Origin: an uncultured Lachnospiraceae bacterium
GTDB taxonomy: Bacteria > Bacillota > Clostridia > Lachnospirales > Lachnospiraceae
Assembly (NCBI GenBank): GCA_946614165.1
Contig: CAMOGQ010000029.1
Span: 1-32,594, forward strand
Reading direction: 5' to 3'
DNA: 32,594 nucleotides
Shown here in pieces: positions 1-32,594 of this stretch. A program made the position numbers and the translations under genes. The notes beneath the pieces are model-generated. The model worked only from the letters and a program-made list of their open reading frames with translations, ran no database searches and was not told the origin of the DNA. Numbering within the stretch: position 1 is the stretch's first letter; each line of letters starts with the position of its first letter.

Positions 1-32
1 TGGCCATCCTGGAGTCCGCTCTGGAGGAATAG
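1..32 (+). CDS. 3' end of an unidentified gene (partial)
   Basis: One reading frame runs in from the left edge as A-I-L-E-S-A-L-E-E and stops at a TAG at 30-32, just before a hairpin with a T-run that would suit the end of a transcript. Only nine residues are visible, so no function can be given. The acidic, helix-like ending and the position of the terminator are the only support; it could also be non-coding. Confidence 0.3.
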   Translation, partial: AILESALEE

Positions 33-46
33 AAAAAAACCGGAGT

Positions 47-66
47 AAAAAACCGAAGGTTTTTTT
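47..66. terminator. Small bidirectional terminator
   Basis: An 8-bp stem (AAAAAACC / GGTTTTTT) with a GAA loop lies between the end of the left-edge gene and the stop codon of the GH13 gene. Both strands carry a T-run after the stem, so it could serve both converging genes. The stem is A/T-rich and short, so strength is uncertain. Confidence 0.45.
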
Positions 67-68
67 GT

Positions 69-1607
69 TTACTTAAGGATCAGGCAGGACTGGGGGCCAA
101 GAAGGATCCCCTGATCGTCCGCCCTTCCCTGTCCGATCTCATATACCTTTCTCCTTCCGGAGGCGGGAACAGGAGCAAAGGCCTCCTGACCGGAGGGATT
201 TAATGCAATGATCATGGAACCTCTTCTGTAAACGAAGGGGTTCTTTTTTTCCTTCGCGAAAAGGACCCCGAAGGCTGCATCTGACCCAAGTTCAGGATAC
301 TTATGACGCAGGCGGATCAGGTCTCTGACCCTGTGATACAGGGAGGAAGGATCTTCCATCTGGCTCTCCAGGTCCGGGGCGTCAGGGGCAGGGTCCACAG
401 GCAGGTAGAGGTCTTTTTCCTCCGCCTCGGAAAAACCCATGTTCTTTCCCTTTGTCCACTGCATGGGGGTCCTGGTCCCTGTACGGTAGTAACCCCCTTC
501 TTTGGTGGGAAGGCCCTCTATATAGCGCATGCCGATCTCATCCCCGTAGTAGAGGAAGGGAACGCCCGGCATGGTAAAGAGGAAGGCGTAGAAGATCTCC
601 AGCTCTCTTTTTCCCAGGTTGAAGCTGGGCCTCTGGGTGTCGTGGTTGCAGCTGATCAGGGAGATATAGCCCTCTTCCCGGGTATCGTTGTAGCGGGGCA
701 GATAGTCCCTTAAGAAGCGCAGGATATCCCCGCCCGCGTCCTTTTTGAAATAAGAATGGTCCTCTCCGGACTTGTAGTCCCGAAGAAGGGTATTGTAGCC
801 GTTGCCCAGGTGGTCCAGGTAAAAATCCATGTGGAAGCCGCAGGAAAGGGCCTGCCAAGGGGAGCACCACTCCGCCGCGAAGGCGGCTTCCGGGTATTCC
901 TTCCCGATCTCTCCCAGGATATCCCTCCATACGGCGCAGGTCCCGGATTTGTTTTCGTCGTCGAACTTGACCAGGGAATCGGCCATGTCCACCCGGAATC
1001 CGTCGCAGCCTCTGGAGAGCCAGAAACGCATGATATCCTTCACAGCCTCTCTTGTGGACAGGGCGTCGGGGGAATCGATCCTCTGGTGCCAGGACTCCGA
1101 GGGATGAAGAAAACCGTAGTTGAGGGCCGGCTGGCACTTGAAGAAGTTAATGACATAGCCGCCGTCCCTTTCGGCTTCTCCCGAGATGAAATTCAGGCCG
1201 CCTCCCCATTTGAAGACGAAGTCCGTCCAGATATAGCGGCCGGAAAGGGGATTTGATTCCGGCTTTCTGCTCTCCAGAAACCAGGGATGCTCCTCCGAGG
1301 TGTGGCCGGGCACCAGGTCCAAGAGGACCCGGATCCCCCGATGGTGGGCCTCTTCAAAAAGGCGGACCAGGTCTTCGGTGGTCCCGTAGCGGGGCGCCGC
1401 CTTCTTATAATCCCGGACGTCGTAGCCGGCGTCCTTAAAGGGGGAGTCAAAGCAGGGATTGAGCCAGATGGCATTGCAGCCCAGGTCCCTTACATAGTCC
1501 AGCTTCTGGATGATCCCCTCAAAATCACCGATGCCGTCCCCGCCCGCATCCTTAAAGCTCTGGGGATAGATCTCATAAAATACCGCGTCCTTCAGCCAGT
1601 CCGGCAT
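69..1607 (-). CDS. GH13 alpha-glucosidase / alpha-amylase family hydrolase
   Basis: A 512-residue cytoplasmic enzyme (no signal peptide) of glycoside hydrolase family 13, expected to cleave alpha-glucosidic bonds in maltose-, isomaltose- or trehalose-type sugars. The (beta/alpha)8 barrel starts with AVFYEIYPQSF; the catalytic triad is visible as the nucleophile D207 in GFRVDMAD, the acid/base E246 in FAAEW and D323 in the NHD motif. RTPMQW near residue 380 is typical of the oligo-1,6-glucosidase/trehalose synthase branch, but substrate cannot be fixed from sequence. The start has a good AAGGAG site that overlaps the end of sbcC, only 14 nt upstream, so the gene is probably read through from sbcDC. 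This pairing with DNA repair genes is not functionally obvious. Confidence 0.9.
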   Translation of the reverse strand: MPDWLKDAVFYEIYPQSFKDAGGDGIGDFEGIIQKLDYVRDLGCNAIWLNPCFDSPFKDAGYDVRDYKKAAPRYGTTEDLVRLFEEAHHRGIRVLLDLVPGHTSEEHPWFLESRKPESNPLSGRYIWTDFVFKWGGGLNFISGEAERDGGYVINFFKCQPALNYGFLHPSESWHQRIDSPDALSTREAVKDIMRFWLSRGCDGFRVDMADSLVKFDDENKSGTCAVWRDILGEIGKEYPEAAFAAEWCSPWQALSCGFHMDFYLDHLGNGYNTLLRDYKSGEDHSYFKKDAGGDILRFLRDYLPRYNDTREEGYISLISCNHDTQRPSFNLGKRELEIFYAFLFTMPGVPFLYYGDEIGMRYIEGLPTKEGGYYRTGTRTPMQWTKGKNMGFSEAEEKDLYLPVDPAPDAPDLESQMEDPSSLYHRVRDLIRLRHKYPELGSDAAFGVLFAKEKKNPFVYRRGSMIIALNPSGQEAFAPVPASGRRKVYEIGQGRADDQGILLGPQSCLILK

Positions 1608-1621
1608 AGCCCTCTCCTTTC

Positions 1622-4600
1622 CTACCTGACGATTCTGATCCTGCTGCCTCTTTCCGTGCTCTTAACAACGATCTTCTTGGGAATACTCTCCTCCAGCTTG
1701 GATACGTGGGAGATGATCCCGATCTGACGGCTGCCGGAGGAAAGCTGGTCCAGGACCTTGATGGCGTTGTCCAGGACCGCATCGTCCAGGGATCCGAAGC
1801 CCTCGTCTATGAACATGGCGTCGATCTCGGTGCCGCCCGCATGGTTCTGGGCCGCGTCGGACAATCCCAGGGCCAGGGCCAGGGATACCTGGAAGCCCTC
1901 GCCGCCGGAAATGGAACCGGCCCTTCTGGTGGTGCCCGAGCTGTTGTCCAGGACGTCGATCTCCAGACCTGCCGCTGCGTTGGCTCTGGCTCCTTCCAGG
2001 CGGTGGATCAGCTCGAACCGGCCCCCCGTCATGATCTGCAGCCTCTGATTGGCCTCTGTCAGGATCTCCCGGAAGGCTTCTCCCATTGCGTAGCGTTCGA
2101 AGCTGAGCTTTCCGCCTGCGTCGGCGGCGCCGGAGGCCATGGCAGAGAGCTGATGGATCCTGGTACATGCCGGGGCGATCCTTTCGATCTCCTCCAGACG
2201 GGAGCGGACCTTTTCCAGGGTCTCCGTGTGGTTCAGAAGGAAGGCCTGCCTCTCGCTTAAGGCATCCTGGGCCTTCTTCAGGGCATCCCCTGCCTCCCGG
2301 ATCTTTAGATCCAGTGCATCCAGATCGGTTCTCTCAAGGCCTTCCGTCTCCTTCTGCAGCTCCCGAAGGACCTCCAGGGCATGGACCTTTCCGGATGTAT
2401 GCTCTGTCACCAGGCGGGTCTCTGTATCCAGCCACTTTTCAGGGTTTTCACGGCTGCAGAAGGAAATGGCTTCCTCATAGGCTGCCCGGGTGGCAAAGGC
2501 CCCTGTCAGGGCTTCTCCGAACCTTCTTTCCAGGATATCCTTCCTGTCTTTTTCCTCTTCCCGGGTCTTTACGGCGCCAGCGATCCGGCCCCTTATGGTG
2601 TTCAGGGCTTCTCCCGCCGCCTTCAGGTCCTTTTCCGCCCGGTCGATGGTTTTTTTCAGCTTCTCCTGGTCTCCTGCAAGCCTCTGATCCTCCAGAAGCG
2701 CTGCTTTTTCCGTCTCGAAGGTCAGACTTTCCCTGACCGCCTTAAAGCTGGCTTCATTTCCCGCCAGATCTGCCTGGAGCCTGGCCGCTGCTGAACTCTC
2801 CGCATCCCGGAGCCTTCGGTTTTCCTCAAGCATCTTACGAAGGTCTGCAAGAGATTTTTGAAGTTTTCCCTTACGTTCCACCATACGGGAAGCCTCCCGG
2901 AACTCCATATCTCTTTTGGAGATTTCGCCCGTAATTTTTGTTTCCATGGAGTCCAGCTTTCCGGGTTCTGTAAGTTCTCCCCATGTGTATGCAGAGGGCC
3001 TGTTTTTATAAACCTTATTGATCTCCCTGACGGCGTATTCCTGCCCCTTCAGACTTTCTGTCTCCAGCTTTTGCACCAGTCGGGCCTGGTCGGACCTGTT
3101 TTTTTCGGCCAGATCCTTTTTCTTACCGGCAGCATCCACTTCTTTCTGATCCGGAGGCATAAGGCCTGTGTACAGAGGGGCCTTCCATCCTGCCCGGACC
3201 CTGGTTCCGCAGACAGGGCAGGACGCTTCTCCGTGCTCTTTTACTTCCGTCTCCAGAGAGCCTGTCAGGATCCTGGCCTGACCCTCAATGAAAGCCTGAT
3301 AGAGGTTCTGATGGGCGGCAGACAGCGAAGATGCCTTATCTGTCATCTCCAGGAGTTTTTTCTTTTCCCTTTCCCAGTCTGCCGTCTTCTCCTTTGTCTC
3401 CCGGATCCTGGCAAAAATGCCCTCCGGTCCCAGAAGTGACTCTGACGCCTCTTTTGCGTTGGAAAGTCTCGTCTGGGCAGCGGCCGCCAGGGCTTCCGCC
3501 TGATCAAGGCCTGAAAGATCCTTTTCTATCCGCTGGATATTCTCCTCTGCCCGGCTTATGGCAGTATCCATCTCTCGGACTTTCTTTTCCTTTGCCTGCA
3601 CCTCTCCCCTGATCCGGAGGATCCGCGCCTGCAGGTCGTCCGCCTTCTGATAGTCCGGAAGCTGCTTTTCAATGCTGCCACGCCGGATCGAAAGCTGGCG
3701 GATTTCCTCCAGCTTCTTTGGATTTCCTGCCGCTGCTTTTTCCGCTCCCGCAAACAGGTCAGCCTTATCTTTTTCCTGTGCCTTCAGGATCTCCATCTGC
3801 CTGTCCATGGCACGGAGCTTCTCTGCCGAGTCTGCCAGATCCTTCTCGGCAGGCAGGACGTCCCGGACAGCCTTCCGGACCACCAGAATGCGGTCCTTTC
3901 TCTCGGCCATCTCCGGATCCTTTTTCACAAAGTCCTCATAGGTCCTGCCGGCCTTTCCCAGCTTGTCCAGCTTTTCGTTGTCCTCTCCGGCCTTTCCCCG
4001 GGACAGGAGCAGGTCTTTCCTGCTCTTTTCACAGGCATCCTTTTTCTCTGTCAGCACTTCTTCCAGGGCGGCGTCCTGACCGATCAGATTTTCAAGGGCC
4101 CTGACCAGGTCCGGATGGTCTGCCTGGTAGAGAGCCGCTTCTTCCTCTGTCAGACCTTCCGGCATACGGAAGCCGTGCTGCATGACCATGCGGATCTCCG
4201 AAGAAAGAGCGTTCCTTCTGCCGGAAAGGGCGCTGTCCGCGCTCTGCAGCCAGTTCTGGAAACGGATAAAAGGGGATGAATCAAAGAGCCTTCCCAGGAT
4301 AGCGGACCGGTTCTCGGAATTGGAGTCCAGGAATTTCCGGAATTCCCCCTGGGCCAGCATAATGATCTGCTGGAACTGGACGGCATCCAGGCTGTCCAGG
4401 ATGGCCGTGATCCTCTTTGTGACGGCGTTCTGGCCGGTCACGGCCGCCTTTCCCTCTTCCCACAGGTCTGCGTCCTGGGTGAATTCGTAGGTGTCCTCCA
4501 GGCCCCTCTTTTTCTTCATGTGGATGATGCGGCGGACCCTGTGACAGCGGCCGTTATGGGTAAAGGTCAGATCCACCACCGAATCCTCTCCCTTGGGGAT

Positions 4601-4807
4601 ATAGTCGGAATGCATCATGTTGATCTTGCGGTGGTCGCCGCCCACTGTTCCGTAAAGGGCAAACATGATGGCGTCGAAGATGGTGGTCTTGCCCGCGCCG
4701 GTGTCGCCGGTGATCAGGTAAAGCCCGCTGCCCAGGTCCTCAAAGGGGATCAGGGTCTCTTCGGCATAAGAACCGAAGCCTTTGATCAGAAGTGTAACAG
4801 GTCTCAT
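1622..4807 (-). CDS. sbcC: SbcC, ATPase subunit of the SbcCD nuclease
   Basis: The large Rad50-like subunit (1061 aa) of the SbcCD complex, which uses ATP to open DNA ends and hairpins for the SbcD nuclease and so removes cruciforms and blocked ends. Visible parts: Walker A GDTGAGKTT at residues 34-42; Q-loop region LAQGEFRKFL near 155; two long charged coiled-coil arms on either side of a zinc hook CPVCG near 530; ABC signature SGGEGFQVSLALALG near 970; Walker B MFIDEGFG near 998. Length is normal for the family. Its start codon overlaps the sbcD stop as ATGA, showing translational coupling. No missing motif was seen. Confidence 0.96.
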   Translation of the reverse strand: MRPVTLLIKGFGSYAEETLIPFEDLGSGLYLITGDTGAGKTTIFDAIMFALYGTVGGDHRKINMMHSDYIPKGEDSVVDLTFTHNGRCHRVRRIIHMKKKRGLEDTYEFTQDADLWEEGKAAVTGQNAVTKRITAILDSLDAVQFQQIIMLAQGEFRKFLDSNSENRSAILGRLFDSSPFIRFQNWLQSADSALSGRRNALSSEIRMVMQHGFRMPEGLTEEEAALYQADHPDLVRALENLIGQDAALEEVLTEKKDACEKSRKDLLLSRGKAGEDNEKLDKLGKAGRTYEDFVKKDPEMAERKDRILVVRKAVRDVLPAEKDLADSAEKLRAMDRQMEILKAQEKDKADLFAGAEKAAAGNPKKLEEIRQLSIRRGSIEKQLPDYQKADDLQARILRIRGEVQAKEKKVREMDTAISRAEENIQRIEKDLSGLDQAEALAAAAQTRLSNAKEASESLLGPEGIFARIRETKEKTADWEREKKKLLEMTDKASSLSAAHQNLYQAFIEGQARILTGSLETEVKEHGEASCPVCGTRVRAGWKAPLYTGLMPPDQKEVDAAGKKKDLAEKNRSDQARLVQKLETESLKGQEYAVREINKVYKNRPSAYTWGELTEPGKLDSMETKITGEISKRDMEFREASRMVERKGKLQKSLADLRKMLEENRRLRDAESSAAARLQADLAGNEASFKAVRESLTFETEKAALLEDQRLAGDQEKLKKTIDRAEKDLKAAGEALNTIRGRIAGAVKTREEEKDRKDILERRFGEALTGAFATRAAYEEAISFCSRENPEKWLDTETRLVTEHTSGKVHALEVLRELQKETEGLERTDLDALDLKIREAGDALKKAQDALSERQAFLLNHTETLEKVRSRLEEIERIAPACTRIHQLSAMASGAADAGGKLSFERYAMGEAFREILTEANQRLQIMTGGRFELIHRLEGARANAAAGLEIDVLDNSSGTTRRAGSISGGEGFQVSLALALGLSDAAQNHAGGTEIDAMFIDEGFGSLDDAVLDNAIKVLDQLSSGSRQIGIISHVSKLEESIPKKIVVKSTERGSRIRIVR

Positions 4808-6057
4808 GCTTCGCCTCCTTTCCCGGCATCCTCCTGCCTGAGTATGAATCGTACAAAAGCCTCCGTCTGCTTTTCGTCAGGGAAAAGACCCTCTCCCAGG
4901 TCCCCGGCCCTGCCCGCATGCTCGGCGGCGTAGTCTATGATGGCCTTCTCGGCGCTGCCGGGAAGCTTCTCCCCGCTCCGGTCAAAATAGAAGTCCGTAA
5001 AGAGCTCCGTCAGGGACTTGCGGCGGGCGTCCCCTCCTGCCCTGGCCTTCAGGGCAGGGCCCGTTCCTTCGTGGACAAGCTCCAGGACCCTGCTGCCCTT
5101 TCCCTTGAAGAAGGCTCTGAGCTTTTCCGCCGCGTCCGGGACTCTGGTCCGGTCCGTCAAAACGATCCTCAGATACTCATCCCGGGCAGTTCTCTTTTTT
5201 TCTTCCTCCAGGATCTGGCTATAGGTCCCCCGGATCTCCCGCAGAGGATGCAGGGGCTCGATCTGGCATATCTCTATAGAGGCTTCCGCCCCTGCCTCTC
5301 CCAGTTCCACCAGGACCGGTCCCTTGACGGACTGCCTGGTCTCGGAGAAATGGTAGCATAGCGGGGACCCGCTGTAGCGGACAGTCTTTCTCCCCACCGG
5401 CTGGGCGGCGTGGATATGGCCCAGGGCCACATAGGTAAAGCCGTCAAAGGCAGTATAGTCGATGGCCCCCACGCCGCCGATCATGGTCTCTGACCCGCCT
5501 CTTTCCGCTTCCACCCCGTCCCTGACCACGTTCTGGTGGGCGATCAGGACGTTCCTCCCGGAGAAATCTATGTCCTGCTCCGCAAGGAGCCTGCGGCATG
5601 CCGTGTCATAGTCCCTGATGGAATCGTCCTCCAGGACCTGGCTGACCAGGGCCGGGAAGATATAGGGAAGGAGCCAGAAGGTCACAGGGCCGTACTGATC
5701 CTCCAGGGTCACATGGCGGATCTCTCTGCCCACAATGCCCGCGATATGGACTCCCTGGTCCTCTAAAAGCCTTTCCGCAAAGGAAAGCTTCTGACCGGAG
5801 TCATGGTTGCCCGAGATCATGAGCACCTGAATGCCCCTTTCGTGAAGGCCTGTCAGAAAAGCGTCCAGAAGCCGGACGGCCTCTCCCGAGGGGGAGCTTC
5901 TGTCATAGACATCCCCTGCGATCAGGACGGCATCGGGCTTTACCTTATCTGTCAGCTCCAGAAAGCGGTCTGCCCAGTAGGGCTGGTCTTCTTCCACCAG
6001 GGAGCAGTCATGCAGGGATTTTCCAAAGTGCAGGTCCGCGATGTGCAGAAATCTCAT
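4804..6057 (-). CDS. sbcD: SbcD, nuclease subunit of SbcCD
   Basis: A Mre11-type calcineurin-like phosphoesterase (417 aa) that cuts DNA ends and hairpins together with SbcC. The two-metal site is complete: DLH at residues 8-10, AGDVYDR with D49, GNHD at 83-86, the AHQ histidine and the GHIH motif. The start chosen is the ATG of MRFLHIADLHFG, since homologues begin just there and an AGAGGAT ribosome site lies upstream; the open frame runs 23 codons further but that part would be inside the leader hairpin. It is the first gene of the sbcD-sbcC-GH13 run and has its own promoter at 6141-6168. Confidence 0.95.
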   Translation of the reverse strand: MRFLHIADLHFGKSLHDCSLVEEDQPYWADRFLELTDKVKPDAVLIAGDVYDRSSPSGEAVRLLDAFLTGLHERGIQVLMISGNHDSGQKLSFAERLLEDQGVHIAGIVGREIRHVTLEDQYGPVTFWLLPYIFPALVSQVLEDDSIRDYDTACRRLLAEQDIDFSGRNVLIAHQNVVRDGVEAERGGSETMIGGVGAIDYTAFDGFTYVALGHIHAAQPVGRKTVRYSGSPLCYHFSETRQSVKGPVLVELGEAGAEASIEICQIEPLHPLREIRGTYSQILEEEKKRTARDEYLRIVLTDRTRVPDAAEKLRAFFKGKGSRVLELVHEGTGPALKARAGGDARRKSLTELFTDFYFDRSGEKLPGSAEKAIIDYAAEHAGRAGDLGEGLFPDEKQTEAFVRFILRQEDAGKGGEA

Positions 6058-6090
6058 AAAACTTATCCTCTCTGAGTCATACAAAGCAAA

Positions 6091-6139
6091 ATACAGGGCC
6101 AGGCCTCCCGGGACCATCCCGGGCACCTGCGCCCTGTAT
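6091..6139 (-). terminator. Strong leader hairpin directly downstream of the sbcD promoter
   Basis: On the minus strand a 9-bp outer stem (ATACAGGGC / GCCCTGTAT) continues through CAGG/CCTG and CCCGGG/CCCGGG, about 19 pairs in all, and is followed by TTTTG. It could terminate the SDR gene upstream. However, the best sbcD promoter ends at 6141, so the sbcD transcript itself would begin in or next to this stem; it may then act as a 5' stabilising or attenuating structure. Confidence 0.6.
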
Positions 6140-6140
6140 C

Positions 6141-6168
6141 ATTATACTTCAAAAACGCTCCCGGTCAA
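6141..6168 (-). promoter_or_regulatory. Sigma-A type promoter of sbcDC
   Basis: On the minus strand: -35 TTGACC (6163-6168), 16-bp spacer, perfect -10 TATAAT (6141-6146). The predicted transcription start, about 7 nt later, falls at the base of the leader hairpin. It lies between the SDR stop codon and sbcD. Confidence 0.7.
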
Positions 6169-6194
6169 AACCCGGCAAAGGCGGCTCCCCCTGT

Positions 6195-6956
6195 TTACGA
6201 AGCACACCAGCCTCCGTCTACAGCCAGCTCAGCACCGCTGATATAGGCAGCCTGGTCACTGGCAAGGAAAAGACAGGCCTTTGCGATCTCGGAAGGATCT
6301 CCCGGCGCCGGGGCGGTTCCCAGGACCGGCTGGATCCTCTGATAGCCGTCCATGTTGGGCATTCCCATGGCAGATGCGATCTCGGTCTTGAATCCGCCGG
6401 CGATGATGGCGTTAGACCGGATGCCTTCCTTCATGTACATGTAGGCAGTGTTTCTGGACAGGGAAGCCACGGCTGCCTTGGAGGCACAGTAGACTGCTCC
6501 GGCGCAGGTCTTTTTTGCCCCTTCGGAAGCGATGCTGATGATGGATCCTCCGTTCCCCTGCTCCAGAAAGACCTGGACCGCCTTTTTATAGGCATAGAAG
6601 GGGCCGAATACATTGACGGAAAAGACCTTCTCCAGCTTTTCCTCGGAAAAGCTGCCTACAGGGGACATGTCGTCCATGATGCCCGCATTGTTGACCAGGA
6701 TATCCAGCTTTCCGAATTTTTCCACTGCAAAGTCGATCATACCATTATTGACTTCCTGCAGGGAAATGTCTCCCGGATAGATCTCGACCCGGCCTTCCTC
6801 TCCTGCAAGCTCCAGAGCCAGTTTCTCCAGCCTTTCTTTCCTTCTGGCAACGGCTGCTACCGATGCCCCCTCTTTCACAAAGAGCTTTACGATCTCCCAG
6901 CCCATGCCGCTGGAAGCACCTGTTACGACTGCGCTTTTGCCTGATAAAACACCCAT
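6195..6956 (-). CDS. SDR family NAD(P)-dependent oxidoreductase
   Basis: A classical short-chain dehydrogenase of 253 aa, the usual length. It has the Rossmann motif TGASSGMG at residues 12-19, NNAG at 89-92, a catalytic serine in the SIIS/SIAS stretch near 141-144 and YCASK with Y156 and K160. The ARR after the second strand suggests NADP(H) preference, which is an inference. The C-terminal ISGAELAVDGGW is typical of the family. The substrate cannot be told. The start has an AGGAGG site 5-6 nt away, and a promoter of its own lies upstream, so it appears to be a single-gene unit. Confidence 0.88.
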   Translation of the reverse strand: MGVLSGKSAVVTGASSGMGWEIVKLFVKEGASVAAVARRKERLEKLALELAGEEGRVEIYPGDISLQEVNNGMIDFAVEKFGKLDILVNNAGIMDDMSPVGSFSEEKLEKVFSVNVFGPFYAYKKAVQVFLEQGNGGSIISIASEGAKKTCAGAVYCASKAAVASLSRNTAYMYMKEGIRSNAIIAGGFKTEIASAMGMPNMDGYQRIQPVLGTAPAPGDPSEIAKACLFLASDQAAYISGAELAVDGGWCAS

Positions 6957-6998
6957 ATATACCTCCTCTTTGCGTAGTCTGTTTTTGTCTCTGAGAAT

Positions 6999-7027
6999 AT
7001 TCTAGCGGTTTAAAATGGGATTAACAA
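6999..7027 (-). promoter_or_regulatory. Promoter of the SDR gene
   Basis: Minus strand -35 TTGTTA (7022-7027), 17-bp spacer and -10 TAGAAT (6999-7004), about 45 nt before the start codon. It sits just after the end of the sigma factor gene. Confidence 0.6.
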
Positions 7028-7048
7028 GTCTGCGCTGTGCATAAACTT

Positions 7049-8020
7049 TCAGGCAAAATCCCGAAGGCGGCCGGCCAGGGAGGGATGGGCGAGTCTTCGC
7101 AGGGCAAGCTTTTCGATCTGGCGGATGCGCTCCCTGGTCACTCCGAAAACATCTCCCACCTCTTCCAGGGTGTGGGGCCTTCCGTCATCCAGACCGAAGC
7201 GGAGGCGGATCACCTTCTGCTCTCTTTCCTTCAGCTGGGAGAGGGCTTCCTCCACAGCTTCCCTGCGCATCCGGTCCATGATCTCCCTTTCGGGATCGGC
7301 CGCCTTCTCATCCGCAATGAAGTAGGACAGATCCGTATCCTCATCGTCTCCTACCGTGGTATCCAGGGAGACCGTATCCGAGATACAGGTCCTGGCAGCG
7401 CGGATCTTACGGATATCCAGGCCGAGCTTCTCGGCCAGCTCCTGATCCGAAAGCTGCTCTCCGCTTACGGCAAGGGCTTCCCTCTGGAGCCTTGTGATCT
7501 TCCCGATCAGTTCTCCCATATGGACAGGAATGCGTATGGTCCTTCCCTGGTCTGCAAGCGCCCTGCTGATGCCCTGCCGGATCCACCAGGTGGCATAGGT
7601 GGAAAAGCGGAAGCCTTTGTCGGGATCATATTTTTCCGCGGCCTTCATGAGTCCCATATTTCCCTCCTGGATCAGGTCCTGGAGGGAGAGTCCTCTTCCG
7701 AGAGCGTGCTTTGCGGTGCTGACCACCAGCCGGAGATTGGAACTGATCAGCTTCTCCCTGGCTTCTTCCCAGCCCTCTTCCTTGTCCATGATGCACTTTC
7801 CGAGGGCATACTCCTCTTCGGAGGTCAGCAGGGGATATCTGCTGATCTCCTTCAGATAGAGCTTCATGCTGTCCGTATTAAGGACCTGTGCTTCACTTCC
7901 TGCTTCGGTCTCCCGGAGGGCCTGTTCGCTTTCTTCTTCCAGATTTCTGAGTTCACTCTCCGAAGGCTCCACAAAGGCACCCTGTTCCTTCATCCCGTAG
8001 GTTCTGTCATTTCTTTCCAT
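7049..8020 (-). CDS. Sigma-70 family RNA polymerase sigma factor (RpoD-like, no region 1.1)
   Basis: A 323-residue sigma factor of the primary/group 2 class. Region 1.2 begins near residue 51 ([17 protein letters not shown]); region 2 covers about 90-165 with [13 protein letters not shown], the -10 reading helix [13 protein letters not shown] and RTIRIPVHM; region 3 follows, and region 4 ends with [20 protein letters not shown]. The acidic first 50 residues are not a full region 1.1. The start is the ATG with AGGAGG seven bases upstream; an in-frame TTG at 8107 would add 29 residues but has a poor site. It is not next to dnaG, so it may be an alternative group 2 sigma rather than the housekeeping factor. 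Confidence 0.92.
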
Positions 8021-8180
8021 CTGCCTGCCTCCTCTTCTTCCGAATGATTTTCTCTCTCCCTCTCTGCCCTCTTCCTCCCCTGGGAGGGTAATTTCCTTTT
8101 TCCGCAAGATATCGGGATTTCCTTTTTTCTTTTTTATTTTGTTCAGACCTTCTTCCTCCCCCTGACGCAGGCCTTTCCCC

Positions 8181-8606
8181 TTATTCCCCGGCCGCCTCTT
8201 CTTCTGTCTCCTCCGCTTCCGGTATATAGAGCCTGAGCTGCCTTGGCCAGAGGATCCTCCCCGCCATTCCTGTAAAAAGCAGTTCCACGCCGGACATGAT
8301 CAGCATAAGGCCGGGCATGTAGAGGAGATAATTCAGCCCGCCGGATCCCATTTCCGGCAGAAAGTCTGTCCATGCCGGATACTTCAGAAGCACCATGAAG
8401 TTCAGGGGGATCGTAGACGGCGCCGTCATCAGAAGGATCCACAGATTTTCCCGTCCCCGGCAGAAAGGCAGGCAGGCTGTCAGAACAAAGATCAGAAGGC
8501 CGGCCGCCGCCGCAGGCATAAGGGATCCCGTAAAGACAGCCGTCATGGCGCAGGCCAGGGGCACTGCCGTAAAGACTGCCAGCATATCATTACTGTTTTT
8601 TCGCAT
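8181..8606 (-). CDS. Small multi-pass membrane protein of unknown function
   Basis: A 141-residue protein with about four hydrophobic stretches (near residues 8-28, 32-46, 55-73 and 88-112) and a highly acidic tail ([12 protein letters not shown]). I do not recognise the family. It starts 18 nt after the M50-like protease gene with an AAAGGAG site, so the two are almost certainly co-transcribed and may work together in the membrane. A helper or substrate role for the protease is possible but only inferred from position. Confidence 0.7.
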
Positions 8607-8624
8607 ATTTCTCCTTTCCCGGGC

Positions 8625-9608
8625 TCAGCCCGTAAAGAAACCTATTATACTGGCGGCCTCCATAATGATCAGAAGCGGCAGGATGATCTGTAAAGCACGG
8701 ATCATACGGAGTCCTGCCAGGGTGGCTTTTCCGTTGAGGCCCCGCTTTTTCAGCTTCTCTCTGGCCCTTGGATCCCTCAGGATCCTGCCGGCCCTCGACG
8801 GCAGATCTCCGGCCCCCAGAAGCTCCGAAAAGATCTCCATTCCGTCCAGTCCGTCCGCCAGGGAAAGGTTCACAATGCCGGTAATGATATTGATGAAGGC
8901 CGCGCAGACCAGTACAAGACTGTCAAAGAGTCCCGCCTTCAGCAGAAGCAGGAAGAGTCCGGCCAGCGCCATATTGGCCTCAGGGCCGGCGGCAGAGATC
9001 TGGATCCTGCGAAAGCGCCCTTTCACGCCATGGCTGCTTATCAGAACATAGGCTCCCGGAATAAAAGTGAATAAGGAGATTCCTGCTTCGAGCCAGACTC
9101 CCCCATAGGAAAGACAGGCACATGCATGGGAAAATTCATGCAGGGATAAGCCCAGGACCAGGCCGGTCACCGCACCCGGGATGGTTCCCCATCCCAGATC
9201 CACAAAGGGAAAGTCTCCCGATAAAAGGACCTGCAGGCCGAACGCCAGAAGAGGCAGCCAGAGCAGGAGCAGAAAGCGGTTCCAGCATCTGGCCAGAGCC
9301 CGGATCCTCCTGTTCTCCTTTGGCGTCACCAGGGTCCATGTGAAACTCCCAGGTCCCGTGATCCTGAACCGGATCCCGTCATCCAGAAAGCCCAATTTTT
9401 CAAAATGCTCCAGGGCGGTCTCAGCCTCTTCCTCTGTCAGCCCCTTCGTATTTTTATAAGGATCTCTGCATCCGTTGAGACTGCGAAGAAATCTGGCGCA
9501 GCAAATGTCCATCTCATAAAGACTGCCTCCCCTGTAGTCCAGGACATAGGATGTATATCGGTCTTTTTTCCTGAAACGCAGGTAATGACTTTTTTTCGGA
9601 TACTTCAC
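8625..9608 (-). CDS. M50-like membrane zinc protease with N-terminal PqqD-like segment
   Basis: A 327-residue protein in two parts. Residues about 15-80 (YEMDICCARFLRSLNG ... AETALEHFEKLGFL) resemble a PqqD-type peptide-carrier fold. From about 110 on it is a polytopic membrane protein with the zinc motif HEFSH at 157-161, an AGPEANM element at 206-213 and NLSLADGLDG at 247-256, matching the HExxH, GPxxN and LDG elements of site-2-type proteases. Such proteins occur in peptide-maturation loci, but no radical SAM enzyme or clear precursor is seen here. The start is a GTG with AAAGGAGG nine bases upstream. Calling it a protease rests on the motifs; the PqqD part is a weaker assignment. Confidence 0.75.
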   Translation of the reverse strand: MKYPKKSHYLRFRKKDRYTSYVLDYRGGSLYEMDICCARFLRSLNGCRDPYKNTKGLTEEEAETALEHFEKLGFLDDGIRFRITGPGSFTWTLVTPKENRRIRALARCWNRFLLLLWLPLLAFGLQVLLSGDFPFVDLGWGTIPGAVTGLVLGLSLHEFSHACACLSYGGVWLEAGISLFTFIPGAYVLISSHGVKGRFRRIQISAAGPEANMALAGLFLLLLKAGLFDSLVLVCAAFINIITGIVNLSLADGLDGMEIFSELLGAGDLPSRAGRILRDPRAREKLKKRGLNGKATLAGLRMIRALQIILPLLIIMEAASIIGFFTG

Positions 9609-9795
9609 CGGATGCGCCCTCCTTTCCCCGGAAAGCGGATTCTTTCCTATTGTTCTTCAAGTATAGCCTGCAGGAGCCGGACTGGAAATCAACCTGCGGT
9701 TGCATCTGCGGCCCCGCAGTCCGCACTTCCCCGGCATTTTTCCGGACAGCCCTGCATCTTTACTCTTTTTTGCTGTCCCTTCCCTGCTTCCATAC

Positions 9796-9801
9796 TATAA
9801 T
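9796..9801 (+). promoter_or_regulatory. -10 element of the fructosamine kinase promoter
   Basis: A consensus TATAAT lies 38 nt before the upstream ATG of the kinase gene. No good -35 is found at 16-18 bp; a TTGCTG occurs at 20 bp. The partially self-complementary ACTATAATA could also drive weak transcription the other way towards the M50-like gene. Confidence 0.45.
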
Positions 9802-9874
9802 ACGGACAGGACCTCCCTCCCGCAGGGGGGAGGACAGGATGCATTACATCTCTCAGACCTCTGAAAGGACCGCC

Positions 9875-10789
9875 ATGAATAAAGACCCTTTCTATTCTTC
9901 TCTCTCGCAGGCCCTGGAAGCTCTCTACGGGCCGAAAATCGGGATCCTCTCCGGAAAAAGGATCTTCGGAGGCGACATCAATACTGCGGAAAGGCTGACC
10001 CTGTCAGACGGCAGCTTCCTTTTTATGAAATCCAACGTCCTTTCCGGGGAAGCCATGTTCAGGGCTGAGTTTGCCGGACTTACGGCTCTTCGCCGCATAG
10101 GAGCCCTGCCTGTTCCGGAGCCTCTGTGCTGCGGAAGGGACACAGACAGGGGAATCTCCTTCCTGCTTATGGAGTATGTTTCTCCCGCTCCCCGCAGAAA
10201 AGATTACTGGGAAGAGCTGGGAAGAGGCCTGGCTCTCCTGCACAGGGCGGACACTTCCTTCCTGCATGAAGGAATCCCCGGCCCCCTTTACGGCTTTCCG
10301 GAAAATAACTTCATAGGCTCTTCTTCCCAGATCAATGCCTGGAAGGACAGCTGGAGCGGCTTTTTCGCCGCCTGCCGCCTGGAGCCCCAGATCCGCATGG
10401 CTGCTCCTACCCTTCCGGAAAGCGTCCTGCGCGCTTTCTCTGCTCTTCTGGAACGCCTGGACCGGTATCTGCCGGAACCTGATTTTCCTTCCCTCCTCCA
10501 CGGGGATCTATGGAGCGGCAATGTTATGACGGGCCCGGATGGAAGAGCTTTGATCATGGACCCCGCTGCCTATGCAGGCTCTCTGGAAGCGGACCTTGCC
10601 ATGACGGCCCTCTTCGGCGGCTTTCCGGAAAGCTTCTATGCCTCCTACAGGGAAGTGACTCCCATCGATCCCTCCTACAGGGACAGGAAGGATCTTTATA
10701 ACCTCTATCACCTGCTGAATCACCTGAACCTCTTCGGGGAAGCCTACTACTACGATGTCCTGGCCGTTCTGAGAAAATACGCCCCCTGA
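9875..10789 (+). CDS. Fructosamine / ketosamine-3-kinase family protein
   Basis: A 304-residue kinase of the fructosamine-3-kinase family (E. coli YniA-like), which phosphorylates sugar-amine adducts on proteins or small molecules so that they break down. Seen are the N-lobe GKRIFGGDIN and FMKSN lysine, the LLMEY hinge, the catalytic loop LLHGDLWSGN (H209, D211) and IMDPAAYAG with the metal-binding Asp near 229. The C-terminal YNLYHLLNHLNLFG is family-specific. This start matches the family length; an in-frame ATG at 9839 with a GGGGGGAGG site would add 12 residues and cannot be excluded. It is a single-gene unit ending near the convergent kdgK terminator. Confidence 0.88.
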   Translation: MNKDPFYSSLSQALEALYGPKIGILSGKRIFGGDINTAERLTLSDGSFLFMKSNVLSGEAMFRAEFAGLTALRRIGALPVPEPLCCGRDTDRGISFLLMEYVSPAPRRKDYWEELGRGLALLHRADTSFLHEGIPGPLYGFPENNFIGSSSQINAWKDSWSGFFAACRLEPQIRMAAPTLPESVLRAFSALLERLDRYLPEPDFPSLLHGDLWSGNVMTGPDGRALIMDPAAYAGSLEADLAMTALFGGFPESFYASYREVTPIDPSYRDRKDLYNLYHLLNHLNLFGEAYYYDVLAVLRKYAP

Positions 10790-10915
10790 AGGGGCGGCGG
10801 CCGGATGAGAGGACAGGAGACCTGAAAAGAGGCATGACCTCAGAAAAACATAAACATCATCAGAAGCAGAACCCGGAAAAATACTGAAAACAGGAAACCG
10901 GACCGGCTAAATCAA

Positions 10916-10951
10916 AAAGACCGTGGGGAGCGTCCGCTCCCCACGGTCTTT
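10916..10951. terminator. Terminator of the eda-kdgK operon (bidirectional)
   Basis: A perfect 16-bp stem (AAAGACCGTGGGGAGC and its complement) with a 4-nt loop. On the minus strand it is followed by TCTTTTTG, so it ends the kdgK transcript; it can also stop the converging kinase gene. The rest of 10790-10984 holds no gene I can support. Confidence 0.85.
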
Positions 10952-10984
10952 CAGGTTATGACTGAAGATCTAGTAACTTCTTGA

Positions 10985-12082
10985 TTATCTCTTTACTCTT
11001 GCGCCTGCGCCGCCCATGATGGCTTCTACCTCAGAGCAGGTAGCCATGGAGGTGTCGCCGGGTGTGGTCATGGCCAGAGCGCCGTGGGCTGCACCATAGT
11101 TGACAGCCTTTGCAGGATCGCCTGTGGTCATGAGGCCGTAAACAAGGCCGGATGCGAAGGAGTCGCCGCCGCCGACACGGTCCATGATCTCCAGACCGTC
11201 ATAGGCCTTGGACATATGGATCTCGCCGTCTGCCCAGCAGATGGCCTTCCAGTCGTTGACAGTAGCGGTCTTAACGGTACGAAGGGTGGTTGCGATGGCC
11301 TTGAAGTTGGGATAGGTCTTGGCTGCCTCTGCGACCATCTTGTAGTAGCCGTCCAGATTCAGCTCCTTGAGGTTCTCGTCGTTTCCTTCGACCTGCAGGC
11401 CAAGGCATGCGGTAAAGTCTTCCTCATTGCCGATCATGACGTCAACGTACTTTGCGACTTCCTTGTTGACTTCCTGAGCCTTGGCAAGGCCGCCGATGGC
11501 AGACCACATAGAAGGACGGTAGTTAAGGTCATAGGATACGATGGTGCCGTACTTCTTTGCAGCCTTGCATGCTGCGATAACGGTCTCGCAGGCCTGCTCG
11601 GAAAGAGCTGCATAGATGCCGCCTGTGTGGAGCCAGCGTACGCCCAGAGTTCCGAAGATGTATTCGAAGTCGAAATCTTCGGGAGTAGCCTGGGAAATGG
11701 CAGTGTTGGCTCTGTCGGAGCAGCCTACTGCACCGCGGATGCCGAAGCCTCTCTCGGTGAAGTTGATGCCGTTGCGGCAGATACGGCCGATGCCGTCGGT
11801 CTTCTTCCAGTAGATCAGGTCTGTGGAAACGCCGCCCTGCTCGATGAAATCCTTCATCAGTCTGCCGACTTCGTTGTCAGCGAAAGCGGTGATGACAGCT
11901 GTCTTCATGCCGAAGCACTTGTGCAGGCCGCGGATAACGTTGTATTCGCCGCCGCCTTCCCATGCGCGGAAGGATCTGGCTGTACGGATACGGCCCTCGC
12001 CGGGATCCAGACGGAGCATGACTTCGCCCAGGGATACAGCATCAAAGGTACATTCGGATGCGGGTCTTAAATTCAGTTCCAT
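10985..12082 (-). CDS. kdgK: 2-keto-3-deoxygluconate kinase (PfkB family)
   Basis: A ribokinase-fold sugar kinase (365 aa) predicted to phosphorylate KDG to KDPG with ATP in the cytoplasm. Features: the N-terminal GEVMLRLDPGEGR, the substrate-binding GGGEYNVIRGL, SYDLNYRPSMW in the centre and the DRVGGGDSFASG anion-hole/catalytic motif near 310, where the Asp is the base; the usual GAGD is GGGD, which is tolerated in this branch. The KDG assignment rests largely on the neighbour eda, whose stop lies 23 nt upstream. The ribosome site AAAGGA is modest. A homologous sugar kinase activity on a related keto sugar acid is the main alternative. Confidence 0.9.
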   Translation of the reverse strand: MELNLRPASECTFDAVSLGEVMLRLDPGEGRIRTARSFRAWEGGGEYNVIRGLHKCFGMKTAVITAFADNEVGRLMKDFIEQGGVSTDLIYWKKTDGIGRICRNGINFTERGFGIRGAVGCSDRANTAISQATPEDFDFEYIFGTLGVRWLHTGGIYAALSEQACETVIAACKAAKKYGTIVSYDLNYRPSMWSAIGGLAKAQEVNKEVAKYVDVMIGNEEDFTACLGLQVEGNDENLKELNLDGYYKMVAEAAKTYPNFKAIATTLRTVKTATVNDWKAICWADGEIHMSKAYDGLEIMDRVGGGDSFASGLVYGLMTTGDPAKAVNYGAAHGALAMTTPGDTSMATCSEVEAIMGGAGARVKR

Positions 12083-12105
12083 AATCTTTTTTCCTTTCTT
12101 CCGGA

Positions 12106-12744
12106 TTAACCGCGGACTTCCTTAACGATATCAGCTGCCTCTTTGACCAGCTTTGTGATCTCATCGAACTTGCCTGCTTCCACAAGGCTTCCCTTGACCA
12201 TCCAGGAGCCGCCGCATGCAAGGATCTTGTCATATGCAAGATACTCTCTTACGTTCTTTGCGTTGATGCCGCCGGTGGGCATGAACTTCAGATTGACATA
12301 GGCTGCTGCCATAGCCTTGATGAAAGGAAGGCCGCCTGCGGGCTCTGCGGGGAAGAACTTGACAACGTCAAGGCCCAGGGAAAGGGCTCTCTCAACGTCG
12401 GAAGGAGTGCATGTGCCGGGGCATACCGGAACGCCGCGGTTGATGCAGTACTGAACGACTTCGGGGTTGAGGCCGGGGGCGACAATGAACTTTGCGCCTG
12501 CATCGATGGCACGGTTTGCCTGATCAATGGTCAGAACAGTGCCTGCGCCGACGAAGAGCTCCGGATACTCAGTGGACATGATGCGGATGGATTCTTCTGC
12601 CGCTGCGGTACGGAATGTGACCTCTGCGCAGGGAAGGCCGCCTTCGATCAGGGCCTTGGCCAGGGGAGCGGCATCCTTTGCATCGTTGAGTACGACTACG
12701 GGGATAATACCGATTTCACCGATTTTCTTTAAAACGTCATTCAT
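12106..12744 (-). CDS. eda: KDPG/KHG aldolase
   Basis: A class I aldolase (212 aa) that splits 2-keto-3-deoxy-6-phosphogluconate into pyruvate and glyceraldehyde-3-phosphate. The catalytic residues are in place: E41 and R45 in AEVTFRTA, the Schiff-base lysine K129 in VVKFFPAE, the GAGTVL loop at 67-72 and the phosphate-binding PTGGI at 156-160. Length is standard. It is the first gene of the eda-kdgK operon, with an AGGAGG site, and its promoter region carries the IclR-type operators described separately, so it should be induced by KDG-type compounds if the IclR protein is KdgR-like. Confidence 0.95.
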   Translation of the reverse strand: MNDVLKKIGEIGIIPVVVLNDAKDAAPLAKALIEGGLPCAEVTFRTAAAEESIRIMSTEYPELFVGAGTVLTIDQANRAIDAGAKFIVAPGLNPEVVQYCINRGVPVCPGTCTPSDVERALSLGLDVVKFFPAEPAGGLPFIKAMAAAYVNLKFMPTGGINAKNVREYLAYDKILACGGSWMVKGSLVEAGKFDEITKLVKEAADIVKEVRG

Positions 12745-12770
12745 TGTGTAACCTCCTGAAACTTACTTTT

Positions 12771-12799
12771 GCTATACCTTTGAAATTTCACATTGTGAA
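12771..12799 (-). promoter_or_regulatory. Promoter of eda-kdgK
   Basis: Minus strand -35 TTCACA (12794-12799), 17-bp spacer, -10 TATAGC (12771-12776). The -35 lies inside the first palindromic operator, so a bound repressor would block polymerase directly. Confidence 0.6.
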
Positions 12800-12800
12800 A
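12786..12800. promoter_or_regulatory. Operator 1 for the IclR regulator (perfect palindrome)
   Basis: TTTCACATTGTGAAA, a perfect 7-1-7 inverted repeat overlapping the eda -35. Near-copies occur at 12806-12820 and 12904-12918 in the same intergenic region, which is the main support for a dedicated operator family. Confidence 0.75.
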
Positions 12801-12805
12801 CCTCT

Positions 12806-12820
12806 TTTCATATCGTGGAA
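12806..12820. promoter_or_regulatory. Operator 2 (degenerate copy)
   Basis: TTTCATATCGTGGAA has its centre 20 bp from that of operator 1, close to two turns of the helix, which would put both on the same DNA face for cooperative binding. It has two changes from the ideal palindrome. Confidence 0.5.
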
Positions 12821-12857
12821 CAATTATCATTATAAAGAAATCTGAAAAAAAGTCAAT

Positions 12858-12871
12858 AAGAAGCGCTTACA
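12858..12871 (-). promoter_or_regulatory. Possible cre site (catabolite repression)
   Basis: On the minus strand TGTAAGCGCTTCTT matches the CcpA cre consensus TGWAANCGNTNWCA at the first eleven positions but not the last three. It sits between the two divergent promoters, a sensible place for carbon catabolite control. Partial match only. Confidence 0.35.
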
Positions 12872-12875
12872 TTAT

Positions 12876-12904
12876 TTGTTTTTCTTCTCTTTTTATGATA
12901 AAAT
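12876..12904 (+). promoter_or_regulatory. Promoter of the IclR regulator gene
   Basis: -35 TTGTTT (12876-12881), 17-bp spacer, extended -10 TGaTAAAAT (TAAAAT at 12899-12904). Operator 3 begins at the last base of the -10. Confidence 0.6.
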
Positions 12905-12918
12905 TTCACATCGTGAAA
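12904..12918. promoter_or_regulatory. Operator 3 at the iclR promoter
   Basis: TTTCACATCGTGAAA, one mismatch from the perfect palindrome of operator 1, covering the predicted transcription start of the regulator gene. Points to autoregulation. Confidence 0.7.
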
Positions 12919-12946
12919 TACAAAAGGCAGAAAGCGAGACTTTCCA

Positions 12947-13732
12947 ATGGAAGAAAAGAATCCCATCCAGGTGGCAGACAGGCTGTTCCACGTGCTGGAA
13001 CTGCTGGCAGACCAGGGCCCCATGCAGCTCATGGATATCGCAGCGGAAGAAGAACTGAATAAGACCACCGCCTTCCGGGTCCTCAGATCCCTCATGCATC
13101 TTGGCTATGTCCGTCAGGACCCCTCCGACGGAAGATATTCCCTGACCTTCCGGATCGTGGGGCTGGCCGACAAGGTCAGAGAGCAGACCGATATGATCGG
13201 TTTCCTCCATCCCTATCTGGAAGAACTCTCCGGACAGATCCGGGAGACCATCCACCTGGTCATGCTGGAGGAATCCTTCTCTCCGGATACCGATACGGAG
13301 GCCACCTACGTGGACAAGGTGGAATCTCCCTACAATGCCGTCCGTATGGTCTCCAGAGTGGGCGGCCGGATCCCTCTCTACTGCTCCGGCGTGGGCAAGG
13401 CCCTTCTGGCCGATATGAGTGACGATCAGATCCGCAGGATCTGGGACAACTCCGATATTAAGAAGATCACCGAATATACCATTACCGATTTAGGCAGCCT
13501 GATGAAGATCATAGGCCAGGTCCGGAAAAATGGCTATGCCCTGGACAACGAGGAGAACGAGATCGGGGTCCGCTGCGTGGCGGCCGCCCTTCCTCCCATT
13601 CCGGGCAGAGGCCGCTTTGCCTTCAGCATTTCCGCTCCCGCATCCCGCATGGACGATGAGCGGATCCGGGAAGTGGCAGGGAGCCTGCTCCGGATCAGGG
13701 ACAGGATCACCCAGGAGCTGCGGATCGGATGA
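12947..13732 (+). CDS. IclR family regulator, KdgR-like
   Basis: A 261-residue regulator with an N-terminal winged helix (about residues 10-75; MQLMDIAAEEELNKTTAFRVLRSL holds the recognition helix) and a C-terminal IclR effector domain with VGGRIPLYCSGVGKALLA and a DNEENEIGVRCVAAAL strand. IclR proteins bind small aromatic or keto acids. Divergence from eda-kdgK and the three palindromes between them make control of KDG use likely; in Bacillus and enterobacteria KdgR proteins of this family or of LacI type do this job. The ribosome site is weak (only purine-rich sequence is seen). Name kept generic since the ligand is inferred. Confidence 0.88.
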   Translation: MEEKNPIQVADRLFHVLELLADQGPMQLMDIAAEEELNKTTAFRVLRSLMHLGYVRQDPSDGRYSLTFRIVGLADKVREQTDMIGFLHPYLEELSGQIRETIHLVMLEESFSPDTDTEATYVDKVESPYNAVRMVSRVGGRIPLYCSGVGKALLADMSDDQIRRIWDNSDIKKITEYTITDLGSLMKIIGQVRKNGYALDNEENEIGVRCVAAALPPIPGRGRFAFSISAPASRMDDERIREVAGSLLRIRDRITQELRIG

Positions 13733-13807
13733 CGTCCCAAAGAAAAGGGTTCGAAAATGAAACGATTCATGACTGAATCATAAAAAAGATGCGCTGTTCA
13801 ATTAAGA

Positions 13808-13849
13808 AGCCGGCTCAGGTCACCTTCATGTGACCTGAGCCGGCTGTTC
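13808..13849 (+). terminator. Terminator of the iclR gene
   Basis: A perfect 16-bp stem (AGCCGGCTCAGGTCAC with its complement) and a 6-nt loop, followed by GTTCTTTT. It lies between the convergent iclR and NhaC-family genes and may also serve the latter weakly. Confidence 0.85.
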
Positions 13850-13874
13850 TTTTCCGGATCTTTTCGTCCGGTCA

Positions 13875-15359
13875 TTATTCCCAGCTGCTTAAAAGAAGAA
13901 TGGCGCCCACAAGAAGCGCTGCGGAGATAAGGAGAGGGATCCAGGGGGAGAGCATAAAGCCTGCAGCCAGGTAGCCCACAGCGCAGGCTGCGGCCACAAG
14001 GGTGGCGTAGGGGAGCTGGGTCTCCACATGGCGGATGTGGACACAGTCCGCCCCGGTGGATGCCAGGATGGTGGTGTCCGAAATGGGTGAACAGTGGTCT
14101 CCGTAAACGGACCCGGCCAGAGTGGCGCCCAGCGCCGGGATCAGGTATACGCCCGCCCCTTCCGTTTCACAGATCATGGCGACGATAGGGATCAGCATGC
14201 CGAAGGTACCCCAGGAGGTGCCCATGGAAAAGCTCATCAGGGCGGCAATGATAAAGATCACCACCGGCAGAAAGCTCAGAGGCAGCTGGGAAGAACTGAC
14301 AAAGCCGGAGATGAAAAGGCCCGTACCGATCAGCTGGCGGCAGACCCCTCCCAGGCTCCAGGACAGGATCAGGATCAGCATGGGGGGTACGATGTTGCTG
14401 ATGCCTCCCACGATGCATTCGATAAACTCTCTGGGAGTCATCAGACGGCGGGGCAGATACAGGGCCATGGCGGTAACAAGGCCTGCAAAGGCGCCCAGGG
14501 ACAGACCCGCTGTAGGATTATAGCCGATGGCTTCCGAGAAGCTGACTCCCTGGAAGAAACCGCCCACGTAGGCCATGCCCAGGATGGCGCAGATGATCAG
14601 GACCAGGATGGGCAGGACCAGGTCGATCACATGCCCTTTCGTTTCTTCCCGTGAAGAGGCATCCTCTTCCTGAGGTGCGCGCCGCACGGCTTCTTCCTCC
14701 GCCTTTTTCATGGGGCCGAAGTCCCTGCCCGTAAAGGCGATAAAGAAGACCATGAGGATGGTAAGCAGAGCGTAAAGGTTGTAGGGGATGGTGGCAAGAA
14801 AGGCATGGAAGCCTTCCGTTTCGCTGACTTCACTGGCCACGGCCACGGCCCAGCTGGATACCGGTGCAATGATGCAGACGGGGGCCGCGGTGGCGTCGAT
14901 GATATAGGCCAGCTTTTCCCGGGAAATGTGCAGGCGGTCGGTAATGGGCCGCATGACCGTTCCCACGGTCAGGCAGTTGAATCCGTCGTCGATAAAGATC
15001 AGAATGCCCAGGAAGGATGTGGCAAAGGCTGCCGCCCTCTTGCTCTTTAAGCGCTTCTCCACCCACTTTCCGTAGGCCTGGCTTCCGCCGGACTTAGAGA
15101 CCAGGGAGACTACGGCCCATAAAAGGGCCAGAAAGATGATCATGTAGGAATTGTCCGATATCTTGGCGCTCATCATGTCAAAGGTCATGGCGGCAGCGGA
15201 AATGACGGATCCGCCGCTGAAGAAGGCATAGATCAGCATGCCCGATCCGATCCCGATGAAGAGGGAGGAATAGACCTCCTTGGTCAGAAGGGCCAGGGCG
15301 ATGGCGATGATGGGCGGCAGAATGGAGAGCCAGCCTGTTTCAATCATGGTAAATTCCAT
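13875..15359 (-). CDS. NhaC-family Na+/H+ antiporter-like membrane carrier
   Basis: A 494-residue polytopic membrane protein with about 11-12 hydrophobic segments. The LIFIDDGFNCLTVGTVMRP stretch, the TAAPVCIIAPVSSWA segment and MGTSWGTFGMLIP are typical of the NhaC family, which includes Na+/H+ antiporters and sodium-linked organic acid exchangers (malate/lactate type). Its place beside hexuronate genes hints at organic acid export or uptake, but the substrate is unknown. The start MEFTMIETGW was chosen because GAGGAG lies seven bases before it; ATG codons two residues up and four down are alternatives. It has its own promoter with an overlapping operator. Confidence 0.87.
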   Translation of the reverse strand: MEFTMIETGWLSILPPIIAIALALLTKEVYSSLFIGIGSGMLIYAFFSGGSVISAAAMTFDMMSAKISDNSYMIIFLALLWAVVSLVSKSGGSQAYGKWVEKRLKSKRAAAFATSFLGILIFIDDGFNCLTVGTVMRPITDRLHISREKLAYIIDATAAPVCIIAPVSSWAVAVASEVSETEGFHAFLATIPYNLYALLTILMVFFIAFTGRDFGPMKKAEEEAVRRAPQEEDASSREETKGHVIDLVLPILVLIICAILGMAYVGGFFQGVSFSEAIGYNPTAGLSLGAFAGLVTAMALYLPRRLMTPREFIECIVGGISNIVPPMLILILSWSLGGVCRQLIGTGLFISGFVSSSQLPLSFLPVVIFIIAALMSFSMGTSWGTFGMLIPIVAMICETEGAGVYLIPALGATLAGSVYGDHCSPISDTTILASTGADCVHIRHVETQLPYATLVAAACAVGYLAAGFMLSPWIPLLISAALLVGAILLLSSWE

Positions 15360-15428
15360 AAACATACTCCTCGTCATACAGACAGATTTTCCCCGGCCGG
15401 TCCGGGACCGGCTGACGGGAATACAACT

Positions 15429-15457
15429 ACTATAGCATGCTTTCCCGTTGCGCACAA
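15429..15457 (-). promoter_or_regulatory. Promoter of the NhaC-family gene
   Basis: Minus strand -35 TTGTGC (15452-15457), 17-bp spacer, extended -10 TGcTATAGT (TATAGT at 15429-15434). A 17-bp palindrome covers the -35. Confidence 0.65.
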
Positions 15458-15468
15458 TTAGATTGTGC
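15452..15468. promoter_or_regulatory. Operator-like palindrome over the NhaC-family -35
   Basis: GCACAAT-TAG-ATTGTGC is a perfect 7-3-7 inverted repeat overlapping the -35 hexamer, as expected for a repressor site. It differs from the KdgR-like operators, so another regulator is implied; none with a known match is in view. Confidence 0.6.
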
Positions 15469-15520
15469 CTGTTTTGTCATAGGGGATTAAAGGATTAAAG
15501 CATTAAAGCAGGCAGGCCGG

Positions 15521-15567
15521 AAAAGCGGCCGGTCCGGACGCTTTTGAAAGGGTTCCGGACCGGCCGC
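15521..15567 (-). terminator. Terminator of uxuAB
   Basis: A perfect 14-bp GC-rich stem (GCGGCCGGTCCGGA with its complement), 15-nt loop, followed on the minus strand by TTTT. Separates the uxuAB transcript from the NhaC-family promoter. Confidence 0.8.
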
Positions 15568-15599
15568 AGGGGGCTTGTCTGTATTCTTATATTAAGTCC

Positions 15600-16445
15600 T
15601 TAGACTCCCGAATATGCCGCGAAGCCTGCATCGATGGGAAGTACTACGCCAGTGATGGCGCTGGCAGCCTTTTCGTCACAGAGGAAGAAGACGCCGCCCA
15701 GAAGCTCCTCGCTGTCCACGAAACGGTTCATGGGAGTATTGCTCAGGATCTTGTGGCTTCTGGCAGTGGGAGTCCCGTCCTCGTTGAAGAGAAGGGCTCT
15801 GTTCTGGTTGGATACCAGGAAGCCGGGAGCGATGGCGTTGCAGCGGATACCGGTGCCTGCGAAGTGGGTGGCCAGCCACTGGGTAAAGTTGCTGATGCCT
15901 GCCTTGGCGGCGGAATAAGCCGGGATCTTGGTCAGAGGTGTGTAGGCATTCATGGAGGAAATGTTCAGAATGCTTCCCTTTCCTGCGGCCACCATGTCTT
16001 TTGCGAAGACCTGGGTAGGGATCAGGGTTCCCTGGAAGTTGAGCTTGAAGACGAAATCAACGCCGGATGCGTCCAGATCGAAGAAGGTCTTCTGGCCTTC
16101 CTTTGCCTCGTGCTGGTACTCGTTGTCTGTGGTAGCGCGGGGGTTGTTGCCGCCGGCGCCGTTGACCAGGATGTCGCAGGGACCCAGGTCAGAGAGGACC
16201 TGCTTATGCACTTCTTCCAGGAGAGCTCCGTCCAGGACGTTTGCCTTGTAAGGTCTGCAGATGAAGCCTTCGGCTTCGATCTCGGAAGAGAGCTTTTTCA
16301 CTGCGTCTTCGTTCAGATCCAGGGCTGCTACCTTTGCGCCTGCCTGGGCGAAGGCCCTTGCCATGGTGCCGCACAGGACGCCGCCTGCGCCTGTGATCAC
16401 TACTACCTTGCCTGTAAAATCAATATTTAAAGGGAGATTCATCAT
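15600..16445 (-). CDS. uxuB: SDR-type D-mannonate oxidoreductase (fructuronate reductase)
   Basis: A short-chain dehydrogenase of 281 aa resembling the SDR-type mannonate oxidoreductases of Firmicutes (B. subtilis YjmF type), which interconvert D-fructuronate and D-mannonate with NAD(P)H. Motifs: TGAGGVLCG at 18-26, NGAGG at 95-99, S164 in NISSMN, Y177 and K181 in YSAAK. The extra loop rich in polar residues around 103-125 is typical of this branch. It follows uxuA by 26 nt in the same operon, which makes the pathway step convincing. The start MMNLPLNID is preferred because the AGGAGG lies about 10 nt away; ATG codons 3 codons up or 1 down are possible. Confidence 0.87.
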   Translation of the reverse strand: MMNLPLNIDFTGKVVVITGAGGVLCGTMARAFAQAGAKVAALDLNEDAVKKLSSEIEAEGFICRPYKANVLDGALLEEVHKQVLSDLGPCDILVNGAGGNNPRATTDNEYQHEAKEGQKTFFDLDASGVDFVFKLNFQGTLIPTQVFAKDMVAAGKGSILNISSMNAYTPLTKIPAYSAAKAGISNFTQWLATHFAGTGIRCNAIAPGFLVSNQNRALLFNEDGTPTARSHKILSNTPMNRFVDSEELLGGVFFLCDEKAASAITGVVLPIDAGFAAYSGV

Positions 16446-16471
16446 TTTTACCATTCCTCCTGTTTCTTTGC

Positions 16472-17563
16472 TTATGCCTTTCCTTCCAGTCTGTCCAGAG
16501 TATCCCATACGCCCAGCATGTACTGTACGCCCAGAGCTCTGTCATATTTGCCGTAACCGGGACGGCAGGTTCCGGGGCCTTCCTCCCAGAGCTGACGGCC
16601 GTGGTCGGGACGGATGTATCCCTCGTAGCCGCAGTCATGGTATGCCCGGAGCACTTCGATGATGCCGGTGTCGCCGCAGCAGTCGCGGTGGGCTGCCTCG
16701 GAGAAGTCACCGTTGGGGAAGTGCTTGATGTTGCGGATGTGGCCGAAAGCGATGCGGTCGCAGTGCTTTCTGACGATCTCCGCGCAGTTGTTATTGGGGT
16801 TCGCGTTCAGGGAACCGGTGCACAGGGTCAGACAGTTGTGGGGATCGTCCACCATCTTCAGGAACCTGTCGCAGGCAGCCTCGTCTACCAGAAGACGGGG
16901 CAGACCGAAGATATCCCACGGCGGATCGTCCATGTGGATGGCCATCTTGATGTCGGCCTCCTTGCAGGCAGGCATAATGGCTTCCAGGAAATATTTCAGG
17001 TTGTCCCAGAGCATCTCCTTGGTAACAGGTGCATAGGCCTTGAAGAGCTCGTCCAGCTTCGCCATACGCTCGGGCTCCCAGCCGGGGAAAGTCATGTTGT
17101 ACTTCTCGGTGAAGCTCATGATGTAATCGGCCATGGCCTTGTAGTCTTCCTGGATCATGTCCTTCTGATAGAAAAGGGCGGTGGAGCCGTCTCCCACGGG
17201 GTGGAAGAGATCGGTCCTGGTCCAGTCGAAGATGGGCATGAAGTTGTAGCAGATGACCTTGACTCCGAACTTGCCCAGATTCAGGATACACTGCTTGTAG
17301 TTTTCGATGAGGGCGTCTCTGGTGGGAAGGCCGATCTTGATATCGTCGTGGACGTTGACGGATTCGACTACCTCGGCGTCAAAGCCGTAGGCATGGATCT
17401 GATCCACTACCTCTTTGATCTCCTCTTCTTCCCAGATTTCGCCAGGCATCTTGTGGTGCAGGGCCCAGACGATGCTTGTCACGCCGGGGATCTGCTTAAT
17501 GTCGGCCAGGGTAATGGGGTCGTTTCCTTCCCCGTACCAGCGCCATCCCATTTTCATTGCCAT
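16472..17563 (-). CDS. uxuA: Mannonate dehydratase
   Basis: A 363-residue TIM-barrel enzyme of the UxuA family that dehydrates D-mannonate to 2-keto-3-deoxygluconate, using a divalent metal. The start KMGWRWYGEGNDPITLADIKQIPGV, the MPIFDWTRTDL strand, HMDDPPWDIFGLPR and the IRPDHGRQLW end are all typical, and the length is normal. It is the first gene of uxuA-uxuB, with AAGGAGG seven bases before the ATG, and is divergent from an AraC regulator. Its product KDG feeds the nearby KdgK and Eda enzymes. UxaC and uronate transporters are not in view. Confidence 0.95.
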   Translation of the reverse strand: MAMKMGWRWYGEGNDPITLADIKQIPGVTSIVWALHHKMPGEIWEEEEIKEVVDQIHAYGFDAEVVESVNVHDDIKIGLPTRDALIENYKQCILNLGKFGVKVICYNFMPIFDWTRTDLFHPVGDGSTALFYQKDMIQEDYKAMADYIMSFTEKYNMTFPGWEPERMAKLDELFKAYAPVTKEMLWDNLKYFLEAIMPACKEADIKMAIHMDDPPWDIFGLPRLLVDEAACDRFLKMVDDPHNCLTLCTGSLNANPNNNCAEIVRKHCDRIAFGHIRNIKHFPNGDFSEAAHRDCCGDTGIIEVLRAYHDCGYEGYIRPDHGRQLWEEGPGTCRPGYGKYDRALGVQYMLGVWDTLDRLEGKA

Positions 17564-17604
17564 ACGGTAACCTCCTTGTTGTATGTGCTTTACCCTACAT
17601 CCTT

Positions 17605-17610
17605 ATCATA
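17605..17610 (-). promoter_or_regulatory. Possible -10 of uxuAB
   Basis: TATGAT on the minus strand, about 42 nt before the uxuA start. No convincing -35 is present at the right distance, as is common for promoters that need an AraC activator. The rest of the 342-nt uxuA-araC gap holds a TATAAA at 17862-17867 for the other direction but no further gene or clear operator that I can see. Confidence 0.35.
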
Positions 17611-17905
17611 GACTATGGGGCAGGAATGCGCATGGTTTATCTGCTCCAAAAATATGGTAATTCTTCGCCTCTTTACACCTGAATGCTTTGGCGCTGTCTC
17701 CGCCCCTGTCCCTTTGCGGACAAAATTCAGGCAAAGTCTCCCCCGGTTTTCCCAGAGACTCCGGACAGGCAGGGACAGATGCGCCATGGCAGATTTACCA
17801 CATGCCTTCAGGGGAAGCGGCGGAGGATTTGTCCCTTGCGGGGAGGGCCGCCATCCACTACTATAAAAGGCAGGAAGGGGAAGCCCTTTCCGGAAGGAGG
17901 TTCTT

Positions 17906-18769
17906 ATGGTCAGCCGCAGAGAGAAGTTCGAGACCAGACAGTATATGGTGAATCCTTACTTTGAGTTCCACCACTATTATGATGAAGAGCCCCTGTCGGT
18001 CCCCCTCCACCAGCATACCTTTTACGAGCTTTATTTCTTTATTTCGGGCAACGTGTCCTACCATATCGAGGGCAAGGATTACCACCTGGAGCCCGGAGAT
18101 ATCCTCATCACCGATGACATGGATATCCACGGCCCGGTCATCATGCCCGGCCTCCCCTACGAACGGATCGTGATCTGGCTCTCCCCGGAGTTTTTTGACG
18201 CCCTGGAACCCCTGGGCACCCCTTTCAGGGACTTTTTCATAAAGACCGCCTCCCGGGACTACCGTCTGATCCGGCCGGATCCCCTTACCAGCCGCCGCCT
18301 CATGGACCTGTGCGGCCAGATCTCCGATTTCAAGCACGACCAGGCCTTCGGAGGACAGGCCCTGTACGGAGCCAGCCTGATCGAGCTTCTGGCCTATCTG
18401 GGCAGGGCTGTCCAGGAGACTCCCGACCTGGCCATGCCGGATGTGACGGAGGACGAGCGGATCAACCATGTACTGGGCTATATCAACGCCCACCTGACGG
18501 AAGACCTGACCCTGAAGGAGATCTCGGAGGCCTTCTACATGAGCGACAAGTATCTGTGCCGCCGCTTCAGGAAGTACACGGGGTTGTCTGTCTACCGCTA
18601 TATCACCAAAAAAAGGCTGATCACCGCCCGGAACATGATCCGGGACGGGGTCCCTGTACTGACCGCCTGCATGGACAGCGGCTTTAACGATTATTCCAAC
18701 TTTCTGAAGGTCTTCAAGCGGGAGTTCGGCCATCTGCCCAGCCTGCTGAAGGAAAAAGGCTTCGAATAA
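17906..18769 (+). CDS. AraC family transcriptional regulator
   Basis: A 287-residue regulator: an N-terminal cupin-like sugar-sensing domain (about residues 15-110, with HQHTFYELYFFISGNVSYHIEG and LEPGDILITDDMDIHG) and a C-terminal double helix-turn-helix (about 190-285, LKEISEAFYMSDKYLCRRFRKYTG and SGFNDYSNFLKVFKREFG). GGAAGGAGG lies five bases before the ATG. It is divergent from uxuAB and so the likely regulator of mannonate use; its ligand is not known. Confidence 0.9.
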   Translation: MVSRREKFETRQYMVNPYFEFHHYYDEEPLSVPLHQHTFYELYFFISGNVSYHIEGKDYHLEPGDILITDDMDIHGPVIMPGLPYERIVIWLSPEFFDALEPLGTPFRDFFIKTASRDYRLIRPDPLTSRRLMDLCGQISDFKHDQAFGGQALYGASLIELLAYLGRAVQETPDLAMPDVTEDERINHVLGYINAHLTEDLTLKEISEAFYMSDKYLCRRFRKYTGLSVYRYITKKRLITARNMIRDGVPVLTACMDSGFNDYSNFLKVFKREFGHLPSLLKEKGFE

Positions 18770-18814
18770 AAAGATATCCTCCCGGTACAAGTGACCATGG
18801 GAGGATATCTTTTT
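18768..18814. terminator. Bidirectional terminator between araC and the MATE pseudogene
   Basis: A perfect 16-bp stem (AAAAAGATATCCTCCC with its complement) around a 15-nt loop. It overlaps the araC stop codon on one side and the MATE stop on the other, and has T-runs on both strands. Confidence 0.85.
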
Positions 18815-20172
18815 ATGCTTCTGTTTTCTGCATCCCCTGCAGCATTCCTCTCATCTTCCCCAGTCCAAGCAGGGCATAAGCAAGGCCGGCCGCCTCCGAG
18901 ATCCAGAAGGCATACCAGACCATGCCGATCCCTCCGTATCTGGCCAGAAGAAAGGCGCAGGGGATCAGGGGCACGAACTGGCGGAGGAAGGAAGCGGCCA
19001 TATTTGTGACGCCGTCCTCCCCCAGACCGGAGGCGAAATAGCCCGTGATCATGGTCAGACCGGCCGGAACAAAGGTCAGGGAGATGATCTTAAGGGCCGG
19101 GATGCCCAGGGAGAGCATGGCTTCCCCGGCGGAGAAAAGGCCCAGAAGGGCGCTTCCGAAAAGATGGAAGACCGCGGTCCCTGCCAGGGCGATGGCACAG
19201 GCCGAGAGGCAGACGAGCCTTCCGGCTTTCCGGACCCGGTCCGGGCGCCCCGCCCCGTAGTTGTAGCCCGCGATGGGAATGACAGCCTGTCCCAGGCCGT
19301 TCAGGGGCATGAAAAGGAAGTTCTGCAGCTTGTAATAGACGCACCGCAGCAGAGGAAAAGGGCAGCAGGATGGCATTGAAGGCCGTGACCATGAAGCTGG
19401 TCATGGCCTGCATGATCATGGTGGGAAGCCCCACCTGATAAATCTTCAGGATCCTTTCCTTTTCCATCCGAAAGCCCGGCAGGGCCAGATCCAGATTCGG
19501 ATTCATCTTGATATTCAGAACAAGGCCCGTAAGCATGCTGACCCACTGGCCGATGACCGTGGCCCAGGCGGCGCCCCGGATCCCCATGGCAGGGCATCCC
19601 AAAAGGCCGAAGATCATGATGGGATCCAGGATCAGATTGGTCAGAGCGCCGGATACCAGAGTGACCATGGAAAGAGCGGCCCTGCCCGATGCCTGGAGAA
19701 GGCGCTGAAAGACCATGCAGACCAGATTTCCCTGGCAGAGGACCATGCAGATCCGCAGATAGGGGGCGCACAGGGAGGAGATCCCGGGGTCGTCCGTAAA
19801 GGTCTCCGCCAGCCGTCCCGCAAAGGCAAGGCCCGCGGCCGTAAAGACAAGGCTGACCGCACCGGAGAGGGCAAGGCCCGTCTGGGCGATGCGGGAAGCC
19901 TCGTCAAAGTTCTTCATGCCAAGGTTCCTTGAAAGAATGGCGTTGACCCCTACCGCGGTCCCTACGCCGGCGGCGATCATCAGCATCTGGACCGGATAGG
20001 CCAGGGAAGCCGCCGTCAGGGCCTCCTCACTGAGCCTGGCCACAAAAATACTGTCAACTATGTTGTAGAGGGACTGGATCAGAAGGGAGGCCATCATGGG
20101 CAGGGACATGGACAGGACCAGCGTCCCCAGAGCCTGGGTCTCCATCCGGTTTCCTCTTTCTTCTTTTTTCAT
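18813..20172 (-). pseudogene. MATE family efflux transporter, frameshifted
   Basis: A MATE-type multidrug/Na+ efflux pump split into two frames. The first (277 residues from MKKEERGNRMETQ) carries ALYNIVDSIF-like and YPVQMLMIAAGVGTAVGVNAI segments and runs to SSAAV; the second continues from VYYKLQNFLFMPLNGLGQAVIPIAGYNYGAG to the stop. The frames meet near 19341. Family members have about four residues (such as S-V-Y-G) between these parts, so roughly 11 bases look to be missing, not one. Together the parts give a normal length near 455. The start has AAGGAG six to seven bases upstream. A sequencing error is possible, but a loss of 11 bases makes it less likely. Confidence 0.8.
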
Positions 20173-20189
20173 TTCATTCTCCTTTCCGC

Positions 20190-20240
20190 AAAAAAACAGT
20201 GTGAAAGAAGGGGGCAGCACTCCCCGCTTTCACACTGTTT
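20190..20240 (-). promoter_or_regulatory. Leader hairpin/terminator with AGTGCT loop before the MATE pseudogene
   Basis: On the minus strand a perfect 14-bp stem (AAACAGTGTGAAAG with its complement) encloses an inner GGGG/CCCC stem whose loop is AGTGCTG; seven Us follow, ending five bases before the ribosome site. It looks like an intrinsic terminator placed in the leader. It aligns with the hairpin at 21819-21868 before the other MATE gene, sharing CAGnGTGAAA, GGAGTGCT and the U-run. It could end the upstream MATE transcript, or act as an attenuator. Confidence 0.75.
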
Positions 20241-20291
20241 CCAGCCGGCTTAAAATCTTTATGACTTCTTTTCTGCCGGATCCTTCCGGCT

Positions 20292-21716
20292 TCAGATCCT
20301 GCCTTCCTTCAGTCCCTTCATGATCTTCAGGATCATGGCCGCCGCGATCAGGAAGGTCAGAAGATCCGATACGGGCATGGAATAAAGAACGCCGTCCAGG
20401 CCGAAAACAAGGGGCAGGAGCAGGACCCAGCCCACGCCGAAGACCACTTCCCTGATCATGGACAGAAGGGAGGACATGGCCGCTTTTCCGATGGACTGCA
20501 GGTAGATAAAGGTCCCCTTGTTGACGGTGGCCAGGGGCATCAGGCACAGGTAGGTGCGGAAGGACTTTACGGCAAAGTCCGTATAATAGGTGCTTTCTCC
20601 CGCCGCCCCGAAGATGCCGATCAGGACCTCTGGAAATACTTCTACAATAATAAGCGCTGCGGCGCCGGTCACGAATTCCGCTGTCAGCAGCATCTTAAAA
20701 AGGCTCCTGACCCGGTCCAGGCGGCCGGCTCCCATGTTGAAGCCGACCACCGGAATGCATCCCGCGGCCAGGCCCACCGAGATGGAGATCACAATCTGGA
20801 AGAACTTCATGACGATACCCACCACAGCCATGGGGATCTGGGCATACTGCGGCTGAGAAAATACCATGTCCAGGGCGCCGTATTTTACGATCATGTTGTT
20901 GACGGCCGCCATGGACGCCACCAGGGAGATCTGGGACAGAAAGCTGGTCAGACCAAGGGGCAGGATTTTCTTCATGAGAGAAGGGAAAAGACCGAAGCTT
21001 CTTCTCGAGGGGCGCAGGGTCTTCATATGGAAGAGATACCAGAGGGAAAGGCCCGCCGTCAGAAACTGCCCGGCTATGGTGGCCAGGGCCGCTCCCATCA
21101 TGCCCCAGCGCAGGCCGTAGATGCAGATGGGGTCAAAGACTATGTTGAAGAGGGCGCCTGCCACGGTGGAGATCATGGCAAAGCGGGGACTGCCGTCCGA
21201 CCGGATAATGGGATTGAGGCACTGGCCGAACATGTAGGCCGGAATACCGACGGCGATCCAGGTAAAATATTCCCTGGAAAGGGCAAAGGTCTCGTCATTG
21301 ACCCGGCCCCCGAAAAAGGTCAGGATCGAATCCCGAAACACAAGATAAAAGGCCATCAGGAGAAGACCAGCTCCCAGAACCAGGAGGATGGCGTTTCCCA
21401 CGCTCTTTTCCGCTTCCTCTTTCTTTTTCATCCCCAGGCTGATGCTGACAAAGGCACAGGCCCCGTCCCCGATCATGACCGCTATGGCCAGGGCCGCCAC
21501 CGTCAGGGGGAAAACTACGTTGCTGGCTGCGTTGCCGTAGGAACCCAGATAGTCCGCGTTGGCGATAAAGATCTGGTCTACGATGTTGTAAAGGGCCCCC
21601 ACCAGAAGGGATATGATGCAGGGAAGGGCATATTTTTTCATCAGCCTCCCCAGTTTTTCCGTGGCAAGATACTCCTGATTTTCTTTTTTCATTTTCATCT
21701 CTCTTTCTTTTGTCAT
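20292..21716 (-). CDS. MATE family efflux transporter
   Basis: An intact 474-residue MATE pump with about 12 membrane segments, expected to export drugs or metabolites in exchange for Na+ or H+. Typical family sequence is seen at ALYNIVDQIFIAN, GDGACAFVSISLGMK, PIIRSDGSPRFAM and the mid-protein SIGLAAGC-like and VGFNMGAGRLDRVR segments. The start MTKEREMKMKKEN has a GAGGGAG site five to six bases away; the open frame extends 44 codons further but those would cross the leader hairpin. It is followed 119 nt later by the frameshifted MATE gene. Substrate unknown. Confidence 0.9.
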   Translation of the reverse strand: MTKEREMKMKKENQEYLATEKLGRLMKKYALPCIISLLVGALYNIVDQIFIANADYLGSYGNAASNVVFPLTVAALAIAVMIGDGACAFVSISLGMKKKEEAEKSVGNAILLVLGAGLLLMAFYLVFRDSILTFFGGRVNDETFALSREYFTWIAVGIPAYMFGQCLNPIIRSDGSPRFAMISTVAGALFNIVFDPICIYGLRWGMMGAALATIAGQFLTAGLSLWYLFHMKTLRPSRRSFGLFPSLMKKILPLGLTSFLSQISLVASMAAVNNMIVKYGALDMVFSQPQYAQIPMAVVGIVMKFFQIVISISVGLAAGCIPVVGFNMGAGRLDRVRSLFKMLLTAEFVTGAAALIIVEVFPEVLIGIFGAAGESTYYTDFAVKSFRTYLCLMPLATVNKGTFIYLQSIGKAAMSSLLSMIREVVFGVGWVLLLPLVFGLDGVLYSMPVSDLLTFLIAAAMILKIMKGLKEGRI

Positions 21717-21818
21717 AGCGGCTCCCTCTCCCGCGGGAATGCGGGGCGGCCTGCTTCGGAAATATGATCGCAGAGATAAAAATCCGCTTTTTACTTCTTC
21801 TGTATCTTTCCTACACAA

Positions 21819-21868
21819 AAAAACAGCGCGAAATATGAGGTTTAGCACTCCTCTATTTCACGCTGTGA
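21819..21868 (-). promoter_or_regulatory. Leader hairpin/terminator with AGTGCT loop before the intact MATE gene
   Basis: On the minus strand ACAGCGTGAAATA pairs with TATTTCGCGCTGT (13 pairs, one G-U), with an inner GAGG/CCTC stem and an AGTGCTAAA loop, then seven Us. No same-strand gene lies upstream within 1.6 kb, so it is not a terminator of a preceding gene; it sits about 100 nt before the MATE start. This makes an attenuator or riboswitch-like role likely. Confidence 0.75.
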
Positions 21869-21901
21869 TCAGCTGGCTATGTATTCTTTTTTACGAGGGT
21901 C

Positions 21902-21910
21902 ATTATCTCA
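21902..21910 (-). promoter_or_regulatory. Possible promoter of the intact MATE gene
   Basis: Extended -10 TGaGATAAT on the minus strand without a good -35. It would give a leader of about 180 nt containing the AGTGCT hairpin. Confidence 0.35.
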
Positions 21911-21983
21911 CAGATCATTTTCTTTTTCATGTTTGCACTTTGCCGGTTTTTTCCGGAAAACCGGGGGCTTGTTTTTGCATTTT

Positions 21984-22013
21984 TTGACAGATGCCCTCTC
22001 CTGCGTCTAAAAT
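21984..22013 (+). promoter_or_regulatory. Promoter of the hypB pair
   Basis: Perfect -35 TTGACA (21984-21989), 18-bp spacer, -10 TAAAAT (22008-22013), about 35 nt before the first hypB. Confidence 0.7.
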
Positions 22014-22053
22014 AGGCTTATCATGCTGACCGGCAGCAAAGGAGTGATTGGTT

Positions 22054-22731
22054 ATGGACATGGACCGGGTAAAGGTAATAGAGCTGAAACAGAATATTTT
22101 CAGGGCCAACGAAGTGACCGCGGATAAGATCCGGGACCGCCTGAAAAAGAAAGGCACCCTTCTTGTCAACGTCATGGCATCCCCCGGGGCCGGCAAGACC
22201 ACCCTCCTTTCCAGGACCATTCATGCCCTGGAGGATACCTTCCGTTTTGGCGTCATGGAATGTGATATCGACGCCAGCGTGGACGCCCAGGCCCTTCTTG
22301 ACCAGGGGATCCCCGCCGTCCAGCTCCATACGGGCGGCATGTGCCACATGGACGCCGGAATGACCCAGCAGGGCCTTATGGAACTGGGGGAAGACGGACT
22401 GGACGTCATCTTCATCGAAAACGTAGGAAACCTGGTCTGCCCTGCGGAATATGATACCGGGGCCCATGAATGCGTCGCCATCCTCTCCGTTCCGGAGGGA
22501 GACGACAAGCCCGTAAAATACCCTCTCATGTTCCAGGTATGCGATACCGTTCTCATCAATAAGATCGACGCCCTGCCGGTCTTTGACTTCAGCAGGGAAC
22601 GGGTCCTTTCCGGGATCCGGGAGAGGAACCCCAGGGCAGAAGTCTTCTTTGTCTCCTCCCGCACAGGGGAGGGGTATGATGGCTGGATCCGCCGTCTGAA
22701 AGAAATGATCGTAAAGATAAAAGAGGGATAA
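22054..22731 (+). CDS. hypB: HypB-type nickel-insertion GTPase, copy 1
   Basis: A 225-residue SIMIBI-class GTPase of the HypB family, which uses GTP to deliver nickel to [NiFe] hydrogenase and sometimes to other nickel enzymes. The P-loop SPGAGKTT lies at 43-50; the metal site CH is C97-H98 (GMCHMD), with C129 in ENVGNLVCPAE; the guanine-specificity NKID is at about 170. There is no N-terminal CxxCGC or His-rich stretch. The ATG with AAAGGAG nine bases upstream is preferred to a TTG two codons before. It is followed two bases after the stop by a second copy; no hypA, hypC-F or hydrogenase genes are seen. Confidence 0.92.
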   Translation: MDMDRVKVIELKQNIFRANEVTADKIRDRLKKKGTLLVNVMASPGAGKTTLLSRTIHALEDTFRFGVMECDIDASVDAQALLDQGIPAVQLHTGGMCHMDAGMTQQGLMELGEDGLDVIFIENVGNLVCPAEYDTGAHECVAILSVPEGDDKPVKYPLMFQVCDTVLINKIDALPVFDFSRERVLSGIRERNPRAEVFFVSSRTGEGYDGWIRRLKEMIVKIKEG

Positions 22732-22733
22732 AT

Positions 22734-23411
22734 ATGAGCAGCGTAAGAGTCATTCAGGTGCAGGAAAACGTATTTGCAAAAAACGACAGGGAGGCGGAGC
22801 GGATCCGCAGGGATATGACATCTCAGGGGACCTTCTTTGTCAATGTCATGTCCGCCCCCGGCAGCGGAAAGACCACCTTTCTCACCGCCCTCATTAACTC
22901 CATGAAGAGCCGGTACAGGATCGGGGAGATGGACGTGGACATAGAATCCAGCCTGGACGCCCAGCGGGTGGCGGATCTGACGGGAGTAAAGTCCCTCCAG
23001 ATCCACAACTGCGGCCTCTGCCATATCGACGCGGATATGACGGCCAGAGCCCTGTCCGAATATGATACAAAGGGCCTGGACCTTCTGATCCTGGAAAATA
23101 TCGGAAACCTGGTCTGCCCCGCGGAATTCGATACCGGGGCCCATAAAAACGTTTCCCTCGTCTCCGTTCCGGAAGGCGACGACAAGCCCCTCAAATACCC
23201 TCTTATGTTCCAGGTCTGTGACCTGGTCCTCATTACCAAAATTGATACTCTGGACTATTTCGATTTCGATTTTGAGAAGGCCAGGGAAAGGATCCATGCC
23301 CTGAATCCCAAAGCGCAGGTCCTCCGGATCAGCGCCGTGACGGGCGAAGGCATGGACAGGGCCGTTTCCTGGTTCGAAGGGGAGATCGCCGCCGTGAAAG
23401 CCGCTGTATAA
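22734..23411 (+). CDS. hypB: HypB-type nickel-insertion GTPase, copy 2
   Basis: A 225-residue paralogue of the preceding gene, alignable over its whole length: P-loop APGSGKTT at 41-48, CH at C96-H97 (GLCHID), ENIGNLVCPAEFDTGAHK, and TKID in place of NKID for the guanine-binding loop. Codon and residue differences are spread throughout, so the duplication is old. Start lies 2 nt after copy 1 with an AGAGGG site inside its end, so both are made together; HypB acts as a dimer, which makes a heterodimer possible. Partners are not in the window. Confidence 0.9.
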   Translation: MSSVRVIQVQENVFAKNDREAERIRRDMTSQGTFFVNVMSAPGSGKTTFLTALINSMKSRYRIGEMDVDIESSLDAQRVADLTGVKSLQIHNCGLCHIDADMTARALSEYDTKGLDLLILENIGNLVCPAEFDTGAHKNVSLVSVPEGDDKPLKYPLMFQVCDLVLITKIDTLDYFDFDFEKARERIHALNPKAQVLRISAVTGEGMDRAVSWFEGEIAAVKAAV

Positions 23412-23461
23412 GTCCCCTGTTTCTTCGTCTGTCTGAGACTGCCTTTCATCCACGTAATTAT

Positions 23462-23505
23462 AAAGGAAGCTGCTTCGGCCCCGGGCCGCTGCAGCTTCCT
23501 TTTTC
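23462..23505. terminator. Terminator between hypB and the LysR gene
   Basis: A 12-bp stem (AAAGGAAGCTGC with its complement) with an inner CGGCCC/GGGCCG stem, followed by TTTTT on the plus strand. It ends the hypB transcript and touches the LysR stop codon. Confidence 0.85.
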
Positions 23506-24439
23506 AGATATTGCTCTTAAAATGCTCCATGAACCTCTGCACGGCCACCGGGACATAGGCCCTCCTGGGAAGAAGCATGTAAAAGATCCTGTCCGCCAGA
23601 GGGGAGTCGATGGCATAAAAGCGAAGGTCCGTATAGGAGGCCCTGACCAGGCGGTCGCAGGTCATGGTGATCCCGAAGCCGCTTTCCGCCAGCTTGAAAG
23701 CCGTGGTCATCTGCTGGAGGACGATCCGGATCTCGGGATCAAAGCCGGCCTCCCTGAAGATCTGTAACGCCCTGTCATAGAGGTTGTTGCCCTGGTCCAG
23801 GGCGATAAAGGGAAGGCCCCGGAAGGCTGATATCTCCACCGGCGGTTTTTTCATCCGCAGATGGTCTCCCTGAATGATCTCCTCCACCCCGAAAGATCTG
23901 TCTCCCAGGGTCTCGTTGATGGGGGCGTTCCATGGCACCGCCATCAGGAGCCGGTCCCGGAAAGCCTCCTGCTTTTTGAAGTCCTGCATGAATTCCATGT
24001 TGCAGCTGAAGGTCAGGTCCAGCTCATTTTTTGCAAGCATCTGGGACAGTCTGGCCGAGCTGAATTCCACCAGGCGGATCTGCACTCCGGGATAGCGCTC
24101 CTGGAAGGATGTCAGAAGATCCGGCAGGATGGATGTATTGACATAGTTGGATCCCCCAATGCTGATCTGTCCCTTCTCCAGATCCCTTATATCCCTGATC
24201 TGATCCGACAGATCCTTTTCCGCAAGGAGGATCTTTTCAATGGCTTTTAAATAGGCCTGCCCCGCTTCCGTCAGCTGCAGGGGATGGGCCCTTCTGTCAA
24301 ACAGAGGCATGCCGATGGCATCCTCTGTTTTTTTAATGGACTTGGACAGAGCGGGCTGGGAGACATAAAGGTTCTCCGCCGCTTTTGAAAAGCTGCCCGT
24401 CCTTGAGACTTCGTATATATACCGCATCTCTGTTTCCAT
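23504..24439 (-). CDS. LysR family transcriptional regulator
   Basis: A 311-residue LysR-type regulator: N-terminal winged helix (residues 1-60; GSFSKAAENLYVSQPALSKSIKKTED) and a two-lobed periplasmic-binding-like effector domain from about 90 on (ISIGGSNYVNTSILPDLLTSFQERYPGVQIRL). AAGGAG lies before the ATG. It is divergent from the UxaA-like dehydratase and DAACS genes, and its own promoter overlaps a dyad that is well placed for LysR control of both sides. Ligand probably the substrate of that pathway; identity unknown. Confidence 0.9.
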   Translation of the reverse strand: METEMRYIYEVSRTGSFSKAAENLYVSQPALSKSIKKTEDAIGMPLFDRRAHPLQLTEAGQAYLKAIEKILLAEKDLSDQIRDIRDLEKGQISIGGSNYVNTSILPDLLTSFQERYPGVQIRLVEFSSARLSQMLAKNELDLTFSCNMEFMQDFKKQEAFRDRLLMAVPWNAPINETLGDRSFGVEEIIQGDHLRMKKPPVEISAFRGLPFIALDQGNNLYDRALQIFREAGFDPEIRIVLQQMTTAFKLAESGFGITMTCDRLVRASYTDLRFYAIDSPLADRIFYMLLPRRAYVPVAVQRFMEHFKSNI

Positions 24440-24523
24440 CTGATCTCTCCTTTTTTCGCCCTTTCCGGAGCCCCCGGACGGGCTTTTTCATGCTTCTTAC
24501 GCGCTCATTTCCCTGGCCTTCAG

Positions 24524-24552
24524 ACTATAACCGCAGGTTATATATATGTAAA
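24524..24552 (-). promoter_or_regulatory. Promoter of the LysR gene
   Basis: Minus strand -35 TTTACA (24547-24552), 17-bp spacer, -10 TATAGT (24524-24529). The dyad at 24526-24542 covers the -10 and spacer, so binding would repress it. Confidence 0.6.
24526..24542. promoter_or_regulatory. LysR recognition dyad
   Basis: TATAACC-GCA-GGTTATA, a perfect 7-3-7 palindrome that contains the T-N11-A pattern. Its centre is about 64 nt before the predicted start of the dehydratase transcript, the usual place of a LysR recognition site. A second half-site GTTATAGTC (24567-24575), inverted copy of 24523-24531, lies near the -35. Confidence 0.65.
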
Positions 24553-24561
24553 TATCAGGAA

Positions 24562-24591
24562 TTGGCGTTATAGTCAACCCCACTGTATGAT
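24562..24591 (+). promoter_or_regulatory. Promoter of the UxaA-like / DAACS operon
   Basis: -35 TTGGCG (24562-24567), 18-bp spacer, -10 TATGAT (24586-24591). The weak -35 and long spacer suit an activator-dependent promoter. Confidence 0.5.
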
Positions 24592-24644
24592 GGAATCACA
24601 AAGAAAACAAACCCCGAAAGCAAATCGAATAAGGAGGAAGAAAG

Positions 24645-26153
24645 ATGGCATCCGTAAACGCATTAATGATGGACAGGGCCGATAACGTAGTGACCTGTGT
24701 CAGTCCTGTAAAGGCCGGAGAAGAAGTCACCTACCGCTGCGGCGAAGAAGTACTTTCCCTGACAGCCAGGGAAGATATCCCCTACTGCCACAAGATCGCC
24801 CTGACAGATCTTGCAGAAGGAAGCGACGTCCGCAAGTACGGCGAGCTGATCGGCCGGACAACGAAGGAGATCGCAAAGGGACACCTGGTAAACCACGAAA
24901 ACATCTACAGCGTTCCCAGGGACTATGACAGCGAGCTGGTAGACGCTTCCGGAGAAGAAGAAGAGCTTCCCCTGGTGGAAGGAAAGTCCGGCATGCAGTT
25001 CTGGGGCTACAGAAGAGCCGAAGGCAGGCCCGGCATCCGCAACCATGTCCTGATCCTTCCCACCTGCGCCTGCGGATCCGAAAGCTCCCGCATCGTGGCC
25101 AGCCAGGTCAGAGGCGCCGTCAACATCGTATTCAACACCGGCTGCTCCGACGTTGCCGCCAACACGGCCATGTCCCAGAAAGTCCTGACAGGCTTTGCCT
25201 GCAACCCCAACGTATACGGCGTGGTCATCATCGGCCTGGGCTGCGAGACCGTAGGCCACAAACTGCTGAAGGAAAAGATCCAGAAGATGACCTCCAAGCC
25301 CGTTGTCTCCTTCGGCATTCAGGACGAGGGCGGCACCTTAAAGACCATTGAAAAGGCCGTCCGGGCCGCCAGAGACATGGCCGCCGAAGCCGGCATGCAG
25401 CAGAAGGAACTCTTTGATATCTCCGAGCTCTTCATGGGCATCGAGTGCGGCGGATCCGACGCCACCAGCGGCATCGCCTCCAACCCCGCCGTAGGCGAAC
25501 TCTCCGACCTTCTGGTAGACCTGGGCGCCACCACCATGATGAGTGAGTCCATCGAATGGATCGGCGGCGAACACGTGGTAGCCAAGAGAGCGGCCACTCC
25601 CAGGATCCACAATGAGATCATCGAAGTCTGCAGGGCCTATGAAGACCATCTGCTGGCAGCGGGCCAGGACTGCAGGGCAGGCCAGCCCACTCCCGGCAAC
25701 AAGGCAGGCGGCCTCTCCACCCTTGACGAGAAGAGCCTGGGCTGCATCCGCAAGGGCGGCACAAGGCCAATCGTGGAAGTTCTGGAGCAGGCAGAGCGTC
25801 CCACAAAGCGCGGCGCCCTGGTCATGGATACGGCAGGCTACGACATCTCCTCCGTTACCTCCATGGTGGCGGGCGGCTGCCAGGCCGTGATCTTCACCAC
25901 CGGCAGAGGCACTCCTACAGGCAACGCCATCGTTCCGGTCCTGAAAGTCACCGCCAACGAGCTGACCTATAAAAAGATGGAAGACAACATGGACGTGGAT
26001 CTTTCCGCCATCGTCAGAGGCGAAAAGACCTATCAGGAAATGGGAAAAGAACTCCTGGCCGTCATGCACGACATCTGCAACGGCAGGATGACCAAGGCGG
26101 AAGCCTACGGATTCTCGGACATCGCCGTAGACCACGTCTGCAGATTTGTATAA
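24645..26153 (+). CDS. UxaA-family dehydratase/lyase (altronate/galactarate dehydratase-like)
   Basis: A 502-residue fused two-domain enzyme. Residues about 1-90 form a SAF domain (IPYCHKIALTDLAEGSDVRKYGELIG); from about 120 follows the catalytic UxaA domain (FWGYRRAEGRPGIRNHVLILPTCACG, NPNVYGVVIIGLGCE, SDATSGIASNPAVG, FTTGRGTPTGNAIVPVLKV). The family removes water from altronate or galactarate, or sulfite from sulfolactate, using iron. In place of the common HGxGC segment it has NTGCSDVAANTAMSQK, so it may be a separate branch with another hydroxy-acid substrate. It heads an operon with a DAACS symporter 27 nt downstream, and ribosome site AAGGAGG. The name uxaA is not assigned for this reason. 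Confidence 0.85.
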   Translation: MASVNALMMDRADNVVTCVSPVKAGEEVTYRCGEEVLSLTAREDIPYCHKIALTDLAEGSDVRKYGELIGRTTKEIAKGHLVNHENIYSVPRDYDSELVDASGEEEELPLVEGKSGMQFWGYRRAEGRPGIRNHVLILPTCACGSESSRIVASQVRGAVNIVFNTGCSDVAANTAMSQKVLTGFACNPNVYGVVIIGLGCETVGHKLLKEKIQKMTSKPVVSFGIQDEGGTLKTIEKAVRAARDMAAEAGMQQKELFDISELFMGIECGGSDATSGIASNPAVGELSDLLVDLGATTMMSESIEWIGGEHVVAKRAATPRIHNEIIEVCRAYEDHLLAAGQDCRAGQPTPGNKAGGLSTLDEKSLGCIRKGGTRPIVEVLEQAERPTKRGALVMDTAGYDISSVTSMVAGGCQAVIFTTGRGTPTGNAIVPVLKVTANELTYKKMEDNMDVDLSAIVRGEKTYQEMGKELLAVMHDICNGRMTKAEAYGFSDIAVDHVCRFV

Positions 26154-26180
26154 AGGATTTTTAAAGGGAGGAAATGAAAC

Positions 26181-27413
26181 ATGAAGACACTTCTGGGCAA
26201 ATGGAACAAGATGAGCCTGTTCACCCGCATCATGATCGGCTTTGTGCTGGGTATTATTTTCGGCCTGATCGCAGGCGAAAAAGCATCCAGCGTCGCTTTC
26301 CTGGGCACCATCCTGACAAGGCTTCTGACCATGGTGGTGGCGCCCCTGGTCCTTGGCCTTCTCATCTGCTCTGCGGCAGACGTCAAGGATTTCAAGACCC
26401 TGGGCAAGATCGGCGGCAAGACCCTGGCCATCTTCCTGGGCGGCACCGCCTTCGCAGTGGCCATCGGCCTGGTGGTATGCAACGTTCTGAATATCGGGGC
26501 CGGCTTCGTCATGGAGTCAGGCGTGACCTATGACGCCAAAGAGATCCCCAGCATCTCCGAGACCCTGCTCAACATCATCCCCACAAACCCCTTCAACGCC
26601 CTGGCCAACCAGAACCTGCTGCAGATCATCTTCTTTGCCCTGCTTCTTGGCTTTGCTCTGATCGCTCTGGGCGAAAAGGGCGATCCGGTCTTAAACTTCT
26701 TCCGTTCCTGGACCGACGCCTGGAAGGAGATCACCAACATCGTCCTGGAGTTCACTCCCTTCGGCGTATTCGGACTTATGGCTGACATCGTAGGCAAGTA
26801 CGGCCTCAGCGTCATGCTTCCCTACCTCAAGGCCATCTTCGCATGCTACCTGACCTGCTTCCTCTACACCGTGCTGGTACAGGGCGGTCTTATGGTGGGT
26901 CTCTACGCAAGGATCAGCCCCTTAAAGTTCTTCGCCACCATGAAGGAAGCCATGCTCTTCGTATTCGCCACCTGCTCTTCCGTTGCCACTATCCCGATCA
27001 ACCTTAAGTGCACCAAAAAGCTGGGCGTTTCCGACAAGATCGCGGACTTCGTCATCCCCTTCGGCGCTGTCATGAACATGAACGGCACCGCCATCTATGA
27101 AGCCGTAGCCGTTGTCTTCGCCTCCCAGGTCTTCGGCATCCACCTGTCCGTGACCCAGCAGATCATGGTCATGGTCACAGCTGTCCTGGCTTCCGTTGGC
27201 ACTGCCGGCATCCCCGGCTCCGGCCTGGTCATGCTGACCATCGTCCTGAATGCCGTCAACCTTCCTCTGGAGACCATCGCTCTTCTGGCCGGCATCGACA
27301 GGATCCTGAACATGGCCCGCGTCATCCCCAACATCGTGGGCGACGCAGCAGCCGCTGTCATGGTAGCAAAGAGCGAAGGCGAGCTTCATCCCGAAGCCGT
27401 GACCGAAGAATAA
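26181..27413 (+). CDS. Dicarboxylate/amino acid:cation symporter (DAACS family)
   Basis: A 410-residue membrane carrier of the GltP/DctA/SstT family, moving C4-dicarboxylates or acidic/neutral amino acids with Na+ or H+. Diagnostic are the re-entrant serine-rich turn FATCSSVATIPINLKC, the unwound NMNGTAIYEAVA helix, the second hairpin SVGTAGIPGSGLVML and the end GIDRILNMARVIPNIVGDAAA. About eight membrane helices. It follows the UxaA-like enzyme in one operon with GGGAGG, so it probably brings in that enzyme's substrate, an anionic hydroxy acid by inference. A terminator follows. Confidence 0.92.
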   Translation: MKTLLGKWNKMSLFTRIMIGFVLGIIFGLIAGEKASSVAFLGTILTRLLTMVVAPLVLGLLICSAADVKDFKTLGKIGGKTLAIFLGGTAFAVAIGLVVCNVLNIGAGFVMESGVTYDAKEIPSISETLLNIIPTNPFNALANQNLLQIIFFALLLGFALIALGEKGDPVLNFFRSWTDAWKEITNIVLEFTPFGVFGLMADIVGKYGLSVMLPYLKAIFACYLTCFLYTVLVQGGLMVGLYARISPLKFFATMKEAMLFVFATCSSVATIPINLKCTKKLGVSDKIADFVIPFGAVMNMNGTAIYEAVAVVFASQVFGIHLSVTQQIMVMVTAVLASVGTAGIPGSGLVMLTIVLNAVNLPLETIALLAGIDRILNMARVIPNIVGDAAAAVMVAKSEGELHPEAVTEE

Positions 27414-27453
27414 ATCCGTTCGGTATTATCTTACACATATACCAGCACCAAAG

Positions 27454-27496
27454 AAGGCGCCGGATCCCGCTCAGGGACCCGGCGCCTTGGCTTTTT
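27454..27496 (+). terminator. Terminator of the UxaA-like / DAACS operon
   Basis: A 10-bp stem (AAGGCGCCGG with its complement), inner TCCC/GGGA stem, then GGCTTTTTT. Lies between convergent DAACS and pepT genes. Confidence 0.85.
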
Positions 27497-27520
27497 TACA
27501 GATTCATTTTCTGAAATGAA

Positions 27521-28792
27521 TTAAGCAATTTTTTTACTGCTCTCTTCCTGTACTTTCTCTTCGTCCTTATCCTTCATCCGGGAAAATTCCCTGACCACTT
27601 CCACCAGCACCTGCGTGCACAAGTCCATCTCTTCCGCCACCGCATGCTCATAATAGCCGTGGTAGGCGTAGCCCCCGGTCCCCAGATTGGGACAGGGCAG
27701 GCCCCGGAAGGAAAGCTGGGCTCCGTCGGTCCCGCCTCTGACAGGCTCGGAAACAGGCGTAAGGCCGCAGGTCTCTGAAGCCTTCCTTGCAGCTTCCAGC
27801 ACTTCGGGGTACTTTTCTATGACCTCTGCCATGTTCCTGTACTGATCGTGTACATAGCAGGTGGCCGTCCCTTCTCCGTACTTTTCGTTGAGCAGGCGGG
27901 CGATCTCCTGCATCTTCTGCTTCTTTTCCTCGATCTTTACAGCGTCGTGGTCCCTGAGGATGTAGTCGGCGGAAGCTTCCGTGACGCTGCCCCGGGCTCC
28001 CGTCAGATGATAGAAGCCTTCCCTGCCCTCTGTCTTTTCCGGTACCTCCTCCTGAGGCAGCATGGCATTAGCTTCCATGATCACCTTCATGGCGTTGATC
28101 ATCCTTCCCTTGGCCGAGCCGGGGTGTACGCTGAAGCCCCGGACTGTAAGACGGGCCGCCGCCGCATGGAAGGTCTCGTAGACCACCTCTCCGGGAACGG
28201 AGCCGTCCACGGTATAGGCCAGGTCCGCTCCGAATTTTTCCAGGTCCAGAAGAGAAGCCCCATGGCCGATCTCCTCGTCCGGCGTAAAGCTGATGCAGAT
28301 CCTGCCGTGGGGGATCTTTTCCCGGATCAGGGTCTCGCACATGGTCATGATCTCGGAGATGCCGGCCTTGTCGTCGGCGCCAAGGACAGAAGTCCCGTCG
28401 GTGGTCAGGATGGTCTTTCCGATACATTCCTTAAGATGGGGGAAGACCTCCGGATCCAGGACTCTTCCGGATGTTCCCAGGGGAATGGGGGATCCGTCAT
28501 AACATTCCACCACCTGGGGATGGGCATCCGTGCCTCCGCAGTCATTCACCGTATCCAGATGGGATATGAAACCGATGGACCTGCAGGCTTCATAGCCGGG
28601 CGTGGCCGGAAGAAAGCCGTAGACATAGGCGTGCTCGTCCACGAAGACGCCCTCCAGTCCCATTTCCTTCATTTCCTTTTCCAGGAGATAAGCCAGGTCG
28701 AACTGTCCCTTCCCTGTAGGCGTTCCCTCTCCTTCTCTGAAGCTGGTCGTATTGACCGCCGCATATTTCAGTAACCGCTCATAAGCTCTCAC
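27521..28792 (-). CDS. pepT: Peptidase T (tripeptide aminopeptidase)
   Basis: A cytoplasmic M20B zinc aminopeptidase (423 aa) that removes the first residue from tripeptides. Zinc and catalytic residues are seen at H78 and D80 in SHLDTVND, the DDKAG motif near 142, the EE pair in TPDEEIGHGA near 175, and a late histidine in GTGGYAYHGYYEH; RGGTDGAQLSFRG is the substrate-binding loop. The tail adds an Asp/Glu/Lys-rich end of about 15 residues. It begins at GTG with GGAGG eight bases upstream and has its own promoter. Confidence 0.94.
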   Translation of the reverse strand: MRAYERLLKYAAVNTTSFREGEGTPTGKGQFDLAYLLEKEMKEMGLEGVFVDEHAYVYGFLPATPGYEACRSIGFISHLDTVNDCGGTDAHPQVVECYDGSPIPLGTSGRVLDPEVFPHLKECIGKTILTTDGTSVLGADDKAGISEIMTMCETLIREKIPHGRICISFTPDEEIGHGASLLDLEKFGADLAYTVDGSVPGEVVYETFHAAAARLTVRGFSVHPGSAKGRMINAMKVIMEANAMLPQEEVPEKTEGREGFYHLTGARGSVTEASADYILRDHDAVKIEEKKQKMQEIARLLNEKYGEGTATCYVHDQYRNMAEVIEKYPEVLEAARKASETCGLTPVSEPVRGGTDGAQLSFRGLPCPNLGTGGYAYHGYYEHAVAEEMDLCTQVLVEVVREFSRMKDKDEEKVQEESSKKIA

Positions 28793-28844
28793 ACAGATGT
28801 CCTCCGAATTTAATCTTCTGTCCTGAGTCCGGACAGTATCATGT

Positions 28845-28874
28845 ACTATATCAGAAAGGCCGGTGAGTCTTCAA
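28845..28874 (-). promoter_or_regulatory. Promoter of pepT
   Basis: Minus strand -35 TTGAAG (28869-28874), 18-bp spacer, -10 TATAGT (28845-28850), about 50 nt before the GTG start. Confidence 0.6.
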
Positions 28875-28965
28875 GTGTCATGCCGCAAATACTTCCAAAG
28901 ATTCCTGAGATTCTCCCTTTTTTTCCTGTCCGGCCTGCTGAACTGCCCGGCAAGGCGTCCCTTCT

Positions 28966-29691
28966 TCAGTCCTCCAGAAGTCCCTTCAGGACCCTGTCCC
29001 TGTGGTTTATAAAAAGAGAAGTCACCTGATAGCTTTCTGTTTCCTCATAGGAAACAGGATGGATCCACCCCTCGTCGAAGCTTAAGATCTCCGCACCGGG
29101 ATGGCCCAAAAGGATAGGGGAGTGGGTGGCGATAATGAACTGGGCACCCTCCCTTGCACATCGGTCGATCTCCACCAGAAGGGTCAGCTGTCTCTGGGGG
29201 GACAGGGCCGCTTCCGGCTCGTCCAGAAGGTAAAAGCCGCCTCCCCGGAAAGAATTCTGCACAAGGGCCAGAAAGCTTTCCCCATGGGACTTTTCATGGA
29301 AATGCTGGGGCCTGCCTCCCGGCCCCCTGCTGTACTCCTCTTCCATGGTAGCCACGTTGTAAAAGCTCTCCGCCCGGAGAAAATACCCCCATCCGGCCTT
29401 CCGCACCCCTCTTGAAAGGCGCATGGCACCGCACAGTTCGGAATGGGAATCATAGGTGGAGAAGCTGTAGTTCCTTGTTCCGCCCTCCGGATTAAAGCCG
29501 AAGCAGACGGCAATGGCTTCCAGAAGGGTGGACTTGCCGCTTCCGTTCTCTCCCACGAAGAAGGTGACGGGATGAGTAAAAGACAGCCTCTCCAGGCCTC
29601 CAAGGGCCGGAATGCTTCTCAGATAGCTGTCCCTGCCGATTTTCTCCCAGTCTATAAAGATCTCTTTGATCAGCTGTGCACCCTGCAGCAT
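28966..29691 (-). CDS. Stand-alone AAA/ABC-type ATPase
   Basis: A 241-residue ATPase with a single nucleotide-binding domain of the SMC/RecF-like AAA group (COG3910 type). Walker A GENGSGKST at 47-55, an SHGESFLALV signature-like stretch at 135-144, Walker B FYLLDEPEAALSP at 153-165 and the switch histidine H190 in ATHSP. It has no TOPRIM, nuclease or long coiled coil, and no partner gene next to it. The ATG with GGGAG six bases upstream was chosen; the longer open frame would run into the sucrose hydrolase gene on the other strand. Role unknown; such proteins are found singly in many genomes. Confidence 0.85.
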   Translation of the reverse strand: MLQGAQLIKEIFIDWEKIGRDSYLRSIPALGGLERLSFTHPVTFFVGENGSGKSTLLEAIAVCFGFNPEGGTRNYSFSTYDSHSELCGAMRLSRGVRKAGWGYFLRAESFYNVATMEEEYSRGPGGRPQHFHEKSHGESFLALVQNSFRGGGFYLLDEPEAALSPQRQLTLLVEIDRCAREGAQFIIATHSPILLGHPGAEILSFDEGWIHPVSYEETESYQVTSLFINHRDRVLKGLLED

Positions 29692-29814
29692 AGTCTTCTC
29701 CCTTTCTGTCCGTTTTCTTTCCGCCCCTCCATTATATGCCTCTCCCACCCTCTCCGCAAAGCCCATGCAGGGAACATCAGCCTGCCCGAAAACGCAATTC
29801 CGCATGTGCATGCT

Positions 29815-29842
29815 TTGTATTGTACTGATCCGATAGTATAAT
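29815..29842 (+). promoter_or_regulatory. Promoter of the GH32 gene
   Basis: -35 TTGTAT (29815-29820), 16-bp spacer, perfect -10 TATAAT (29837-29842), 54 nt before the start codon. Confidence 0.65.
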
Positions 29843-29895
29843 GGAAGACGTAAGAAGCTTTTCAATCTGTTTCCATTAAGGAGAGGAAATCTGCT

Positions 29896-31377
29896 ATGAG
29901 AACCTGGACCAAAGAAGAAAGATATCGTTATCTGAAGGATCCTCAGGAACTGCTGGCGCTCTATCAGGCAATTTCTGCATCCCCTTACCGACAGACCTTC
30001 CACAACCAGGCTGTGACGGGACTGATGAACGACCCCAACGGTTTTGTCTGGCATGACAACAAATGGCACCTCTTTTATCAGTGGTGTCCCTGGGGCGCTG
30101 TCCACGGCCTGAAGCACTGGTACCACATCGTATCAAAGGATCTGGTCACCTGGAAGAACCTGGGCGTATGCCTTCTGCCGGACCAGGAGGACGGCTATGA
30201 CAACAAGGGCGTCTATTCCGGATCCGCCATGCCCATCGGCGACAAGATCTATCTTTACTACACGGGCAACCACAGGGACGCCGACTGGACCCGCCACGCC
30301 TATACCTGCCTGGCCAGACTTGGAAACGACGGCTGGCCGGAAAAGTACCCCCTTCCCCTTTTCGGCTCCAATCCCGACTATACCGAGCACCAGAGAGATC
30401 CCAAAATCATTAAAGTTCCAGGCCGGGATACCTACTACATGCTGATCGGGGCCCAGACAAAGGACAAACGGGGCTGCGTTCTGGTCTACACCTCCGAAGA
30501 GCTCCAGCACGGCTGGACCTTTGCGGGAGAGCTCAAGGTCCCCGGCTTTGAGAACTTCGGGGATATGTGGGAGTGCCCTTCCATCGAGCAGATCGGAGGC
30601 CGTGAAGTCCTGCTCCTCTGCCCCCAGCACATGACCCTGCCCGGCAGGGGCGGCAGTCAGAACCACAACGGCTATATCCTGGGCTCCATGGACTGGGACA
30701 GCCTGACCTTCACCCCCGACGGCCAGTTCCATGTTCTGGACTTCGGCTTCGATTCCTATGCGGCCGCCTGCGCCAACAACCTCCAGGACAGCGACAAGGC
30801 CGTCCTCATCGCCTGGATGGGCCTGCCGGACGTCTCCTATCCCACCGACGAAGAGGACTGGGCCGGCTGCCTTACCCTTCCCAGAGAGCTGACCATCCGG
30901 GGCCGCCGTCTGATCCAGCAGCCTCTGCCGGAGCTGCGAAAGCTGCGGGACGAACGCATCCATCCGCAGGAGAACGGAAACGGCGTCTTTGCCCTGCCCA
31001 GAGCGGCAGAGCTTCAGCTGGACTGCCGCAAAGGCGATGTGGAAGTGGATCTCTTTACCGATGAGGCAGGACAGGGCGGCATCAAAGTGACCTACAGCGA
31101 TGCGTCAAAGGAGATCACCGTAGACCGCAGCGGCATGCAGACCCGCTTCAACCTGGAGGAAGGCGAAAGCCGGACCCGTCCTCTGGAAAACGGCCTCTTC
31201 CACCTGCGGATCTTCGTGGATTCAAGTTCCGTGGAGATCTTTGTCAACGACGGCGACGCGGTATTTACCTCCAGAGTATTCCCCTGCAGTTCAGAGCACT
31301 GGTTCCGGGTACAGGGAGATACCTTCATCCGTCTCTGGACTCTGAAGAGGGCTGTGAAGGACCAGTTCCTGATTTAA
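29896..31377 (+). CDS. GH32 beta-fructofuranosidase / sucrose-6-phosphate hydrolase
   Basis: A 493-residue cytoplasmic glycoside hydrolase family 32 enzyme that cleaves sucrose, sucrose-6-phosphate or short fructans at the fructose side. The five-bladed propeller begins with MNDPNGFVWHDNKWHLFYQW, with nucleophile D46; the stabilising RDP lies near 168 and the acid/base Glu in MWECPS near 226. A C-terminal beta-sandwich (from about 340) ends with VDSSSVEIFVNDGDAVFTSRVFP. No signal peptide. It has its own promoter; no sucrose PTS or ABC transporter is adjacent, so phosphorylated or free substrate cannot be decided. Confidence 0.93.
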   Translation: MRTWTKEERYRYLKDPQELLALYQAISASPYRQTFHNQAVTGLMNDPNGFVWHDNKWHLFYQWCPWGAVHGLKHWYHIVSKDLVTWKNLGVCLLPDQEDGYDNKGVYSGSAMPIGDKIYLYYTGNHRDADWTRHAYTCLARLGNDGWPEKYPLPLFGSNPDYTEHQRDPKIIKVPGRDTYYMLIGAQTKDKRGCVLVYTSEELQHGWTFAGELKVPGFENFGDMWECPSIEQIGGREVLLLCPQHMTLPGRGGSQNHNGYILGSMDWDSLTFTPDGQFHVLDFGFDSYAAACANNLQDSDKAVLIAWMGLPDVSYPTDEEDWAGCLTLPRELTIRGRRLIQQPLPELRKLRDERIHPQENGNGVFALPRAAELQLDCRKGDVEVDLFTDEAGQGGIKVTYSDASKEITVDRSGMQTRFNLEEGESRTRPLENGLFHLRIFVDSSSVEIFVNDGDAVFTSRVFPCSSEHWFRVQGDTFIRLWTLKRAVKDQFLI

Positions 31378-31421
31378 TGAGACCCGTTCCGTAAATTTAC
31401 AGCCCTGTAAGGAGGTGCGCC

Positions 31422-31682
31422 GTGAAAAAGCTTTTTGTCATCGCCAACCGCTATATCGAAAACAGTGACTGGAAGATCATCGCAGTCCTGAAGTTCTGCC
31501 TTATCTCCTTAGGGATGCTCCTTGGCATGCTGATAAGGGAGGACCATAAGAAAAAGGTCCGTCCCGCCGCTGCCGGGATCTTCTTCCTGACCTATGTGCC
31601 CCTTATGGCAAAATTTTACCGTACCATGAAGGAAGTCCAGAAAGAAGGAGAGGATCAGGGAAAAGACGACGAAGAAGAATAA
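31422..31682 (+). CDS. Small two-helix membrane protein
   Basis: An 86-residue protein with two hydrophobic segments (about residues 18-40 and 47-67) and a charged end (QKEGEDQGKDDEEE). It resembles small clostridial proteins sometimes labelled as phosphate transporter permeases, a label I would not trust. Start is GTG with a very strong AAGGAGG six bases upstream. It lies 44 nt after the GH32 gene and probably shares its transcript, ending at the terminator that follows. Confidence 0.75.
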   Translation: MKKLFVIANRYIENSDWKIIAVLKFCLISLGMLLGMLIREDHKKKVRPAAAGIFFLTYVPLMAKFYRTMKEVQKEGEDQGKDDEEE

Positions 31683-31760
31683 AACAGACGATAAAAAAAA
31701 TTACGACGGAAAGCTCCGGACAGCCGGAAGCTTTCCCAAGGCAGAGTAAGGCGGCAGCCG

Positions 31761-31808
31761 AAATGAGCCAGGGGCGTATTGATATTCCCCTGGCTCATTT
31801 CTTTTTTT
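31761..31808 (+). terminator. Terminator after the small membrane protein
   Basis: A perfect 14-bp stem (AAATGAGCCAGGGG with its complement), 12-nt loop, then CTTTTTTT. A second, bulged hairpin (31708-31736) lies just upstream without a T-run. Confidence 0.88.
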
Positions 31809-31823
31809 ATGGCAGACTTACTT

Positions 31824-32189
31824 TTACTTCTCGATGATCTGAAGGACAGTGCCGATCCCCATATCGGGCATGGGCTTTGCTTCCACGTAGATGGTGCCGG
31901 GAAGCTCTGCCTCTTCGGCGCCGGTGAAGCTGAAGGTGCAGTGGCCAAGGCCCTTTAAGGTAACGGGGGCTTCATAGCCGACGCAGGTGATCTTAAACTC
32001 TTCACCGTTAATGACTACGTACTGGCCTGCCTTGATCTCCCCGTTTATGGGATTGACGCTGACGCTGTAGCAGTAGTCTCTGATCTCTTCGGGAGCGTTG
32101 TCGCCGAAGATGATGAACATGCCTGCATCCTTGAACTCTTCTACCGCGATGCCGCATGCCTTTACCTGATTCTCATAAATGACTTTCAT
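31824..32189 (-). CDS. PTS glucitol/sorbitol-type IIA protein lacking the usual His-43
   Basis: A 121-residue protein with the fold and length of glucitol-family enzyme IIA (SrlB/GutB): start MKVIYENQVKACG, MFIIFGDNAPEEIRDYC, and the conserved LGHCTFSFTGAEEAELPGTIYVE end. In E. coli SrlB the phosphorylated histidine is expected at position 43 (FIHCHG); here the aligned region reads YCYSVSVNPING, with Val at 43 and no histidine nearby. The only histidine is in LGHC, near 87. It follows an srlE-like gene by about 73 nt, with GGAGG seven bases before the ATG. It may be an inactive or regulatory IIA. Confidence 0.85.
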   Translation of the reverse strand: MKVIYENQVKACGIAVEEFKDAGMFIIFGDNAPEEIRDYCYSVSVNPINGEIKAGQYVVINGEEFKITCVGYEAPVTLKGLGHCTFSFTGAEEAELPGTIYVEAKPMPDMGIGTVLQIIEK

Positions 32190-32262
32190 CTGATACCCTC
32201 CTGATGAACTCCTTATTTCAACATTTTCCTGGATTTATTTCAGTAACTTTTCTGCTCCCGGA

Positions 32263-32594
32263 TCAGGCTGCTGTGTAAAGGCCGATGGAGAAGACCACTG
32301 CCAGCAGGATGCGGATCCAGCTGGTGATGAAGCGGGAGTACATGACGGATACGACGCCGACTTCCACGGTCTCTGTCTCTGCTTCCGCAAGGCCAAGGCC
32401 TACAGGGATGAAGTCGCAGGCTGCGTGGCAGTTCAGTGCGAACAGGCCCACCAGTGCCAGATGAGGGGAGATCCTGCCGGCTGCGATCTCAGCGCCCATG
32501 ATGGAGCCCAGGATCTGGGAGATGACGGCGCCGGGGCCCAGGATGGCGGACAGGCCGGGGATGGCGCAGACGATGCCCAGGATCAGGAGTCCGA
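32263..32594 (-). CDS. PTS glucitol/sorbitol IIBC-type subunit, C-terminal part (partial)
   Basis: The frame is open to the window edge, so the beginning of the gene lies outside. The visible 110 residues hold membrane segments GIVCAIPGLSAILGPGAVI and the highly conserved ALNCHAACDFIPVGLGLAEAETETVEVG, characteristic of SrlE-type glucitol PTS proteins, ending in a final membrane helix. Gene order (srlE-like then IIA) fits a sorbitol PTS operon read on the minus strand. Confidence 0.88.
   Translation of the reverse strand, partial: GLLILGIVCAIPGLSAILGPGAVISQILGSIMGAEIAAGRISPHLALVGLFALNCHAACDFIPVGLGLAEAETETVEVGVVSVMYSRFITSWIRILLAVVFSIGLYTAA

Follow-up and report, generated by a model that had tools for sequence, protein, structure and literature searches.

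The closest described mechanism to the one considered here is that of the HMP-PP (thiS) riboswitch, in which, according to PMC6478431, a small sensing fold lies almost wholly within an intrinsic terminator and the ligand suppresses termination. The guanidine-IV riboswitch (mepA, GGAM-1) is described as a transcriptional on-switch with conserved nucleotides in the terminator loop (PMC7736828, PMC11611296, PMC12186494); it consists of two hairpins joined by loop-loop (kissing) pairing (PMC7736828) and has been found in terminators before MATE and other transporter genes (PMC7736828, PMC12186494). The Gd4v motif, as described in PMC9788692, has two hairpins and a pseudoknot and stands mainly before transaminase genes, with some copies before MATE genes.

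Here we analyze two hairpins before MATE genes in a stretch of 32,594 nucleotides (the window) from an uncultured Lachnospiraceae bacterium. Like ordinary intrinsic terminators, they have a GC-rich stem and a U-run; unlike them, they lie upstream of the genes, and the two leaders share conserved stretches outside the stems. Compared by description rather than by sequence alignment, the HMP-PP riboswitch is the nearest in mechanism, but it controls thiamin genes whereas the window element precedes MATE genes; the comparison with Gd4v, also by description rather than alignment, yields MATE genes in common. With guanidine-IV the resemblance lies in conserved nucleotides within a terminator loop, the position before MATE genes and the proposed control as a transcriptional on-switch. 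The upstream kissing hairpin of guanidine-IV is missing both from the window leaders and from a second RNA, the R2 motif, that relatives carry, and the cores differ; judged by eye, neither tetraloop of the window leaders (AUCA, GAAA) finds complementary bases in the terminator loops. The window element and the R2 motif share their place, the kinds of target gene and a similar proposed layout.

A preliminary description of this locus had reported two related minus-strand hairpins before two MATE genes, and both are present. We located and folded terminator hairpin 1 with its U7 tail upstream of MATE1 (21817..21866, minus strand) and hairpin 2, likewise with a U7 tail, between MATE1 and MATE2 (20190..20240, minus strand). 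Each has the stable stem-loop with a U-run directly behind it by which intrinsic terminators are recognized. The RNA fold of the hairpin at 20190 reaches -34.4 kcal/mol (z -4.83), and none of 200 dinucleotide shuffles is as good; the hairpin at 21819 reaches -25.0 kcal/mol (z -3.55), with 1 of 200 shuffles as good. A simple terminator scan of the window missed both hairpins, apparently since its stem rule does not tolerate their internal loops.

The two leaders can be aligned gap-free over the stretch from CAGnGTGAAA through GGAGTGCT, the conserved loop stretch (21844..21851 in hairpin 1 and 20216..20223 in hairpin 2, both on the minus strand). The stems differ in a compensated manner, with C-G facing U-A in the outer stem and GAGG/CCUC facing GGGG/CCCC in the inner stem. 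The gap-free alignment, the compensated changes and the seven Us described earlier are all confirmed by this alignment, and the likeness continues 5' of the hairpins in AGCCnGCTG, a stretch absent from the preliminary description. The local alignment score of leader 1 against leader 2 is 31; scores from 500 shuffles never exceed 20, and none of 1216 other pieces of the window used as a control exceeds 14. Taken by itself, GGAGTGCT is unremarkable, with 2 occurrences in the window compared to 1.26 expected. Across 225 compared aa, the MATE1 protein and that of the first MATE2 piece share 33% identity.

MATE1 (20292..21695, minus strand) encodes 467 aa and matches MatE twice (Pfam PF01554, E 2.7e-32). 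In the MATE2 region (18813..20172, minus strand, from the ORF list and PF01554) the reading frame changes, and the gene appears as two ORFs in different frames, with PF01554 E-values of 2.6e-31 and 1.6e-13 when the pieces are searched separately; the break is either an assembly error or the mark of a decaying gene. The genome as a whole (G000) has 41 MatE domain matches, or about 20 MATE genes. The ORFs ahead of MATE1 (22048-23411) are read as running on the opposite, plus strand. This agrees with the preliminary description, which saw no same-strand gene there, and means that hairpin 1 does not terminate a gene directly ahead. We take these adjacent, related ORFs (22048-22731 and 22734-23411) to resemble HypB-type GTPases.

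A predicted extended -10 element of MATE1, TGAGATAAT (21902..21910, minus strand), is a weak promoter-like match (9/12), and matches of its quality occur 8 times in 10 kb compared to 4.3 expected. Transcription of MATE1 is predicted to start near 21894. The U-run of hairpin 2 lies 17 nt from the start codon of MATE2. Another weak promoter-like match, at 20205-20176, overlaps hairpin 2 and would leave almost no leader, its -10 ending 3 nt before the MATE2 start codon; MATE2 transcription therefore probably passes the terminator.

A second species of the genus (G316) carries a MATE1 that is 97% identical. From the predicted transcription start to the end of the U-run, 75 of the 78 columns of leader 1 are identical in this species, the differences being one base of an A-run and loop bases after AGTGCT. 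The flanks agree at 84/150 positions before the -10, at 27/40 just behind the U-run and at 34/105 further on. G316 retains TGTGRGATAAT, and 7 nt downstream of it the strongly conserved leader begins. Between hairpin 1 and MATE1, a further stretch (21777-21751, minus strand) is identical at 26 of 27 positions, its surroundings less so, and is as conserved as leader 1. Leader 2 differs only in the length of the U-run, but its conservation is uninformative because its surroundings in G316 are nearly identical too. Over 17000-26200 of the window, compared with the corresponding locus (L129), near-identical blocks alternate, in a mosaic, with blocks of about 80% identity between the two genomes; this pattern in the sequences suggests recombination, which may account for part of the leader conservation.

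To describe the spread of the element, we built a covariance model of the two window hairpins (R1). It gave strong matches only in G000 and G316 among 299 genomes of the family, 62 of the genus and 391 of the class, where searches of more than 40 genomes used stricter filters by which weak copies can be lost; the remaining matches are weak (28-36 bits). A weak third match in the same genome (G000 C3:18561-18630, L011) has a GAGTGC loop and no U-run and was set aside. The ORF ahead of it presumably resembles a CoA transferase. We also set aside a weak match in G308, which lies behind a small ORF and has another loop, and those at L004-L009, L014 and L015, judged from alignments or scores alone. 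In G000, a strict pattern found the window pair only. The AGTGCT loop occurred nowhere else among 18 places with MATE leaders in this genome, the window pair included, in a rough survey in which the flanks of partial loci were guessed; several of these places have terminator-like hairpins. A search of viral contigs yielded 0 matches to the AGTGCT element, and plasmids and phages yielded none to leader 1.

The preliminary description had envisaged a family of AGTGCT hairpins, with covariation, before MATE genes. Strong copies are confined to G000 and G316, too few to demonstrate covariation with a fixed loop; the covariance-model search that it proposed for enrichment before MATE genes turned up next to no further copies outside the two species. 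The proposed comparison with Rfam (release 15) likewise gave no family at gathering score in the window, and the matches in 20150-22100 are all at chance level.

Both leaders contain sequences that could form a fold competing with the terminator. Upstream of the hairpins, AGCC is conserved: in leader 1 it occupies 21875..21878 (minus strand) and is seen in both leaders and in G316, and in leader 2 it occupies 20247..20250 (minus strand, leader alignment). Because both AGCC and AGUGCU are fixed, we propose that AGC pairs with the GCU of the loop. When growing 5' prefixes were folded, a GCUG/CAGY hairpin appeared in both leaders at several lengths, though not all, before the terminator is complete. 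In leader 1 this is GCUG-AUCA-CAGC (21862..21873, minus strand), found at most but not all prefix lengths and using the first bases of the terminator stem; in leader 2 it is GCUG-GAAA-CAGU (20234..20245, minus strand), found in prefixes of 55 to 66 nt. Both hairpins draw on bases from the first strand of the terminator.

By the energy model, nothing is gained from the AGC/GCU helix: P1 (AGC/GCU) together with P2 (GCUG/CAGY) comes to -3.8 and -3.9 kcal/mol in the two leaders, compared to -4.5 and -3.9 for P2 alone, and neither combination is the best prefix fold. Only the 55-nt prefix of leader 1 gave a pairing of the AGC/GCU type, UAGC/GCUA, and there the inner fold was different. The AGC/GCU helix would require a ligand, a protein or tertiary contacts.

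Both hairpins are probably attenuators, a reading favored by their position before MATE genes. Of the earlier proposal that these terminators control efflux pumps through a conserved binding loop, the part that holds is that they are terminators in leaders and probable attenuators; the fixed AGTGCT, however, may be a strand of the alternative helix rather than a binding loop. By default, polymerase would stop at the U-run of the leader terminator. Under an inducing condition, the nascent leader would be held as a pair of AGC (in AGCC) and GCU (in AGUGCU) around the GCUG/CAGY hairpin, and since this alternative fold would consume the foot of the terminator stem, transcription would read into the pump gene. 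This direction of control is putative; the natural guess for the signal would be a toxic compound exported by the pumps. The AGTGCT element would be a replacement, in one small lineage, of the different terminator-embedded RNA found before homologous pump genes in most of the relatives that we examined.

We give an even chance to the complete reading, in which leader terminators of MATE efflux genes attenuate through competition between the terminator and the AGC/GCU plus GCUG/CAGY fold and arose by lineage-specific replacement. In its favor are the strength and the likeness of the hairpins beyond controls, the conservation of leader 1 in G316, the GCUG/CAGY prefix folds of both leaders, the 17 nt left by hairpin 2 before MATE2, and the other terminator-embedded RNA that relatives of both pump genes have at this place. 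Counted against it are the weak promoter match of MATE1 and the one overlapping hairpin 2, the recombination that may explain part of the conservation, the broken frame of MATE2 in the assembly, the stretch at 21777-21751 that is as conserved as leader 1, the energies of the alternative fold, and the restriction of the element to two paralogous leaders in two species.

The MATE genes of relatives are preceded by a different terminator-embedded RNA, the R2 motif, with the arrangement P1-GNGYR-P2-GUAARUCCR-P1'. We sampled the best 79 loci of a longer list of MATE1 relatives (L020-L098), 75 of which have at least 150 nt upstream. Among these best 79, the two-part motif GNGYNGC...GCRUAARNCCR lies within 400 nt before the start in 60 of the 75 and, in a relaxed form, in 63 of the 75; 12 of the 75 have at least two copies, and the motif sometimes stands in tandem. 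Elsewhere, the strict motif matched 3 times in 1.35 million strand-bases. Three MATE1 relatives without the motif (L022, L024, L029) have another hairpin-like stretch in common, GAGATTSTGCTYCGCACAAT, within 260 nt before the MATE start.

For the window's own genus we examined 20 of 30 MATE1 loci, leaving out L119-L128, with L115 too short. The second part of the motif lies within 330 nt before all 17 of the 17 assessable homologues (L101-L114, L116-L118), and within the same distance before MATE1 it was not found in G000 or G316. Five MATE proteins with an R2 RNA in front share 37-40% identity with the first MATE2 piece (271 aa).

The R2 core is placed in one of two layouts: it lies within the loop of a long terminator, or the first strand of the terminator includes it in its pairing. 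An automatic count assigned 15 of 73 to the second layout, four of these being doubtful cases. When not engaged in the terminator, the core can form a P1 of three pairs, GNGYR, P2, GUAARUCCR and P1'. We examined covariation, which is clear, in two alignments. In A2, whose 65 rows were picked by a regular expression so that the invariant letters are partly built in (L070 was dropped beforehand and identical rows were merged), 60 cells change on both sides compared to 19.0 in shuffles. A3 was drawn from 100 chosen loci as R2 matches at E 0.01 and is less biased than A2, though fitted to the model; in its 103 distinct matches each of the three P1 pairs varies in both strands. Across the whole structure, A3 has 93 cells changed on both sides compared to 27.6 in shuffles, and its covariation score of 0.494 falls to at most 0.093 once the partner strand is slid. 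By one measure the alignments do not stand out: pairs that vary in both partners are scarcely more numerous than in shuffles (4 vs 3.5 in A2; 5 vs 3.7 in A3).

In the R2 loci, GNGYRGC is often preceded by a -10-like hexamer whose end lies 9-12 nt away (33 hexamer counts in 60 loci). Many R2 transcripts therefore seem to start at P1, and in those loci there is no room for an upstream hairpin of the guanidine-IV type.

Searches with the covariance model R2 recovered the motif in 28 of 62 genus genomes (E 0.001), in 35 of 295 order genomes (E 1e-5) and, at the same threshold of 1e-5, in 35 of 391 class genomes from 14 families. Among the genus genomes with a MATE1-like gene, 21 of 25 carry it, genomes being counted irrespective of kinship. 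The genes behind it are mostly, not solely, MATE. At the genus level, MATE follows in 24 of 30 loci and MATE pieces in L158; in L130 and L143 the sequence stops too early, and no MATE was seen in L136. L137 has the motif ahead of a CarD-like ORF (Pfam) and L151 has it ahead of an ORF that, by eye, resembles this one. At the order level, where 30 of 38 places were examined, MATE lies behind the motif in 25 of the 30 (22 plus L166, L176 and L181, two of these three having MATE 500-600 nt away). The other order-level loci include one ABC exporter and one small membrane ORF without a Pfam match; no gene was found for L172, and L188 ends too soon. One more ORF behind the motif at this level is presumably polysaccharide-deacetylase-like. 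Among 28 further loci at the class level, 21 have MATE, six do not and one ends too soon; judged by eye, the six comprise two small membrane ORFs, two ORFs with signal-like starts and two unclear cases.

Is R2 a form of guanidine-IV? We rejected this identity on layout and core. The R2 model found nothing significant in 33 loci with SMR genes, with no match in 3 of them and one at E 2.3 in the other 30. SMR genes are rare in the order (3/96 genomes) and occur in 28/199 genomes of the phylum; the 30 phylum loci were all scanned with R2 and 20 of them with Rfam. Five SMR genes (L191, L192, L228, L236, L239) are preceded by guanidine-IV-like leaders with RCC/GGY loops, an assignment that rests on the positions published in PMC7736828 and PMC11611296. 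The Rfam scan flagged none of these five leaders, so absence from Rfam is weak evidence for the novelty of R2. The R2-type loci that we scanned with Rfam 15 left the motif unmatched, with chance-level matches in L093 only, and among the papers listed by searches of the open-access literature we found neither the AGTGCT element nor the R2 motif described.

The R2 model scores the window hairpins at chance (best match in 17000-25000, 6.7 bits, E 3.2), so the window element is not an R2 member, and there is no R2 match in the genome at E 0.001. In the relatives, control of such pumps by a family of terminator-embedded RNAs is a well-supported idea. The R2 motif is a candidate riboswitch there and may outweigh the window finding in importance. 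Its definition in the broadest reading is a three-pair P1, GNGYR, a P2 closed by G-C pairs and GUAARUCCR, sometimes in tandem. In that reading, an undescribed terminator-embedded riboswitch of about 35 nt would control MATE genes across the class by sensing a common toxic compound, and both window leaders would have swapped it for the unrelated AGC/GCU plus GCUG/CAGY switch of the same layout; we advance this tentatively, at slightly less than an even chance.

How much of this could be explained by termination without sensing? Hairpin 2 could simply end the MATE1 transcript as an ordinary terminator, or could act inside an operon to set the MATE1:MATE2 ratio, with hairpin 1 serving as a constitutive brake. 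A stem and a U-run would suffice for this and both are present, a copied leader segment would give the likeness without constraint, and the alternative fold has little energetic backing; in Clostridia, transporter stoichiometry is reportedly set by internal terminators (PMC9045158). Yet AGCCnGCTG and GGAGTGCT, which a terminator could dispense with, are nearly fixed while stem bases vary, leader 1 is conserved between less conserved flanks, and relatives have a structured, covarying RNA at the same place. Such plain terminators are possible, though on these grounds rather unlikely. The constancy of the loop, the part that varies least from one copy to the other, would also be expected if an antiterminator or other RNA-binding protein bound GGAGUGCU and controlled termination; the same constancy may stem from pairing with the upstream AGC, and we find a protein-bound loop quite improbable.

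The window elements might also be strongly diverged members of R2, given the same gene families, the same place, the embedding in a terminator and a similar layout, together with an outer stem that is similar in some R2 copies (L058, L165). This is doubtful, as the R2 model stays at chance over these 8 kb and both conserved internal strands of R2 are missing. Very improbable, finally, is attenuation by a leader peptide, in which ribosomes would stall under antibiotic on a short ORF before hairpin 1. By eye, this frame is open in both species, with 8 codons in G000 and 7 in G316 and the same stop, but its ATG overlaps the predicted -10 and thus lies ahead of the predicted transcription start, and leader 2 has, again by eye, no in-frame counterpart.

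If the leaders are switches, they would tell when these bacteria turn on their efflux pumps, and the window pair would show one regulatory RNA swapped for another before the same genes. The R2 candidate riboswitch merits more attention than the window hairpins themselves: it has more than 100 copies, a simple layout and a near-constant target family, and its ligand would indicate the natural substrate of this large group of MATE pumps.
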